Below, piece by piece: positions 1 to 64,000 of a stretch of DNA of 64,000 nt. Origin of the DNA: Streptosporangium carneum. GTDB lineage: Bacteria; Actinomycetota; Actinomycetes; Streptosporangiales; Streptosporangiaceae. A model generated the notes under the pieces. The model searched no databases. It had not been told where the DNA came from and saw only the letters and a program-made list of their open reading frames with translations. Positions within the stretch are counted from its first letter, which is position 1, and the number at the start of each line of letters is the position of its first letter. Made by a program: the position numbers and the translations under genes. The DNA lies in assembly GCF_027922005.1 (NCBI RefSeq), contig NZ_BSEV01000002.1, positions 248,001 to 312,000 of the forward strand, given 5' to 3'.

Positions 1-2
1 GC

Positions 3-800
3 GGCCCGCTGCCCGAGCACCAGTACGCCGCGGCGTGGTTCTCCGGCCTCACCGAGACCCAGCGACGCGAGTGGCTGCGGCTGTACTACGCCGACTTCGT
101 GGGCTGCAGGCTGCAGAACGGCCACTTCGGCGGCCAGGCCGAACAGACCGGGCAGACGGGGCAGGCGGAGACCGGGCAGACGGAAACCGGCCAGGTGTGG
201 CAGCCGGGACAGAGCGTCCAGACGGGCCAGGGGTCTCAGCCGGGCCAGGGGATCCCCGGGCAGGAAACCCAGCTCAGGCAGGAGACTCAGCCAGGTCAGG
301 AGACTCAGCCGGGCCAGGAGACCCGGGAGGTCAGGGGGCCTCAGGCGGGGCAGGCGGACCGGGCCGCCCGGTCGGGACGGGAACGGCGGGCGGAGCGAGG
401 AGCCGGGATCGGCCGGGAGGTCCGGTCAGGCCGGGAGGATCCCGCGTGGCGGGACGGCCCCGTTCACCGGGAGGGTCTGAGCGGTCAGGCCGGGCAGACG
501 GACGCAGACGTCGCGCACCGCCCGGACGGGCGACCGGGCGGGAGCGCCCAGGGCGGCCGGGGCCGGTCGCCGGACGGGAGCGCCCTGGCTGCTCCGGGCG
601 AGCCGGATCGTCGGGGAGGCCGCGCCGACCGGCACGCCGACCGGCGCGCTCCGGCGGGGCGGGACGTCGGGGACGCTCAGGTCCCCCCGGGCCGGCAGGC
701 TCCGCCGTCACACGGAGCTCGGGAAAGCCTCGGCGCGCCATGGGTCACGGGGCGGAGCGACGGCGGGCAGGAGAACGGGCGGCCGTCTCGGCGAAGCTGA
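3..800 (+). CDS. C-terminal part of an unknown protein with a Gln/Gly-rich repeat tail (partial)
   Basis: The gene enters from the left edge, so its start is missing. The first 40 visible residues look like ordinary folded protein, with an aromatic helix (RLYYADFVG). They are followed by a low-complexity tail rich in Gln, Gly, Thr and Glu that contains in-frame QETQPG-type repeats, coded by 15-bp tandem units around 276-320, and then an Arg/Gly/Asp-rich stretch up to the TGA. I do not recognise the family. The tail is probably disordered. The frame stays open over 265 codons, but because the DNA is so GC-rich other frames are open too, so the last third is less certain than the first. The next gene follows 55 bp downstream on the same strand and has its own Shine-Dalgarno. 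Confidence 0.5.
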   Translation, partial: GPLPEHQYAAAWFSGLTETQRREWLRLYYADFVGCRLQNGHFGGQAEQTGQTGQAETGQTETGQVWQPGQSVQTGQGSQPGQGIPGQETQLRQETQPGQETQPGQETREVRGPQAGQADRAARSGRERRAERGAGIGREVRSGREDPAWRDGPVHREGLSGQAGQTDADVAHRPDGRPGGSAQGGRGRSPDGSALAAPGEPDRRGGRADRHADRRAPAGRDVGDAQVPPGRQAPPSHGARESLGAPWVTGRSDGGQENGRPSRRS

Positions 801-855
801 CAAGATCGGCATAGGCTCGACGTGAGAACGCGGCCCCCGAGGGAAGGAGACCGCT

Positions 856-1530
856 GTGAATGCCCCCCTGGAAGCTCCACCGGAGGCGGTGCCCACACCC
901 CGCCGGAGAGGCTGGCGTCTGCTCGCCGGGCTGCTCGCCGTCGTGATCCTCCTCGTCGTGGGCGCCCGCCTGGCCTGGTCGTGGCTGGACCCGTTCGGCG
1001 AGACCACTGTCGACCGCAGCCAGCCCGTGCTGCTGGAGTCCATCCACAACCTCAGCCGCTTCGAGGCGGCGACCGGCAACTTCCAGGTCGTCGTCGACCT
1101 GGAGAAGGACGCCGCCTTCCTGCCCGACGCCGTCAAGGGAAGCCGGACCCTCTTCGTCGGCGCGGGCGGAGTCGACGCCTACGTCGACTTCGGCGGCCTC
1201 ACGACGGGCGCGCTGACCGTCTCCCCCGACCGCAGGGAGGTGACGGTGAGGCTGCCCCGCGCCCAGCTCGAGAAGCCCAACCTCGACAACAAGCGTTCCT
1301 ACGTCTACGCCCAGCAGCGCGGCCTCTTCGACCGGGTCCAGGACTTCCTGTCCTCCTCCCCCGGCGACCAGCAGGAGCTCTACGTGCTCGCCGAGAAGAA
1401 GATCGCCGAGGCGGCTCAGGCCAGTGACCTGCGCAACCGGGCCGACCAGAACACCAAGGCCATGCTGCAGGGCATGCTGACCGGCCTCGGCTTCGACAAG
1501 GTCACCGTCAAGTTCGCCGACCAGCCCTGA
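856..1530 (+). CDS. DUF4230 domain membrane-anchored protein
   Basis: This 224-residue protein has a short basic N-terminus, one transmembrane helix at about residues 21-40 (LLAGLLAVVILLVV), and a soluble domain of about 170 residues. The pattern (LLESIHNLSRFEAATGNFQ, later RGLFDRVQDF, ending in LTGLGFDKVTVKF) matches the DUF4230 family as I know it. The function of that family is unknown. One membrane anchor with the domain outside the cytoplasm is the likely topology. The GTG start was chosen because GGAAGGAGA ends 5 bp upstream. The gene converges on meaB, whose stop lies 46 bp away. I see no clear terminator between them. Confidence 0.8.
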   Translation: MNAPLEAPPEAVPTPRRRGWRLLAGLLAVVILLVVGARLAWSWLDPFGETTVDRSQPVLLESIHNLSRFEAATGNFQVVVDLEKDAAFLPDAVKGSRTLFVGAGGVDAYVDFGGLTTGALTVSPDRREVTVRLPRAQLEKPNLDNKRSYVYAQQRGLFDRVQDFLSSSPGDQQELYVLAEKKIAEAAQASDLRNRADQNTKAMLQGMLTGLGFDKVTVKFADQP

Positions 1531-1576
1531 CCTTCGGAGATCGCCGAACGGCCGCGGAAACCCCGTCGGCGGCCGT

Positions 1577-2572
1577 TCAGCGGTCGTCGACGGCCGCCAT
1601 GAGCTCGTCGGCGGCGCGGTAGGGGTCGAGGCCGTCGTCGAGCACGCGGGTGGCGAGGGCGTCCAGGCGCCGGTCGCCGTGGAGGTGGGCGAAGCGGGAG
1701 CGGAGGGCGGCCAGGGCGATCGCCTCGATCTCGTCGCGAGCCCTGACATGGCGTCTGCGGCCCAGCTCGCCCGACTTCTCCAGATAGGCCAGATGGGCGT
1801 CCAGGGCGTCGACCAGGTCCTCCGCCCCCTCACCCCGGTAGGCGACGGTCGGCACGATCGGCGGTTTCCAGTCACGCTCGACCAGGGCGAGCATGTTGCG
1901 CAGCTCGCGCACCGCCGCCTGCGCGCCGTCGCGGTCGGCCTTGTTGACCACGAACACGTCCGCGATCTCCAGGATGCCCGCCTTGGCGGCCTGGACGCCG
2001 TCACCCATTCCCGGGGCGAGCAGCACGATGGTGGTGTCGGCCAGTGAGGCGATGTCCACCTCGGCCTGCCCGACCCCGACGGTCTCGATGAGGATGACCT
2101 CGCATCCCGCGGCCTCGAGGACGCGGAGCGCCTGGGGGGTGGCCCAGGACAGGCCCCCCAGGTGACCGCGGCTGGCCATCGACCGGATGAACACCTCGGG
2201 ATCGGTGGCGTGGTCCTGCATCCGCACCCGGTCGCCCAGCAGCGCCCCGCCGGTGAACGGCGAGGAGGGGTCGACGGCGAGCACGCCGACCCTTCTGCCC
2301 TGCTTGCGGAAGGCCTGGACGAGCATTCCGGTCGAGGTGGACTTGCCCACGCCCGGCGAGCCGGTGAGCCCGATGATGCGGGCCCGGTTCGGACGGTCGG
2401 CGCACAACCGCGTCATGATCTCTCTGAGCAGCGGCGAGCCGTTCTCCACCAGGGAGATCAGCCTGGCCACGGCGCGCGGCTGCCCGGAACGTGCCCGCGC
2501 GACCAGGTCGGAGACCTCGACGGCGGAGGCCCGCCCCTCGCGGGGGGCGGGACCCGAACCGTTCACGGTCAC
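1577..2572 (-). CDS. meaB: Methylmalonyl-CoA mutase-associated GTPase MeaB
   Basis: This 331-residue G3E/ArgK-type GTPase matches the usual family length. Walker A is GSPGVGKS at about residues 71-78, with [11 protein letters not shown] just before it; further motifs are [17 protein letters not shown] and VVNKADRDG (the NKxD base-recognition motif). MeaB proteins chaperone cobalamin-dependent acyl-CoA mutases, gating adenosylcobalamin loading and protecting the mutase from inactivation. The GTG start overlaps the TGA of the upstream thiolase by four bases (GTGA), which indicates translational coupling. No mutase gene lies in this window, so the partner is probably encoded elsewhere. The epimerase just beyond the thiolase and the adenosyltransferase at 21.3 kb belong to the same pathway. 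Confidence 0.93.
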
Positions 2573-3756
2573 TCCGCGGGAACGCGGATGATCAGGGCGT
2601 CGCCCTGGCCGCCGCCGCCGCACAGGCCCGCGGCCCCCAGCCCGCCGCCCCTGCGCCTGAGCTCGTGAGCCAGGGCCAGGACGATGCGGGCGCCCGAGGC
2701 GCCGATCGGGTGACCGACGGCGATGCCTCCGCCGTTGACGTTGACCTTGTCGAGCGGGACGCCGAGCTCCTTGGCCGACTGGAGGACGACCTGGGCGAAG
2801 GCCTCGTTGATCTCCAGCAGGTCGAGGTCGTCGACCGAGAGTCCCTGCTTGCCGAGGGCGTGCCTGATGGCGTTCGCGGGCTGGGACTGCAGCGAGTTGT
2901 CCGGGCCGGCCACGTTGCCGTGCGCGCCGATCTCCGCCAGCCACTCCAGGCCCAGCTCCTCGGCCTTGGCCTTGGACATCACGACGACCGCGCAGGCGCC
3001 GTCGGAGATCTGCGAGGCGGAGCCTGCGGTGATCGTGCCGTCCTTGCTGAACGCGGGACGCAGCCGTGCCAGGACCTCGACCGTGGTGTCGGCCCGCACG
3101 CCCTCGTCGGCGGCGAAGATCACCGGCTCTCCCTTGCGCTGCGGGATCGGCACCGGGACGATCTCGTCGTCGAGCACGCCGTTCTTGATGGCGGCGGCGG
3201 CCAGCTCGTGGGAGCGCGCGGAGAAGGCGTCCTGCTCCTCGCGGGTCAGGCCGAGACGCGCGTTGTGCCGCTCGGTCGACTCACCCATGGAGACCTGGTC
3301 GTAGGCGTCGGAGAGGCCGTCGAAGGCCATCGAGTCCACGATGCCCGCGTCGCCGTACTTCACCCCCCTGCGCAGGCCGGGCAGCAGGTGCGGGGCGTTC
3401 GACATGGACTCCATGCCGCCCGCGACCACGACGTCGAACTCGCCCGCCCTGATGAGCTGGTCGGCGAGCGCGATGGCGTCGAGTCCGGACAGGCAGACCT
3501 TGTTGATCGTCAGCGACGGCACGGTCATCGGGATCCCGGCCCTGACGGCGGCCTGGCGGGCGGGGATCTGGCCCGCTCCGGCCTGGAGGACCTGACCCAT
3601 GATCACGTACTGCACGGCCTCTGGAGCGACGCCGGAGCGCTCCAGCGCGGCCTTGATGGCGATGCCGCCGAGCTCGACGGCCGACAGGCCGGACAGTGAG
3701 CCGAGCAACCGCCCGATGGGGGTGCGAGCTCCGGCGACGATGACGGAACCAGACAT
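2569..3756 (-). CDS. Acetyl-CoA C-acetyltransferase (thiolase)
   Basis: This 395-residue thiolase of the biosynthetic/degradative acetoacetyl-CoA type is of standard length. The acylated cysteine is in NKVCLSG (about C88). The other catalytic residues are in GHPIGASG (about H349) and CGGGGQG (about C379), and NEAFA is also present. It should condense two acetyl-CoA or cleave 3-ketoacyl-CoA. The start ATG was chosen for the GGAGGCCCC sequence just upstream and for alignment of the N-terminal [11 protein letters not shown] with the family start. The same reading frame stays open far upstream, but that part is antisense to the epimerase gene. The gene is co-transcribed with meaB and divergent from the epimerase; the 84-bp gap contains a 12-bp palindrome. 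Confidence 0.94.
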
Positions 3757-3799
3757 AGCAGGGGCCTCCCTGGCGGGGCTTGGGACGACTTTGCCACCA

Positions 3800-3811
3800 T
3801 ACCCATGGGTA
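3800..3811. promoter_or_regulatory. TACCCATGGGTA palindrome between thiolase and epimerase
   Basis: A perfect 12-bp palindrome sits in the 84-bp divergent gap, 44 bp upstream of the thiolase ATG and 30 bp upstream of the epimerase ATG. It is a candidate operator for both. Confidence 0.35.
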
Positions 3812-3840
3812 CCCAAGCAAGCGCCATGGAGGTTGGGCAT

Positions 3841-4263
3841 ATGTTCATGCGGATCGATCATGTGGGAATCGCCTGCCATGACCTGGAGGAGAAGATCGCT
3901 CTCTTCGAGCAGACCTTCGAGCTCACGGTGGTGGCACGCGAGGTGAACGAGGAGCAGGGAGTCAAGGAGGCGATGCTGCACATAGCGGACGGAAACGGCG
4001 GCGGCTCCTACATCCAGCTCCTCGAACCGCTCGGCCCCGACACACCGGTCGGCAAATTCCTGGCCAAGCGCGGCGAAGGGGTGCACCACGTGGCGTTCGG
4101 CGTCCCGGACGTGGCGGAGGCGATGCGGGAGATCGGCGGCAAGGGGGTCAGGCTTCTCGACGAGAAGCCCCGGCACGGCACGATGGGCTCCTCGATCGCT
4201 TTCCTGCATCCCAAGGACGTCGGAGGAATGCTCACCGAACTCGTGCAGGCTCCAAAGCACTAA
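3841..4263 (+). CDS. mce: Methylmalonyl-CoA epimerase
   Basis: This 140-residue VOC-fold (glyoxalase-like) protein interconverts (2R)- and (2S)-methylmalonyl-CoA, linking propionyl-CoA carboxylation to the B12-dependent mutase. The N-terminal RIDHVGIA gives metal ligand H7, HHVAF gives the second-half ligand at H82 or H83, and LTELV gives E133. GSYIQLLEP and [13 protein letters not shown] are typical of the epimerase. ATG 3841 was preferred over the in-frame ATGs at 3805 and 3829 because GGAGG sits 8 bp upstream and the family begins directly before RIDHVG. The gene is divergent from thiolase-meaB, a grouping I recall from Streptomyces and mycobacteria. Confidence 0.93.
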
Positions 4264-4462
4264 AGGCACGCCATGTCAAATGTAAGAAACGTTCATACGT
4301 AACAAGTCACGCAGAAAGCCAGAGGAGACCGACAACTCGGCAACTCCAGAGTACGCTGGCCTACCACCGGACGTGTGGATCCCGCCCCGGCTCCCGCCTT
4401 GGATGTCCGTAATCCCCCGTCCGGCCCGTGTAGCCGTCTCGACAACCCAGGATCGAGCCTCC

Positions 4463-5743
4463 ATGCAGTCCGACATCGACGCCCAGCTCAACAATTTCTT
4501 CGAAGACGCTCCCGCCCGGGAATTCGACGTGGTGCTCCGCGGCTATGACCGGCACCAGGTCCACGACCACCTCAAGCAAGTCGACAACGAACTGCGTCAG
4601 ACCAGAGAGCAGCTTCAGAGCCTGCAGAGAGACCTCTCCGACTCCCAGCGTCAGTTGCAGGAGCAGGAGCGTCCCACCTACTCCGGTCTCGGCGCGCGCA
4701 TCGAGCAGCTGCTCCGTCTCGCCGAGGAGCAGGCGACCGAGCTGGTCCAGGCCGCCCGTTCGGAGGCGAACGAGATCAAGGCCGCGTCCAAGGTCGACGC
4801 CGCGGACCTGCGCGCCGCCGCCGAGAACGAGGCGGCGGAGAAGCGCGCCCTCGCCACCCGCGAGGCCGACGACATGCGCACCACCGCGGAACGGGAGGCC
4901 GAGGAGATCCGCTCGACCGCCCGCCGCGAGGCCGACGAGCTGACCGCGACCACCGAGCGCGAGGTCGCCAAGCTGCGGGCGACCGCCGACCACGAGGTCG
5001 CCGAGAAGCGGGCCGACGCCGAGCGCGAGATCGCCAAGCTGCGCACGACCACCGAGCGCGAGGTCGCCCAGCTGCGCGCCTCCACCAAGCGCGAGCGCGA
5101 CGAGATCCTCACCACCGCCAAGCGCCAGGCCGACGAGATGCGCGCCCAGGCCCAGCGGGTCCTCGAGGAGTCCGAGGCCAAGCGCGCCCAGGACGAGGCC
5201 GAGTTCGAGATCCAGCTCGCATCCCGCCGCGAGGAGGCGGAGCGCCAGGAGGCAGAGCGCCACGCCACCGCGCAGGCCAACACCCAGAAGCTGGTCTCCG
5301 AGGCCGAGCAGCGCGCGGCCACCGCCGAGCAGCGCGCCACCAAGGCGACCCAGCAGGCCGAGCAGACCCGCCGCGAGGCCGACACCCACGCCAAGCAGCT
5401 GCTCGCCAACGCCCGCAAGAACGCCGACCAGCTGGTGGCCGACGCCAAGGCGAGCGCCGAGTCGATCGTCTCCGAGGCCAAGTCCGAGGCCGAGCGCAGC
5501 CGTTCCGTGGCCCAGCGCCAGGTCGACGAGCTGACCCGCCAGCGCGACAGCATCACCAGCCACCTCGCGCAGCTGCGCCAGCTGCTCGGCGGCGCGCCGC
5601 TCCCGGCCGCGGACCCGGAGCCGGCGATCACCGCCGCCCCGCCGAAGCCGGCGATCCCGGCCTCGAACGGCAGCGAGAAGCCGGTCACGGCCGCCGCGAA
5701 GGCTCCGGCCAAGGACGACGACGCGGAGTGGTGGCAGGAGTAG
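4463..5743 (+). CDS. DivIVA/Scy/FilP-like coiled-coil polarity protein
   Basis: The 426-residue protein opens with a DivIVA-type head (EFDVVLRGYDRHQVHDHL, about residues 19-36). It continues as one long, highly charged coiled coil of Ala/Glu/Arg/Lys heptads with READE/REAEEIR-like repeats to about residue 375, then a Pro/Ala-rich tail ending in an acidic DDDAEWWQE. In Streptomyces coelicolor the cytoskeletal proteins FilP and Scy are encoded beside the epimerase gene. This gene holds the same position, so a role in polar growth is inferred from synteny and architecture. It is shorter than Scy and longer than FilP. ATG 4463 was chosen because the DivIVA head follows directly; the Shine-Dalgarno is weak. 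A hairpin terminator follows the stop. Confidence 0.82.
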   Translation: MQSDIDAQLNNFFEDAPAREFDVVLRGYDRHQVHDHLKQVDNELRQTREQLQSLQRDLSDSQRQLQEQERPTYSGLGARIEQLLRLAEEQATELVQAARSEANEIKAASKVDAADLRAAAENEAAEKRALATREADDMRTTAEREAEEIRSTARREADELTATTEREVAKLRATADHEVAEKRADAEREIAKLRTTTEREVAQLRASTKRERDEILTTAKRQADEMRAQAQRVLEESEAKRAQDEAEFEIQLASRREEAERQEAERHATAQANTQKLVSEAEQRAATAEQRATKATQQAEQTRREADTHAKQLLANARKNADQLVADAKASAESIVSEAKSEAERSRSVAQRQVDELTRQRDSITSHLAQLRQLLGGAPLPAADPEPAITAAPPKPAIPASNGSEKPVTAAAKAPAKDDDAEWWQE

Positions 5744-5773
5744 GCACCGCGCAACGGGGCGTTGTCGACGGCT

Positions 5774-5814
5774 AAGAGAGAGCCTGGTGACCTTGATGGT
5801 CGCTAGGCTCTCTT
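5774..5814 (+). terminator. Terminator after the Scy/FilP-like gene
   Basis: A 9-bp perfect stem (5777-5785 with 5805-5813) is stabilised by an inner GACC/GGTC pairing, beginning about 30 bp after the stop. TTGT follows. Its right arm overlaps a TAGGCT that could be a -10 element of the AI-2E gene. Confidence 0.65.
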
Positions 5815-5868
5815 GTCGTGTTACCGCCGTCTCGTACGGCCTCGCCTCCCCCACCGCCAGGAGCAGCC

Positions 5869-7110
5869 GTGCCCGAAGCGTCCCAGACAGCCGACGCCGC
5901 CGAGACGCCCTCGACTGCCCCCGGCCTTCCCCCCTCCCCTCGGGAGCCCGACTCCCACGAGGCGTCGCACTCCCCGGGAGCGCCGGACTCGCCGGACTCA
6001 GGAGGGGCGCGCGACCTTCGGGGGACGGCCGACTCCCCGAAGAGGCCTGACGAGGACGCCGCGCCGTACGGCAAGCCGGGCAAGCCCCTGAGCAGGAGCC
6101 CGTTCCTGGTCGGCCTGACCGCGGGAATGGGCCTGCTGACCGCGTGGGCACTGGCCCAGGCCCTGGTCACGGCGCGCGGCGTGATCGTGTTGATCGTGGT
6201 GGCGATGTTCCTCGCCGTCGGGCTCAACCCGGCCGTCGAGTCCCTGCAACGGCGGCGGATGCCCCGGCGCGGAGCGATCTCGATCGTCTTCGGCGCGGTC
6301 ATCCTGTTCTTCGTGCTCTTCGGCCTGGCGATCGTCCCGCCGGTGAGCCAGCAGGCCGCCTCCTTCGTCAGCGCGGTGCCGGGATACGTCAAGGAGCTCC
6401 TGGCCAATCCCACCCTCAGGGGACTCGACAGCGAGTACCAGATCCTGACCAGGATCGGCGACTACATCACCAGCGGCGGCCTCGCCCAGACCGTGGCCGG
6501 GGGCCTGGTCGGCGCGAGCGCGGTGGTGTTCGACGCCTTCTTCTCCGGGGTCACGCTGCTGGTGCTGACGCTGTACTTCCTCGGCTCGCTGCCCTCGATC
6601 AAGGACTACCTCTTCAGGCTCGTGCCGAGCAGCCGCAGGGAGCGGACCAGGGCGCTCGGCGACGAGGTGCTCGACGGCATCGGCGGCTACGTGGCGGGCA
6701 ACCTGCTGATCTCGGTGATCGCGGGTGTCGTCACCTGGGTGTTCCTCGCGGTCCTGGACGTGCGGTACGCCCTGGCCCTGGCCCTGGTCATGGCGGTCAC
6801 CGACCTGATCCCGCTGGTCGGCGCGACGATCGGCGCGGCGCTGGTGAGCCTGATCGCGCTACTGCAGTCGGGGACTCTCGGCATCGCCTGCGCGATCTTC
6901 TTCCTGGTCTACCAGCAGATCGAGAACTACCTGATCTACCCGCGCGTCATGAAGCGCTCCGTGGACGTGGCGCCCGCGGTCACCGTGATCGCCGCGCTGT
7001 TCGGCGGCGCGCTGATGGGCATCGTGGGGGCGCTGCTGGCCATCCCGGTGGCCGCGGCGATCGCGCTGGTCATCCGTGAGGTGGTGCTCCCCCGGCAAGC
7101 TCGGCTGTGA
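5869..7110 (+). CDS. AI-2E family transporter (permease-like membrane protein)
   Basis: The 413-residue protein starts with about 75 disordered Pro/Ser/Glu-rich residues. About eight transmembrane helices follow, with the family motifs FLAVGLNPAVE, PPVSQQAASFV near the middle, and DLIPLVGATIGAAL plus QQIENYLIYPRVM near the end. The family includes exporters of AI-2 and Na+/Li+:H+ antiporters, so the substrate cannot be given. GTG 5869 was preferred because AGGAG lies 5 bp upstream. An earlier in-frame GTG at 5818 sits 8 bp behind a TAGGCT -10-like element and could be a leaderless start. The last 41 bp overlap the convergent hydrolase gene. Confidence 0.87.
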   Translation: MPEASQTADAAETPSTAPGLPPSPREPDSHEASHSPGAPDSPDSGGARDLRGTADSPKRPDEDAAPYGKPGKPLSRSPFLVGLTAGMGLLTAWALAQALVTARGVIVLIVVAMFLAVGLNPAVESLQRRRMPRRGAISIVFGAVILFFVLFGLAIVPPVSQQAASFVSAVPGYVKELLANPTLRGLDSEYQILTRIGDYITSGGLAQTVAGGLVGASAVVFDAFFSGVTLLVLTLYFLGSLPSIKDYLFRLVPSSRRERTRALGDEVLDGIGGYVAGNLLISVIAGVVTWVFLAVLDVRYALALALVMAVTDLIPLVGATIGAALVSLIALLQSGTLGIACAIFFLVYQQIENYLIYPRVMKRSVDVAPAVTVIAALFGGALMGIVGALLAIPVAAAIALVIREVVLPRQARL

Positions 7111-7924
7111 AGGCGGCCACGGCCCGGTTGAACGCCTCAGGCTGTTCGAGCGCGCTCAGGTGCCCCGCCTTCTCGATCACGGTCAGGTGCCCGTCGGGCA
7201 GGGCCTCGACCATCGCCTCCGCGTCGGCGGGCGGGCAGACCTCGTCCTCCTCCCCCACGATCACCAGGGCGGGGACCCCGAGCCCGCGCAGGGTGTCGAA
7301 GGAGTCGGGACGGCCCGCCATGGCCCGCTGGGCCCAGGCGACCGCCCGCGGCGGGGCCGACTGGACCAGGCCGCGCACCCTGCCGAACACCATCGCCCTG
7401 CGCTGCACGGTGGTCCGCCCCACCAGCGCCGGCAGCACCTCCTCGACCAGGACGGAGGAGCCGCTGTCGAGCACCGCGGCGGCGACGCGCTCGCGGTTCG
7501 CCCTGGCCGCCTCCGTGTCGGCGCCGGCCCTGGTGTTGGCGAGGATCACCCCCAGCAGCCGGTCGGGGTGACGTCTGCACATGGCCATCGTCACGTAGCC
7601 GCCCATGGACTGGCCGCCGATCACGGCCCGGTCGAAGCCCTCGCGGTCGAGCAGGCGCGCGACGTCGTCGGCCATCACGTCGAGGGACGGCTCGTCGTCG
7701 CCGAGCACGGAGCCGCCGAAGCCGCGCATGTCGGGGGTGACGACCTTGCAGACGGCGGCGAGCCCCTCCCGCTGCGCCAGCCACATCGCCGACGACAGCG
7801 GGAACGCGTGAAGGAGGACGACGGGGAGTCCCTCCCCGGCGGATCGTGTGTACAGCTGCACGCTGTCCACCGTAGTCCCGGGCCCACGTCCTGACACCCC
7901 TCCGTGCGCGACGAGTCGCGTCAC
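7070..7924 (-). CDS. Alpha/beta-fold hydrolase
   Basis: This protein of up to 284 residues has the fold's landmarks in order: LLHAFPLSSAMW (oxyanion HxxP-like region), DMRGFGGS, the nucleophile elbow GGQSMGGYV (Ser), an acidic residue in VGEEDEVCPP, and the catalytic His in KAGHLSALEQPE. It resembles 3-oxoadipate enol-lactonase and related esterases in outline. No aromatic-catabolism genes are nearby, so the substrate is unknown. GTG 7924 gives the longest frame. GTG 7870, directly before DSVQLYTR, would begin closer to the conserved domain. Neither has a strong Shine-Dalgarno. The gene converges on and overlaps the AI-2E gene. Confidence 0.85.
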   Translation of the reverse strand: MTRLVAHGGVSGRGPGTTVDSVQLYTRSAGEGLPVVLLHAFPLSSAMWLAQREGLAAVCKVVTPDMRGFGGSVLGDDEPSLDVMADDVARLLDREGFDRAVIGGQSMGGYVTMAMCRRHPDRLLGVILANTRAGADTEAARANRERVAAAVLDSGSSVLVEEVLPALVGRTTVQRRAMVFGRVRGLVQSAPPRAVAWAQRAMAGRPDSFDTLRGLGVPALVIVGEEDEVCPPADAEAMVEALPDGHLTVIEKAGHLSALEQPEAFNRAVAAFTAELAGGAPPHG

Positions 7925-7961
7925 GGCGACACACCCGCGCAGGGACGGGGACGGGGAGCGG

Positions 7962-8675
7962 CTATGAGCCGGGGACCTCGGTGGGCAGCGGGAAGGCCGC
8001 CGGGTTGACCCGCCGGACGATCTCGTTGAGGACGATCCGCACGTACGGCTCGCCGACCCACAGGTGCTTGGCCCCGTCGACCCCGACGACCTCCGCCTGG
8101 GGCGCCCGGGCGAACCTGGCCCTGGCCTCCTGCGGTCTGAGGTAGTCGTCGAACTCGGGGACCAGCGCCGTCAGCGGACGGCCGAACGCCGCCCAGGCGT
8201 CGAGGTCGGCGTCGCCCGCCCGGTGCAGCGGCGGGGAGAGCAGGACGGCTCCCGTCACGAGCGGATCGCGCCCCCACTTGAGCGTCAGCTCGGTGCCGAA
8301 GGACCAGCCGACCAGCCACGCCTGCGGCAGATCGTGGAAGTCGGCGTACTCAAGCGCCGCGGCGACGTCGAAGCGCTCGTCCTCCCCACCGCCGAAGACG
8401 CCGTCCGAGGTGCCGCGCTCGGAGGAGGTGCCGCGCGTGTTGAACCGCAGCACCGCCAGATCCGCCAGCGCGGGCAGCCGGTTGGCGGCCTTGCGGTAGA
8501 CGTGGCTGTCCATCATGCCGCCGTGCGTCGGCAGCGGGTGCAGGCAGATCAGCGTGGCCACCGGCGGCCGGTCCAGGGGAAGGGCCAGCTCTCCGACGAG
8601 CTTCAGCCCGTCCCCGGTGTGCAGCTCGATCGGCTCCCTGCGTGCCGGCAGCACCGTCGAGGCCCTGATCTCCAT
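7962..8675 (-). CDS. Alpha/beta hydrolase (dienelactone-hydrolase/aminopeptidase-like)
   Basis: This 237-residue compact alpha/beta hydrolase shows CLHPLPTHGGMMDSHVY at the oxyanion loop, RFNTRGTSSERGTSDG, the nucleophile elbow VGWSFGTEL (Ser) and the C-terminal DGAKHLWVGE carrying the catalytic His. It belongs to the group annotated as alpha/beta-superfamily hydrolases, often close to acyl-CoA genes; its substrate is unknown. ATG 8675 was chosen for the upstream GGAGAG and because the protein begins with a short beta strand before the core. The frame extends further upstream without RBS support. It lies between the other hydrolase and the zinc-ribbon gene, all on the same strand. Confidence 0.84.
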   Translation of the reverse strand: MEIRASTVLPARREPIELHTGDGLKLVGELALPLDRPPVATLICLHPLPTHGGMMDSHVYRKAANRLPALADLAVLRFNTRGTSSERGTSDGVFGGGEDERFDVAAALEYADFHDLPQAWLVGWSFGTELTLKWGRDPLVTGAVLLSPPLHRAGDADLDAWAAFGRPLTALVPEFDDYLRPQEARARFARAPQAEVVGVDGAKHLWVGEPYVRIVLNEIVRRVNPAAFPLPTEVPGS

Positions 8676-8801
8676 GTCTCTCCTCACTGACTCGCCGGAC
8701 CGGCCGGTCCGTCCGGCTTCGCCCCGCCGTTCGGCGAGGCTCCGCGCCCGGCCCGGCCACTTTCCCACCCCCCGGCCCCTCGTCCGGCACCGGGGCCGCT
8801 C

Positions 8802-9125
8802 TCAGTACCTGCTCCGCCCCGGGCCGCGCCTGACCCGGTTGCGCCAGCACGCGGTGTGCCAGTGCCTGCGTTCGTTCTCGCCCCCCGACCAGGCGGGCCA
8901 GCTCACCAGGTGCGGCAGGCCCGGTCTGATCTCCTGGTCGCAGCCCGGGCACCGGTAGACCTTGTCGGCCGTGGCCCCGGTGACCCGGCGCACCTGCCAG
9001 TCGCCGTCCGGCCACTCCTCCACCTGGTCGACCCCGGGCACGGAGCCGCCGACGGGACGCGCGGGAGACCCCTTGCCGTCACCCCGGTCGAAGGGGTCCA
9101 TACGGCGAGCCCTGCGGGGGCTCAT
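8802..9125 (-). CDS. Small CPGC/CHxxC zinc-ribbon-like protein of unknown function
   Basis: This 107-residue basic protein has a disordered first half and a C-terminal half with YRCPGCDQEI, then HLVSW, then RRHWHTACW. The spacing of Cys and His suggests one zinc site. Similar short actinobacterial proteins are often labelled ATP/GTP-binding without evidence, and I assign no function. Its ATG overlaps the TGA of the 3-hydroxyacyl-CoA dehydrogenase gene by four bases (ATGA), so the two are almost certainly translated together. The tight coupling is the best clue to its role. Confidence 0.8.
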   Translation of the reverse strand: MSPRRARRMDPFDRGDGKGSPARPVGGSVPGVDQVEEWPDGDWQVRRVTGATADKVYRCPGCDQEIRPGLPHLVSWPAWSGGENERRHWHTACWRNRVRRGPGRSRY

Positions 9126-10591
9126 GGAAGGTCGCGGATGCTGCGCACCCCGGCCGTGACGAGCTGGTCGAGCAGCGGCGCCGGGGCGAAGGCCGGGTCG
9201 CGATACTCGGCGTAGAGGGCGCGCAGGCCGTCGCGGACGGTCTCGAGGCCGAGCGCGTCGAGCATCTCGAACGGGCCCGCCGGATAGCCGCAGCCGAGTC
9301 TCATGGCCGCGTCGATGTCCTCGATTCCCGCGTAGCCCGAGTCGTACATCCGCACGGCGTCGTTCAGGTAGGGGTAGAGGAGCGCGTCGACCACGAACTC
9401 GGCCCGGTCCTTGCAGAGCACGGGGGTGCGGCCGACGATCCGGACCAGCCCCTCGACGGCGCGCGTGGCGTCGGGCGAGGTGAGCACGGTCGAGGCGACC
9501 TCTGCGACCTTGTCTCCGACCAGGTGCAGGCCGACGAGGCGCGAGGGGTGCGGCAGCTGCGCGGCCAGCTCGATCACCGGGGTGTGCGACAGCGCGACGA
9601 CCACGTCGGCGTCGTCGGCGTACCCCGGCTTGAAACCGGCGTCGGCGAGCCTGGCCGCGAACTCGTCCGCGCCCTCGCCGAGCACCGCGACGGAGCTGAC
9701 CGAGGGCTTGCCGTCCGCGCGCGAGGACGCGGGCTCGTCCCCGTCGTAGAAGCCGCCGCCCGACTTGCGGCCGAGCAGCCCCGCGGTGACCAGTTCCCGC
9801 AGGATCGGCGCGGGGGCGTGACGGCGGTCGCGGCTCTCCTGGAACAGCACGCACATCACCTCGTAGGAGGTGTCCAGGCCGATCAGGTCCAGCAGCGCGA
9901 AGGGGCCCATCGGCAGCCCGACGCCGAGCCTCATCGCGGCGTCGATGCCGTCGCGGGTGGCCAGGCCGTTCTCCAGCAGGACGGCGGCGTGGTTGAGGTA
10001 GGTCAGCAGCAGCCGGTTGACCACGAAGCCGGCGCGGTCGCCGACGCTCACCGGCGTCTTGCCGAGCCGTCGCGCGAGGGCGGCGATCTCGTCGGCCAGG
10101 CCGTCCTCCGTGACCACCGTGTGGATCACCTCGACCAGCTTCATGATCGGCGCGGGGTTGAAGAAGTGCATGCCGACGACCTGGCCCGGCCTGGTGGTCG
10201 TGGCCGCGATCCCGGTGACCGAGAGCGAGGAGGTGTTGGTCGCGAGCACCGCGGACGGCTTGCAGATCCGGTCCAGGTCCGTGAAGAGGGACCGCTTGAA
10301 GTCCATGACCTCGGGGATGGCCTCGACGACCAGGTCGGCGTCGGCCAGGTCCTCCAGCGAGGTGGTCAGAGTCACCCTGCCGAGGATCTCCGCCTGTTCG
10401 GCCTCGCTCAGCCTGCCCTTCGCCACGGCCCTGCCGGTGGACGCCTCCAGATGGCCCCGGCCGCGCTCCAGGGCGTCGGGGTCGGCCTCCACGCCGACCA
10501 CGGCGAGGCCCGCGCGGGCGAACACCTCGGCGATCCCCGCGCCCATCGTGCCGAGCCCGACAACTCCGACCTTCTCAAAGCTCCGCGTCAT
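9122..10591 (-). CDS. 3-hydroxyacyl-CoA dehydrogenase (tandem C-terminal domains)
   Basis: The 489-residue protein starts with an NAD-binding Rossmann fold ([18 protein letters not shown], residues about 6-23). It then has the catalytic segments [21 protein letters not shown] (His of the His-Glu dyad) and [11 protein letters not shown], and a 3HCDH C-terminal domain with [20 protein letters not shown] second, degenerate Rossmann-like half and a second 3HCDH domain ([20 protein letters not shown]) follow. It oxidises 3-hydroxyacyl-CoA (for example 3-hydroxybutyryl-CoA) to the ketoacyl-CoA, which the thiolase could use. ATG 10591 was chosen at the fold start; an in-frame ATG at 10618 is possible. 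Confidence 0.93.
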
Positions 10592-10771
10592 GCCGCCCAG
10601 TCTCCCAGAGGTGTCCATCCCATCCCAAAACCAACCTGGATAATCGGCAGCCGCGGGTCAAGACGCCCCCGCCTCCGAACAACCACCGTCCCGCCGCTCT
10701 CATGCTTCCGCCGTCCTCACAGCCCACGCCCTCGGCGGACGATTCGGGACCGGGGGCGGGGAAGCTGGGAC

Positions 10772-10777
10772 TAGTCT
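10772..10777 (+). promoter_or_regulatory. Possible -10 element of a leaderless nucS promoter
   Basis: TAGTCT fits the actinobacterial TANNNT -10 pattern. The ATG of nucS begins 9 bases after its end, placing transcription start at or next to the start codon. No convincing -35 hexamer is visible. Confidence 0.35.
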
Positions 10778-10785
10778 TGTGTCCC

Positions 10786-11445
10786 ATGCGGCTGGTCATC
10801 GCGCGATGCAGCGTGGATTACGTGGGAAAGCTCACCGCTCATCTTCCGATGGCGCCCAGACTTATCCTAATAAAAGCGGATAGTTCGGTGTCCATTCACG
10901 CGGACGACCGGGCCTTCAAGCCGCTCAACTGGATGAACCCGCCCTGCAAGCTCCGCGAGGAGGAGGGCACCTGGACGGTCACCCACGGCAAGACGGGTGA
11001 GAAGCTCGTCCTCACGATGGAGGAGATCCTCCACGACTCCAGCCACGAGCTGGGGGTGGACCCCGGGTTGATCAAGGACGGCGTCGAGGCTCACCTGCAG
11101 GAGCTGCTGGCCGAGCACATCACCACGCTGGGCACGGGCTGGACGCTGGTCCGTCGCGAGTACATGACCGCGATCGGCCCCGTGGACATCCTCTGCCGCG
11201 ACCACACGGGCGCGACCGTGGCCGTCGAGCTCAAGCGCCGCGCGGGCATCGACGCGGTCGAGCAGCTGACCCGCTATCTGGAGCTGATGAACCGCGATCC
11301 CCTGCTCGCCCCGGTCAGCGGCATCCTCGCCGCCCAGGCCATCGTGCCGCAGGCCAGGACGCTGGCCGAGGACCGCGGCATCCGCTGCGTGACGCTCGAC
11401 TACGACGAGCTGCGGGGCATCGAGCGCAACGACACCCTGTTCTGA
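10786..11445 (+). CDS. nucS: Mismatch-specific endonuclease NucS (EndoMS)
   Basis: This 219-residue protein is of standard family length. The N-terminal DNA-binding/dimerisation domain runs from [15 protein letters not shown] to about residue 95. The C-terminal RecB-like nuclease domain contains GPVDILCRD (D134) and VAVELKRR (E148, K150), the PD-(D/E)xK residues. In actinobacteria, which lack MutS/MutL, NucS cuts mispaired DNA and provides non-canonical mismatch repair, acting with the sliding clamp. A TANNNT -10-like element (TAGTCT) ends 8 bp before the ATG and no Shine-Dalgarno is visible, so the mRNA may be leaderless. It is divergent from the dehydrogenase gene. Confidence 0.95.
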
Positions 11446-11560
11446 CCCGGCCTTCCGGCACAGCCCCCCCCGAACGCGGAGTCCCCGGCACGGCGTTCCC
11501 GGCACGGGCGGTCCGCCGTCTCCGTCTCGAGGCGCCGATCGGAACGCCGCCGTCTCCTCG

Positions 11561-11599
11561 CCGTGTCCTGCGAACGGTTCGACCGTGTCCTGCGAACGG
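11561..11599. repeat. 17-bp direct repeat, 22-bp period
   Basis: CCGTGTCCTGCGAACGG occurs twice without mismatch at 11561-11577 and 11583-11599. A period of 22 bp is about two helical turns, so both copies face the same side of the DNA, as expected for tandem binding sites of a regulator. The site lies in the 482-bp gene-free stretch between nucS and the acidic peptide gene, about 330 bp upstream of the latter. Confidence 0.45.
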
Positions 11600-11789
11600 A
11601 GGACATCCCGGTCCACCGGTCGCAGGTGCCGTGGAAGCCTGGCGGAGACGACGCTTGAGGCATGAAGACAGCGGTGAGGGTGCGTGGCCTGACCAAGAGA
11701 ACTGTTCAGCCGGCTCCGCTGCGGCGGAAAGTTGATCTCGGTCGGGTGCGGGGCACGGGTGACGGCATGTGCTTTGGTGTGGCGGGTGT

Positions 11790-11830
11790 GTGTGACGGTC
11801 CGGGTGTGATTTCAGCCCGGACCGCCACAC
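11790..11830 (+). promoter_or_regulatory. Strong leader hairpin upstream of the acidic peptide gene
   Basis: Arms 11790-11804 and 11816-11830 are complementary over 15 bp with one mismatch, around an 11-base loop. No T-run follows. It could terminate transcription arriving from nucS, or act as an attenuator or protein-binding element in the leader of the peptide gene, whose ATG is 97 bp further on. A TAAAGGAG sequence directly after it (11840-11847) is not followed by a usable start codon. Confidence 0.5.
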
Positions 11831-11859
11831 TGGTGTCACCTAAAGGAGCAGTCACTATC

Positions 11860-11877
11860 TGTAACTTCAATATTACA
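11860..11877. promoter_or_regulatory. TGTAA-N8-TTACA inverted repeat
   Basis: An AT-rich 18-bp dyad lies about 50 bp before the peptide start codon, in otherwise GC-rich DNA. Its size and position would suit an operator or activator site overlapping the promoter. The adjacent orphan LuxR-type domain is an obvious but untested candidate to bind it. Confidence 0.4.
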
Positions 11878-11927
11878 CAGAGTCATGTGACGATGAGGTG
11901 TCGGCAACTCCTACGTAAAGGAGAATC

Positions 11928-12083
11928 ATGAACACCACGAGCACCATGCCGCACCAGTCCACCCCGGTCGAGCGCGCCATCACCGGAACCGGCGCGATCG
12001 ACAGCACAGGCGTCACCCCGTCGCTCAGTGGCATCCCTGAGCTGATTCAATTGCTCCCCTTCGCCGGTGACGACGACGACTAG
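11928..12083 (+). CDS. Acidic 51-residue peptide of unknown function
   Basis: A 52-codon reading frame starts with ATG behind an excellent Shine-Dalgarno (AAAGGAG, 4 bp upstream). The product has a Thr/Ser-rich N-terminus without charge clusters, a central GTGAIDSTGVTPSL stretch, a hydrophobic IPELIQLLPFAG segment and four terminal Asp residues. I do not recognise the family. The composition (Ser/Thr-rich leader, short hydrophobic core) would be compatible with a signalling peptide or ribosomal peptide precursor, but no modification or export enzyme is adjacent. The next gene encodes only a LuxR-type DNA-binding domain. The strong RBS, hairpin and dyad upstream argue that the gene is real. 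Confidence 0.6.
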   Translation: MNTTSTMPHQSTPVERAITGTGAIDSTGVTPSLSGIPELIQLLPFAGDDDD

Positions 12084-12178
12084 TCACACACCGCGAACCG
12101 GCCCCGTCGCTTTGCGGAGCGGCGGAGCCGTCGCATGCGTGAGGGCGGCGGCGCGTAACCCGGTGCGGCGGGCGGCTG

Positions 12179-12424
12179 GTGCGACAGGCGGCGTGGTCTG
12201 CCCGTCCATGCCGGACGCCGGTGGCCGAGTCGCTCTCGCCGCGTGAGGCCGAGGCGCTCTCCCTTGTGGCCAGGGGGCTGACCAACGCCGAGATCGGCCG
12301 ATCCCTGTTCATCGGCGAGACCACGGTCAAGACACATCTGCTGCGCGTTTTCGGCAAGCTCGGCGTCTCCGACCGCACCGCCGCCGTCACCACGGCCATG
12401 GACCGAGGACTTCTCAACCGGTAG
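12179..12424 (+). CDS. Orphan LuxR/NarL-type helix-turn-helix domain protein
   Basis: The 81-residue product is essentially one GerE/LuxR DNA-binding domain: LSPREAEALSLVARGLTNAEIGRSLFIGETTVKTHLLRVFGKLGVSDR covers all four helices. No receiver or other sensory domain precedes it; an in-frame TGA at 12140 closes the frame upstream. It is therefore either a stand-alone single-domain regulator or the remnant of a response regulator. The GTG start lacks a good RBS. A hairpin terminator follows, so the peptide gene and this gene can form one transcription unit with a 95-bp gap. Confidence 0.7.
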   Translation: MRQAAWSARPCRTPVAESLSPREAEALSLVARGLTNAEIGRSLFIGETTVKTHLLRVFGKLGVSDRTAAVTTAMDRGLLNR

Positions 12425-12478
12425 GAACGGTTTCGCTTCTCCGGCGTATTCGGTGAGGAATGCCCTCCTTCTAGGAGC

Positions 12479-12503
12479 GACGATCCGGCGTGAGCGGATC
12501 GTC
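12479..12503 (+). terminator. Hairpin terminator after the LuxR-domain gene
   Basis: A 9-bp perfect stem (GACGATCCG / CGGATCGTC) with a 7-base loop lies 55 bp after the stop codon, followed by a pyrimidine-rich CTTCTCC. Confidence 0.6.
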
Positions 12504-12544
12504 CTTCTCCCCGCGTGTCGCGCCCGTCACGGCAGCGTGTAACT

Positions 12545-12558
12545 TGACTGGCCAGTCA
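12545..12558. promoter_or_regulatory. Perfect 14-bp palindrome, probable TetR operator
   Basis: TGACTGGCCAGTCA is its own reverse complement and has the TGAC...GTCA look common in TetR-family operators. It lies 162 bp upstream of the TetR start. A related imperfect dyad (ATGA..GGCC..TCAT, 12720-12735) overlaps the start codon of that gene, suggesting autoregulation. Confidence 0.5.
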
Positions 12559-12719
12559 GGCTTTTGACCTTCTTGCATGGGCGACGCAAGCGATTGCACA
12601 CTTACTCTTCCACAAAAAGGATCTTGCACCCATAATGGTGGATTCTGGGGGCCAGGACCATGAGGTGGAAGTGATAAAACAAGCGTTTGTCAACCCCGTC
12701 CAGAAGCGGGGTGCTTGAC

Positions 12720-13325
12720 ATGAATGGCCGGTCATACCGGGGAATGTCAGCGGAAGAGCGACTGGCGGAACGTCGGGAGCGTCTTATATCCGCGGCGTAC
12801 ACGCTCTACTCCGACCCCGGTTTCCCAGAAACCACGATCGAGAAGCTGTGCGCCGCGGCGCGCATCTCCAACCGCGCGTTCTACGAGTGCTTCTCCGGGC
12901 GCAGCGAGCTCATGCAGGCCCTGCACGACAGGTGCGTGCAGGAGACGCTGACCTCGGTGGCGAAGGCCGTCGAACAGGCCCCCGACACGCTGCCCAGCCG
13001 GGTCGAGGCAGGTATAGCGGGATATATCAACTTTGTCACCGAGGACAGAAGACGCGCCCGCATCATGCACCTGGAGGTGCGCAGGGCGGGTGACTGCCTC
13101 ACCGCGTCACGACAGCAGGCGGTGAAGGCCTTTACCAAGATCATAGAAGCCAACGTCATCGACCTGCCGGACACGGTCGAGGCCAGTCGGCACCTGCTCG
13201 CACTGGGCGTGATCGGCGCCATCCAGGAGCTTCTCATCGAGTGGGTGCTGACCGAGGAGCCGCCTCCGGTCGAAAGCCTGATCAGCACGGCCGTGCACAT
13301 CTTCTATCGGTCGTTCGTGATGTGA
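12720..13325 (+). CDS. TetR/AcrR family transcriptional regulator
   Basis: The 201-residue protein has an N-terminal HTH (RRERLISAAYTLYSDPGFPETTIEKLCAAARISNRAFYECFSGRSELMQALHD, about residues 18-72) and an all-helical ligand domain. Family members are mostly repressors released by small ligands. ATG 12720 was chosen; ATG 12744 (MSAEERL) is an alternative, and the frame also opens earlier at a TTG. No target gene is adjacent in the usual divergent layout. The next gene converges from the right and the nearest left gene is in the same direction, so the target may be itself or distant. The upstream region to 12425 is AT-richer than its surroundings and holds the palindrome. Confidence 0.88.
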   Translation: MNGRSYRGMSAEERLAERRERLISAAYTLYSDPGFPETTIEKLCAAARISNRAFYECFSGRSELMQALHDRCVQETLTSVAKAVEQAPDTLPSRVEAGIAGYINFVTEDRRRARIMHLEVRRAGDCLTASRQQAVKAFTKIIEANVIDLPDTVEASRHLLALGVIGAIQELLIEWVLTEEPPPVESLISTAVHIFYRSFVM

Positions 13326-13443
13326 GCCCCGTGTGAGCCTCGCCCGGCCGCCCCGGGGGCACGTCATGAGCACCGCGCCCCCGGGGCCCGGCGGCGAGCG
13401 AGAACCGGACCGTGCGGAGCGAGGCGCAGGCGGTGGCCGGGGG

Positions 13444-13761
13444 TCAGGCCACCGCGGCCATCGACACCTCGACGGCGAGCACCCGGTTGAGCCGGGTCAC
13501 CGCCAGCACCCGCATGACCCGGGGAGGCACCCCTCTCAGGATGAGACGGCGCTCGGCCGCCAGCGCCCGGCGGTGCGTGCCCACCAGCACGCCGAGGCCG
13601 GTGGCGTCGATCATCTCGAGCCGGGACAGGTCGACGATCAGATCACCGTCACCGGAGTCGACGGCGTCGTGCAGCCGCGGGCGCACTCCGGCGACGGTGC
13701 CGACATCGAGGCGGTTGCCCACATCGACCACCTGCGCTTCGAGGTTCTCCGTGGCGCGCAT
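13444..13761 (-). CDS. STAS-domain anti-sigma factor antagonist
   Basis: This 105-residue single STAS domain has the diagnostic DLSRLEMIDATGLGVLVGTHRRA. In SpoIIAA/RsbV/BldG proteins the phosphorylated residue is a Ser in a D-S/T-S/T-G motif. Here the equivalent position is T54 of DATG, so phospho-regulation would use threonine. Such proteins sequester an anti-sigma kinase and release a sigma factor. No anti-sigma kinase is adjacent. The start ATG has GAGGAGGC upstream. It lies downstream of the DesKR-type system on the same strand, with a 192-bp gap that should hold its own promoter. Confidence 0.87.
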   Translation of the reverse strand: MRATENLEAQVVDVGNRLDVGTVAGVRPRLHDAVDSGDGDLIVDLSRLEMIDATGLGVLVGTHRRALAAERRLILRGVPPRVMRVLAVTRLNRVLAVEVSMAAVA

Positions 13762-13780
13762 GCCTCCTCCTCAGGTCGGA

Positions 13781-13797
13781 CCGCGACATGGTCGCGG
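13781..13797. promoter_or_regulatory. Short dyad in the STAS gene leader
   Basis: CCGCGAC-ATG-GTCGCGG forms a 7-bp stem 20 bp upstream of the start codon. It could affect translation or be a binding site; nothing more can be said. Confidence 0.25.
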
Positions 13798-13953
13798 GCG
13801 GACGCGGCCGTGATGCGCCACCAGGGCCGCCGACCACGAAATGCGGTCGTATGACGTCAAAGTGTTACGAAAACCGCCGACTCGCAATCGCGCGGCGTCG
13901 GGCTTTCCGCCACCATGAGGTCCCCTTGCCCCCTCCCAAGGAAAAGATGCTGT

Positions 13954-14547
13954 TCACAACCAACCTTTTTCCTGCGCGACACGAATCGCGGTGATCCGGT
14001 TGGTCGCGCCGAGCTTGGTGATGGCGCTGGACAGGTAGTTGCGCACCGTTCCCTCGGTGAGGTGCAGCGACGCCGCGATCTCGCCGACGGTCGCCCCCCG
14101 GGAGGCCAGCGACAGGGCGCCGCGCTCCCGCTCGGTGAGCGGGCTCTCCCCCGCCATCATCGCCGAGGCCGCCATCTCCGCGTCGAGGTAACGCCCGCCC
14201 GAGTGCACCTTGCGGATCGCCGCCGCCAGTTCGTCGGCCGAGGCGTCCTTGGGGATGAAACCGCGCACCCCCGCCGCGAGGGCCCGCCTCAGGTGGCCGG
14301 GCCGCCCGAAGCTGGTCAGCATCAGGACCGCGTGACCGGGCAGCGTCTCGGCCACGCTCAGCCCGTCCATGCCCGGCATCTCGATGTCCAGCACGACCAC
14401 GTCGGGGCGGTGCTCCGCCACGGCGGCCGCGACCAGATCCCCCCTCGCCACCTCGGCCACCACCTCGATGTCCCGCTCCAGGCCCAGCAGTGTGGCGATC
14501 GCCCTGCGGATCAGATGCTCGTCGTCGGCCAGCAGCACCCGGATCAT
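13954..14547 (-). CDS. NarL/DesR-type response regulator
   Basis: The 197-residue protein has a receiver domain (acidic pocket in LLADDEH, phosphoacceptor D54 in VVLDIEMPGMDG, switch Thr in LMLTSFG, conserved Lys in GFIPKDAS) and a LuxR-type HTH (LTERERGALSLASRGATVGEIAASLHLTEGTVRNYLSSAITKLGATNR). Its ATG overlaps the TGA of the histidine kinase gene by four bases, making the pair a coupled two-component system. The upstream ABC exporter genes on the same strand are the likely regulated targets, as in DesKR-like or drug-responsive cassettes. Confidence 0.93.
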   Translation of the reverse strand: MIRVLLADDEHLIRRAIATLLGLERDIEVVAEVARGDLVAAAVAEHRPDVVVLDIEMPGMDGLSVAETLPGHAVLMLTSFGRPGHLRRALAAGVRGFIPKDASADELAAAIRKVHSGGRYLDAEMAASAMMAGESPLTERERGALSLASRGATVGEIAASLHLTEGTVRNYLSSAITKLGATNRITAIRVAQEKGWL

Positions 14548-15932
14548 CGCTCTCCCTCCAGCGGGACCGTGGCCCGCAACCTGAACTCGCCCGCGCCTGC
14601 CCGGCCCGCCCCCGCGGTGAGGACGCCTCCGGCCGCCGCCACCCGTTCGGAAAGCCCGGCCAGCCCGGTGCCGCCGCGCCCGTCGGCCGCCGAGACCCCG
14701 TCGTTGGTCATCTCCAGCACGGCCGCGCCGTCGCGCAGGACGATCGTGATTCGGCAGCGGGTCGCCGAACTGTGCCTGAGCACGTTGGTCGTGCCCTCGC
14801 GGACCACCCAGGCCAGCAGCGTGGCCAGCTCCTCGGGGATCCGCTCCCCCGGGGTCTCCAGCGTGCAGCGGACGCCGTCCGCCTCCAGCACCGCCGTCAT
14901 GCTGCGCAGCTCGGCGTCGAGGTCGACCGTGCGGTAGCCGCGCACCGCCGTACGGATCTCCTTGAGCGCCTCGCGCGCCAGCCCGCGCACCTCTTCCATC
15001 TCGGTGGTGGCCCGCTCCGCGTCGATGCCCGACAGCTTGACCGCCACCTCGCTCTTGATCGCGATCGCGGAGAGGCTGTGCCCGACCAGATCATGCAGGT
15101 CGCGGGAGAAGCGGAGCCGCTCCTCGGTGACGGCCAGCCTCGTCATGGCCTCCTTGCCCGCCTCGGCCGACCTGACCACCTTCCAGAACCAGAGCTGGAA
15201 ACGGTTCGCCCACGGGAGGAAGGCCGCCATCACGAGGTAGGCGACGATCGGCGGCCCCGGCTCGGGGATCGGCCCGAAGCTGCCGGGTGGGACGAGCAGC
15301 AGGCCGACGGCGGCGGCGCCCACGGAGGCGGCGACCGTGCCCGCCCTGTTCAGCAGCAGGGCGGCGCCGGAGGACCAGGCGGCGGTCAGCAGCCCCAGGG
15401 ACCACAGCTCACCGTCCAGGACCAGCAACATGACCAGCACGAGCAGGCCGGACACGACGATCTCACGCATCGCCTCGGTCCCGGCCACGGCGGCCCTGAT
15501 CATTCGCATGTACAGGACGCTGAAGGCCGCCATGCCCGACAGGTCGACGATCACCAGGAAGACAGGGGTCATCCCCGGGGTCGCACCGAACCTCAGGGTG
15601 AAACCGGCCCAGGCGACGAACAGGCCGACGAGCAGGCTGAAGACGGTCGACCTGCGGAGCCGGTCGACCGTCGACCGCTTCCTCCGCCGTTTCAGGAGGC
15701 CCCTTCGCGCCCCGGAGCCCGCCACAGTGCCCGCCACAGTGCCCGCCGCAGTGCCCGCCGCAGTGCGCGTCACGGGGCTCACGGACTCGGAGAGGTCCGG
15801 GCGCGGTGGCCGGAGACCTGAGCGGGCCGGACGGCGGAACGTCCCGGAAAGCACCCGGGAGACGTGGGAGAGCGCGGAGGGAACCAGGCGCGCCAGGCGC
15901 CTGGTTCCCTCCGCGTCGCTGTTCGTCTGCAT
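14544..15932 (-). CDS. DesK-type sensor histidine kinase
   Basis: The 462-residue kinase has a long basic, low-complexity N-terminus, six or so membrane helices, a HisKA_3 dimerisation domain with RFSRDLHDLVGHSLSAIAIK (the His before D-L is phosphorylated) and a HATPase domain ending with GGTGLAGLSERVAAAGG. It would sense membrane or envelope state and phosphorylate the coupled regulator. The first about 75 codons are odd: a perfect 19-bp inverted repeat (15873-15915) lies in codons 6-20 and a fourfold 12-bp repeat lies in codons 56-71. The true start may lie downstream of the hairpin, for example at the GTG of VSPVTR. I kept the longest frame. Confidence 0.88.
   Translation of the reverse strand: MQTNSDAEGTRRLARLVPSALSHVSRVLSGTFRRPARSGLRPPRPDLSESVSPVTRTAAGTAAGTVAGTVAGSGARRGLLKRRRKRSTVDRLRRSTVFSLLVGLFVAWAGFTLRFGATPGMTPVFLVIVDLSGMAAFSVLYMRMIRAAVAGTEAMREIVVSGLLVLVMLLVLDGELWSLGLLTAAWSSGAALLLNRAGTVAASVGAAAVGLLLVPPGSFGPIPEPGPPIVAYLVMAAFLPWANRFQLWFWKVVRSAEAGKEAMTRLAVTEERLRFSRDLHDLVGHSLSAIAIKSEVAVKLSGIDAERATTEMEEVRGLAREALKEIRTAVRGYRTVDLDAELRSMTAVLEADGVRCTLETPGERIPEELATLLAWVVREGTTNVLRHSSATRCRITIVLRDGAAVLEMTNDGVSAADGRGGTGLAGLSERVAAAGGVLTAGAGRAGAGEFRLRATVPLEGER
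15718..15765. repeat. Four tandem 12-bp repeats inside the histidine kinase gene
   Basis: The unit CCCGCCRCAGTG occurs four times head to tail (A at the variable position in the first two copies, G in the last two). It codes in frame for Thr-Ala/Val-Ala-Gly repeats just before the basic juxtamembrane segment. Copy number is likely to vary between strains. Confidence 0.7.
15873..15915 (-). terminator. Perfect 19-bp inverted repeat between ABC permease and kinase
   Basis: Arms 15873-15891 and 15897-15915 pair without mismatch around a 5-base loop, starting 31 bp after the permease stop. In position and stability it looks like an intrinsic terminator or transcription attenuator for the ABC operon, but no T-tract follows. 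It also lies inside the annotated 5' end of the kinase gene. Confidence 0.5.
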
Positions 15933-15945
15933 ATCGCGGTAGACG

Positions 15946-16743
15946 TTATCCGCGCCGGGGTTCCCAGCGGAACAGCCATCTGGCCAGCAGGGCCCCGGCC
16001 ACGATCCAGGCCAGCAGGAGCCCGAGTGAGGGCAGCGCCCCCGTCCACTGCTCCAGCGTGCTCAGCGCCCCGCCTCCGCTGGAGAAGTGGTCGGCGCCCA
16101 GGTAGGCGCTGCGCATGATCTTCACGATCGGCGTCACAGGGAGCAGGTTGGAGATCGTGCCCAGCGGGCCGGGCATCTCACCCGCGGGGAAGGCGATCGG
16201 CGAGCCGACCATCATGATCAGGATCACCGGGAGCACGGTGATCTGGGCCATCTCCGCGTTGGGTGTGATCGCGGAGAAGGCCGCGGCGAACAGGGCGAAC
16301 AGCACGACCCCCAGGAAGGCCGCGAGCACCAGCAGCGGAACGTTCGAGGGAAGCACCCCCTCGGAGCGCCGGATCCACACTCCCAGCAGCGCCACCTGGC
16401 CGAGGAAGAGCGCGAGCGCGCCGAGGGCGCTGCCGCCGAGAACCGCCGCGGCCGACGGCTGGCCCCCGCGCAGCCGCTTGAGCACCAGTTCCTCGCGTCG
16501 GGACGTGTAGGAGTTGACCAGGTTGATGAAGACCGCGAACCCGAGCATCAGGCCGGGCACCCCGGTCAGCACGTAGACCGGACCCGGCACGCCCGCGACG
16601 CTCACGCCCCCCTGGGCCTGTGTGAACAGCCAGGCCATCAGCAGGGGCATCAGCAGCACGTTGAACAGCACCGTGGTGTTCCTGGCCACCAGGGTCAGAT
16701 CGAGCCTCGCCAGCCGTACGGCGTGCAGGACGTCGGTTCTCAT
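15946..16743 (-). CDS. ABC-2 type exporter permease
   Basis: The 265-residue membrane protein has six predicted helices, with the ABC-2 signature region VNSYTSRREELVLKRLRGGQPSAAAVLGG after the second helix and SPIAFPAGEMPGPLGTISNLLPVTP near the C-terminal half. It should form the transmembrane part of a drug/lipid exporter together with the ATPase encoded 139 bp upstream. ATG 16743 was chosen for GGAAG upstream; the frame continues to 16770 without support. Confidence 0.9.
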   Translation of the reverse strand: MRTDVLHAVRLARLDLTLVARNTTVLFNVLLMPLLMAWLFTQAQGGVSVAGVPGPVYVLTGVPGLMLGFAVFINLVNSYTSRREELVLKRLRGGQPSAAAVLGGSALGALALFLGQVALLGVWIRRSEGVLPSNVPLLVLAAFLGVVLFALFAAAFSAITPNAEMAQITVLPVILIMMVGSPIAFPAGEMPGPLGTISNLLPVTPIVKIMRSAYLGADHFSSGGGALSTLEQWTGALPSLGLLLAWIVAGALLARWLFRWEPRRG

Positions 16744-16882
16744 GATCTTCCATCGCTTTCCGGCCGCCACGCGACCGCTCGTTCCCCGTGGACCCCCCTG
16801 CGGGCCGCCCCGCCGCCCGTCCCCGGCCGGTCCGGTCTCCGCACGCCCGCCTGACCCGCTCCCGGCCGGAGCCGGTCCCCTC

Positions 16883-17941
16883 TCACGGCGTCTCCCCGAG
16901 AACCCGCATGAAGGCGTCCTCCAGGGTCCCCCTGCGGACGGTCAGCTGCCCGAGGGTCTCGCCGTTGCCGTCCGCCCAGGCCAGCAGCGGGCTGAGCGCC
17001 GCGTGCGCGCGGGTATCCGCCCCCTCGCCGGTCAGGGTGTAGGAGACCTCGGTGCCGCCGCCCGCGTAGGTGAGCGCCGGGGCGGCGCCGTTCAGGATCG
17101 GGAGCTCGTCGTAGGAGCGGGTCGTCCCGGACAGCCGGAAGGAGACGAGGTCACCCGAGCCCGCCACGACCTCCCCGACCGTGCCGTAGGTGTGGATGCG
17201 TCCCTCGTGCATGATGGCGAGGCGGTCGGCGAGGCGCTCGGCCTCCTCCAGGTAGTGCGTGGTGAGCAGCACGGTGGTGCCACGGGCCCGCAGGTCCTCG
17301 ATCACCTTCCAGGTGGCACGACGGGCCTCGGGGTCCATGCCGGTGGTCGGCTCGTCCAGGAAGAGCACCTCGGGCGCGGACAGCACGGCGAGGGCGAGGT
17401 CGAGCCTGCGCTTCTGGCCGCCGGACAGCTGCTTGACCCTGGTCCTCGCCTTGCTCTCGAGACCGACCAGCTCGAGCACGCCCATGGTCCGCCGGTCCGC
17501 CCCCTTCGTCCAGCCCATGAGGGTGAGACGCCCGGGAAGCTCGGCGCCGGACAGGGTGACGGGACGCCCCGCGTCCTCGCTCAGCCCCTTCCACAGGTCC
17601 ACGGTCTCGGCCACGGTGAGGTCCCCGAGGAAGCCGCCCTCCTGGAGCATGATCCCGACGCGGGGCCGCAGCGCGCGGCGCTGCCCGACCGGGTCGAGGC
17701 CCAGCACCCTGACGGTTCCGTCGGTGGCGGGCGCGAAGCCCTCCAGCACCTCCATGGTGGTCGTCTTGCCCGCGCCGTTCGTGCCGAGCAGGGCGAAGAT
17801 CTCCCCCCTCGCGACGGTGAAGGAGACGCCGCGCACGGCCTCGAAGTCGCCGTACCTCTGCCGGAGCCCGCCGACCTCGATGACGTGCTCGAGGTCGGCG
17901 GCTCCGGTGTCCGCCGTGTCCGCAGGCTGTGGTGTTCTCAT
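16883..17941 (-). CDS. ABC exporter ATP-binding protein
   Basis: The 352-residue ATPase shows Walker A GTNGAGKT (about residues 53-60), Q-loop MLQEGG, signature LSGGQKRR, Walker B LFLDEPT and the switch His in TTHYLEEAERLADRL. A C-terminal about 100-residue regulatory extension ends in LTVRRGTLEDAFMRVLGE, typical of DrrA/CcmA-type exporters of antibiotics. It works with the downstream permease. The gene heads a unit with permease, kinase and regulator on one strand. A dyad at 18021-18036, 80 bp upstream, is a candidate regulator site. Confidence 0.93.
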   Translation of the reverse strand: MRTPQPADTADTGAADLEHVIEVGGLRQRYGDFEAVRGVSFTVARGEIFALLGTNGAGKTTTMEVLEGFAPATDGTVRVLGLDPVGQRRALRPRVGIMLQEGGFLGDLTVAETVDLWKGLSEDAGRPVTLSGAELPGRLTLMGWTKGADRRTMGVLELVGLESKARTRVKQLSGGQKRRLDLALAVLSAPEVLFLDEPTTGMDPEARRATWKVIEDLRARGTTVLLTTHYLEEAERLADRLAIMHEGRIHTYGTVGEVVAGSGDLVSFRLSGTTRSYDELPILNGAAPALTYAGGGTEVSYTLTGEGADTRAHAALSPLLAWADGNGETLGQLTVRRGTLEDAFMRVLGETP

Positions 17942-18020
17942 GAGGCAATCGTGGTCTTCACGACTTTTGCCAAGTAGTCGCTGATATCACCAGACGGACA
18001 CGGATATGTCAGCGGGTGGG

Positions 18021-18036
18021 GATGACAAAAGTCATC
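18021..18036. promoter_or_regulatory. GATGAC-N4-GTCATC dyad upstream of the ABC operon
   Basis: A perfect 6-bp dyad with AAAA spacer overlaps the stop of the tricorn gene and lies about 80 bp upstream of the ABC ATPase start. TGAC-N4-GTCA dyads of this size are plausible NarL/DesR-family binding sites. Autoregulation of the operon by its own response regulator is inference. Confidence 0.4.
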
Positions 18037-21000
18037 AGGGACGGGGCGGCAGCGCCGGACGTCGGCGGGAGGGACGGTCCGCGGGATCGGGCGGGCTCGC
18101 GGCGGGCCGCTCGTCCAGGGCGGCGAGCGCGAGCCGTACCGCCTCCTCGAGCTGCGGATCCCGCCCCGCGGCCCAGTCCTCGGGGGTGATGTCCACCTCG
18201 ATGTCGGGCTCGACGCCTCGGTTCTCCACCTCCCACCCGAGCCCCTCGAACCAGAAGGAGTATCTCGGCACGGTGATGTGCGTCCCGTCGACCAGGCGGT
18301 GGTCGCCCTCGGTGCCGATGACACCGCCCCACGTCCTGGTGCCGACCACGGGACCGAGTTTGTGGATCTTGAAGGCGCCGGTGACGATGTCGCCGTCCGA
18401 CCCGGCGTTGTGGTCGGTGACCGCGACCAGCGGGCCGCGCGGGGCGTCCTCCGGATAGGTGATCGGCTTCAGCCCCCTGGGCAGGTCCCAGGCGATGACC
18501 TTGCGGATCAGCTTCTCGATGACGAGCTCGGAGGTGTGGCCGCCCCGGTTGCCCCTGACGTCCACGACGAGGGCCTCCATGGTCATCTCCCTGCGCAGGT
18601 CGCGGTGGAACTGCGCCCAGCCCTCGGCGACCATGTCCGGGATGTGCAGGTAGCCGACCCTGCCGCCGCCCAGGTCGCGGACGTGCGCCCTGCGCCCGGT
18701 CACCCAGTCCTGGTAGCGCAGACGCCGGTCGTCGCGCAGCGGCGTGACCACCACCCGCCGTCCGCCGCCCAGGGTCAGCTCGACCGGCTTGTCCGCCGCG
18801 CCGACCAGCAGCGGGGCGGGGCCCCGCGGCGGCACGGGACGGCCGTCGACGGCGAGCAGCACCTCGCCCTCGGCGACCCCGCCTCCCGGCGCGGCCAGCG
18901 GCGAGCGGGCGTGCACGTCGGAGGACTCGCCGGGCAGCACCCGGTCGATCCGCCAGCGGCCCTCGCCGTCGCGGGACAGGTCCGCGCCGAGCAGGCCGAC
19001 CGGATCGGAGGCCCGGTGCCCCCAGGGGGCGGGGAAGACGTAGGCGTGCGAGCTGCCGAGCTCTCCCATGACCTCCCAGAGCAGGTCGGCGAAGTCGTCG
19101 GAGGTGGCCAGGCGCTCGACCAGCGGCCGGTACTCCTCCAGCACGGCCTCCCACTCGACGTCCGCCATGTCCTCGATCCAGAAGTCGGCCCGCATCCTGC
19201 GCCCCATCTCGGTGTAGGCGTGCCGCCACAGGTCGCGGGGGTCGGCGGTGATCCTGATCCGCGACAGGTCGACGGTCGTGTCGTCGCCGTTCTTGCCGGT
19301 GACGGGCCTGACCGTGAGCGTGCCCTTGTCCGAGACGACGAGGTGGGCGCCGTCGCCGCTGACGGCGTACCAGTCGAGCTTGTCGACCACCTCCTCGCAC
19401 TTGCGCTTGGCCAGGTCGTAGCGGTCGAGCGCGGGCCGGGGGGCCTCGCCTCCCACCTGGTCCTGGTCCTCGCCCAGTTCCCCCGCGAGCGGCTCGCGCA
19501 GCCAGACGATCCCGCCCTTGACCGCGCTGAGCGCCGAGTAACGCCCCTCGGGCACCGGCACCTGCACGACCCTGCCGGCGATCCCGTCCAGCTCGACGAC
19601 GACCGCCTCGTCCTTCTTCTCGTCGTCGGGGTCGGCGAAGGAGCGCCCCTCCGAGCTGGGCGCGAACGGCGACGGCGTCGACGCGGCCAGCGGCACCAGG
19701 TACGGGCGGTAGCCGAAGGGGAAGGACAGGTCGAAGGAGTGGGCGTCGTAGACCGGGTCGAAGCCCCTGCGCGACAGGAACGCCAGATACTCCCCGGCGA
19801 AGGCGGGCGAGACGTCGACGAACCGCCCGTCCGTGACGTCGGTGACGACCCGGTCGGCCAGCCTGGCCAGCCGGATCCGGCGCAGCGGCGTGGCGTCCGG
19901 GTGCGACCAGGCCAGCCAGGCCGAGTCGGGCGACCAGGCCAGCCCGTCGATCTCGCCGTTCGCCGTGGTCAGCTCGACGACCTCTCCCGAGGCCACGTCC
20001 ACCAGGAGCAGCCTGCCGTCCCTGGCGGCCACCGCGATCGTGCTCTCGTCGGGGGCGACGGCGAGGTCGCCGACCTCGCCCAGCTTGCCCGCGGCGATCC
20101 TGCGGCTCTCCCCGCCGCCGGCGGGGCAGATCTCCAGTCCCTGCCTCTCCCCGTCGTCGAAGACCCACACCACCCGGTCGGCGCCGAGAAGGCGCGGCCT
20201 GCCCGCCGCCAGGCCCGTGCTGAGCTGCCGCGCCGGGCCGTCCCGATGGGTGATCCAGTGCACCGTCCCCTGGACCTCGACCGCGCTGGCCCGCCCGGTC
20301 TCGTCCACCGCCAGGTCGTGCAGCCGCCACGACGGATTGACCTGGTACGGCTGCCGCCCCCTCGGCGGCGAGCCGAGGCGGACGTCGAGCCTGCGCGCCT
20401 CCGTCTCGAGGTCCTCCAGCAGGTAGAGGTCACCGGCGCTGTGGTAGACGATCCTGGTCCCGTCGGTGGTGGCGTGCCGGGCGTAGAAGACGTCGTGGTC
20501 GGTGTGGCGACGCAGACCGGTGCCGTCGAGCGCGCACGAGTAGAGGTTGCCGACGCCCTCGTGGTCGGAGAGGAAGGCCAGGCGTCCGCCGACGAGCATC
20601 GGGCTGCCGAAGTGGCCGTCCACCTCCGCCAGGAGCCGGGCGAAGTCGCCCGAGGCCTCGCGCCGCACCCACAGACGCCCCGCCGTACCGCCCCGGTAGC
20701 GTTTCCAGGTCGCGGGGTCGCGGGAGAGCGCGGCGGTGAGCAGCGCGACCGTCTCCCCCGCGTCGCCGTCGGCCTCGGCGACCGACAGGTCGCTGACGGG
20801 ACCGTACGGCAGCCGCTCCACCTGGCCGTCGCCGAGCGCGTAGGCCCAGCTCCGCCAGGTGAACGGCTGACCGGTCGCGCTGATCGCGAGGATCCTGCCG
20901 TCCGGCGTCCAGCCGCGTGTGCGGGTCCTGGGATCGCCCCAGTAGGTCACTCTCTCGGCCGAGCCGGATTCCAGGTCGGCGAGATACACCTCGGGATGAC

Positions 21001-21193
21001 CGTCGCGAACGCTCGTCCACGCGACCCTGGTGGCGTCGGGAGAGAGCCGGGGATGCGCGGCGGGCGCCCGGTCGGAGGACAGGCGCCAAGCCCTGCCTCC
21101 GTCCACGGGGACCGCCCAGACGTCGTCGTCGGCGACGAAGGTCAATGTCTCCTGGGCGATGTGAGGGAATCGCAGGTAAAAACCAGAAACCAT
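18035..21193 (-). CDS. Tricorn protease (S41 family)
   Basis: The 1052-residue protein has the full tricorn layout. An N-terminal beta-propeller region of about 650 residues (repeats such as HPRLSPDATRVAWTS and WSPDSAWLAWS) is followed by a helical C1 domain, a PDZ domain (GVAEGEVLLAVDGRPV) and a C-terminal tail-specific-protease domain with nucleophile Ser at about 932 in NAGSDGDI. Tricorn trims proteasome-derived peptides to di- and tripeptides in the cytoplasm; actinomycetes with proteasomes often carry it. No signal peptide is present. There is no Shine-Dalgarno; TATGAT ends 6 bp before the ATG, which suggests a leaderless mRNA. Confidence 0.94.
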   Translation of the reverse strand: MVSGFYLRFPHIAQETLTFVADDDVWAVPVDGGRAWRLSSDRAPAAHPRLSPDATRVAWTSVRDGHPEVYLADLESGSAERVTYWGDPRTRTRGWTPDGRILAISATGQPFTWRSWAYALGDGQVERLPYGPVSDLSVAEADGDAGETVALLTAALSRDPATWKRYRGGTAGRLWVRREASGDFARLLAEVDGHFGSPMLVGGRLAFLSDHEGVGNLYSCALDGTGLRRHTDHDVFYARHATTDGTRIVYHSAGDLYLLEDLETEARRLDVRLGSPPRGRQPYQVNPSWRLHDLAVDETGRASAVEVQGTVHWITHRDGPARQLSTGLAAGRPRLLGADRVVWVFDDGERQGLEICPAGGGESRRIAAGKLGEVGDLAVAPDESTIAVAARDGRLLLVDVASGEVVELTTANGEIDGLAWSPDSAWLAWSHPDATPLRRIRLARLADRVVTDVTDGRFVDVSPAFAGEYLAFLSRRGFDPVYDAHSFDLSFPFGYRPYLVPLAASTPSPFAPSSEGRSFADPDDEKKDEAVVVELDGIAGRVVQVPVPEGRYSALSAVKGGIVWLREPLAGELGEDQDQVGGEAPRPALDRYDLAKRKCEEVVDKLDWYAVSGDGAHLVVSDKGTLTVRPVTGKNGDDTTVDLSRIRITADPRDLWRHAYTEMGRRMRADFWIEDMADVEWEAVLEEYRPLVERLATSDDFADLLWEVMGELGSSHAYVFPAPWGHRASDPVGLLGADLSRDGEGRWRIDRVLPGESSDVHARSPLAAPGGGVAEGEVLLAVDGRPVPPRGPAPLLVGAADKPVELTLGGGRRVVVTPLRDDRRLRYQDWVTGRRAHVRDLGGGRVGYLHIPDMVAEGWAQFHRDLRREMTMEALVVDVRGNRGGHTSELVIEKLIRKVIAWDLPRGLKPITYPEDAPRGPLVAVTDHNAGSDGDIVTGAFKIHKLGPVVGTRTWGGVIGTEGDHRLVDGTHITVPRYSFWFEGLGWEVENRGVEPDIEVDITPEDWAAGRDPQLEEAVRLALAALDERPAASPPDPADRPSRRRPALPPRP

Positions 21194-21199
21194 CGGTAA

Positions 21200-21205
21200 A
21201 TCATA
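21200..21205 (-). promoter_or_regulatory. -10 element of a probably leaderless tricorn promoter
   Basis: On the minus strand TATGAT is followed by six bases and then the ATG of the tricorn gene, so transcription should start at the start codon. No clear -35 is visible. Confidence 0.45.
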
Positions 21206-21246
21206 TTGTCAGCTATCTGGCTAATCAGGAGTAATTCCTTGCCGGA

Positions 21247-21252
21247 TACGCT
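21247..21252 (+). promoter_or_regulatory. -10-like element before the adenosyltransferase gene
   Basis: TACGCT (TANNNT pattern) is followed by seven bases and then the ATG, with no Shine-Dalgarno in between. This is the same leaderless layout as the divergent tricorn gene. Confidence 0.35.
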
Positions 21253-21259
21253 GAGCTTC

Positions 21260-21850
21260 ATGACACAAGCTGACAAAGACAACCCGGTGGTGCTCTCCAA
21301 GATCTACACGCGCACCGGGGACGACGGGACGACCGCGCTCGGTGACATGAGCCGCACCCGCAAGACCGACCCCCGTCTGGCGGCGTACGCCGACGTCGAG
21401 GAGGCGAACGCCGCGATCGGCGTGGCCCTGGCCGCCGGAACCCTCGACGAGGACGTCGTCGCGGTCCTCGTCAGGATCCAGAACGAGCTGTTCGACCTCG
21501 GCGCCGACCTGTCCACGCCGGTCACGGAGAACCCCGAGTTCCCCCCGTTGCGTGTCGAGCCCTCCTACGTCGAGTGGCTCGAGGCCCGGTGCGACGAGTT
21601 CAACGCGCGGCTCAAGCCGCTGCGCAGTTTCATCCTGCCCGGCGGCTCCCCCGCCGTCGCCCAGCTCCACGTGGCGCGGACCGTGACCCGGCGGGCGGAG
21701 CGGACCGTCTGGTCGGCGCTTGAGGCGCACGAGGACGTCAACCCGCTGACCGCGAAGTACCTCAACCGCCTGAGCGACCTGATGTTCATCCTGTGCCGGA
21801 TCGCCGCGCACGGCGACGAGATCCTCTGGAAGCCCGGCGGCACCCGCTAG
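21260..21850 (+). CDS. Cob(I)alamin adenosyltransferase, PduO type
   Basis: The 196-residue protein makes adenosylcobalamin from cob(I)alamin and ATP. The family's N-terminal ATP loop is KIYTRTGDDGTTALGD; RTVTRRAERTVW and YLNRLSDLMFILCR are the conserved trimer/active-site helices. The product is the cofactor needed by methylmalonyl-CoA mutase, matching the epimerase and MeaB genes in this window. ATG 21260 was chosen because conserved sequence begins about 11 residues later. It is divergent from the tricorn gene. Confidence 0.94.
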   Translation: MTQADKDNPVVLSKIYTRTGDDGTTALGDMSRTRKTDPRLAAYADVEEANAAIGVALAAGTLDEDVVAVLVRIQNELFDLGADLSTPVTENPEFPPLRVEPSYVEWLEARCDEFNARLKPLRSFILPGGSPAVAQLHVARTVTRRAERTVWSALEAHEDVNPLTAKYLNRLSDLMFILCRIAAHGDEILWKPGGTR

Positions 21851-22011
21851 CGGCGGCGCCCCCGCCCGCTCGTCGGAGGCGGCGGCGGCAGGCGAACCCG
21901 TCCCAGGACGAGCCTCAGGACGAGAGGGACTCCTCCGTGCAGGAGCGGGAACCTGCCGCCCGCCGCGCCCGCCAGAACGCGCGGGCGCGATCCGCCGGAC
22001 GCCCGGGACGG

Positions 22012-22551
22012 TCAGCCGCAACTGCGAGGACCGTCGTACTCCTCCTGACCATGCTCCGGCCCGCCTCCTCCGCCGCGCCCCGGCTCCGGCTCGGCGGCCC
22101 GCAGCCCCTCGAGCACGGCGTGGGAGATGCCGGTGAGCGAGTCGAGCTCGTCGGCGCTCAGCCGGTCGATCAGCCAGCGCCGGATGTGCGCGGTACGGCG
22201 CGGCATCGCCCTGTCGATGGCGGCACGGCCCGCCTCGGTGAGCACGACCACCGCGCCGCGCGGGGCCTCGGCGCACTGTTCACGGACCAGCAGGCCGCGC
22301 TCGGCCATGCGGGTGAGGTGGTGGTGCAGCCTGCTCTTCTCGTAGTCGATGAAACCACCGAGCTCGAAGGGGCGCAGCCGCCCCCCGGGGGCCTGCGCCA
22401 GGGCCGTCAGCACCGCGAAGTCGGGTTCGGAGAGCCCCGTGTCGCGCTGCAGCTGCTGGCCGAGATGCCGCCAGAAGCGCACCTGCATCTCGAAGAACGC
22501 GACCCAGGCACGCTCCTCCCGCTCGTCGAGTCCCTCCCCGGTGTCGCTCAT
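22012..22551 (-). CDS. MarR-family regulator of the adjacent FMN reductase
   Basis: The 179-residue winged-helix regulator has the core LSEPDFAVLTALAQAPGGRLRPFELGGFIDYEKSRLHHHLTRMAERGLLVREQ and the wing GAVVVLTEAGRAAI. It ends in a low-complexity Gly/Glu tail. It is divergent from a flavin reductase gene, the standard MarR layout for control of redox-stress genes. ATG 22551 was chosen since the family starts here; the frame is open further upstream across the promoter. A double dyad lies between the two genes. Confidence 0.91.
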   Translation of the reverse strand: MSDTGEGLDEREERAWVAFFEMQVRFWRHLGQQLQRDTGLSEPDFAVLTALAQAPGGRLRPFELGGFIDYEKSRLHHHLTRMAERGLLVREQCAEAPRGAVVVLTEAGRAAIDRAMPRRTAHIRRWLIDRLSADELDSLTGISHAVLEGLRAAEPEPGRGGGGGPEHGQEEYDGPRSCG

Positions 22552-22570
22552 ACCCGGAATCCTATCGGCA

Positions 22571-22618
22571 GTTGACGTGTCACCCTCGAAGCTCCTACGG
22601 TCAAGGTGACACATCAAC
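22571..22618. promoter_or_regulatory. Double operator between MarR and FMN reductase genes
   Basis: Two 14-bp arms, GTTGACGTGTCACC (22571-22584) and its near reverse complement (22605-22618), match at 13 of 14 positions and are 20 bp apart. Each arm alone contains a TGAC-N2-GTCA-like dyad. The site lies 19 bp from both start codons, so a bound regulator would shut both promoters. Confidence 0.7.
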
Positions 22619-22636
22619 TCAGCCAAGGCGGACCGA

Positions 22637-23197
22637 ATGATCAAGATCGGCATCATCGTCGGCAGCACCCGGCCGGGCCGTACGGCCGAACCCGTCGCCC
22701 ACTGGGTGCGGAACGTCGCGGACAAGCGCGGCGACGCCGAGTTCGAACTGGTCGACATCGCCGACTACGACCTGCCGCACCTGGACGAGGAGTTCCTGCC
22801 CGTGCAGGGGCTGTACGCGCGGCCGCACACCCTGGCATGGGCCCGGAAGATCGACGAGTTCGACGGCTACGTCATCGTCACCCCCGAGTACAACCACTCG
22901 ACCTCGGGCGCCCTCAAGAACGCCCTCGACTTCCTCTACAGGGAGTGGAACAACAAGGCGGTCGGCTTCGTCTCCTACGGCGGCGCCGGAGGCGTGCGCG
23001 CGGTCGAACACCTGCGCCTGGTCGCCGGAGAGCTCCAGCTCGCCGACGTCCGCGCGCAGGTCGAGCTGAGCCTGTTCACCGACTTCGAGAACTTCACGGT
23101 GTTCGCGCCCGCCACCCGCCAGGAGGGCACGCTCACCACGATGCTCGACCAGCTCGTCGCCTGGAGCGGCGCGCTCAGGACCCTCCGGGCGGCCTGA
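22637..23197 (+). CDS. NADPH-dependent FMN reductase / quinone reductase
   Basis: The 186-residue flavodoxin-like protein has the FMN phosphate loop GSTRPGR (residues about 9-15), TPEYNHSTSGALKNALDFLY (the PEYN motif) and VSYGGAGGVRAVEHLR. Relatives reduce FMN, quinones, chromate or azo dyes with NADPH. AAGGCGG precedes the ATG. Control by the divergent MarR regulator implies induction by an electrophile or quinone, which is inference from context. Confidence 0.92.
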   Translation: MIKIGIIVGSTRPGRTAEPVAHWVRNVADKRGDAEFELVDIADYDLPHLDEEFLPVQGLYARPHTLAWARKIDEFDGYVIVTPEYNHSTSGALKNALDFLYREWNNKAVGFVSYGGAGGVRAVEHLRLVAGELQLADVRAQVELSLFTDFENFTVFAPATRQEGTLTTMLDQLVAWSGALRTLRAA

Positions 23198-23382
23198 GCG
23201 TCCCCCGATCGGCCGAACCGTCACCCGAGCCGCCGTTTCGCCGCCGAACGCCACAGGCGATGTCCAGCACCGGCGCGATGGACTTGTGTGACCGGTGGGA
23301 CAGGAAAGCATCCGTCGCCACGGAGAGGATTTGATCGGACACTCTCAGTGAGAATCCTTCCTCGATGAAAGGACGTCCCCTC

Positions 23383-23688
23383 TTGCCCACCGCACGCATC
23401 GCCTCCGGCAGCACCGCCCCCGGGCAGGGTTGGCAGGCCTACACCGCCAGCGGCATCCTCATCGACGTCGACACCACCTCCGCCCGTTTCACGGGCAACC
23501 CCGTCTACGTCACCTCCGTAGGCGGCGCGGGAGGCCAGTGGAACCTGGTCGGCCCCAGCGCCGTCTACAACATCACCCCCACCAGGTTCCGCGTCTACGT
23601 GCAGTGGCGCGACGGCTCGCCGTTGACGCCCGCGACGGCCCAGCAGTACGGCTGGTTCATCCAGTGGATCGGTTACGACAACCCCTGA
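23383..23688 (+). CDS. Small beta-rich domain protein of unknown function
   Basis: The 101-residue product is rich in Gly, Thr, Tyr and Trp with alternating beta-strand pattern: GWQAYTASGILIDVDTT, NPVYVTSVGGAGGQW, TRFRVYVQWRDGSPLTPATA, GWFIQWIGY. I have the impression of similar domains at the ends of secreted or phage-tail-associated proteins but cannot name a family. No signal peptide is present. TTG 23383 was preferred because AAAGGA lies 9 bp upstream. An in-frame ATG at 23365 overlaps that sequence and has no RBS of its own. A strong hairpin terminator follows directly. Confidence 0.72.
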   Translation: MPTARIASGSTAPGQGWQAYTASGILIDVDTTSARFTGNPVYVTSVGGAGGQWNLVGPSAVYNITPTRFRVYVQWRDGSPLTPATAQQYGWFIQWIGYDNP

Positions 23689-23706
23689 TCCCGTCCTGCC
23701 GAAGAC

Positions 23707-23735
23707 CGAAGGCGCCCGCGTCGCGGGCGCCTTCG
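23707..23735 (+). terminator. Strong hairpin terminator
   Basis: A 13-bp perfect stem (arms 23707-23719 and 23723-23735) with a 3-base loop begins 19 bp after the stop of the beta-rich protein gene. TTGT follows a few bases after the stem. Confidence 0.8.
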
Positions 23736-24016
23736 CGTTGTCGCCCCCACCGCCTTTCAGACGATCCGAAAGCGGAAGTTTCAGGGCCTCTTCAATCAGG
23801 GATTAAGGACATGCGTAACGCGCATTGCGCACGGATCCCTCTTATCGCCCCTTGTGATGAGGGAAAACCAGGCGAGCAAAAGATGCATAACTCACGAAGC
23901 GTGCGGGACCGCTACGCTACTCGATGACCTTCTCTTGAGGAACCTGTGGAAAAGCCGATGTGGCCGGACCCCGGGGCGGCGAAACCCATAAGGAGCCGAC
24001 AGAGAGGGTAAGGCGG
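23736..24016. other. Gene-free stretch before the 65-residue protein
   Basis: I see no gene here. Base composition drops towards AT from 23780 to 23900. Two overlapping small dyads (ATGCG-N5-CGCAT at 23811-23825 and GCGC-N3-GCGC at 23820-23830) suggest a regulatory or promoter region. No clear -35/-10 pair can be fixed. Confidence 0.4.
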
Positions 24017-24214
24017 ATGACAACTTCGCATTCCGGCGATGAGCCGGTGAAGGGGGGCGAGCAGGAGGAGACGGCTTCCGAGAAGCCGGCCTTCCGTCGT
24101 TCCCGCGCTGACCGCCTTCGTCGTCGTCTTCGCCTGGTGGTGCAGCTGGGCACGGTGGCCACCGTGCTCACCAAGCTGTATCTCACCATCCGCGAAGGCT
24201 GGCTCGGACTGTAG
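24017..24214 (+). CDS. Small basic protein with one hydrophobic helix
   Basis: The 65-residue product has an acidic, Ser/Glu-rich first half, an Arg cluster (FRRSRADRLRRRLR) and a hydrophobic segment LVVQLGTVATVLTKLYL near the C-terminus. This positive-inside pattern would suit a single-pass or peripheral membrane protein. GAGAGGG lies 8 bp upstream of the chosen ATG; the frame opens earlier at 23960. I do not recognise a family. The next gene, a large regulator, follows after 154 bp on the same strand. Confidence 0.5.
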   Translation: MTTSHSGDEPVKGGEQEETASEKPAFRRSRADRLRRRLRLVVQLGTVATVLTKLYLTIREGWLGL

Positions 24215-24368
24215 CGAGTCCAAGCCAGCCGGCGGCGCACCGGGCGGGGGTTCCGTGAACAGTTCCAGCTGGGCCGGGACCTCCGCCTTTTTGGTTCCGT
24301 CGTCGGTTATTACACCGCGACGGCTGAACACCTGGCTCTATCTCTATACAGCTAGATGGTATCCGCCG

Positions 24369-27056
24369 ATGAATAATGTTCTCCGCCTTACAGGCGCGAC
24401 CCTCGACGTCCTCGAAGTCCTCGCCGCCGCCGACGGGCAGACCGTGTACGGCCTGCAGATCGCGGCCGCCACCAGAAGGCCGACCGGCACGGTGTATCCC
24501 CTGCTCGCCCGTCTGGAGGATCGCGGCTGGCTGGAAGGCGGGTGGGAGAGCGACGACGGCGCGCGCGGCAGGGGCCCGAGACGCCGTTACTACCGCGTCA
24601 CCGGCGAAGGCCGCGAGCACGTCGCCGCCGCCCTGCGCAGGCGTGAGCGCAAGGTCCCCCCGCCCCCGCCGGCGACCGCCGCACGCCCTGACCGCTTCCT
24701 GCCCCCGCCGGGCGGCGCGGTAGACGCGGAACAGGTCATCGGCGAGTTCGTGCACGAGCTTCGCGTGTTGCGCGAGCGGGCGGGAGCGCTCTCGCTCAGG
24801 CAGCTGGCGGCGCGCACCTACTACAGCCCGGCGGCCCTGTCCGAGGCGTTCGCGGGCCGTACCCTCCCCTCGGAGAGGCTGCTCGAGGCGATCGTGTCGG
24901 CCTGCGCCGGAGACTCCCGCGAGTGGACGCTGCGCCGTTCCACGGCCGAGCAGAGCATCAGGCACGGAATCCGCATCCCGCACCGCTTCGAGGACTTCCA
25001 CCCGCTGGGAGTCCAGTGGGTGGAGACGGCCCTGTCCCGGTGCGGCCTCCAGCGGGCCGACATCGAGGACGTCGCCCAGGAGACGCTGCTGGCTGCCTAC
25101 CGGCACTGGCCGTCGGCGATTCCCAACCTGCGGCAGTGGATATCGCAGCACGCCCAGCGGACGGCCGCGGCCCTCAGCCGGGGGCCCCTGCGGCCCTGGC
25201 ACCTGGACGGGACCTACCTTCCCGCCCTCGACCTCGACCTGGGCGTGGCGCCTCCCGAGCGCGGGGAGCTGCGCCACGGGGACGTCGCCGACGACGTGGT
25301 GGCACGGCTGGCGGCCGACGACCTGCTCCGGAGCATGGACCGGCGCACGGCGCAGGTCGTCCACCTCGTGAGCCATGGCTTCACGACCGCCGAGATCGCC
25401 GAACGGCTCGCGATGACGGCCGTCGCCGTCGAAGGGCGCAGACGTCGGCTGCGGACCCGCTTCCGTCTCGACGGCGCCTCCTCGGTCACCGCGGAGCACG
25501 CCCGCTACCTGCGCCACCTCGCCCGCCTGCGCGACGAGGCGGGCAACCCGTCGCTGCGGAGGATGGCGGGCCAGGTCGGCTACAGCCACACGCACATCGC
25601 CGCCGTGCTCGCGGGAGCGGCTCCCCTGCCGGACTGGGAGTTCACCGCGCGGCTCGTGGGATTCCTCGGCGGCGAGGTGAGAACGGCACGCGCGCTGTGG
25701 GAGGAGGCCCACGCGTTCGGGGAGCCCGTGGAACCGGACAACGACGCGGAGGCGGCGGCCAGGGTCGGCGACACGCTCACCCTCTGGAAGCTCACCGACC
25801 ATCTGGAGCAGGCGGGCAAGACGATCGAGGCCGTACAGGTCTGGTGGGACGCGGCCGAAGCCGGGGACACCTACGCGATGGCGATGACGGCCGAGCTCCT
25901 GGTGCGCCTGGGCGACCGCGAGGAGGCGGAGACCTGGCTGCGCCGGGCCGCGGACGCCGGTGACGCCGAAGCCTGGCGCAGGCTCATCCACCTCCTGGAG
26001 CAGACGGGCCGCACCGAGGAGGCCATCGACGCCTGGCGGCACGCCGCGAACACCGGCGCGGTCGAGGCCCGGCAGGAGCTCACCCGCCTCCTGGAACAGA
26101 CGGGCCGCACCGAGGAGGCCATCGACGCCTGGCGGCACGCCGCGAACACCGGCGACCTGTCCGCCACCCGCAAACTCACCCGCCTCCTGGAGCAGACAGG
26201 CCGCACCGAGGAGGCCGTCGACGCCTGGCGGCACGCCGCGAACACCGGCGCGGTCGAGGCCCGGCAGGAGCTCACCCGCCTCCTGGAACAGACGGGCCGC
26301 ACCGAGGAGGCCATCGACGCCTGGCAGCGGGTCGCGGAGAGCGGCGACCTGTCCGCCACCCGCAGGCTCACACGACTTCTGCGGGGAGCGGGCCGGACCG
26401 AGGAGGCCGTCGAGGCATGGCGACGCGCCGTCGACACGGGTGAGGCGGGCGGGGCCGGTGACGTCCAGGCCCGGCAGGAGCTCACCCGCCTCCTGGAGCA
26501 GACAGGCCGCACCGAGGAGGCCGTCGAGGTCTGGCGGCACGTCGCCATCACCGGTGACGTCCAGGCCCGGCAGGAGCTCACCCGCCTCCTGGAGCAGACA
26601 GGCCGCACCGAGGAGGCCGTCGAGGTCTGGCGGCACGTCGCCATCACCGCCGACGACCCGGCCCAGCGGACGCTCGCCCACCAGGCCCTCACCCGCCTCA
26701 CCGACAGGCCCCTGTCGAGTCTGCGCGTCGAATACGAGCTGCGGGCCGCCGCGCACACCGGAGACGACCTCGCCCTGCTCGCCCTCGTCCATCTTCTCGA
26801 CCAGGAGGGACGGCACCGAGAGGCGGAGGCCGTCCTCCACTCGGCGGCGATAGCCGGAAACGCCCTCGCGGCCCAGACGATCTCGCACCGCCTCACCACC
26901 GCGAACGGAACGCCCTCCCACTCCGCCGCACCGCCGTCCCAGGCCGTCTCTCAGGCCCCGGTACGGCGAGCGGCGTCACAGGGCCGACCGGCGCGGAGCC
27001 GCGCCGAGCACCCGACGGCCGATCCGGCGAACACCTCGAAAGGGACCGCTCACTGA
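24369..27056 (+). CDS. PadR-HTH-sigma-like-HTH-repeat fusion regulator
   Basis: The 895-residue protein combines at least five modules. A PadR winged helix (residues 1-94: YGLQIAAATRRPTGTVYPLLARLEDRGWLEGGW) is followed by an XRE-like HTH at about 127-181 (LSLRQLAARTYYSPAALSEAFAG). A sigma-70 region-2-like helix pair at about 215-270 (ADIEDVAQETLLAAYRHW) and a region-4-like HTH at about 318-365 (RTAQVVHLVSHGFTTAEIAERL) come next, then a second XRE-like HTH at about 377-435 (RRMAGQVGYSHTHIAAVLAG). The rest is TPR/Sel1-like helical repeats, including seven almost identical 32-residue units at about 542-772 (LLEQTGRTEEAIDAW). It looks like a cytoplasmic DNA-binding scaffold or an alternative sigma factor with a repeat sensor. 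ATG 24369 was chosen at the PadR start; no RBS is seen, so it may be leaderless. Targets are unknown. Confidence 0.85.
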   Translation: MNNVLRLTGATLDVLEVLAAADGQTVYGLQIAAATRRPTGTVYPLLARLEDRGWLEGGWESDDGARGRGPRRRYYRVTGEGREHVAAALRRRERKVPPPPPATAARPDRFLPPPGGAVDAEQVIGEFVHELRVLRERAGALSLRQLAARTYYSPAALSEAFAGRTLPSERLLEAIVSACAGDSREWTLRRSTAEQSIRHGIRIPHRFEDFHPLGVQWVETALSRCGLQRADIEDVAQETLLAAYRHWPSAIPNLRQWISQHAQRTAAALSRGPLRPWHLDGTYLPALDLDLGVAPPERGELRHGDVADDVVARLAADDLLRSMDRRTAQVVHLVSHGFTTAEIAERLAMTAVAVEGRRRRLRTRFRLDGASSVTAEHARYLRHLARLRDEAGNPSLRRMAGQVGYSHTHIAAVLAGAAPLPDWEFTARLVGFLGGEVRTARALWEEAHAFGEPVEPDNDAEAAARVGDTLTLWKLTDHLEQAGKTIEAVQVWWDAAEAGDTYAMAMTAELLVRLGDREEAETWLRRAADAGDAEAWRRLIHLLEQTGRTEEAIDAWRHAANTGAVEARQELTRLLEQTGRTEEAIDAWRHAANTGDLSATRKLTRLLEQTGRTEEAVDAWRHAANTGAVEARQELTRLLEQTGRTEEAIDAWQRVAESGDLSATRRLTRLLRGAGRTEEAVEAWRRAVDTGEAGGAGDVQARQELTRLLEQTGRTEEAVEVWRHVAITGDVQARQELTRLLEQTGRTEEAVEVWRHVAITADDPAQRTLAHQALTRLTDRPLSSLRVEYELRAAAHTGDDLALLALVHLLDQEGRHREAEAVLHSAAIAGNALAAQTISHRLTTANGTPSHSAAPPSQAVSQAPVRRAASQGRPARSRAEHPTADPANTSKGTAH
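25992..26681 (+). repeat. Seven tandem 96-bp coding repeats
   Basis: Units start at 25992, 26088, 26184, 26280, 26376, 26490 and 26586. The period is exactly 96 bp, except that one unit carries an 18-bp insertion. Several units are identical over long stretches at the nucleotide level, including third codon positions, which points to recent duplication or gene conversion. Each encodes a 32-residue helical repeat of the fusion regulator. Confidence 0.9.
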
Positions 27057-27065
27057 GCTCAGGAA

Positions 27066-27086
27066 GGACCGCTCGTCGGGCGGTCC
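27066..27086. terminator. Hairpin between convergent genes
   Basis: A 7-bp stem (GGACCGC / GCGGTCC) with a 7-base loop lies in the 70-bp gap between the fusion regulator and the convergent MarR gene. It can serve both directions. Confidence 0.55.
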
Positions 27087-27126
27087 CTCAAGAGGGGCCG
27101 CCCAGCGGGAGTCGCCCGGGAGTCGT

Positions 27127-27630
27127 TCAGGAGGAGGCCGTTCGGCGCGATCCGAGGTCCGCGCACGCGCCGCTCCTCGCGAGCCGTACGGCCTGCTCCC
27201 GTCCCACCTTGGCGGTCCGGCACAGGTAGTCGCCGATGACGGTGAGCTCGTCGTCGGTGTACCTCTCGAGGACCTCGCCGAACGCCTGGCCAGGCACGTC
27301 CCACTCCCGTCCGACCTCGGCCGTCGGATCGGACGCCAGGGTGACCAGAGTTCGCCTGCGGTCGCCGGGATCGGCGCACCGTACGACGAGGCCCGCCTTC
27401 TCAAGGCGGTCGACCAGCCGGGTGGCCGATCCCGGGGTCAGCCCGGTCAGTCTGGCGATCTCGCCCGTGCTCAGCGGCTCCTCCTCCAGATCGAGCAGGC
27501 TCAGGCACTGCACGTCGGTGGGATGCAGCCCCAGCCGGTCGGCCAGGGCCTGGTTGAACAGCGTGTAAGCCGCGTAGTGCCGTCTGCTCTCAGCGATGAC
27601 CCGCTCGAGCAGCTCCGCCCGGTTTGACAC
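27127..27630 (-). CDS. MarR-family transcriptional regulator
   Basis: The 167-residue winged-helix protein has the HTH LHPTDVQCLSLLDLEEEPLSTGEIARLTGLTPGSATRLVDRLEKAGLVVR and the wing DRRRTLVTL (the conserved D-x-R motif). The GTG start has AGGGAGG 5 bp upstream. It is divergent from an NAD(P)-binding protein gene; the two share a 173-bp gap with a 29-bp dyad, so it most likely represses that gene and itself. It is a different subfamily from the MarR gene at 22 kb. Confidence 0.92.
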   Translation of the reverse strand: MSNRAELLERVIAESRRHYAAYTLFNQALADRLGLHPTDVQCLSLLDLEEEPLSTGEIARLTGLTPGSATRLVDRLEKAGLVVRCADPGDRRRTLVTLASDPTAEVGREWDVPGQAFGEVLERYTDDELTVIGDYLCRTAKVGREQAVRLARSGACADLGSRRTASS

Positions 27631-27654
27631 CGAGCCTCCCTTGCCTCAAATTAT

Positions 27655-27683
27655 GTGCGCGACGCAAAGTTTGCGTGACGCAC
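27655..27683. promoter_or_regulatory. 29-bp dyad operator for the divergent MarR gene
   Basis: The core ACGCAAA-G-TTTGCGT is a perfect 7-bp dyad, extended outward by GTGCG and CGCAC after two unmatched bases on each side. It begins 25 bp upstream of the MarR GTG, in an AT-rich stretch that probably contains both promoters. Confidence 0.7.
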
Positions 27684-27803
27684 AATATGTGTCACACTCA
27701 TACTCTACGCGATGCCCTTCCGCGTCTCTCCTGCCTCCCGCGATGCGGACCTCACTTCCCGCGAGGCTCGGAGCAACCAGAACACCACCGAGAGGAACAT
27801 GAC

Positions 27804-28643
27804 ATGACCATCCTTGTCACCGGAGGCCGTGGCCTCGTCGCCGGCACGCTCCTGCCCCTGCTGCACGGCAAGGGTCACGACGTGCGCGTGGCGTCCAGCG
27901 ATCCGGCGAAGCTCAACCCACCCGAGGGCGTGCCGACGGTGAAGTGCGACCTCACCGACCCGACCACCTTCCCCGCCGCCCTCGACGGCGTCACCTCGGT
28001 CTTCCTCTACGCGGAGCCCGCACACATCGACGCGTTCGTCGAGCGGGCCGTCGACGCCGGAGTGCGGCACATCGTGCTGCTGTCGTCCAGTTCGGTGATC
28101 GCGCCGGACGCGGACACCAACCCCATCGCCAGATCCCACCGCGCGGTCGAGCAGGCCCTGACGGCCTCCCCCATCGAGACGACGCTGCTGTGGCCCGGCG
28201 CCTTCGCGAGCAACGCGCTGCAGTGGTCGTGGTCCATCAAGTCCACCGGAACAATCGACCTGCCCTACCCGAACGCCCATGTCGACCCCATCCACGAGGC
28301 CGACATCGCGGACGTCGCGCTGGCCGTGCTCACCGATCCCGCGTTGAGCGGCAAGGAGTACCACCTGACAGGCCCCGAATCCCTCAGCTTCCAGGAGCAG
28401 CTCGACCGCATCGCCCACGTGGCCGGTCGGCCCCTCTCGATCAACGTCATCAGCGAGGAGGCGTGGAAGGAGGAGATGACGAAGTACGTCCCCGGCGAGT
28501 TCGCCGACGCCCTCCTCACCTGGTGGCGAGAGCACGACGGCTCGCCCACCGAGACCACCGGGACCGTCGAGCAGGTGACGGGCCGCCCCGCCCGCTCCTT
28601 CGCCACCTGGGCCGAGGACCACGCGGACGTCTTCAGGAACTGA
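27804..28643 (+). CDS. NAD(P)H-binding NmrA/SDR-like oxidoreductase
   Basis: The 279-residue atypical short-chain dehydrogenase has the Rossmann glycine motif TGGRGLVAGTLL at residues 6-17, CDLTDP marking the second strand, HIVLLSSSSV, and LLWPGAFASNAL in place of a classical YxxxK site, as in NmrA/QOR2-type quinone reductases. It probably binds NADPH and may reduce quinones. AGAGGA precedes the ATG. Divergent MarR control again suggests a response to redox-active compounds. Confidence 0.88.
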   Translation: MTILVTGGRGLVAGTLLPLLHGKGHDVRVASSDPAKLNPPEGVPTVKCDLTDPTTFPAALDGVTSVFLYAEPAHIDAFVERAVDAGVRHIVLLSSSSVIAPDADTNPIARSHRAVEQALTASPIETTLLWPGAFASNALQWSWSIKSTGTIDLPYPNAHVDPIHEADIADVALAVLTDPALSGKEYHLTGPESLSFQEQLDRIAHVAGRPLSINVISEEAWKEEMTKYVPGEFADALLTWWREHDGSPTETTGTVEQVTGRPARSFATWAEDHADVFRN

Positions 28644-28807
28644 GTCCCGTCCCACAGGCCGCCTCCACGAGATCGCGCCGAGGCCGCGAGCGTCCACATT
28701 CACCCCGCCCGCCAGGACGAATCCCCGCCAGGACGCCGGACACGACAAGCTCGTGAACGCCCACAGACGATGACCTCCGTCCAGGCCCCGCCCAACGAGT
28801 GGAGGAG

Positions 28808-28844
28808 ACCCTCCATCCGTGACCGCGGGGTCGTCACGGAGGGT
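28808..28844 (+). terminator. Imperfect hairpin downstream of the NmrA-like gene
   Basis: An 8-bp core stem with a 9-base loop is extended outward by CCCT/AGGG after a bulge. It lies 165 bp after the stop, farther than usual. Confidence 0.35.
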
Positions 28845-29026
28845 GAGAGAGGGGCCGAAGAGAACGGCCCGCTTCCCGGGAAACACCCTCCGCGCACGGA
28901 TCGCGCACGGCGTGCCGAGCCGCGGAGGAGTCAAGGGGCCATTTGGGGCCGATCAAATCAACCGAGCCGCCTGGTGAGCGGATTGTGGAACGGTACCCGT
29001 CTGACCTGACATACATAAATGCTATG

Positions 29027-29047
29027 GGTTGACGGGGGTTGTCAACC
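29027..29047. promoter_or_regulatory. GGTTGAC-N7-GTCAACC dyad upstream of the M4 protease gene
   Basis: Perfect 7-bp arms (29027-29033 and 29041-29047) lie about 100 bp upstream of the protease start in AT-rich DNA. Each arm contains a TTGAC that could also double as a -35 element. This is a candidate operator. Confidence 0.45.
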
Positions 29048-29145
29048 TTTCTCCTACATGTCACCTTTGGTTCAGCCCTGGCCGGCCACGGCTCCTAGCT
29101 AGTCCCTTCCCCCCCTTGTGGGACTTGTGAGAGGAGTCATCCGTA

Positions 29146-30753
29146 GTGAGGTCCAAGACAAGGCTGGGAGGCGTCGCCGTACTGGCGGTCGCAGCCCTGG
29201 CCACATCCGCGCTCACGAGCGCGACCGGCGCGTACGCCCAGCAGAACGCCGTGACGGATCCCAACCCCGTCGCGAGTGCCGAAGGCGCCTACGCACCGCC
29301 GGACGCCCAGAGCCGTGAGCGTGCGATCGCCACCGCGGACAAGGCGCTGGTTTCGCAGGCACGGGCACTGCACAAGGGCGCCGAGGAGAAGTTCGCCCAC
29401 GACAGGACCGTCGTGGGAACGCTCGGCCTTCAGTACGTGCAGTACAAGCGCACCTATCGGGGTCTTCCGGTCTACGGCGGTGACGTGATCGTCGCCACCG
29501 ACAGGTCGGGCACGCAGGCACAGGACGTCGTCTCGGGCCAGACCGTCAAGCTGGACCTGGACACCAACGCCACCGTCAGCGCGGAGGCGGCCACCGCCAC
29601 CGCCCGCGGCCAGCTCACGACCGTCGAGACCGCCGCCCCGCCGGTCCTGCTCGTGCACGCGGTCACCGACACGCCCAAGCTGGCGTGGGAGGTGACGGTC
29701 ACGGGCCGCGCCGAGAACACGGAAAGCGTGCTGCACGTCTACGTCGACGCGCGCACCGGCGCCGTCATCGACAAGGTGGACGAGGTCAAGGCGGGAACCG
29801 GCAACAGCTACTACAACGGCAACCCGGTCACCATCACCACCTCCGGCTCCTACTCGATGACCGACACCACCAGGCCGGGTCTGAAGTGTGGCGGCCAGAA
29901 CGGCGCCGCCTACACCAAGAGCACCGACTCCTGGGGCAACGGCTCGGGCACCAACCTGGAGACCGCCTGCGTCGACGCGCTCTACGCGGCCCAGAAGGAA
30001 TGGGACCTGCTGAGGAACTGGATCGGCCGCAACGGCTTCAACGGCTCGGGCGGCGCCTACCCGGCGCGGGTCGGGCTGAACCAGGTCAACGCCTTCTGGA
30101 ACGGTTCCTACACCAACTTCGGCCACAACCAGGCCAACAACCGCCAGGCCACCCCGATCGACGTGGTCGCCCACGAGTACGGCCACGCCATCTTCCAGTT
30201 CTCCGGCTCGGGCGGCGCGGGCAGCGGCAACGAGGCCGGTGGTCTGAACGAGTCGACCGGCGACATCTACGGAGCCCTCACCGAGGCCTACGCCAACAAC
30301 GCCTTCGACCCGCCGGACTACACCGTCGGCGAGGAGGTCGACCTGGTCGGCAACGGCCCGATCCGCTACATGTACAAGCCGTCGACCAACGGCGACCCCA
30401 ACTGCTACAGCTCCTCGATCCCCAGCACCGAGGTGCACAAGGCGGCAGGCCCGCAGAACCACTGGTTCTACCTGCTCGCCGAGGGCACCACCCCCGGCGG
30501 CGGCAAGCCGTCCAGCCCGGTCTGCGCGGGCCCCGCGTCGCTGACCGGCATCGGCATCCAGAAGGCCGGAAAGATCTTCCAGGGCGGCCTCAACCTCAAG
30601 ACCGCTCCCTGGACGCACGGCAAGGCGCGGGTGGCGACCCTGAAGGCCGCCAAGTCGCTCTACCCGGGCAGCTGCGCCGAGTACAACGCGGTCAAGGCCG
30701 CGTGGACCGCGGTCAGCGTCCCGGCGCAGAGCGGCGAGCCCACCTGTCCGTGA
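29146..30753 (+). CDS. Secreted thermolysin-family (M4) neutral metalloprotease
   Basis: The 535-residue preproprotein has a Sec signal peptide (basic RSKTR, hydrophobic core, cleavage near AYAQQN), an FTP/PepSY propeptide to about residue 210, and the M4 catalytic domain. HEYGH (H343, E344, H347) binds zinc and catalyses. NEAGGLNESTGDIYGALTE supplies the third ligand Glu, and GPQNHWFYLLAEG carries the transition-state His. The C-terminal helical domain is present. It should degrade extracellular protein. GTG 29146 was chosen because GAGAGGAG lies 9 bp upstream. A hairpin follows the stop. Confidence 0.95.
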   Translation: MRSKTRLGGVAVLAVAALATSALTSATGAYAQQNAVTDPNPVASAEGAYAPPDAQSRERAIATADKALVSQARALHKGAEEKFAHDRTVVGTLGLQYVQYKRTYRGLPVYGGDVIVATDRSGTQAQDVVSGQTVKLDLDTNATVSAEAATATARGQLTTVETAAPPVLLVHAVTDTPKLAWEVTVTGRAENTESVLHVYVDARTGAVIDKVDEVKAGTGNSYYNGNPVTITTSGSYSMTDTTRPGLKCGGQNGAAYTKSTDSWGNGSGTNLETACVDALYAAQKEWDLLRNWIGRNGFNGSGGAYPARVGLNQVNAFWNGSYTNFGHNQANNRQATPIDVVAHEYGHAIFQFSGSGGAGSGNEAGGLNESTGDIYGALTEAYANNAFDPPDYTVGEEVDLVGNGPIRYMYKPSTNGDPNCYSSSIPSTEVHKAAGPQNHWFYLLAEGTTPGGGKPSSPVCAGPASLTGIGIQKAGKIFQGGLNLKTAPWTHGKARVATLKAAKSLYPGSCAEYNAVKAAWTAVSVPAQSGEPTCP

Positions 30754-30772
30754 CGGCCGAGCTCGACGGCGG

Positions 30773-30795
30773 CGGCGTCTGACGTCCAGACGCCG
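30773..30795 (+). terminator. Hairpin directly after the M4 protease gene
   Basis: An 8-bp stem (CGGCGTCT / AGACGCCG) with a 7-base loop begins 20 bp after the stop codon. Confidence 0.55.
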
Positions 30796-30910
30796 ACTGC
30801 TCCCTGAGTGGCACACCCGCACCGTCACTCACGGGGCGCCGCCCGGTGGGCTCACGCCTCCAGGGACCGCACCACCTTCCTGATCGGAGCACCCTCCCGG
30901 ACGGAAGTCC

Positions 30911-30947
30911 CGGATGGCCCGGACCGGCACCTGGTCCGGGCCATCCG
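30911..30947. terminator. Strong bidirectional hairpin terminator
   Basis: A perfect 15-bp stem (arms 30911-30925 and 30933-30947) with a 7-base loop lies between the convergent M4 protease gene and the HExxH protein gene. The rest of this 304-bp gap shows no gene. Confidence 0.8.
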
Positions 30948-31057
30948 TCGGTCTTCGCCCAGCGACTCGGCGGCCCCCGGCCTCCAGCGGGCGCGAACGC
31001 CGGCGACCGCGTGACGCCGGTACGCACGGACCTCGACGACCGGGCGGCCCGCGGCCG

Positions 31058-31783
31058 TCACGACAGGGCGAACCGCTCACCGGCGGCCACGCGCTCGACC
31101 AGCCCGAGCAGGGCGGACCGCCCGCCGTGCGCGTCGGCCCACGTGCTCACGCGACACGCGGCCCTGGCGTAGACCTGCTGGTCCGCGCTCGCCGCGCGCA
31201 ACCACTCCTCCAGGGTCACGGGAAGGGCCTCCTGCGAGCCGGCCCGGCACCGGTCCCCTGCCGTCTCCGGCGCGAGATAGCGCGGATCCTCCGAGACCAG
31301 TACGGCCAGGCCCTCGTCGAACCACTGCGGAACCCCCCGCTCCCCTCCAAGCCGGTCGTGGAACTCGACGTGTGACAGCTCATGTGAGGCGATCACCGGA
31401 TCGACGCCGCGCGACGACAGCATCACGGCACGGTTGAGAACCGCGACGCCGCGCTCGCCGCCTCCGCCGATCCGGCGGTAGCACTCCTCGGTCAGGCAGG
31501 CCAGCACGAGCGGAGAGCTTCGGCGTCCGCCGTAGAAGTCGCTCACACGGCGCTCCGCCGCCCGGACGACCTCCGCCACCTGTCGGCGTCGCTCGGCCGG
31601 CAGGCCCTGCTCCACGTAGAGACGCGGCCCGAGGCTCTCCAGCCCATAACACGCGGGACAGGCCGTGGCGGCCACGGCGGGAAAGGCGACCGCGACCACT
31701 CCCGTCCCCGTGCCGAGCACCAGGGCCAGCCCGACGAGGGTCCAGGCCCATGGCCTGGCCTTCCACCACCGCTGTCGGCTCAT
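31058..31783 (-). CDS. Membrane-anchored HExxH metallopeptidase-like protein
   Basis: The 241-residue protein has one N-terminal membrane helix (WTLVGLALVLGTGTGVVAVAF) followed by an extracytoplasmic domain with a CPAC motif, SDFYGGRRSSPLVLACLTEECYRR, and the zinc site VIASHELSHVEFHDRLGG...PQWFDEGLAVLVSE. HExxH followed about 20 residues later by WFDEGLA matches the MA-like gluzincin peptidases. The substrate is unknown. ATG 31783 was chosen at the membrane segment; the RBS is weak and the frame extends further upstream. It converges on the M4 protease gene and follows a gene for another secreted protein. Confidence 0.8.
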   Translation of the reverse strand: MSRQRWWKARPWAWTLVGLALVLGTGTGVVAVAFPAVAATACPACYGLESLGPRLYVEQGLPAERRRQVAEVVRAAERRVSDFYGGRRSSPLVLACLTEECYRRIGGGGERGVAVLNRAVMLSSRGVDPVIASHELSHVEFHDRLGGERGVPQWFDEGLAVLVSEDPRYLAPETAGDRCRAGSQEALPVTLEEWLRAASADQQVYARAACRVSTWADAHGGRSALLGLVERVAAGERFALS

Positions 31784-31893
31784 CGGCCCCCAAGCCCCTG
31801 TTTCACGGCAACGCGCCCATCCTGCGGCACTCCACCGGGGACAGAGCACGATTCCCGGAAAATCCCGCCGTATCAGGGGAATCCGGGAAGGTG

Positions 31894-32571
31894 TCAGCCG
31901 TCCTTCGTCGTCTCCTCGCTTCCCGCGCCGAGGTCGAGGCCGATGCCGACGCAGCGGGGCCTCGGGATGACCACCACGTCGTCGATCGCCGGGCCGTACA
32001 CCCCGTCGGTGGTGGAGGTCAGGCTCAGGACGGCGCTGGACTCCTGGGCGCAGAAGGTGAACCTCTCCCAGACGTAGCCCATGTTCTGCGGGGACCTGCC
32101 GGTGGTGTCGAAGCGGAAGTTCTTCTGGGTCAGCAGGAGTCCCTGCGCCACCCTGGCGTACCCGGTCTTCACCGCGGGAGCGCCGAAGGTGTTTCCGGCC
32201 AGGGCGAAAGTGACGGTGTAGCAACGTCCCGGCGTCGTCGCGATGGTCTGCTCGATCGTTCCGCGCCGGTTGCCCGAGAGGTCGAGCGACTGCCGTCCCC
32301 TGGCCGCCTGCCACAGACCCGGCCCGATCAGGTCGACGGAGCCGGCTGTGACCTTCCACTCCCCGATGGTGGTGCCGGTGTCGTAGAAGGCCTGCGTCTG
32401 GGTCACCGGCGTCTCGAACCCGCCGTTGCCGACCAGCGGGACGGCCCCGGCGGAGGCCTGGGCTCCCGCCAGGGCGAAGGAGCCGGAGAAAGCGGCGATG
32501 GAGACCGACAGGGCAAAAGAGCGGGTCACGGACCGCGTCAGCCGCCGGCTGCGAACCGATGAAACGATCAT
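31894..32571 (-). CDS. Secreted DUF642-like / choice-of-anchor C family protein
   Basis: The 225-residue protein has an Arg-rich N-terminus and a signal peptide (SFALSVSIAAFSGSFALAGAQASA). It continues as a beta-sandwich of the galactose-binding type: NGGFETP at the mature start, TIGEWKVTAGSVDLIG, WQAARGRQSLDLSG, CYTVTFALAGN and PAIDDVVV near the end. These are hallmarks of DUF642/choice-of-anchor C proteins, thought to bind carbohydrate at the cell surface. ATG 32571 was chosen for AGGAAG upstream. It lies 110 bp upstream of the HExxH gene on the same strand. Confidence 0.85.
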   Translation of the reverse strand: MIVSSVRSRRLTRSVTRSFALSVSIAAFSGSFALAGAQASAGAVPLVGNGGFETPVTQTQAFYDTGTTIGEWKVTAGSVDLIGPGLWQAARGRQSLDLSGNRRGTIEQTIATTPGRCYTVTFALAGNTFGAPAVKTGYARVAQGLLLTQKNFRFDTTGRSPQNMGYVWERFTFCAQESSAVLSLTSTTDGVYGPAIDDVVVIPRPRCVGIGLDLGAGSEETTKDG

Positions 32572-32993
32572 GGTCTTCCTCCTGTTACGTGTGATCCTCA
32601 CCCGCGACGGAGCGGCCCGCCGCCTGTCGGCAGGCGGCGCGCCTCATGCCCCGACGCGAGCGCGCCACTACGGCGAGTAGTCGAACGAAGATCCACAGTA
32701 ACGACGAAAGGGCGGCCGGCCGTCGTGGCGCGCCAGGCCGACGGACCTCGGACGGAAGGTTCGGCCACGGCGCCGGACGCGACGGCGAGGAACACCGCCG
32801 CCGTTCAGACTCCGAGACAAAAAAGGCGGGCGGCGTTCAGGGCGAACGTGGACCGGAGGACGAAGCCCGGGCGGCTCTGCCCATTCAAAGAATCTTGGAC
32901 GGAGATTTCCGTCGATCTTGGTTTTGGGCCACCTATCTTGCGACGGTCCGCCACGGCCGCCACATCCTCGACAGAACCGACAAGGGAGGCCTG
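32572..32993. other. 422-bp divergent intergenic region
   Basis: There is no credible gene here. The segment 32870-32940 is AT-rich and holds a GACGGA-N4-TCCGTC dyad (32898-32913), 81 bp upstream of the sigma-factor operon. This is where a promoter for that operon would be expected. An isolated A6 tract at 32819-32824 has no associated stem. Confidence 0.4.
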
Positions 32994-33230
32994 ATGGACT
33001 ACGCCGTCCTCATGGCGTCGGCCACCGCGACAACGGGCGCCTTGTGCGGCCTGGGCGGCATCTGGCTGCGCGGCCGCATCCAACGCCACCGGCTGCGAGA
33101 GGAGGCCCGCCGCGATCACGTGCGCAGGCTCCCCCCGGGAAGCCGTCTGCTGGACCTGGGCCGCCACGGCGTGATCATCGAAGTCGGCGGCGCCGAGCGT
33201 GGCCTTCGCTCCTCGGCCGATGAGCGATGA
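32994..33230 (+). CDS. Small membrane protein encoded with a sigma factor
   Basis: The 78-residue protein has one N-terminal hydrophobic helix (VLMASATATTGALCGLGGIWL), an Arg-rich stretch (RGRIQRHRLREEARRDHVRR) and a short C-terminal strand-like part (HGVIIEVGG). AAGGGAGG sits 4 bp upstream of the ATG. Its last 11 bp overlap the sigma factor gene. By position it could be an anti-sigma or membrane tether, but it has no known anti-sigma motif (no HxxxCxxC), so this is only a suggestion. Confidence 0.7.
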   Translation: MDYAVLMASATATTGALCGLGGIWLRGRIQRHRLREEARRDHVRRLPPGSRLLDLGRHGVIIEVGGAERGLRSSADER

Positions 33231-33858
33231 ACCCGTCGCCGGCCCCGAACACGATGACCTCGCCGCCGGGCGGCCGGTTGGGAGCACGGCCCGATACGAG
33301 CCCCACCCGGGAGCCGGTCCTGCCAGGATGGCCGCGATGCGTGACGCCTTCCTCGCCCTCGCCGACGACGAACCCCCGCATGTGGTGCTGTTCCTGCTCC
33401 GCAACGGGATCGGCTGGCAGGACGCGCACGACGCCGCTCAGGAGGCCTTCGCCGAAGCCTGGCGCCTGCTGGACCGCACCCCCGAACGCTGGCAGGAAGT
33501 CGCCGACAAACGCGCCTGGATCCGCGCGGTGGCGCTGCGCGCCGCCCGGCGTCCCCCCGGCCAAGCCCGCCGCCAGCCCTTGGCCGACGCCACGGACGAG
33601 TTACCCGAGCGGCCCGTGCCCTGCGGTGACCCCGCGGAACTGACGGTGCTCACCATGGACGTGCTGGCCGCGCTGCGGGCCCTGCCGCCCCGCCAGCGGC
33701 AGGCCATGGCCTTTCACCGGGACGGCGTGCCGCACGAGGAGATCGCCTGTCACCTCGGGTGCACCATCCGGCAGGTGAGCAATCTGATCAGGCAGGCCCG
33801 CGCAGCGCTGAGGGTCAGCCTGGCGGACTACATCTCCCGGGAGGAGGACCGCCGATGA
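33220..33858 (+). CDS. ECF-like RNA polymerase sigma factor
   Basis: The 212-residue protein has sigma region 2 at about residues 40-105 (HVVLFLLRNGIGWQDAHDAAQEAFAEAWRLLD) and region 4 at about 145-200 (LRALPPRQRQAMAFHRDGVPHEEIACHLGCTIRQVSNLIRQARAALR). Region 1.1 and region 3 are absent, as expected for group 4 factors. ATG 33220 was chosen; ATG 33346 inside is less likely. It overlaps the genes on both sides (11 bp and 4 bp), so the three are one translational unit. Confidence 0.88.
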   Translation: MSDEPVAGPEHDDLAAGRPVGSTARYEPHPGAGPARMAAMRDAFLALADDEPPHVVLFLLRNGIGWQDAHDAAQEAFAEAWRLLDRTPERWQEVADKRAWIRAVALRAARRPPGQARRQPLADATDELPERPVPCGDPAELTVLTMDVLAALRALPPRQRQAMAFHRDGVPHEEIACHLGCTIRQVSNLIRQARAALRVSLADYISREEDRR

Positions 33859-34817
33859 CCAGCCCCCCTGGAACGCCCGGCCCCGAACGCCGTCGTGAAC
33901 TCGGCGACGACCAACTGGACGCCCTCTTGACCGTCGCCGACGCCGAACTCCTCGCCCACCTCCAGGACCGACACGATCCGTCCGCCCTGTGGCAGGTTCT
34001 GCTCACCCAGGAGTCGGCTCAGACCACCACGGCCGTCGCGGGCCGTTCACATGAACCGACGCTCCAGGTTCCTGGGCCGGATGTTCTGCACCTCTTGGAA
34101 GAACGCATTCACACGTGCCGGTTCGCCCTCGCCCTCGACCGCGCCCGCAGCTTGACTCGTGACATCATTCGCATCCTCAACCGCCGCTTCGACTACGCCG
34201 GTGGCCCCAGCCACGCTCGCGAACTCGTCCTCGAGCGGCCCCACGACAGCGCCCTCGACCGCGCCCTCGCCCTCATCCTCTCCCTCGTCTTCATCCGCGC
34301 CCGCGGCCTCGCTCGCGCAGTCGACCTCGTCTCCGCCTTCGACCTCGACCACGACCTCGACTTCGAACTCGATCTCACCTTCGACTTCGACCTCGGCCTC
34401 GACCACGACCTCGACCTCGCCCTTTACCTCGGCCACGCCCTTCACCTCGCCCGCGCCATCGACCTCCTTCACTCCCACATAGGCGACTTCCCCGGCGGCC
34501 TCGCCCACGTCCACGCCCGCACACACGCCATCGCCCTCGACCTCGCCCTCGACCTCGCCCTCGACCTCGCCCACACCCACGCCCGCGCGCTCAGCGAAGA
34601 CGAGCTGTCGGTGGAGGGGATGGACGTCTCCGACATCGACATCGACATCGAGAACGGCTCGGCCCTCGCGGGTGTGCGGTGGAACGACGCCACGCTCTGG
34701 CCACCCGCGGTGACCGACGTGATCCGCGACATGTCGGTGGAGATCGCCCAGGGGGTGTACCAGGTGCGCGCCGGAATGGAACGAGATCCCGCGGACGACC
34801 TGGCTCCGCGCCTGTGA
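33855..34817 (+). CDS. Asp-Leu repeat protein of unknown function, coupled to a sigma factor
   Basis: The 320-residue protein begins with about 95 ordinary residues (including DDQLDALLTVADAELLAHLQ). Residues about 95-250 are extremely biased to Asp, Leu, Ala, His and Phe in DLDHDLDF/ALDLALDLA-like runs, coded by CTCGAC-rich DNA. An acidic segment (SDIDIDIEN) and a normal C-terminus (WPPAVTDVIRDMSVEIAQGVYQVRAG) follow. It overlaps the sigma factor stop as ATGA, with GAGGAGGA as RBS. The repeats could form amphipathic helices or bind divalent metal. I recognise no family. A sigma-associated sensor or structural role is inference. Confidence 0.75.
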   Translation: MTSPPGTPGPERRRELGDDQLDALLTVADAELLAHLQDRHDPSALWQVLLTQESAQTTTAVAGRSHEPTLQVPGPDVLHLLEERIHTCRFALALDRARSLTRDIIRILNRRFDYAGGPSHARELVLERPHDSALDRALALILSLVFIRARGLARAVDLVSAFDLDHDLDFELDLTFDFDLGLDHDLDLALYLGHALHLARAIDLLHSHIGDFPGGLAHVHARTHAIALDLALDLALDLAHTHARALSEDELSVEGMDVSDIDIDIENGSALAGVRWNDATLWPPAVTDVIRDMSVEIAQGVYQVRAGMERDPADDLAPRL

Positions 34818-34859
34818 CCACAGTCGTCAGGGGTGACGGACGACGCCGGAGAAGAGAAA

Positions 34860-34896
34860 GCGGCCGGGTCCGAACGAGAGGGGCCGACCCGGCCGC
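34860..34896. terminator. Hairpin terminator between the sigma operon and DUF2550 gene
   Basis: An 11-bp perfect stem (GCGGCCGGGTC / GACCCGGCCGC) with a 15-base loop lies 42 bp after the repeat-protein stop. A second small stem (34973-34979 with 34985-34991) overlaps the DUF2550 stop codon. Confidence 0.65.
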
Positions 34897-34984
34897 ACAC
34901 GACCGGCGTCTCCGTCCAGTCCCGGCGTCATGCCTTTCCCCCAAGACCGGGCGGGGCCGGGAAACCAGGCGGGGCCTGAAAGGC

Positions 34985-35398
34985 TCAGGCCACGTCGAGG
35001 TACGCGCTGGGCGGGGCCGACTCCAGCCAGGCGACGAAGCCCGTCAGGGCGCGATAGCCCATGGCGAGCTCGAACGCGTTCTGCCCGTTGCGGCACTCCA
35101 GTGCCGTCACGCCCTCGATGAACCCGTAGAACTCGTCGGAGCCGACCCTTCGGCGTCCGGAAACGACAAGGCCGCGCCTCACGATCACGTGGCGCGGCCT
35201 TGGAAGCAGACCTATGAGTGGAATCCAGTTGAGCTGGCCGTCGGCGTAGCGGGCCACACCGACCCGCCAGCCTCGCTCTCCCGACATCGGGCGCAGGCAA
35301 CAGAGCACCGAGCCCCGAGACCGGGTCAGGATCAGCACACGGGAGGCGAGGAGGGCGACGAGCAGCGTCACCACGATGAGTACGTCCAGCACCACCAT
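34985..35398 (-). CDS. DUF2550 domain membrane protein
   Basis: The 137-residue protein has an N-terminal membrane helix (VLDVLIVVTLLVALLASRVLIL) followed by a small soluble domain with GWRVGVARYADGQLNWI and ECRNGQNAFELAMGYRALTGFVAWLES. DUF2550 proteins sit directly downstream of atpC across actinobacteria; their function is unknown. The 40-bp gap to atpC suggests it is the last gene of the ATP synthase transcript. Confidence 0.9.
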   Translation of the reverse strand: MVVLDVLIVVTLLVALLASRVLILTRSRGSVLCCLRPMSGERGWRVGVARYADGQLNWIPLIGLLPRPRHVIVRRGLVVSGRRRVGSDEFYGFIEGVTALECRNGQNAFELAMGYRALTGFVAWLESAPPSAYLDVA

Positions 35399-35438
35399 GT
35401 CTCCGCCCCCAACAACCGGTACTGCTCAGAAGCAGAAT

Positions 35439-35846
35439 TTATCCGACTTCTTCGCCTGCCGCGCGCAGCCTGGCCCTGGCGCGCTTGGCTTCGACGGCGG
35501 CGTCGGCGTCCTCCTGGTTGGCCTCGATCGAGGCCTGCGCACGCTGGAGGGCGTCCTTGGCCGCGGCGACGTCCACCTCGGAGCCGAGCTCGGCCATTTC
35601 GGCCAGGATCGACACCTCGTTGTCCGCCACCGAGAGGAACCCTCCGTGGACCGCGGCGACGAGGTCGGACTCGCCACCGCCACGCTTGACCGTCAGCACG
35701 CCGCCCTCGACGAGGACGCCGAGCACGGGCGCGTGCTTAGGCATGATACCGATCTCGCCGTCAATGGTCTTGGCAATCACCATGTCGGCCTCGCCTGACC
35801 AGATCTCACGCTCCGGCGAGACGACGCCTACTCGCAGCTTCGCCAC
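35439..35846 (-). CDS. atpC: F1F0-ATP synthase epsilon subunit
   Basis: The 135-residue protein has the N-terminal beta barrel (LRVGVVSPEREIWSGEADMVIAKTIDGEIGIMPKHAPVLGVL) and a two-helix C-terminal hairpin (AKDALQRAQASIEANQEDADAAVEAKRARARLRAA). It links the gamma stalk to the c-ring and can inhibit ATP hydrolysis. GTG 35846 was chosen because the barrel starts here and AGGAA precedes it. It is the last enzyme gene of the operon. Confidence 0.96.
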   Translation of the reverse strand: MAKLRVGVVSPEREIWSGEADMVIAKTIDGEIGIMPKHAPVLGVLVEGGVLTVKRGGGESDLVAAVHGGFLSVADNEVSILAEMAELGSEVDVAAAKDALQRAQASIEANQEDADAAVEAKRARARLRAAGEEVG

Positions 35847-35908
35847 TTTCCTAAGTTCCTTTCGAACCAGGCACCGGTACGGCATGGCCGTACCGGTGCC
35901 GAAGGCGA

Positions 35909-38237
<2,329 letters not shown>

Positions 38238-38240
38238 CGG

Positions 38241-39890
38241 CTACTTCTTCTCAGCCGAGCGGACGTGCTTGGTGATCTTCTCCTGGCCGACCTCGTCCGC
38301 GCCGAGCGCGGCGACCGGCTCCTCGTTGACCAGCAGCTCGCCCGCGGAGGTCTCGAAGGTCTTCTTGAACTCGGTGATGGCGTCCTTGAGGGCCGTCACC
38401 GTGTCGTCGGACAGGTCCTTCGTCTCGCGAATGCTGTCGAAGATGCCCTTGTTCTCCCGGGAGAGGTAGTCCAGGAAGTCCGCCTCGAAGCGACGGATGT
38501 CCTCGACCGGGACGTCGTCGAGCTCGCCCGTGGTGCCGGCCCAGACCGAGACGACCTGCTTCTCGACCGGGAACGGGGTGTACTGGGCCTGCTTGAGCAG
38601 CTCGACCAGGCGCTGGCCGCGCTCCAGCTGAGCGCGGGAGGCCGCGTCCAGGTCGGAGGCGAAGGAGGCGAAGGCCTCCAGGTCACGGAACTGCGACAGC
38701 GACAGACGGAGCGTACCGGCGACCTTCTTCATCGCCTTGATCTGCGCCGAACCGCCGACTCGGGAGACGGAGACACCGACGTTGATGGCCGGACGCACAC
38801 CCGAGTTGAACAGGTCGGTCTCGAGGAAGCACTGGCCGTCGGTGATGGAGATGACGTTGGTCGGGATGAACGCCGAGACGTCGTTGCCCTTGGTCTCGAT
38901 GACCGGCAGACCGGTCATAGAGCCGGAGCCCAGGTCGGCCGACAGCTTCGCGCAGCGCTCCAGCAGACGGGAGTGCAAGTAGAAGACGTCGCCGGGGAAG
39001 GCCTCACGGCCCGGCGGGCGGCGCAGCAGCAGCGAGACGGCGCGGTAGGCGTCGGCCTGCTTGGTCAGGTCGTCGAAGACGATGAGGACGTGCTTGCCCT
39101 GGTACATCCAGTGCTGGCCGATGGCCGAACCGGTGTAGGGGGCGAGGTACTTGTAACCGGCCGGGTCGGAGGCCGGAGCGGCGACGATGGTGGTGTACTC
39201 CATCGCGCCCGCCTCCTCGAGGCGGCCCTTGACCTGGGCGATCGTGGAGCCCTTCTGACCGACCGCGACGTAGACGCAGCGAACCTGCTTGTCGGGGTCG
39301 CCGGAGAGCCAGTTCTCCCGCTGGTTGAGGATGGTGTCCACGGCGACGGCGGTCTTGCCGGTGCCACGGTCACCGATGATCAGCTGGCGCTGGCCGCGGC
39401 CGATCGGCGTCATGGCGTCAACCGCCTTGAGGCCGGTCTGCAGCGGCTCCTTCACCGGCTGGCGCTGGACCACGGACGGGGCCTGGAGCTCGAGGGCGCG
39501 CAGGCCCTCGGACTCGATGGCGCCCTTGCCGTCCATCGGAACGCCCAGCGGGTCGACCACTCGGCCGAGGAAGGCGTCGCCGACCGGCACGGACAGGACC
39601 TCACCCGTCCTGCGGACCGACTGGCCCTCCTCGATCTTGCTGAAGTCGCCCAGAACAACGACACCGATCTCCCGGACGTCCAGGTTCAGTGCCAGGCCAC
39701 GCGTGCCGTCCTCGAACTCAAGCAGCTCGTTCGCCATCGCCGAGGGAAGGCCGGAGACATGGGCGATGCCGTCGCCGCAGTCGACGACGGTCCCGATCTC
39801 CTCGCGCGCGGCGCCTTCCGGCTCGTACGCCTGGACGAAGCGCTCAAGCGCGTCCCGGATCTCGTCCGGCCGGATCGTAAGCTCCGCCAT
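38241..39890 (-). CDS. atpA: F1F0-ATP synthase alpha subunit
   Basis: The 549-residue non-catalytic subunit has P-loop GDRGTGKT at residues 173-180, the signature [17 protein letters not shown] and a conserved Arg finger near it. The C-terminal tail is extended by some 35 residues relative to E. coli, ending with [14 protein letters not shown]; such tails are seen in actinobacteria and in mycobacteria help suppress ATP hydrolysis. It alternates with beta in the F1 head. Confidence 0.98.
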
Positions 39891-39913
39891 CTCTCTTCAG
39901 TCTCCCTATTCGC

Positions 39914-40723
39914 CTAGCCGGCCAACCGGCGGCGGACTTCTTCGATTCGTCCCGCGATGGTGGTGTCGATGAGGTCGTCCCCGATCCGCACCGAGAACCC
40001 TCCGAGTACCCGCGGGTCCACCTCGACGTTCAGATGAACGTCGCGGCCGTACGAGGTGCGCAGCCACGTGGCGAGACGTCGCTTCTGCTCCTCGGAGAGC
40101 TCGACGGCACTGCGCACCACCGCGACGAGGCGCTGCCTCTGGGCGGCGACCAGGTTGCCGAACTCGTCCAGCCCTCTGTCCAGGCTACGTCCTCGTGGGT
40201 GTACCACAAGCTGCGTGACCAGGCGGAGAGTGGGGGCGGCGACCTTGCCGTCGATCAGGGAGCCGAGCAGCTCCCGTTTGGCCTGCGCGGGGACGGCGGG
40301 GTCGGCCAGGACCCGGTGCAGTTCCACGTTCGAGGCGACGATGCGCCCGAACCGGAACAGCTCGTCCTCGACGTCGTCGAGCTTGCTCTGCGCCTCGGCC
40401 TCGGCCGCGGCGGCGACGACACCGAGCCGCTCGAGGGCGTCGGCCAGGTCTCCCGAGCCGGACCACTTCACGGAGACGGCCGTGACGACCGTCTCCAGAG
40501 CGGCGTTGCTGACCTTGCCCTCCAGCAGGCCCCGTACGACCTGGGCCTTCTGGGTCGCCGGACGGGCGGGGTCGGACAGGGAACGGCGAAGCCCGTGCTC
40601 GCGGTCGAACAGGTCGGCGACCGCGAAAAGCTCGTCGGCCAGCGAGCCGAGGTCAGCGCTTCCCGCCACGGCGTTGAAGCGCTCTTCGACCTCGGCGAGC
40701 GAAGCCCTGCTCAGACCGCGCAT
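39914..40723 (-). CDS. atpH: F1F0-ATP synthase delta subunit
   Basis: The 269-residue protein is longer than the 180-residue E. coli subunit: an N-terminal extension of about 90 residues precedes the OSCP helical bundle, and the C-terminal DPRVLGGFSVRIGDDLIDTTIAGRIEEVRRRLAG is the usual end. It ties the F1 head to the peripheral stalk. Its start codon shares one base with the atpF stop (TGATG). In mycobacteria delta is fused with b; here the two genes remain separate. Confidence 0.95.
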   Translation of the reverse strand: MRGLSRASLAEVEERFNAVAGSADLGSLADELFAVADLFDREHGLRRSLSDPARPATQKAQVVRGLLEGKVSNAALETVVTAVSVKWSGSGDLADALERLGVVAAAAEAEAQSKLDDVEDELFRFGRIVASNVELHRVLADPAVPAQAKRELLGSLIDGKVAAPTLRLVTQLVVHPRGRSLDRGLDEFGNLVAAQRQRLVAVVRSAVELSEEQKRRLATWLRTSYGRDVHLNVEVDPRVLGGFSVRIGDDLIDTTIAGRIEEVRRRLAG

Positions 40724-41271
40724 CAGCGGACCGCCGCGCTGGTGGTCTCGATCTCCTCGAGGAACCGGTCGACGGTGCGACGCTGACGCGCCTCGTCCTC
40801 GAGGGACTCACCGACGATGCGACCTGCGAGGTCGACCGAGAGACGGCCGATCTCCGCACGGAGCTGGGCGAACGCCTGCTGGCGGTCGGCCTCGATCTGG
40901 GCGTGAGCGGCCTCGACGAGACGACGGGCCTCGGCCTGCGCCTCCTCGCGGAGCTCCGCCTTGATCTGCGCACCCTGCTCGCGAGCCTCCTCACGCAGGC
41001 GGGACGCCTCGTGACGAGCCTCGGCAAGCTGGTCCTTGTACTGCTTGAGCAGCGCCTGGGCCTCTTCCTGGGCCTCCTGCGCCTTCTGGATCCCGCCCTC
41101 GATGGCCTCGGTCCGCTCAGCCAGGGTCTTCTGGATGCGCGGGGTGAGGATCTTGCCGACGACGATGAGAACGACGAAGAACGAGAAGACGCCGACGACG
41201 AGCTCGTAGGTGTGCGGGATGAGAGGGTTGGCGCCCTCTTCCGCCGCGAGGAGCGAAGCTGCCTGAATCAT
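40723..41271 (-). CDS. atpF: F1F0-ATP synthase b subunit
   Basis: The 182-residue peripheral-stalk subunit has one N-terminal membrane helix (ELVVGVFSFFVVLIVVGKIL) and a long charged coiled coil rich in Glu, Ala and Arg. It dimerises and holds the stator against delta. The stop overlaps atpH by one base. Confidence 0.96.
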   Translation of the reverse strand: MIQAASLLAAEEGANPLIPHTYELVVGVFSFFVVLIVVGKILTPRIQKTLAERTEAIEGGIQKAQEAQEEAQALLKQYKDQLAEARHEASRLREEAREQGAQIKAELREEAQAEARRLVEAAHAQIEADRQQAFAQLRAEIGRLSVDLAGRIVGESLEDEARQRRTVDRFLEEIETTSAAVR

Positions 41272-41304
41272 TGGTGCAGCCTTCCGTCAGTGGTTTTCTG
41301 CGTC

Positions 41305-41598
<294 letters not shown>

Positions 41599-42393
41599 TT
41601 AGTGTTCGGCGTGGAGCGAGTTGCCGATGTACATCGCGGCGAGCATCGCGAAGAGGAACGCCTGCAGGAACTGGATGAACATCTCGAAGCCGGTCATGGC
41701 GATCGTCATGACGACACCGACCACGCCGAGCGGAGCACCGAGCGGCGTGAGCTTCTCGAAGAGGAACCAGAAGCCGACCAGGCTGAAGAACGCCAGGATG
41801 ATGTGGCCGGCGAACATGTTGGCGAACAGTCGCACCGCGTGCGTGAAGGGCGCGATGATCAGGTTCGAGAGGAACTCGATCGGGGCCAGCAGCACGTAGA
41901 TCGGCTTGGGCAGCCCCGGCGGGAACATCATGTTCTTGAAGTAGCCGATCGCCCCCTGGTGCTTGATGCCCAGGTAAACCTTCAGAACGTAGATCGTGAG
42001 CGCCAGGACGATCGGGAAGGCGATGTGCGATGCGACCGGGAACTGCAGGATGGGGACGACCCCCATCAGGTTCCAGATCCAGACAAGGAAGAAGATGCTG
42101 AGCAGCAGGCCCATCCACCGGTCTGCGTCCTTGCCGAGGAACGGCCGGGCGACCTGGTCGCGGACGAACATGTAGCCCATCTCGCCGACGTTCTGCACGC
42201 CCCGCGGAACCAACTTGGGGTTGCCGAAGGCGGACCAGCAGAAGACCACGACGATGAGCGTGCTCAGGAGCGCCAGCAGTACCGGCTTCGTGAACCAGTC
42301 GACGCCGGCGATGATCGGGGGGGAGTCGAACAGTTCGAGGCCCGGAGGCGTGAACTGGTCCTCCCCGGAAGCGAGGAGCGTCAGCGTGCTCAC
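41599..42393 (-). CDS. atpB: F1F0-ATP synthase a subunit
   Basis: The 264-residue membrane protein provides the proton half-channels. The essential Arg is in FTHAVRLFANMFAGH, and the last helices GFEMFIQFLQAFLFAMLAAMYIGNSL are typical. GTG 42393 has AAGGGAA upstream. It is the first structural gene of the ATP synthase, following two small membrane protein genes. Confidence 0.97.
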   Translation of the reverse strand: MSTLTLLASGEDQFTPPGLELFDSPPIIAGVDWFTKPVLLALLSTLIVVVFCWSAFGNPKLVPRGVQNVGEMGYMFVRDQVARPFLGKDADRWMGLLLSIFFLVWIWNLMGVVPILQFPVASHIAFPIVLALTIYVLKVYLGIKHQGAIGYFKNMMFPPGLPKPIYVLLAPIEFLSNLIIAPFTHAVRLFANMFAGHIILAFFSLVGFWFLFEKLTPLGAPLGVVGVVMTIAMTGFEMFIQFLQAFLFAMLAAMYIGNSLHAEH

Positions 42394-42460
42394 GCGGCGT
42401 TCCCTTCAGCGTGGTAGTGGATCAAAATGGCTTCGTCAGCGAAGCGACCGCCGCCGAAGG

Positions 42461-42676
42461 CTAGCGACCGTACTTCCGATAGACCAGGTAGACGGCTAGA
42501 GCGACACCGAGGATCAACCCGATCGGGGTGAAGGCGACCACGCCAGTCCACCTGGACAGCAACCAGCCGGCGCCGCCGTACAGAATCATCCCGGAGAGGA
42601 GATAGCTGGGAATTGACCATGCGGCGCTGGCGAAGTCGCGGCCGTCGTCCTCGGGCCGGATTTTCTTCTCGCTCAT
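42461..42676 (-). CDS. AtpZ/AtpI-like small membrane protein
   Basis: The 71-residue protein has two membrane helices (YLLSGMILYGGAGWLLSRW and TPIGLILGVALAVYLVYRKYG), the pattern of AtpZ-type F1F0 accessory proteins, which are thought to aid c-ring assembly or magnesium supply. ATG 42676 (MSEKK) was chosen; a GTG three codons earlier is possible. It lies between a larger AtpI-like gene and atpB. Confidence 0.82.
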   Translation of the reverse strand: MSEKKIRPEDDGRDFASAAWSIPSYLLSGMILYGGAGWLLSRWTGVVAFTPIGLILGVALAVYLVYRKYGR

Positions 42677-42761
42677 CGCGGGCACGACGATAGCAGCCCC
42701 GGTAAGGACTAGTCATATCGGGCCGGACAGTGCCCCCGAGGATCCTACGCCTCATCGTCGC

Positions 42762-43178
42762 TCACCGGGACCCTGGCGGTTTGCCGCCGGGCTCGACGTA
42801 GAGCATTTTGAGCTTCATGAAGCCGCGCATCTCGCCGACGGTCCAGGCGAGGGTGCACACGATGGCAGCCCACCCGAAGGCTTTCGGCTCGAACGCGGTG
42901 GCACTCTCGAAGGCCTTGAGCAGCGCCATCACACCGAGGATCTTGATCGCGTAACCGACGACCGCGGCGGTCATCATCGCCATCGGCGAGACGCGGCTGG
43001 CGAAGGAGACGGCGACGAGGCCGACCGTGAAGAAGACGCAGACGACCAGCACGCCGATCGCCGCGCCGAGCGCGCCCTTGCCGCCGGCCATCAGGGTTGC
43101 GACGAGGACCACGACCAGACCCACCAGGGCGGTGGGTATCGCGGCTCCTTTCAGGAGGCGCACGTCGTCGGCCTGCAT
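42762..43178 (-). CDS. AtpI-like membrane protein (ATP synthase protein I)
   Basis: The 138-residue protein has four membrane helices (TALVGLVVVLVATLMAGG; ALGAAIGVLVVCVFFTVGL; MAMMTAAVVGYAIKILGVMAL; AFGWAAIVCTLAWTVGE) and ends in a basic, Gly/Pro-rich tail. Proteins of this type head actinobacterial atp operons and are annotated as ATP synthase protein I; sequence conservation is low. TTGGAG lies about 5 bp before the chosen ATG. The upstream region to 43331 is AT-rich and should contain the atp promoter, but I cannot fix the hexamers. Confidence 0.8.
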   Translation of the reverse strand: MQADDVRLLKGAAIPTALVGLVVVLVATLMAGGKGALGAAIGVLVVCVFFTVGLVAVSFASRVSPMAMMTAAVVGYAIKILGVMALLKAFESATAFEPKAFGWAAIVCTLAWTVGEMRGFMKLKMLYVEPGGKPPGSR

Positions 43179-43331
43179 CGGCACTCCAAGTAACTGTTAT
43201 CAAGCGAGCGATTGCTACCTTACAGAGCTCGACCAACCGAGCCCCTGCTAGTGAAAGCTATCACAAGCTCATGGAAGAGCGCCTTTACCTGCCATTTCAA
43301 GTAAACGATCAAGAAGTTTCCGGGGAGGCGC

Positions 43332-44732
43332 TCAACGGAGCGTCTCAGGATCCGAGAACCCCGGGCTGGGAGCGGTGAGTGACAGGTCGGGCAGCGCGGA
43401 GAGCACGCTCGTGTTCTCCCCCGAAGGGGAACGGGGACCGGGCGCCTGGGGCGCGCCCGGCGCCTGCTGCGGACCTGGACCCCACGCCGGACCTGGAGCC
43501 TGCGTCGGAGAGGGGGCCCGCGTCGGAGCGGGCGAGAACCACTCGGAGGTGTTCTGCCCCTCGGGGCGGGAGTGACGCCCCGCGGCGTGCGCTCCCCCGT
43601 CGCCGTCACCGCCGCCGTCGCCGCCGGTGCCACCGCCGCCGCCTCTGCGCGCGCGCCAACGCGGCAGCGCCATCATCACCAGGACCACGACGGCCAGCAG
43701 GAAGGTCAGCGGGAACAACACGAGCGGGACGCCCTCGAAGGACATCGCCACCACCGCGAAGGCGAACAGGAACGTCCAGGCGTACATGATCAGCACGGTG
43801 CGCCGGTGCGAGTGGCCGATGTCCAGCAGTCTGTGGTGCAGATGGCCCCGGTCGGGCGCGAAGGGCGAAAGGCCGTTCGAGGTGCGCCTGATCACCGCCA
43901 TGATCAGGTCGAGCAGCGGCAGCACCAGGATGGCGACCGGCACCAGCAGCGGGAGGACCACCGGGAAGCGGTTGATGGTGGTCGAGTCGAGCGGGGTGAT
44001 GGTGATCATCGTGGAGGCCAGCACCAGGCCGATCAGCATCGCCCCGGTGTCACCCATGAAGATCTTCGCCGGATGGAAGTTGTGCGGCAGGAACCCCAGG
44101 CACACCCCGATGAGCACCGAGGTGACGACGGCCGTGACGTTGATGCTGGTGTTGCCGTAGTCCTTGGAGAGGGCGACGGAGTAGGTCCAGGTGGCCATCG
44201 CGGCGATGCCGACGATCCCTGCGGCCAGCCCGTCGAGCCCGTCGACGAAGTTCACGGCGTTGATCATGACGACCACGACGAGGATCGTTATCAGCGGGCT
44301 GAGCGTGGAGTCGAGACTGGTCTGCCCGCCCAGCGAGGTGGGCAGCGGAAGCCACGGCAGGCTGACGCCGAACGCCACCAGGATGCCCGCGGCGCCGATC
44401 TGCCCGGCCAGCTTGACCAGGGCGCTCATCCCCCACCAGTCGTCCAGGAAGCCGGTGACCGTGATCAGGCCGCCCGCCGCGATCAGCGCGATCGCGGTGT
44501 TGCCCTCGGCCAGCTTGCCTCCGGCGTACGGCAGATGGCTGGCGATCAGCAGGCCCGCGACGAGCCCGCCGTACATGGCCAGGCCGCCTAGTCGGGGGGT
44601 TGGAATGGTGTGCACGTCCCGGTCGCGGACCTCCGGCATCGCGCCGATGCGGATGGCGAACACGCGCACCAGCGGAACCAGGAGGTATGTCGCCGCCGCC
44701 GCGACCAGTGCCATGAGAAGGTATTCGCGCAC
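43332..44732 (-). CDS. WecA/TagO-like UDP-GlcNAc:undecaprenyl-phosphate transferase
   Basis: The 466-residue integral membrane enzyme belongs to the MraY/WecA family with about eleven helices. Motifs are TPRLGGLAMYGG, GFLDDWWG (Mg-binding Asp pair), NFVDGLDGLAAG, FMGDTGAM and the basic loop RGHLHHRLLDIGHSHRRTVL. It should transfer GlcNAc-1-phosphate to the lipid carrier, starting arabinogalactan-linker, teichoic acid or other wall glycan synthesis. The last about 110 residues are a disordered Gly/Pro/Ala-rich tail absent from model enzymes. Its place before the atp operon matches rfe/wecA in mycobacteria. Confidence 0.93.
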   Translation of the reverse strand: MREYLLMALVAAAATYLLVPLVRVFAIRIGAMPEVRDRDVHTIPTPRLGGLAMYGGLVAGLLIASHLPYAGGKLAEGNTAIALIAAGGLITVTGFLDDWWGMSALVKLAGQIGAAGILVAFGVSLPWLPLPTSLGGQTSLDSTLSPLITILVVVVMINAVNFVDGLDGLAAGIVGIAAMATWTYSVALSKDYGNTSINVTAVVTSVLIGVCLGFLPHNFHPAKIFMGDTGAMLIGLVLASTMITITPLDSTTINRFPVVLPLLVPVAILVLPLLDLIMAVIRRTSNGLSPFAPDRGHLHHRLLDIGHSHRRTVLIMYAWTFLFAFAVVAMSFEGVPLVLFPLTFLLAVVVLVMMALPRWRARRGGGGGTGGDGGGDGDGGAHAAGRHSRPEGQNTSEWFSPAPTRAPSPTQAPGPAWGPGPQQAPGAPQAPGPRSPSGENTSVLSALPDLSLTAPSPGFSDPETLR

Positions 44733-44789
44733 GGACCTAGTTTCGCTGATAGTCCGGCCTTCTGTGACCGGAAAACCTGCCAGAACACC

Positions 44790-46055
44790 TCATAGTTCCC
44801 TGGGATATATCTGATGAGCTCGCGCGAGCTCCCTCGCCCGCACCCTGGTTTCCTCCACTGCGTCGGGGTTGCGGATGACCTGCGCCACCATCGAGGCCAC
44901 CTCTTTCATCTCCTCGCCCCCCATCCCCTGCGTCGTGACGCAGGGGGTTCCCACGCGGATCCCCGACGTCACCGTGGGCGGCTCGGGATCGTAGGGGATG
45001 GCGTTGCGGTTGAGCGTGATGCCCGCCGAGGCGCACCGGTGCTCCGCGACCGCGCCCGAGATCCCCGTGTCCCGCAGGTCGACCAGGGCCAGGTGGCTGT
45101 CGGTCCCCCCTGAGACGGGACGCATGCCCTCGGCCGCCAGACCGTCGGCCAGCACCTGGGCGTTGGCCACCACCTGCCGGGCGTACTCGGCGAACTCCGG
45201 TCTGAGCGCCTCGCCGAACGCCACCGCCTTCGCCGCGACCGCGTGCATGAGCGGGCCGCCCTGGATGAAGGGGAAGACAGCCCGGTCGATCTTGTCCGCC
45301 AGCTCCTCCGTGCACATGATGCCGCCGCCCCTCGGGCCGCGCAGCGCCTTGTGCGTGGTGAAGGTCACCACGTCGGCGTACGGCACGGCCGACGGCAGCG
45401 CTCTTCCCGCCATCAGCCCGACGGTGTGCGCGATGTCGGCCAGCAGCCAGGCCCCCACCTCGTCGGCGATGCCCCGGAAGGCGGCGAAGTCGATCTGCCG
45501 GGGATACGCCGTCGCGCCACAGATGATCATTTTGGGCTGGTGGCGCAGCGCCAGCTCCCTGACCTCGTCGTAGTCGATCAGCTCGGTGTCCCTGCGCACG
45601 CCGTACGCCACGACGCCGAACCACCGCCCGGAGAAGTTGACCTTGGAGCCGTGGGTGAGGTGGCCGCCGTGGGGCAGCGCCATGGCGAGCACGGTGTCAC
45701 CGGGCTGGAGCAGCGCCGCGTAGGCGGCCAGGTTGGCCGAGGCGCCCGAATGGGGCTGCACGTTGACGTGTTCGGCGCCGAAGAGACGTCTGGCCCGGTC
45801 GATGGCGAGCCGCTCCGCCCTGTCGACGACCTCGCAGCCCGCGTAGTAGCGCCTGCCGGGATATCCCTCGGCGTACTTGTTGGTCAGCGTCGATCCGAGC
45901 GCGGCGAGCACGGCGGGTGAGGCGAAGTTCTCGCTGGCGATGAGCTGGATGCCGTCGCAGAGCCGGTCGAGCTCGTCTGTGAGGATCTGCGCGATCTCGG
46001 GATCCTGCCGCTGCAGGAGACCGAAGTCGGGTCCGTAGTACGGCTCAGCACCCAT
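44790..46055 (-). CDS. glyA: Serine hydroxymethyltransferase
   Basis: The 421-residue PLP enzyme converts serine and tetrahydrofolate to glycine and methylene-THF. Motifs are [53 protein letters not shown] and the Schiff-base Lys in [12 protein letters not shown]. Length and motifs are normal. It sits between the tsaC/sua5 side and wecA, 57 bp upstream of the latter, and may be co-transcribed with it. Confidence 0.96.
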
Positions 46056-46199
46056 GACTCACATCCCGGGGATGACGACTCACCCCACTGTATGCCCGCC
46101 CGTCGCCGTTTTCCCACGCCAGGGGCGCGTTTCCCGGAGCGGAGAGGTGTTCCTTCCGCCCCGGGACGCCTGCCTGTCAGGGATTTCAGGAGGACGTCG

Positions 46200-46580
46200 T
46201 CACGAGAACGCGTGCGGCGCCCCCGCGTTGACGGGCACCCATCTCGGGGTGTCGGCCGCCTGGTCGCTGATGGAGGTGAGGATCGCCTGCCGGTAGAGGC
46301 CGAGACGGGAGCGCCACTCGGCCATCTCCTCCACGTAACGCCCCGAGACCGGGGCGTCCCAGACATCCTTGCTCCTGGCCAGCTGGTAGGCCTTGTCCAG
46401 GCTCGCGGTCAGGGTGTCCAGCGCGGGAAGCACCTGCCGCCACATCAGGACCAGTCGCTGGTAGTCGGGGTTGAACTCCCAGGAGACGGCCGTGTCCGGA
46501 GTGGGCAGGCCGGGCGCTCCCGAGACGGGAGGCGTCTCCCCCGGCTGCAACGGCTGCGGTGCGGGCGGATCCACGAACAT
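46200..46580 (-). CDS. Helical protein of unknown function, partner of the repeat protein
   Basis: The 126-residue product has a Pro-rich N-terminus, then a helical domain: SWEFNPDYQRLVLMWRQVLPALDTLTASLDKAYQLARSKDVW and RYVEEMAEWRSRLGLYRQAILTSI. The spacing of Trp residues recalls WXG100/ESX-type helical hairpins, but a WXG motif is not present. ATG 46580 has GAGGAG 6 bp upstream. It follows the repeat-rich gene by 16 bp and must be co-transcribed with it. Confidence 0.72.
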   Translation of the reverse strand: MFVDPPAPQPLQPGETPPVSGAPGLPTPDTAVSWEFNPDYQRLVLMWRQVLPALDTLTASLDKAYQLARSKDVWDAPVSGRYVEEMAEWRSRLGLYRQAILTSISDQAADTPRWVPVNAGAPHAFS

Positions 46581-46596
46581 CACAGGCTCCTCACAC

Positions 46597-49056
46597 TCAC
46601 TTCACACCCGACTGCCCGGCGCCGGGAGACGGTTTCGGCAGCAGCGGAGCCGTCGAGTCGACGTCGGCCGCCTCGCCGTCCGACTCGATCTCCTCCGTCC
46701 AGGCGTCCTCGCCCCAGTCCCCGTCGTAGGCCTGATCGTCCGGCGTGTCCAGCGGCTCGACGTCGGTCACGTCGTCGGCGGACGTTTTGAGCGCGTCCGG
46801 GTCCGGCTGCTCCGCCTTCGCCGAGACGACGTCGTCTCCGTCGGCCGCCCACTGCGTGAGAACGCCCTCGGCCGTACCGGTCGGGTGCGCGCCCTTCGAG
46901 CCGCCCTTGGAGTCGGCGTCGCCCTTGGAGTCCGGCCCGGCCTTCGAGCCGTCGGAGCCCGAGTGCCCGTCCCTGGGAGAACGCTCATCTCCCTTTGAAC
47001 CGGCGTCGCCCTTGGAGTCGGCTCCGCCCTTCGACCCGTCGGAGGCCGAGTCTCCGTCTCTCGGAGAGGTCTCGTCACCCTTGGAGTCCGGCGTGCCCTT
47101 CGACCCGTCGGAGCCCGAGTGCCCGTCCCCCGGAGAGGTCTCGTCACCCTTGGAGTCCGGCGTGCCCTTCGACCCGTCGGAGCCCGAGTGCCCGTCCCCC
47201 GGAGAGGTCTCGTCACCCTTGGAACCGGTGTCGCCCTTGGAGTCCGGCCCGTTCTTCGAGGAGGAGTCCTCTCTCGGTCCCTCGGAGGCCGAGTGTCCGT
47301 CCCTCGGAGAGCGCTCGTCGCCCTTGGAGTCCGTGTCGCCCTTGAGGTCGGCGTCGCCCTTGAGATCGGCTCCGGTCGGGTGCGCGCCCTTCGTGTCGGG
47401 CTCTCCGGTGTCCAACGGCACATTGTCGAAGTAGGGACTCATGCCCTGCGTGCTCGACTCCCCGCCCGCGCCCTTGGAGTCCGCCCCGGTTGGGTGCGCG
47501 CCCTTCGTGTCGGGCTCCCCCGTGTCCAACGGCACATTGTCGAAGTAAGGGCTCATGCCCTGCGTGCTCGACTCCCCGCCCGCGCCCTTGGGCTGGGGCG
47601 ACTGGTCGAGGGCGGGATCGGCGTTGTCGGGGGTCGGCAGGACGGGCCCGGCCGACTTCGGCGCTTCGCTCTTCGGTGTTTCGGTCTTCGGCGGCTCGGT
47701 CGCCTCGACCTGGCCTGGATTGTGGGAGTCCGCGCCTGTGGCGTCCGAGGTGCCGTCGATCGCGGGCGAGTCCAGCGGCGGGATCTCCTCGATGTTCTTC
47801 AGCAGCTCACCCACCTCCGCCGCCGTCGGCGAGTCGAGCGGGATCTGCAGCACCTTCGTCCCCTCGACGTCCACGACCTGCGGCTTGTGCGCACCGGTCT
47901 GGTCGACGTCGTCGGGGTGGTTCTTCTGCGGAGTGTCGATTATCTCGACCTTTCCGTCGGTCCTGGGGGAACGTTCGTCTCCCTTGGAACCGGTGTCGCC
48001 CTTGGAGTCAGGGCCGCCCTTCGAGGAGGAGTCGTCCTTCGGCCCGTCGGAGCCCGAGTGCCCGTCCCGGGGAGAGCGCTCATCACCCTTCGAACCGGCA
48101 TCCCCCTTGGAACCGCCGTCTCCCCTGGAGTCCGGCTTCTCCTTCGAGGAGGGATCGTCCTTCGACCCGTCAGAGCCCGACCCCCCGTCCCTGGGAGAAC
48201 GCTCATCACCCTTCGAACCGCCGTCTCCCTTGGAATCCGGCTTCTCCTTCGGGTCTGGCTTCTCCTTCGGAGGGGAGTCGTCCTTCGACCCGTCGGAGCC
48301 CGAGTGCCCGTCCCTGGGAGAACGCTCATCACCCTTCGAACCGGCATCCCCCTTGGAACCGCCGTCTCCCCTGGAGTCCGGCTTCTCCTTCGGGTCTGGC
48401 TTCTCCTTCGAAGAGGAGTCGTCCCTCGGGGAGGTCTCGTCGCCCTTGGAGCCGCCGTCCGGCTTCGCGTCGGGCTTGGGGTCTGATCCGGTCCCGTGCT
48501 TGGAATCGGGTTGCGAGTGGGGCTTCTGGTCGTCTCTGGGGGCGTTGTCCGCCGGCTGGTCCCCGGCCTGGTGTCCGTTTTCGGGCCGTACGGCGGGCTT
48601 GAGGTCTTCGGACTTGGGGGTGTCCGGCTTCGCCTCCTTGCCCTTCGACTCTCCGGTGTCCGCGCCCTCTTTCGGGGTCTCGGCCTTCGGGGCCTCCGGC
48701 TTCTCGGCCTTGGGAGTCTCTCCTCGCTCGTCCGAGACCTTCGACCGCTCCGCTCCGTGGTCGCCGCTCCCCTGGCCGCCCGTCTTGCTGTCTCCGGCCG
48801 CCGGTCCCGCCGAGGATCCGCCCTCCTGCTTGACCTTCTTCTCCAGGAGCTCGACCCGGGTGGAGACGTCGCGAACCATCCCCTCGCAGGCGTCCGCGAT
48901 CTGGGAAGGCCGATGGGCGGACTGCGAGGGCAGGCCCGCCGCGCTCAGTATGCGGGCGACCTTGCCCTCCGTGTCCCGCATGCGCTCGGCTGCCTGTCGC
49001 ACCTCGGACAGCAGATCACGGACCAGCTTGGGGTCCATTCCGTCCAACTTGCCCAT
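46597..49056 (-). CDS. Repeat-rich 819-residue protein with a WXG-like helical head
   Basis: The first about 75 residues (PKLVRDLLSEVRQAAERMRDTEGKVARILSAAGLP, then DACEGMVRDVSTRVELLEKKV) form a helical pair like the heads of type VII secretion substrates. About 700 hydrophilic residues follow, built from SKGDERSPRDG/GHSGSDGSK-type repeats and two copies of a 38-residue unit containing MSPYFDNVPLDTG. The C-terminus is acidic (DDQAYDGDWGEDAWTEE). No signal peptide or membrane helix is seen. GGGAG lies 6 bp before the ATG. The protein is surely disordered over most of its length. Type VII export or a wall-associated role is inference. Confidence 0.78.
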   Translation of the reverse strand: MGKLDGMDPKLVRDLLSEVRQAAERMRDTEGKVARILSAAGLPSQSAHRPSQIADACEGMVRDVSTRVELLEKKVKQEGGSSAGPAAGDSKTGGQGSGDHGAERSKVSDERGETPKAEKPEAPKAETPKEGADTGESKGKEAKPDTPKSEDLKPAVRPENGHQAGDQPADNAPRDDQKPHSQPDSKHGTGSDPKPDAKPDGGSKGDETSPRDDSSSKEKPDPKEKPDSRGDGGSKGDAGSKGDERSPRDGHSGSDGSKDDSPPKEKPDPKEKPDSKGDGGSKGDERSPRDGGSGSDGSKDDPSSKEKPDSRGDGGSKGDAGSKGDERSPRDGHSGSDGPKDDSSSKGGPDSKGDTGSKGDERSPRTDGKVEIIDTPQKNHPDDVDQTGAHKPQVVDVEGTKVLQIPLDSPTAAEVGELLKNIEEIPPLDSPAIDGTSDATGADSHNPGQVEATEPPKTETPKSEAPKSAGPVLPTPDNADPALDQSPQPKGAGGESSTQGMSPYFDNVPLDTGEPDTKGAHPTGADSKGAGGESSTQGMSPYFDNVPLDTGEPDTKGAHPTGADLKGDADLKGDTDSKGDERSPRDGHSASEGPREDSSSKNGPDSKGDTGSKGDETSPGDGHSGSDGSKGTPDSKGDETSPGDGHSGSDGSKGTPDSKGDETSPRDGDSASDGSKGGADSKGDAGSKGDERSPRDGHSGSDGSKAGPDSKGDADSKGGSKGAHPTGTAEGVLTQWAADGDDVVSAKAEQPDPDALKTSADDVTDVEPLDTPDDQAYDGDWGEDAWTEEIESDGEAADVDSTAPLLPKPSPGAGQSGVK
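47075..47212. repeat. Identical tandem 69-bp repeat
   Basis: Units 47075-47143 and 47144-47212 match base for base as far as I can read. Further diverged copies of the same SKGDE...GSDG coding unit extend on both sides (about 46900-47350 and 47960-48460). Recent tandem duplication is the likely cause. Confidence 0.85.
47374..47580. repeat. Two copies of a 114-bp coding repeat
   Basis: The copies start at 47374 and 47488 and are almost identical. Each encodes the 38-residue unit with MSPYFDNVPLDTGEPDTKG. The Tyr/Phe-containing motif is the only non-charged segment in this part of the protein and may be a binding motif. Confidence 0.8.
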
Positions 49057-49126
49057 GGAGGTCTCCCGGATGTGTCGGCCACCTCAAGGTACCGGCGGGA
49101 CAGCCCGGCGTCACGATGATAATCAG

Positions 49127-49146
49127 ACGATATGGATCACGATATG
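49127..49146. promoter_or_regulatory. ACGATATG direct repeat upstream of the repeat-rich gene
   Basis: Two copies of ACGATATG 12 bp apart lie in a short AT-rich stretch 70 to 90 bp upstream of the start codon of the minus-strand repeat-rich gene. They probably mark its promoter or an activator site. Confidence 0.35.
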
Positions 49147-49163
49147 AGCTGTGGATCCGCTGC

Positions 49164-49829
49164 TCAGTCGTCGGAGGCGGAGTCCGAGTCCGTCGCCACG
49201 TAGCCGACCACGCCGCGGATCTTCTCCACCGAGATGACTCCCCTGCGCAGCAGCCGGGGCACCGCCGTGGTGAGGTCGAGGATCGTGGAGGGGACGTTGC
49301 CCGCGGTCGGGCCGCCGTCGAGATAGACCCCGACGGAGTCGCCCAGCTGCTCCTCGGCCTCGGCGGCTGTGGTGGCGGCGGGGGCTCCGGAGCGGTTGGC
49401 GCTGGAGACGGCCAGCGGGCCGGTCTGCTTGAGGAGCTCGAGGGCGAGCGGGTGCAGCGGCATCCGGAGGGCGACGGTGCCCTTCGCGTCGCCCAGGTCC
49501 CATGACAGCGACCGGTTGACGCGGCAGATCAGGGTGAGCGGCCCCGGCCAGAAGGCGTCGATGAGGTCCTGGCCGTAGGGGCCGAGGTTCTCGACCAGGG
49601 CGGTGGCCGCGCGCACGGTCCCGACCAGCACCGGCGGGGGCTTGTCACGCCCGCGCCCCTTGGCGTCCAGCAGCGCCGTGACGGCGGGCGGGATGAAGGC
49701 GTCGACGCCGACCCCGTAGACGGTGTCGGTGGGGAAGACCACGAGCTCGTACTTCGGTATGGCTATAAGGGCGTCGGCCAGACCTGCTTCTCGCTGCTCG
49801 GGGTCTGCGCAGTCATAACGTCGGCTCAC
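49164..49829 (-). CDS. L-threonylcarbamoyladenylate synthase (TsaC/Sua5 family)
   Basis: The 221-residue YrdC-fold enzyme makes threonylcarbamoyl-AMP for the universal tRNA modification t6A37. Motifs are VFPTDTVYGVG, KGRGRDKP, FWPGPLT, VALRMPLHP and LAVSSANRSGAP. The long C-terminal Sua5 domain is absent, so it is the short TsaC type. The C-terminus is acidic (ATDSDSASDD). It lies 11 bp downstream of prmC, an order typical for actinobacteria. Confidence 0.95.
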   Translation of the reverse strand: MSRRYDCADPEQREAGLADALIAIPKYELVVFPTDTVYGVGVDAFIPPAVTALLDAKGRGRDKPPPVLVGTVRAATALVENLGPYGQDLIDAFWPGPLTLICRVNRSLSWDLGDAKGTVALRMPLHPLALELLKQTGPLAVSSANRSGAPAATTAAEAEEQLGDSVGVYLDGGPTAGNVPSTILDLTTAVPRLLRRGVISVEKIRGVVGYVATDSDSASDD

Positions 49830-49840
49830 GGCATGCCATC

Positions 49841-50695
49841 CTATTCCTGGCCGAAACGGGCGGTGACGAAGCGATCCCTGCGGGTGAGGTCCTGGCGGCT
49901 GCGGACGTCACGCCAGCCGTTGTCCTCAGGGAAGATCAGGTAGACCGGCGTGCCCTGCTCGTCCGCGTGCTCGACCGCGACGAAACCGCCTGGGCGCAGC
50001 AGCCGCCTGGCCGTCCGCTCGACCGCCCTGACCTCGTCGAGGCCGTCGCTGCCCGAGCCGTACAGCGCGCGGCGCGGATCGTAGTCGCGCACCTCGGGGT
50101 CGCGGGGAATCGCGCCGGGCGGGATGTAGGGCGGGTTGGAGATGACCAGGTCGACCTGGCCGTTGAGCTCGGGAAGGGCGTCCGCCAGGTCCTCGGGGTG
50201 CAGGTGGACACGCCCCTGACCGTGCTCCAGGATGTTGCGCTTGGCCCAGCGGTAGGCGTCCGGGTCGACCTCGACGGCGTGCACCGTGGCCAGCGCGATC
50301 TCCTGGGCGATGGACAGCGCGATGGCGCCCGATCCGGTGCCGAGGTCGACGACGACCGGCGAGGCGACGTCCATCTCCCGCAGGCGCTCGATGGCCCAGC
50401 CCGCCACGACCTCGGTCTCCGGGCGCGGCACGAACACCCCGGGCCCGACCTCGAGGGACAGGTAGCGGAAGTAGGCGCGTCCGGTGATGTGCTGGAGCGG
50501 CTCGCGGGCCTCGCGCCGCGCGATGCCCTCCCAGAACAGCGCGTCGAACTCCGAGTCCGTCACGTTGTGCAGCTCGCTGCGCCGTACTCCGTGGACGAAC
50601 GCGGCGATCTCCTCGGCGTCCGTGCGCGGCGACGGCACACCTGCCTCGGCGAGCCGGGCGGTGGCGAGGGCGATCTCGTCCAGCAGAAAGGTCAT
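49841..50695 (-). CDS. prmC: Release factor glutamine methyltransferase
   Basis: The 284-residue SAM-dependent enzyme methylates the Gln of the GGQ motif in release factors. It has an N-terminal helical domain, then [14 protein letters not shown] (SAM loop) and the catalytic NPPYIP. It follows prfA by 9 bp, so substrate and enzyme are co-expressed. Confidence 0.96.
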
Positions 50696-50704
50696 GGGCG
50701 CGTT

Positions 50705-51757
50705 CTATGCGTGCTCTGCGAGCTTCTCCGCCATCTCGGCGTCGAGCAGCGACTGGATGACGGCCGTGAGGTCGCCGTCCAGCACCTGGTCGAGGTTGTA
50801 GGCCTTGAAGCCGACGCGGTGGTCGGAGATGCGGTTCTCGGGGAAGTTGTAGGTGCGGATGCGCTCTGAGCGGTCGACGGTCCTGATCTGGGACTTGCGC
50901 TCGGCCATGGCGGCGGCGTTGGCCTCCTCCTCCGCGATGGCCTGGAGGCGGGCGCGCAGGATGCGCATGGCCGACTCCTTGTTCTGGAGCTGGCTCTTCT
51001 CGTTCTGGCAGGAGGCGACCACGCCGGTCGGAAGGTGCGTGATCCGCACGGCCGAGTCGGTGGTGTTGACGCTCTGCCCGCCGGGGCCGCTGGACCGGTA
51101 GACGTCGATGCGGAGGTCGTTCGGGTCGACCTGCACGTCGACCTCCTCGGCCTCCGGGTAGACCAGGACGCCCGCCGCGCTGGTGTGGATGCGCCCCTGC
51201 GACTCGGTGACCGGCACGCGCTGGACCCGGTGCACACCGCCCTCGAACTTCAGCTTCGACCACACGCCGTCGTCGCCCCTGGCCTTGACCGCGACGGTGA
51301 CGTCCTTGTAGCCGCCCAGATCGGAGTGGGTGGCGTCGATCAGCTCGGTCTTCCAGCCGACCCGCTCGGCGTAGCGGAGGTACATCCGCAGGAGGTCTCC
51401 GGCGAACAGCGCCGACTCCTCGCCGCCCTCACCCGCCTTGATCTCCATGATGATGTCCTTGTCATCGTTGGGATCACGCGGGATCAGCAGATGCCTGAGC
51501 TTCTCCTCGAGCTCGGGGACGCGGGCCTCGAGCTCCTTGGCCTCCTCGGCGAACGCCTCGTCCTCCGACGCCAGCTCCTTGGCGGTGCCCAGGTCGTTCT
51601 GGACGCCCTCGAGCTCCCGATAGGTGTTGACGATCGGGGTCAGCTCGGCGTAGCGCCTGCCGAACGTGCGCGCCTGCGTGGGGTTGGCGTGCACGGTGGG
51701 ATCGGCGAGCTTGAGTTCCAGCTCGGCATACTCACTGAGCAGCTCGTCGAGATTCAC
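50705..51757 (-). CDS. prfA: Peptide chain release factor 1
   Basis: The 350-residue factor recognises UAA and UAG. It shows the [17 protein letters not shown] catalytic loop with GGQ and the decoding region around [16 protein letters not shown]. Length is standard for RF1. It lies between rpmE and prmC on the same strand. Confidence 0.97.
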
Positions 51758-51865
51758 CGTGCGTCCTTTCGAAGTCTTGCGGGTCCTGCCTAATCACCAC
51801 GAACGCCGACCCGGGGCACCCCCTGCGGAACGAGGGGGATTCCGAGCCGGCGTCGGGGGTGCGAG

Positions 51866-52084
51866 CTACTGGCCCGTGGACTTCTTGCCGAAGCGCTTCT
51901 CGAAGCGCGCCACCCGGCCGCCGGTGTCCAGGATCTTCTGCTTGCCCGTGTAGAACGGGTGGCAGGCGGAGCACACGTCGGCGTGGATCGTGCCGTTCTT
52001 GGCGGTGCTGCGGGTGGTGAAGGTGTTACCACAGGTGCAGGTCACCTCGGTGGTGACGTACTCCGGGTGAATGTCGGGCTTCAT
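51866..52084 (-). CDS. rpmE: Ribosomal protein L31, zinc-binding type
   Basis: The 72-residue protein has the zinc Cys set C16, C18, C37, C40 (TCTCGN and [12 protein letters not shown]), so this is the C+ paralogue; a zinc-independent copy may exist elsewhere. ATG 52084 has GAAGGA upstream. In many actinobacteria rpmE directly follows rho; here a two-component system and a secreted protein gene are inserted between them. Confidence 0.96.
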
Positions 52085-52361
52085 GTCCTTCAGTTCCTCT
52101 CCAAAGCGCGGTCGCCGGGTCGCCACTGTCTCTCGCCTGTGAGGCTTGCGCGCTGTAGCACACCAGGGTGCGCGCGGGCGGGAACCGGAACCGCTGCGGT
52201 TCGGCTACCAGTGTGCCAGATGCTCCAACCACCCCAGGCCACGGGACATTCCCCGCACCCGATGACCTGGTTTCGGTGGACGAGACACATCTGTACCACT
52301 AGGCTCCGGTGCCCAAACCGTAACTTTTACCATTATTTTTACCTCAGTTAGGGGACCAATG

Positions 52362-53513
52362 ATGAGGAACGGAATGCGGTTGCTTCTTGCGACCGCAACG
52401 GGGGCCGCCGTCTTCGCCAGTGGTACGGCGACAGCTTTCGCCTCCCAGTCCACCTTCTCCAAAGCCGCCGCGGCCGACCCCAAATGCTCGGGTTCGGCCG
52501 AGTTCACCAAGGTTGAATGGACCGAGGCGTTCGTCCCGCTGAAGGACAACAACGAGGTCACCGTCACCGCCACGCTCAAAAACCCTTTCAAGAAGGGCGC
52601 CGACGGCAAGTGGGTGAAGGAAGACGGCAAGGCTGTACGTGACATCACCGGCCTCAGCGGAGAAATCGTCAAGGCTGGGGCGACGACCGGCACGAAGGTC
52701 GACCTCGACCTTCCCGCCGTTCCCGCCATCACCGCGGACAACGAGCAGGCGGTCGCCCTCGGTGAGGCCAAGGTCACCGGCAAGTTCACCATCGGCAAGG
52801 ACGACAAGGACGGGAAGTGGACGCTCAAGCTGAGCCCCGTCCGCAACACCACCGCCCAGCCCTGTGTCGAGGAGATCGCGGTTGACCCGCAGGTCAAGTT
52901 CGTCAGCGCCGCGGTGACCGACCCGGTCGTCATCACGGCGGGCGAGGACACCAAGGTCGCCGTCAAGGCGAACATCCTCGGCGCCTCCTCCGTCTCCGCG
53001 CGGCTCTACAGCAACGACGGCAACGACTCCGTCGACCTCACGCTCTCCAAGGGCAACAACGCCAACTCCTGGTACGAGGACACCTGGTTCGACAGCGACT
53101 TCACCACCGGGAGCTGGACGCTGGAACTGACCGCCACGCGCGGCAAGGAGAGCATCAAGTACGAGAAGGCCGACACCTTCAGCGTTCAGGCCGGCAAGTC
53201 CAAGTCGAAGAAGGCCAAGTCGAAGGTCTCGTTCGACGTGAGCGCGAACAAGGTCAAGAAGGGCAAGTCGATCCGCCTGTTCGGCACCGCCTACCGGAGC
53301 AGCTCCGCCTACTCCGGCAAGATGGTCGAGCTCTACTACAAGAAGAAGGGCACTTCCGGCTGGAAGTTCCTCTCCTTCTCGAAGGCGAACAGCAAGGGCA
53401 AGTTCAGCAAGGTCGTCAAGCCGAAGTTCGACGCCTACTGGCGCGCCGTCGTCCCGGGCACCAGCAAGACCTACGGGGCCACCTCGGGCGCCGAGTTCGT
53501 GGACGTGCGCTGA
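52362..53513 (+). CDS. Secreted beta-rich surface protein of unknown function
   Basis: The 383-residue protein has a Sec signal peptide (MRLLLATATGAAVFASGTATAFAS) and a mature part of repeated beta-sandwich-like segments. A Lys-rich linker (KSKSKKAKSK) at about residue 285 leads to a final Ig-like domain (KGKSIRLFGTAYRSSSAYSGKMVELYYKKKG). It has two Cys residues in the mature part. I know similar unnamed secreted proteins in Streptosporangiales. ATG 52362 was preferred to the adjacent ATG 52359 because AGGGGA then lies 6 bp away. It sits on the plus strand against the rho-rpmE backbone, so it is probably an insertion. Confidence 0.85.
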   Translation: MRNGMRLLLATATGAAVFASGTATAFASQSTFSKAAAADPKCSGSAEFTKVEWTEAFVPLKDNNEVTVTATLKNPFKKGADGKWVKEDGKAVRDITGLSGEIVKAGATTGTKVDLDLPAVPAITADNEQAVALGEAKVTGKFTIGKDDKDGKWTLKLSPVRNTTAQPCVEEIAVDPQVKFVSAAVTDPVVITAGEDTKVAVKANILGASSVSARLYSNDGNDSVDLTLSKGNNANSWYEDTWFDSDFTTGSWTLELTATRGKESIKYEKADTFSVQAGKSKSKKAKSKVSFDVSANKVKKGKSIRLFGTAYRSSSAYSGKMVELYYKKKGTSGWKFLSFSKANSKGKFSKVVKPKFDAYWRAVVPGTSKTYGATSGAEFVDVR

Positions 53514-53696
53514 ACGACCTGACGTGAGCGGAGTCGCGACCCTCACCAAGGCGAGAGCAGCACCACCACACAGCACCACAGCCGCCGCACCACAGGGCGG
53601 AACCGCGTGTGCGACTCGCGTCCCCAACCCCGGGCGCAAGCCGTACAGGCGGTGAACAGCAGGACCCGGGACGGCTCCGGATCCGCAGGACAACGG

Positions 53697-53726
53697 AACG
53701 CCCGGGGGCATCGGCCCCCGGGCGTT
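53697..53726. terminator. Strong hairpin between convergent genes
   Basis: A 13-bp perfect stem (arms 53697-53709 and 53714-53726) with a 4-base loop. It sits between the secreted protein gene and the convergent response regulator and can terminate both; on the plus strand it is followed by TCTCG. Confidence 0.8.
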
Positions 53727-53771
53727 CTCGCGTTCCCGGCGCCTTTCCCGGTCGCCGTCCTCCCCCGCCTC

Positions 53772-54416
53772 TCACCGCCCCAGATAGGCCAGTACGGCCA
53801 GCACCCTGCGGTGGTCGTCGGGGGCGGGGCCGAGGCCGAGCTTGGCGAAGATGCTGGAGATGTGCTTTTCGACGGCGCCGTCGGTGACGGTCATGCGGCC
53901 GGCTATCGCCGTGTTCGAACGGCCCTGCGCCATCAGGTCGAGAACCCGCCGTTCCTTGGCCGTCAGGGAGTTCAGCGGGTCGTCGCGCCGGTAACGCCCG
54001 AGCAGCTGCCCGATCACCTCGGGATCGATGATCGTCGCTCCCGCGGCGACCCTGCGCACGGCGTCGAGGAAGTCGGAGACGTCGGCGACCCGTTCCTTGA
54101 GCAGGTAGCCGACGGCCGCCGCGCCCCCGCCGATCAACTCGGTGGCGTAGCGCTCCTCGACGTACTGCGACAGCACCAGGATCGGCAGCGAGGGGCGCGA
54201 CGACCTGGCCTCCAGCGCGGCGCGCAGCCCCTCGTCCGTGTGGGTCGGGGGCATCCGCACGTCCACGATCGCCAGGTCGGGGTCGTGGTCCGCGACCGCG
54301 GCCACCAGCCCTGGGCCGTCCCCCGCCACGGCGACGGTCTCGATGCCGCCGTCCTCCAGGAGTCTGACCAGCCCCTCCCGGAGCAGCACGGAGTCTTCCG
54401 CAATCACCACTCGCAT
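53772..54416 (-). CDS. NarL/LiaR-type response regulator
   Basis: The 214-residue regulator has receiver residues in IAEDSVLLREG and phosphoacceptor D52 (AIVDVRMPPTHTDEG), conserved Lys in GYLLKERVAD, and the LuxR-type HTH LTAKERRVLDLMAQGRSNTAIAGRMTVTDGAVEKHISSIFAKL. The MPPTHTDEG loop marks the LnrK-like subgroup often paired with sensors of the type next door. It lies 12 bp after the kinase gene. Confidence 0.93.
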   Translation of the reverse strand: MRVVIAEDSVLLREGLVRLLEDGGIETVAVAGDGPGLVAAVADHDPDLAIVDVRMPPTHTDEGLRAALEARSSRPSLPILVLSQYVEERYATELIGGGAAAVGYLLKERVADVSDFLDAVRRVAAGATIIDPEVIGQLLGRYRRDDPLNSLTAKERRVLDLMAQGRSNTAIAGRMTVTDGAVEKHISSIFAKLGLGPAPDDHRRVLAVLAYLGR

Positions 54417-54428
54417 GCGTCCAAGTGT

Positions 54429-55751
54429 TCACCACTCGCAGGGCAGTTCGGCGCGGATCAGGGTGGGTCCGCCGGGCGGGCTGTCCACGACCAGGACGCC
54501 GTCGATCGTCGCGGCCCGGTCCGCCAGACCCGCCAGGCCCCCGCCCGCGCGCGGCGCCGCGCCGCCGACCCCGTCGTCGCGGACCTCGACGAACACCCGC
54601 TGGTCGCGCCTGCTGACCCGTACGGACGCCTCGGTCGCCGCCGAGTGCTTGGCCATGTTGGTCAGGGACTCGGCCACGACGAAGTAGGCGATGCTCTCGA
54701 CCGCGGCGGGCGGCCGGTGGGAGACCTCGACCGACAGGGACACCTGTACGGGCGCCCTGGCCGCGAGCGAGGACAGGGCGGCGTCGAGCCCCCGGTCGGT
54801 GAGGATCGCCGGGTGGATGCCCCGTGCGAGGTCGCGCAGCTCGGCGATGGCGGCCTTGGTGCCCGCGTGCGCCTGGGCGAGGAGATGCCGGGCCGCCTCG
54901 GGGTCGGTGTCCATCTTGGCCTGGGCACGGCCCAGGTCCATGGCCACGGACAGCAGCCGCTGCTGGGCGCCGTCGTGCAGGTCGCGCTCGATCCTGCGCC
55001 GCTCCGCCTCCGCCGCGTCGACCCCGCGCGCCCTGCTGGCGCGCAGGTGGGCCGCCCTGGCGATCAGCAGGCCCTTCTTGCCGGGGCCCAGCAGCGCGAC
55101 GGCGAACAGCGTGTGCAGGCGCGCAATCCCCCGCGTCGCGTACAGCGCGGTGACGAGGAGCCCCGCTCCCGAGGGCAGGCACAGCAGCGCGTCCGGCACG
55201 CTGTCGGCCACCAGCCCGTAGGCGATCGACACCTCGCCGACGCCGGCCAGCAGCAGGAACGGGGTGGCGAACAGGCCGACGGCGAGGGACCACAGGACCC
55301 CGGCGACGACGAACTCCACGACGCCGACCGGCAGCAGCAACAACAGGTACAGCAGGTCCTTCCAGGTCGCGGGGTCGACGACCATGTCCTTCCAGCGCAG
55401 GAACAGGTTGCCGCCGCCCTCTGAGGGCCGGTAGGGGTCGGGGATCACGACGCCGAAGGCCAGCCTGAGCGTCCGGCGTTCGAGCATCGCCGCGGCACGC
55501 CAGGCGACCATGGTCAGCGCGAGCAGCGGAACCCCGACCCAGACGGCGACCAGGGTCAGCAGGAACGGGACGACGGAGACCAGCGCGGCGCAGCAGACAA
55601 GGCCGTAGAACATGCCTCCCAGGAGGTACGGCACGGCGCGCCAGGTCATCGGGTCGACGAGCAGTCCCAGTGGCCCGTGCGGCCCGAGCGGCACGCGTCG
55701 CCGCAGCGGCGCGCGTGCCGTGGGCGCGCTCGCCGCCGTCTCGGCCGTCAT
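54429..55751 (-). CDS. Sensor histidine kinase with Sensor (PF13796-type) domain
   Basis: The 440-residue kinase begins with two repeats of a membrane 'sensor' module (TWRAVPYLLGGMFYGLV... and TWKDLLYLLLLLPVGVVEFVV...). The dimerisation/phosphotransfer helix is RRIERDLHDGAQQRLLSVAMDLG and the HATPase is degenerate in the usual NarX-like way, ending GGGLAGLADRAATIDG. GGAGAGGCG precedes the ATG. With the downstream regulator it forms a two-component system; the divergent or adjacent targets are not evident, though the secreted protein is a candidate. Confidence 0.92.
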   Translation of the reverse strand: MTAETAASAPTARAPLRRRVPLGPHGPLGLLVDPMTWRAVPYLLGGMFYGLVCCAALVSVVPFLLTLVAVWVGVPLLALTMVAWRAAAMLERRTLRLAFGVVIPDPYRPSEGGGNLFLRWKDMVVDPATWKDLLYLLLLLPVGVVEFVVAGVLWSLAVGLFATPFLLLAGVGEVSIAYGLVADSVPDALLCLPSGAGLLVTALYATRGIARLHTLFAVALLGPGKKGLLIARAAHLRASRARGVDAAEAERRRIERDLHDGAQQRLLSVAMDLGRAQAKMDTDPEAARHLLAQAHAGTKAAIAELRDLARGIHPAILTDRGLDAALSSLAARAPVQVSLSVEVSHRPPAAVESIAYFVVAESLTNMAKHSAATEASVRVSRRDQRVFVEVRDDGVGGAAPRAGGGLAGLADRAATIDGVLVVDSPPGGPTLIRAELPCEW

Positions 55752-55955
55752 GCGCCTCTCCGCCTCCACACGGTGCGATCACGGCCTCCGCGCGGGAGGC
55801 CAGGGCCTGAAACCGTCCAGCATGCCGGAACCGGGCACGTCGCGTGATGAGGCGGGCCGCCGTCCCCGAGGTATGGATATCCCGAAGACACGGATCGTAC
55901 AAGGGAGAACCGGATCCCGCCGGGCCTTCCGAGGGGACGCGGCGAGGCCGTGGAA

Positions 55956-55992
55956 CGGCGAACGCCCCGGCCGGTGGCCGGGGCGTTCGCCG
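55956..55992 (-). terminator. Terminator of rho
   Basis: A 17-bp perfect stem (arms 55956-55972 and 55976-55992) with a 3-base loop begins 56 bp after the rho stop, on the side towards which rho is transcribed. Confidence 0.85.
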
Positions 55993-56047
55993 TACAGCGG
56001 GACCGCACAACGGGGCCCGTGCAGCCGGGGCCCCGCGGTGAGGCGGT

Positions 56048-58117
56048 CTAGTCGCGGTCGGAGCTGACCGTCGTCTTCTGGACCTGGAGGAGGAACTCCG
56101 CGTTGGACTTGGTCTCCCTCATCTTCTCCAGCAGGAGTTCGAGCGCCTGCTGCATGTCCAGGGCGTGCAGCACGCGCCGCAGCTTCCAGGTGATCTGCAG
56201 CTCGTCCTTCGACATGAGGATCTCTTCCTTACGGGTGCTGGACGCGTCGACGTCCACCGCGGGGAAGATGCGCTTGTCGGCCAGGGAGCGGTTGAGCTTG
56301 AGCTCCATGTTGCCGGTGCCCTTGAACTCCTCGAAGATGACCTCGTCCATCTTGGAGCCGGTCTCGACCAGCGCCGTGGCGAGGATCGTCAGCGAGCCGC
56401 CGTTCTCGATGTTGCGGGCGGCGCCGAAGAAGCGCTTCGGCGGGTAGAGCGCGGTCGAGTCGACACCACCGGACAGGATGCGTCCCGAGGCCGGGGCCGC
56501 CAGGTTGTAGGCGCGGCCGAGGCGGGTGATGGAGTCGAGCAGCACGACCACGTCGTGGCCGAGCTCGACCAGCCGCTTGGCGCGCTCGATGGCGAGCTCG
56601 GCGACCGTGGTGTGGTCCTCGGCGGGACGGTCGAAGGTCGAGTGGATGACCTCGCCCTTCACCGACCGCTGCATGTCGGTGACCTCTTCGGGACGCTCGT
56701 CGACCAGGACGACCATCAGGTGGCACTCGGGGCTGTTGCGGGTGATCGCGTTGGCGATCGCCTGGAGCACCATCGTCTTGCCCGCCTTGGGCGGGGAGAC
56801 GATGAGGCCGCGCTGGCCCTTGCCGATCGGCGAGACGAGGTCGATGATCCGCGTGCTCAGGACGTTGGGCTCGGTCTCGAGACGGAGCCGCTCCTGCGGG
56901 TACAGCGGGGTGAGCTTGTTGAAGTCGGGCCGCTGCCGCGCCTGCTCCGGGTCCATGCCGTTGACCGTGTCGAGGCGGACGAGGGCGTTGAACTTCTCAC
57001 GGCGCTCGCCGTCGCGGGGCTGGCGCACCGCGCCGGTGACGACATCGCCCTTGCGCAGGCCGTTGCGGCGGATCTGGGCGAGCGAGACGTAGACGTCGTT
57101 GGAACCCGGCAGGTAGCCGCTGGTCCGCACGAACGCGTAGTTGTCGAGGATGTCCAGGATGCCGGCGATCGGGATCAGGACGTCGTCGTCGCCGACCACG
57201 GGCTCGTTGCTGTCGAAGCGGTCGCGCCCCCGGCGGTTGCGCTCCCTGAACCGGCCGCGGCGGCCACGGCGGTCGTCGTCGTCGCCCACGCCGTGCTGGT
57301 CGCCGCGGTCCTGCGGGCCGCGGTTCTGCGGGCCGCGGTCGCCGCCGCGGTCGTTGCGGTCACCACGGTCGTTGCGGTCACCACGGTCGTTGCGGTCACC
57401 GCGGTCGTTGGCGCGCTCACCGCGGTCGTTGCCGCGGTCGTTCACGCGCTCGCCACGGTTCTGGCCCGCGTCGGCGGCGCGCTGGTCGGTGCGCTGGTCG
57501 GTGCGGCCGTCGCCGCGCTCGCCGCGCTCGCCACGCTCACGGCGGTCGTTGACGCGCTCGCCGCGGTCGCTGTTGCGGCCACGGCGCTCGCCGCGCTCGC
57601 GACGGCTCTCGCCGCGCTCGGGGCGGCCCTCGGCCTGCGCCGGCTCGGCCTGCTGCTCCACGACGGGAGCGGCGGCGACGGGCTCGGCGGGGGCGGTCAC
57701 CGGCGCGGGAGCGGTCGCCTGCGGGGCGGCGGCCGCGGGCTGCGCCGGCTCCACCGCCGGTTCCGCGACGGTGGCGGGACGGGAACGTTCCCTGCGGCTG
57801 CGCGCCGGGCGCTCGGCGACCGGCTCGGCCACGGGGGCCGGAGCGGCGGTGGCCTCCTTGCTCGCGACGGGAGCCGGGGCGCTCTCGGTGGTTACGCCCT
57901 GCTTCTCCTGGATCGCCGCGATGAGTTGGCTCTTGCGCATCCGCCCGGTCCCGCTGATGCCAAGGCCGGAGGCCATGGCCTGCAGCTCAGGCAGCACCAT
58001 GGCGGACAGCCCGGTGCCGGAGCGACGACGCGGCTTGGCCGCGGCGCGGGTGGGGGTGTCGCCGGCCTCCGGCGATGCGCCGGTGGCGTCGGAGAGGAGT
58101 TCGGTGGTGTCGCTCAC
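56048..58117 (-). CDS. rho: Transcription termination factor Rho with long N-terminal insertion
   Basis: The 689-residue protein is about 270 residues longer than E. coli Rho. After the N-terminal helix bundle ([29 protein letters not shown]), an acidic/basic insertion of about 200 residues carries Pro/Ala-rich and Arg/Asn/Asp/Gly-rich repeats (NDRGDR). The RNA-binding domain ([19 protein letters not shown]) and the ATPase core follow, with Walker A PPKAGKT, the Q-loop region GQRGLIV and the R-loop. Such RG-rich insertions are typical of high-GC actinobacteria and bind RNA. A long leader with hairpins precedes the gene. Confidence 0.97.
57352..57425. repeat. 18-bp tandem repeats in the rho insertion
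   Basis: About four copies of an 18-bp unit (CGGTCGTTGCGGTCACCA and variants) lie head to tail and encode NDRGDR repeats. Copy number is likely to differ among relatives. Confidence 0.75.
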
Positions 58118-58582
58118 TAATGGGTCCTTCCCAGGGGTCGGGCGTGGCCATGATCAGCCAATCGTCCCGGTGGTGCGATCGACCCGGTGGGACAGACCGG
58201 GTCGGGTTGCACGTCGCGATCCTCGGCGGTCCCTGAGGACCGCCGCCTCTGTCGGGGAAGGGCACATCCATGCCGTCACCATCGAGATTCGCCGACGGTG
58301 GGGCTTGGAGGACACCCCCCGGATTGCTACCGGCAACCAGATGTCGAGGTAGTTCGAACGCGCATGTCCCCTCAAACGCCGCCTCTCGTTGCCCCAACCG
58401 AATGTGGGGCATTCGGAGGCGACGGATTCGGGGAGGCCACTGCGGCGCTCACATCCCACGAGGTGGGACATGATGCAGCGATGTGTGGCTGACAAGCACG
58501 CACCCAACAAGGGGGCACCTGGTGCGGCTACCAGCCTAACATCACCAGCGCACACAGCTATTCCCTGAAGGTCGAAGAGGTA
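58118..58582 (-). promoter_or_regulatory. Long structured leader/promoter region of rho
   Basis: The 465-bp gap between thrB and rho has no credible gene. Reading in the direction of rho transcription it holds a TCCCAC-N3-GTGGGA dyad (58454-58468), an 8-bp perfect hairpin with a CTGA loop on the plus strand (58225-58244), and a 9-bp perfect hairpin (58180-58204). The rho ATG follows 63 bp later. The layout suggests transcriptional attenuation or autoregulation, as is known for rho leaders in E. coli. Confidence 0.5.
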
Positions 58583-59608
58583 TCAGCGTGTCTCGGGAGA
58601 GACAACACGGGCACCGCGGGTTTCGACATCCAGTGGCTGGATGAGCCAATCCGTACCCACTTCCGGTGCGATCAAATCCTGCGTATCCACTGTCGAAAAC
58701 GCAAGAATGGTGGGACCCGCTCCCGAAACGACCGTAGGGACGCCGATCCCGCGCAGACGTTGTACCAGATCCGCTGTCTGCGGCATCGCAGGCGCGCGGT
58801 AGTCCTGGTGCAGCCGGTCCTCGGTGGCGGCCAGCAGCAGTTCCCGGTCCGGCGTCGCGGTCAGCGCCGCCACGAGCAGAGCCGCCCGCCCGGCGTTCGC
58901 GGAGGCGTCCGCGTGCGGAACGGTCTCGGGAAGCAGCCCCCGGGCGACCTCTGTGGAAAGACGGTGCCGGGGAATGACGGCCACGGGCCTGATGTCGGCG
59001 TGTGGGACCAGTTTCAGCATATGCGGGGCGTTCGACTGGTCGGTCCACGCCACGGTCAGTCCGCCCGCCAGGCACGGGGCCACGTTGTCCGGGTGGCCCT
59101 CGATCTCGGTGGCCAGCGCGAAGACGTCGTCGTCGGTGAACACGGGCGTGTCGTCCCCGTGGACGGCGGGCGCCGCCTGCGGGTCCCGCGTGCTCTCCCC
59201 CGTGATCTCTTCCGTGGTCTTCACGGCCGCGTACGGCGTGCCCGCCAGCGCCCTCGCCGCGAGGACGCCCGCGCAGATCGCCGCCGAGGAGGAGCCGAGT
59301 CCCCGCGCGTGCGGGATGCGGTTGAGACAGCGGAGCCGGATGCCGAGCGGCTGCGGAACCCCCATCCGGTCGAAGGTCGTGCGCATCGTCCGCACGATGA
59401 GGTGGCCCTCGCCGTCGTCGAGCTCGCCCGCGCCCTCTCCCGTCACCTCGATGCCGACGCTCGGGGAACGGGGATCGTCTCCGGGGTCGACCAGGCTGAC
59501 CTCGACCTCGTCGTAGAGGGCGAGGGCGAGCCCCAGGGTGTCGAACCCGGGGCCGAGGTTGGCCGACGTCGCCGGGACCCGGACGGTGACCTTGATGCTG
59601 TCGGTCAT
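58583..59608 (-). CDS. thrB: Homoserine kinase
   Basis: The 341-residue GHMP kinase phosphorylates L-homoserine in threonine synthesis. Motifs are VRVPATSANLGPGFDTLGLAL, PHARGLGSSSAA (ATP loop) and VVSGAGPTILAF. The middle segment with TGESTRDPQAAPAVHGDDTPVFTDDD is an insertion relative to E. coli ThrB. It follows thrC by 183 bp on the same strand. Confidence 0.96.
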   Translation of the reverse strand: MTDSIKVTVRVPATSANLGPGFDTLGLALALYDEVEVSLVDPGDDPRSPSVGIEVTGEGAGELDDGEGHLIVRTMRTTFDRMGVPQPLGIRLRCLNRIPHARGLGSSSAAICAGVLAARALAGTPYAAVKTTEEITGESTRDPQAAPAVHGDDTPVFTDDDVFALATEIEGHPDNVAPCLAGGLTVAWTDQSNAPHMLKLVPHADIRPVAVIPRHRLSTEVARGLLPETVPHADASANAGRAALLVAALTATPDRELLLAATEDRLHQDYRAPAMPQTADLVQRLRGIGVPTVVSGAGPTILAFSTVDTQDLIAPEVGTDWLIQPLDVETRGARVVSPETR

Positions 59609-59791
59609 CGAGAATCTGGGGCGCAGGCCCCTGGCTTGGCCATAGGCAGGCGGCCCCTCCTCCTATCTACCTGGTGCTCTACCTGGCTGTCTGCCTGGTA
59701 CGGAACGGTCTGCCCGCTGCGGGACGGTTGGCGCGGGCCGCGGCGGAGGCCGCCGCGACGCGCGGACGGAGGAGATCCCGCGAGACGGGGA

Positions 59792-60853
<1,062 letters not shown>

Positions 60854-61053
60854 TGCTCCTCCCGCGCGTGACCGGCACGCGCGTTCTACCTGCGGTGTTA
60901 GGCCGCAAGTCTACGGGTAACAGGATCTGCATCGGGATCTGCTGTCCACCAAATGGACAAGCCAGACGTCAATCTACCCAGGAAACGCTAAGGAAGCGTC
61001 GATAGGGTCACCAGGTCCTGAGAAGCGGGAACGCAGACAAGGAGCACTTCATC

Positions 61054-62673
61054 ATGACGGGCGGAACGGCTGTCGACCGGCCCCCGATCCGGCACAACGA
61101 CTACTCCCCCCTGGACCCGCCGCCGCTGGGCGGCTGGGACCCGGAGCTCTCGGTCAGCGTGGTCATCCCCGCGCACGGCGGCCAGCACCGGCTCGACCTG
61201 ACCCTCGCCGCCCTGGCCGCGCAGACCTATCCGGCGAGCCTCATGGAAGTGATCGTGGTCGACGACGGCAGCGACCCACCGCTGCGCCTGCCGGAGATCG
61301 TCCCGTCGAACACCCGGATCGTGCCCTCGGCCCCCGGCGGCTGGGGCATCGCGCACGCGCTCAACACCGGGGCCGCCGTGGCGGACGGGCGGATCATCCA
61401 GCGCCTCGACGCCGACATGGTCGTCTGGCGCGAGCACATCGAGGCGCTGGCCCGCTGGCACCATCTGACCGACTACCTGGTCACCATCGGCGCGAAGAGG
61501 TTCGTCGAGGACCCGCCCCTCTCCCCCGCGCAGCTGCACGAACGCGTGCGGGCGGGCTCGCTCGAGGAGGTCTTCGACCTGTCGAAGGCACTGCCCAGCT
61601 CGACCGAGCAGACGATCTTCCGCACCGACGGCCTGCGCAACAGCCGCAATCCGTACCACGTGTGCACGGGGCCGACGGTCTCGATGCGGCGGGAGACCTT
61701 CCACGCCGTGGGCGGGATCGACCCGGGCGTGCTCAGGGGCGAGGACACCGAGTTCGCCTACCGGCTCGCCACGCATGGCGTGGTCTTCGTCCCCGACATG
61801 GCGGCCAGGGCCGTGCATCTGGGCATCCCCGCCCAGCGTCGCGACCGGCAGCGGGCGGTCAGGGCCGTCGCGCCCTACCTGGCCCACCGGGTGCCGCTCC
61901 GCCGCGACCTGCGCAAGGACGGGGGCAGGCGGTGGCTGGTGCCGTACGTCGAGGTGGTCATGCACGTCGGCGCCGTCGAGGAGACCGGCGAGGAGCGGGT
62001 GCGCGCGGCGGTGAGCGCCGCCCTTGAGGGGTCCGTCGCCGACGTGCTGGTCACCCTGGTGGCCCCGTGGTCCCGGCTGCCGGAGGGCCGCCGTCCCGTG
62101 CTCGGCGACCCGTCGTTCGAGCTGCGCCTGCTGCGGGAGCACTTCTCCCACGACGAGCGGATACGGCTGGCCGACGAGGTCTCCCCCACCCCGGGGCCGA
62201 CCCCGTTCCGCTACACGGGCCCGGTCTCGGTCCCGCTGGGGCGCGACTCGCTGGAGCGGATGATCGCCGCGGTCCAGGACGACAGGTCGGGCCTGCTCGT
62301 GGTCGACCTCGGAGACGAGGGCCAGGCGACGCTGGAGCGGGCGGAGGCGCTGGGCAGGGCCAGGCTGCTGGGCGCGGACGACGTCGTGACCTCGATCAAG
62401 GCGACCCACGGCGTACGGCACGGCGACCAGGCGGAGTTCTGGCCGGTGAGGCCCGCGCCCCGACCTCAGCCCTCGCCCCGCCCCCAGGCGGGAAAGCCGC
62501 TCCCCGCCCAGAGCGGGAGAGCCGAACGCCAGGGCGGGAAGGCGGAGTGCCAGGGCGGGAGGACCGCGCCGTCCACGCCGAGGCTTCCTTCGCCCTCCTC
62601 GGGCCTGTCCGCGCCGCCCAGGTCCTGGCGGGCCAGACTCAGGTCGGCGATCCGGACGTTCAGGGCCGGATAG
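61054..62673 (+). CDS. Family 2 glycosyltransferase with C-terminal extension
   Basis: The 539-residue enzyme has a GT2 domain in the first about 290 residues: VSVVIPAHGGQHRLDLTLAALAAQTYP, VDDGSDPP, DADMV (DXD-like), GGIDPGVLRGEDTEFAYRL (ED motif). A second domain of about 160 residues follows, and a Pro/Gly/Arg-rich tail closes the protein. No membrane helix is seen. AAGGAGC precedes the ATG. It may add sugars to wall or capsule polymers; the acceptor is unknown. It is divergent from thrC. Confidence 0.88.
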   Translation: MTGGTAVDRPPIRHNDYSPLDPPPLGGWDPELSVSVVIPAHGGQHRLDLTLAALAAQTYPASLMEVIVVDDGSDPPLRLPEIVPSNTRIVPSAPGGWGIAHALNTGAAVADGRIIQRLDADMVVWREHIEALARWHHLTDYLVTIGAKRFVEDPPLSPAQLHERVRAGSLEEVFDLSKALPSSTEQTIFRTDGLRNSRNPYHVCTGPTVSMRRETFHAVGGIDPGVLRGEDTEFAYRLATHGVVFVPDMAARAVHLGIPAQRRDRQRAVRAVAPYLAHRVPLRRDLRKDGGRRWLVPYVEVVMHVGAVEETGEERVRAAVSAALEGSVADVLVTLVAPWSRLPEGRRPVLGDPSFELRLLREHFSHDERIRLADEVSPTPGPTPFRYTGPVSVPLGRDSLERMIAAVQDDRSGLLVVDLGDEGQATLERAEALGRARLLGADDVVTSIKATHGVRHGDQAEFWPVRPAPRPQPSPRPQAGKPLPAQSGRAERQGGKAECQGGRTAPSTPRLPSPSSGLSAPPRSWRARLRSAIRTFRAG

Positions 62674-62749
62674 CCGAACCCGCCGGACGTCCCCGGCCGG
62701 TCGGGAGGAGGTCCCGGCCCGCCGGGCGACGGCAGGAGGCGAACCGGGG

Positions 62750-64000
62750 TCAGATCGGGGAGGGGACGGCCGCGCGTTCCTCAGGCAGGGGGATGACGCG
62801 CCGCCGCACCGCCAGGCCGAAGGCGACGACGAGCAGGCCCGCCACGCCCGCGACCGCGAACGGCGCCGCGGGCCGCCACTCGCCGAAGAGCACCCCGCCG
62901 ACCGTGGAGATGACGAAGATGCCGACGGCTCCGCAGACCGTCTGCACACCGTAGGCGGAGGCGCGCACGGCGGGAGGGACCTGCTGGGCCAGCAGGGGAC
63001 CCGCGGTGACGATCGCGGCGATCTCCCCGAGGCCGACGAGCACGGCCACGATCATCATTCCGGAGCCGAGCGGATCGTCGATCAGCAGCGTGGACAGGTA
63101 GGCGGCCGCGGCGACGGCCTGGGCGAGGACGACCGCGTCCTGGCGGCGCATCCGATCGCCGAGCCAGCCGAACAGCGGGGCCCCGAGGGTGGCCGTCGTC
63201 TGCGCGATGCCGACCACGATCCCCGCGCGGGCCAGGGCCTGGGCCGTGGTCAGGCCGCCCTCGCCGCTGGCGTGGTAGACGACCCACAGGGGCATGAACG
63301 CGGCGACGACGGACAGGTCGGCGCGGGCCACGAACGACGCCGCGTAGGACAGGGCGACTCCCGGGTCCCGGGCGAGCGCGACGCCCTCCCTGATCAGGCG
63401 GGTCAGCGGGACACGCTCGACGCCCCCGCCGACCCTGACCCCGGAGAGGGAGAACCACATCAGCGCGGCGACGACCAGGACGACCGCGGCGACGATCAGG
63501 AACGAGTAGCGGGCCGCGGCGACCGTGGCCGCCTTGCCGTCCCCGAGGGACGCCTCGAGGGTCGCGGGGATGCGGACCAGGCCGAGCACGGCGACCATCG
63601 CGCCCAGACCGCTGAAGAGGCCGACCAGGCCGTAGGACTTGCTTCTCGAGCGGTCGCGCACGTAGTCGATGGCGACCGTGGCCAGCATCCCGCTGAGGGC
63701 GGCGACGCCGAAGGCGAAGAGCACCCGCACCGCGACGAGCACCGCCACGTCGCCCGCGAACGGGAACAGCGCGGTGCCCAGGCCGCACAGCGTGAACCCG
63801 GCCACCACGACGGGCCGCCTGCCGAAACGGTCGGCCAGCGCGCCGTACCAGGGCAGGCTGACGATCATCGCGATCTCGGCGGCGGCGGCCAGCAGCCCGA
63901 CCACGCCGCCCTGGTTGCCCTCACCGTCGAGGACGCCCAGCAGGATGAACGGCTGGGCCGCGGGAAGGAAGGTGATGATCATGGTCGCGGCGAACGCCAT
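62750..64000 (-). CDS. MFS transporter (truncated at the window edge)
   Basis: At least 416 residues of a 12-helix major facilitator are present. The loop 2-3 motif GALADRFGRRPVV and the repeated motif WLGDRMRRQDAV in the second half identify the family. An ATG sits exactly at the window edge, but more residues may lie outside. The C-terminal helix region is complete. The substrate cannot be told. It converges on the glycosyltransferase with a 76-bp gap. Confidence 0.88.
   Translation of the reverse strand: MAFAATMIITFLPAAQPFILLGVLDGEGNQGGVVGLLAAAAEIAMIVSLPWYGALADRFGRRPVVVAGFTLCGLGTALFPFAGDVAVLVAVRVLFAFGVAALSGMLATVAIDYVRDRSRSKSYGLVGLFSGLGAMVAVLGLVRIPATLEASLGDGKAATVAAARYSFLIVAAVVLVVAALMWFSLSGVRVGGGVERVPLTRLIREGVALARDPGVALSYAASFVARADLSVVAAFMPLWVVYHASGEGGLTTAQALARAGIVVGIAQTTATLGAPLFGWLGDRMRRQDAVVLAQAVAAAAYLSTLLIDDPLGSGMMIVAVLVGLGEIAAIVTAGPLLAQQVPPAVRASAYGVQTVCGAVGIFVISTVGGVLFGEWRPAAPFAVAGVAGLLVVAFGLAVRRRVIPLPEERAAVPSPI

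What the first reader, a model, noticed from the sequence alone, without database searches (positions are those of the whole stretch)
24369..27056. PadR, two XRE-like HTHs, sigma-like regions and a repeat sensor fused in one 895-residue protein
Five DNA-binding or sigma-like modules are followed by helical repeats, a combination I do not know as a named family. The PadR head would normally dimerise and bind a short operator, while the sigma region 2/4-like pair would contact RNA polymerase. Together with a repeat-based protein-protein or ligand scaffold this could be a one-protein transcription switch. The gene sits in an accessory segment of an otherwise conserved locus.
Basis: partly seen in the sequence, partly recalled or inferred. 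Interest (0 to 1): 0.78.

Follow-up and report, generated by a model that had tools for sequence, protein, structure and literature searches.

The report
Five-module bacterial transcription regulator fusion
A rare bacterial gene joins a repressor head, two further DNA-binding domains, a sigma-factor-like core and a long protein-binding coil in one protein, and it travels with its own control site and a tiny neighbour gene, so it looks like a self-contained gene switch of a make-up I have not found described.

Summary
The 895-residue ORF (24369-27056 +) encodes PadR, XRE/HTH_31, sigma-2, sigma-4, a second XRE and a TPR-like superhelix, in that order. In the window protein the sigma matches are below curated cut-offs. 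With seven homologues they hold at E up to 0.001: Sigma70_r4_2 in 7 of 7, the ECF model TIGR02937 in 5 of 7 (best 6e-9), but Pfam sigma-2 in only 1 of 7. The family profile's best solved match is M. tuberculosis SigH (4e-10). The order recurs in 7 of 297 family genomes, 4 of 68 genera, in four different neighbourhoods.

Stand-alone PadR relatives often have that site before their own genes (14 of 29, against 1 of 290 control stretches), so the PadR head very likely autoregulates.

Untested: that the sigma core binds RNA polymerase and that the TPR coil senses the small protein. The sigma modules are the least conserved DNA-binding parts and sigma-4 the least confident in the model. It resembles TPR-bearing ECF42 sigma factors but fits no family I found. 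Interest 0.6.

The parts
24369..27056 (+). 895-aa multi-module regulator gene (PadR - XRE - sigma2 - sigma4 - XRE - TPR-like superhelix)
24384..24647 (+). PadR winged helix, residues 6-93, subfamily-2 type with one short C-terminal helix
   Evidence: PadR 1.4e-10, 7 of 7 homologues at E up to 0.001; H9-20, H28-35, H39-51, E55-59, E73-77, H79-93; most conserved module, mean pairwise identity 0.66
24726..24965 (+). first XRE/HTH_31 domain, residues 120-199
   Evidence: HTH_31 best stretch 126-182, HTH_31 in 7 of 7; five helices
24981..25178 (+). ECF sigma region 2-like module, residues 205-270
   Evidence: Sigma70_r2 sub-threshold (1.2e-3; 1 of 7 at 0.001); full-length ECF models and profile match to SigH/SigL; three helices
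25281..25469 (+). ECF sigma region 4-like module, residues 305-367
   Evidence: Sigma70_r4_2 in 7 of 7 at E up to 0.001, best 4.7e-11; four helices, modest confidence
25491..25718 (+). second XRE domain, residues 375-450
   Evidence: HTH_31 reports two stretches (place of the second not printed); five helices H375-449
25743..26903 (+). TPR-like superhelix of 24 helices, mostly 32-residue units, residues 459-845
   Evidence: TPR models, AlphaFold mean pLDDT 83, Foldseek best O-GlcNAc transferase TPR 3.4e-11; 96-base tandem units in DNA
24017..24214 (+). small neighbour gene, 65 aa: acidic N-terminal half, basic/hydrophobic C-terminal half
   Evidence: present in 7 of 7 loci, 59-68 aa with the starts I chose, stop 154-159 nt before the regulator (203 in L032); third codon positions change most; no Pfam family for the window product, only a weak chance-level match for L029
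24197..24230 (+). hairpin H1 over the stop of the small gene
   Evidence: 4 pairs changed on both sides
24243..24287 (+). hairpin H2, 13 bp
   Evidence: 97% of cells paired, 2 pairs changed on both sides
24293..24330 (+). hairpin H3 with loop ATTACA
   Evidence: 3 pairs changed on both sides, 82% of cells paired; ATTACA invariant in seven; stem not clear in L032
24343..24356 (+). palindrome TCTATACAGCTAGA, predicted PadR site next to the regulator's start
   Evidence: only exact match in the own genome; same kind of site before stand-alone PadR genes

Best explanation
It is an accessory, self-contained transcription switch. (1) The PadR head, probably a dimer, binds TCTAYAYANNTAGA just before its own start codon and represses or tunes its own gene (supported by comparison; about 0.85). 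(2) The two XRE domains flank an ECF-sigma-derived core that docks on RNA polymerase, or at least on promoter DNA, and directs transcription of target genes, possibly including the small upstream gene (inferred; about 0.45 that it still binds RNA polymerase). (3) The long TPR superhelix gates this activity by binding another protein (inferred; about 0.6 for a protein ligand, about 0.3 that the ligand is the 59-68-aa neighbour product). (4) The hairpin stretch between the two genes acts as a structured 3' end or leader RNA that sets the ratio of the two products (inferred; about 0.4).
For: Module order kept in 7 genomes of 4 genera. Sigma homology at family level. PadR site: a model built from the 7 cassette sites scores 10 bits or more within 120 nt upstream of 14 of 29 PadR-type genes, against 1 of 290 control stretches from the same loci; TCTA-N4-8-TAGA lies within 200 nt of 4 of 29, against a mean of 0.09 and a maximum of 2 in 500 shuffles; the L049 and L054 sites equal the L032 cassette site, in the opposite orientation; the only exact site in the own genome is the regulator's own. 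RNA model R1 has strong hits in 7 of 297 genomes, the 7 that hold the gene, including L032 which was not in the model (5.8e-12). Among the ORFs I kept, no other gene is shared between the four neighbourhoods apart from a general ABC ATPase similarity. TPR fold. The C-terminal TPR part is essential in ECF42 sigma factors (PMC8999054, section read).
Against: Sigma-2 and sigma-4 are the least conserved DNA-binding modules (mean pairwise identity 0.43 and 0.42, against PadR 0.66, XRE1 0.58, XRE2 0.50). Pfam sigma-2 is matched by 1 of 7 at 0.001, and the match covers profile positions 9-58 of 71, so the far end, which by general knowledge reads the -10 element, is not matched. The window protein scores 17-18 bits against a cut-off of 42.9 for the ECF model. 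Sigma-4 has low to moderate pLDDT, and Foldseek with the N-terminal model gave no match at E 0.001 or better. No target promoter was found. The site evidence does not tell repression from activation, and 15 of 29 PadR-type genes score below 10. Binding of the small protein is not tested. If the mRNA starts at or near the start codon, the hairpins are not in the regulator's mRNA.
Confidence: 0.5

Rival explanations
1. The sigma-derived core no longer works as a sigma factor. It is an extra DNA-binding or scaffold unit, so the protein is a large multi-site repressor or architectural regulator with several kinds of DNA contact and a TPR docking arm.
For: Sigma modules are the least conserved of the DNA-binding modules; sigma-2 passes 0.001 in Pfam in 1 of 7 members and below its cut-off; the end of sigma-2 varies among the seven.
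Against: The sigma-2/linker/sigma-4 order is kept in the alignment of all seven, full-length ECF models match 5 of 7 at 0.001, and D231 and D234 in the 2.2-like stretch are invariant. The fold was predicted for the window protein only.
Confidence: 0.33
2. A peptide-signalling receptor that works like the RRNPP systems: HTH plus TPR receptor, with the small neighbouring gene as propeptide.
For: Small gene directly upstream in 7 of 7 loci; TPR coil with XRE domains; the published signature asks for a small propeptide, TPRs and adjacency (PMC10075063, passages).
Against: Receptor of 803-950 aa instead of 250-500; the small protein's N-terminal half is acidic and its most hydrophobic stretch is C-terminal and weak to moderate (maximum 19-residue hydropathy 0.5-2.1), so no secretion signal is visible (SignalP not available).
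Confidence: 0.12
3. A regulator of a conflict or defence island: an accessory, fast-changing sensor switch that uses the same kind of XRE head as the host's large XRE-NTPase proteins.
For: Own-genome proteins with a related XRE head run on into P-loop NTPase-like sequence (L014-L018, read by eye); in g27 the regulator is 65% or 40% identical where flanking genes are mostly 79-100%; patchy presence; an ECF-like HTH is recorded in TRADD-N conflict proteins (PMC8195603, passages).
Against: PADLOC gave only weak, scattered matches (capH in 2 of 7, best 5e-4; two others in 1 of 7 each); among the ORFs kept, no effector or toxin gene is shared by the loci of different genera.
Confidence: 0.15

Closest known systems
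ECF42 sigma factors (C-terminal TPR extension)
   Same: ECF sigma-2/sigma-4 core and TPR-like repeats in one chain; presumed protein-gated activity
   Different: ECF42 has a C-terminal extension of about 200 residues rich in TPR (PMC8999054); here an XRE domain lies between sigma-4 and about 390 residues of repeats, and a PadR and an XRE domain precede sigma-2
ECF265 sigma factors (PadR repressor gene in the neighbourhood)
   Same: Pairing of a PadR regulator with an ECF sigma factor
   Different: In ECF265 PadR is recorded as a neighbouring protein (PMC8999054, passage); here it is the head of the same chain
PadR subfamily 2 regulators (LmrR type)
   Same: Winged helix with one C-terminal helix; site before its own gene shared with stand-alone PadR-type genes of the family
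   Different: Known subfamily-2 members are about 110 aa proteins (PMC3506622, passages)
RRNPP peptide receptors (PlcR, NprR, Rgg)
   Same: HTH plus TPR in one chain with a small adjacent gene
   Different: About twice the size, extra PadR and sigma modules, small product without a visible secretion signal
TRADD-N conflict proteins with an ECF-like HTH
   Same: ECF-like domain joined to C-terminal repeats such as TPR (PMC8195603, passages)
   Different: No TRADD-N family among the Pfam rows shown; PadR and XRE modules present instead

Membership tests
ECF sigma factor | sigma-2 and sigma-4 domains in order with a flexible linker | tested here: met
   TIGR02937 in 5 of 7 at 0.001 (best 6e-9) and 7 of 7 at E up to 1; SigH/SigL profile matches; low-confidence stretch 272-314 between them
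ECF sigma factor | curated score cut-off of the ECF model for the window protein | tested here: not met
   TIGR02937 18.1 bits (464-aa part) and 17.2 bits (whole protein) against 42.9
ECF sigma factor | binds core RNA polymerase and starts transcription | not testable with these tools
   needs purified protein
ECF42 | C-terminal TPR extension of about 200 residues on an ECF core (that it follows sigma-4 directly and that nothing precedes sigma-2 is recalled) | tested here: not met
   XRE domain between sigma-4 and about 390 residues of repeats; PadR and XRE before sigma-2
PadR subfamily 2 | winged helix plus single C-terminal dimerisation helix (20-30 residues in the paper) | tested here: met
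   PadR 1.4e-10; single helix H79-93 after the wing, 15 residues, so on the short side; Foldseek rows for PadR chains weak (E 3.5e-3 and above, probability 0.99-1.00)
PadR subfamily 2 | protein of about 110 aa | tested here: not met
   895 aa
RRNPP | receptor of 250-500 aa with TPRs | tested here: not met
   TPRs present, but 895 aa
RRNPP | adjacent small propeptide gene (10-100 aa) | tested here: met
   59-68 aa in 7 of 7 loci
RRNPP | propeptide with Sec or PptAB export signal | tested here: inconclusive
   no N-terminal hydrophobic stretch; hydropathy only, SignalP not available
TRADD-N conflict protein | TRADD-N domain | tested here: inconclusive
   not among the 25 Pfam families shown of 62 nor the 11 at 0.001 for the first 464 residues

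The most novel reading that the evidence does not exclude
A new, portable class of one-protein sigma switch: a sigma core wired between a self-regulating PadR head, two XRE domains and a protein-reading TPR coil, encoded as a fixed unit with its own small partner protein and a structured RNA stretch, so that control of its own gene, promoter choice and signal gating all sit in a single chain.
Probability: 0.3. Interest if true: 0.8.

Novelty: new variant of a known kind. Interest (0 to 1): 0.6.

Why it matters
Sigma factors and operator-binding repressors are normally separate proteins. A single chain that holds both, with a likely autoregulatory site already identified and a fixed small neighbour gene, would let one ask directly how promoter recognition and repression are coupled. 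It also gives a compact candidate part for engineered switches in actinomycetes. If the sigma core turns out to be dead, it is still a clear case of sigma domains reused as ordinary DNA-binding modules.

Tried and rejected
Rejected: that the sigma call is chance. The window protein alone is sub-threshold, but Sigma70_r4_2 matches 7 of 7 homologues at 0.001, ECF models 5 of 7, and the family profile ranks SigH first in a search of 177,635 solved sequences.

Rejected: pentatricopeptide RNA binding of the repeats. Designed PPR proteins are the best sequence hits, but the units are mostly 32 residues and the best fold matches are TPR superhelices; one designed PPR chain is at rank 50 of the rows shown. 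RNA binding is not excluded.

Rejected: a phage or plasmid gene. No phage match. Of 37 plasmid records with a match none covers 80% of the query; the 20 listed cover 13-21%, all in the XRE or PadR part. No tRNA in the window. Flanking repeats and integrases were not searched for.

Rejected: a wide PadR regulon of this exact site in the own genome. One exact site plus one with one mismatch, against 6 hits of the reversed control pattern (the control's mismatches are not shown); an earlier pattern gave 2 hits against 4. Looser sites were not tested.

Rejected: a known RNA family for the hairpins. Rfam on 22000-28000 gave one chance-level hit elsewhere (E 0.2). The four other R1 hits (E 0.003-0.009) were taken as chance and not inspected; that search used stricter filters and scored 9 candidates in each listed genome. 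A first alignment with L032 gave no H3 in the consensus fold, so L032 was left out of A5 and R1. The dyads could in part be DNA sites whose arms change in step with a protein; a conserved loop with covarying arms favours RNA but does not prove it.

Led nowhere: the genome-contig scan confirmed one PadR-type relative among 81 candidate stretches (low sensitivity). Class sample of 394 genomes with residues 203-464: own genome plus one XRE-only match. Order sample of 200: four copies with the whole N-terminal half, all known; the other matches are PadR or XRE parts. Literature searches for such a fusion listed nothing that describes it; the library lacks most subscription papers, and of the listed papers I opened only four, in passages or one section.

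Caveats on counts: the 29 PadR-type loci are short PadR matches that were given loci; three (L040-L042) are from one genus and nearly identical. Control stretches lie 200-1400 nt upstream in the same loci and include coding DNA, so they are not a pure promoter control.
Full report
What was checked. The ORF at 24369-27056 (+) is open for 895 codons and starts with ATG. The window lies in an unnamed 9.84 Mb genome in 184 contigs. I scanned the protein with Pfam and NCBIfam, looked for relatives in genome samples, aligned the seven copies, predicted two structures and compared them with solved structures.

Modules. PadR (1.4e-10), HTH_31 (3.7e-13, two stretches) and TPR models (best 2.6e-14) are above their cut-offs in the window protein; Sigma70_r4_2 (4.4e-4) and Sigma70_r2 (1.2e-3) are below theirs. 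Over the first 464 residues of the seven homologues at E up to 0.001: HTH_31, PadR and Sigma70_r4_2 each in 7 of 7 (best 3e-18, 7.4e-13, 4.7e-11), Sigma70_r2 in 1 of 7; the ECF superfamily model in 5 of 7 (best 6e-9; the window protein is not among them, 1.6e-3) and SigE-fam_strep in 5 of 7 (best 3.6e-12). A profile of residues 1-464 puts M. tuberculosis SigH first (4.3e-10) and SigL second (6.1e-9), over sigma-2, linker and sigma-4. So sigma-4 is firm and sigma-2 rests on the full-length ECF models, the profile match and the fold. AlphaFold of residues 1-464 (7 sequences, mean pLDDT 72.6, pTM 0.38) gives a winged helix, a five-helix XRE, three sigma-2 helices, a low-confidence stretch 272-314, four sigma-4 helices starting at 306, and a second five-helix XRE; sigma-4 is the least confident module (10-residue means 36-81). 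Foldseek with this multi-module model gave no match at 1e-3 or better; its top rows, E 3.5e-3 to 2.5e-2, mix PadR, MarR and ECF sigma chains with unrelated ones such as RPC62 and Stl. The C-terminal 444 residues fold as 24 helices (mean pLDDT 83.1) and match TPR superhelices, best O-GlcNAc transferase at 3.4e-11. The DNA of the repeats contains near-identical 96-base units.

Distribution. Of 297 family genomes, 7 hold the N-terminal 464-residue part at 1.3e-87 or better, in 4 of 68 genera; of the 16 same-genus genomes listed only the own one holds it. In genus g27 it is present in 3 of 5 genomes. Samples of the order (200) and class (394) gave no such copy beyond those already found; these samples overlap the family sample. 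The four genera have four different neighbourhoods: among the ORFs I kept within about 8-10 kb on either side, no gene is shared between genera at E 1e-10 apart from the regulator and a general ABC ATPase similarity. In g27 the flanking genes are mostly 79-100% identical (one small ORF is at 73% and 50%), while the regulator is 65% (L029-L031) and 40% (L029-L032, L031-L032) identical. So this is an accessory unit that either moves or changes fast.

What travels with it. In all seven loci a 59-68-aa gene ends 154-159 nt before the regulator (203 nt in L032); the starts are my choice, three are GTG. Third codon positions change most (624, against 492 and 435 for first and second, over 1219 codon comparisons in 21 pairs that are not independent), which fits a real gene under moderate constraint. 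Its product has an acidic N-terminal half and a basic C-terminal half with a hydrophobic stretch whose hydropathy (0.5-2.1) does not make a clear membrane segment in most copies. Pfam has no match for the window product and one sub-threshold match (E 0.02) for L029; the L029 product has no match in the plasmid collection.

Structured stretch. Bases 24190-24371 fold with z-score -6.2 and the L029 counterpart with -7.2; no shuffle of 200 did as well. On the six-sequence alignment 9 pairs change on both sides against a shuffled mean of 4.7 (1 of 500 shuffles reach it) and 89.3% of cells pair (0 of 500), but the number of further pair types is not unusual (128 of 500); slid versions fall to 31-50% paired. 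The structure was drawn from these sequences, which leans both controls towards it, and six related sequences are few, so this is supportive rather than final. H3 is partly unaligned in L030 and not clear in L032. A covariance model of the six finds the seventh (L032) at 5.8e-12 and, over 297 genomes, hits the seven with the gene plus four others at 0.003-0.009 that I take as chance.

Operator. Just before the start codon all seven have TCTAYAYANNTAGA. I asked whether this is a PadR site: 29 PadR-type loci (short matches) were scored with a model built from the 7 cassette sites. Within 120 nt upstream, 14 of 29 score 10 or more, against 1 of 290 control stretches from the same loci. A plain motif count gave 4 of 29 against a mean of 0.09 in shuffles. 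L049 and L054 carry the exact L032 site in the opposite orientation; in several of these genes it runs into TAGAGT, which looks like a -10 box, a few bases from ATG (the -10 reading is from general knowledge). In the own genome the only exact match is the regulator's own promoter. Four of the own genome's PadR paralogues (L010-L013) score only 0.9-6.5, so they seem to use other sites. Autoregulation by the PadR head is therefore well supported by comparison, though its sign is not. The site arms never vary in the six sequences, which fits a DNA site and says nothing about RNA pairing.

Mechanism and doubts. I favour a switch in which PadR sets the level, the XRE-sigma core acts on promoters with RNA polymerase, and the TPR coil gates it, as is proposed for ECF42 factors whose TPR extension is essential (PMC8999054, section read). 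The strongest doubt is that sigma-2 and sigma-4 are the least conserved of the DNA-binding modules (0.43 and 0.42 mean pairwise identity, against 0.66, 0.58 and 0.50) and that sigma-2 is weak in Pfam. That leaves a real chance (about a third) that the sigma core is a reused DNA-binding unit. An RRNPP-like peptide receptor is possible in logic, but size and the missing N-terminal export signal argue against membership (PMC10075063 passages).

Comparison with what is known. ECF265 has PadR as a neighbour (PMC8999054 passage), ECF42 has TPRs in the same chain; neither is recorded there with the order found here. An ECF-like HTH joined to repeats is recorded in TRADD-N proteins (PMC8195603 passages), but no TRADD-N match is among the families shown. 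Literature searches listed no description of this fusion; the library holds open-licence papers only. I file it as a new variant of a known kind (ECF-type regulators with extra regulatory domains), not as a member of a named family.

Noticed in passing
26932-27018 (C-terminal tail of the gene): Stretches of about 40-65 bases of the disordered tail match short GC-rich dispersed repeats (GCGCCGGTACGGCGAGCGGCG-like) at 12 places in the genome with 75-88% identity (six loci aligned); the tail seems built partly from a small dispersed repeat.
   Followed up: partly
L014, L015, L016, L017, L018: Own-genome proteins whose N-terminal XRE head resembles XRE1 run on into P-loop NTPase-like sequence (read by eye, not scanned); the XRE head is shared with large NTPase proteins.
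   Followed up: partly
L029 3084-6167; L031 4224-6557 counted on the reversed locus: Beside the cassette in two g27 genomes lies a large ORF (777 aa in L031) whose N-terminus looks by eye like another ECF sigma region 2.
   Followed up: no
25977-26679: Repeat units are nearly identical at the DNA level (96-base period), and the C-terminal regions of the seven copies differ in length (355-518 aa), suggesting recent gain and loss of repeats.
   Followed up: partly
L038-L063, upstream of PadR-type genes: Many of them carry a site like TCTACATAGNTAGA next to a TAGAGT -10-like box a few bases before ATG, suggesting nearly leaderless autoregulated PadR genes.
   Followed up: partly
about 23900-24016 and the same place in L027-L031: Upstream of the small gene there are conserved stretches (GCTACGCT in five loci, GGTTCCCGCGGGAxC in four) that may be its promoter and operator.
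   Followed up: no
23365-23688: 107-aa ORF with no Pfam match at 1e-5 between an FMN reductase gene and the cassette.
   Followed up: no
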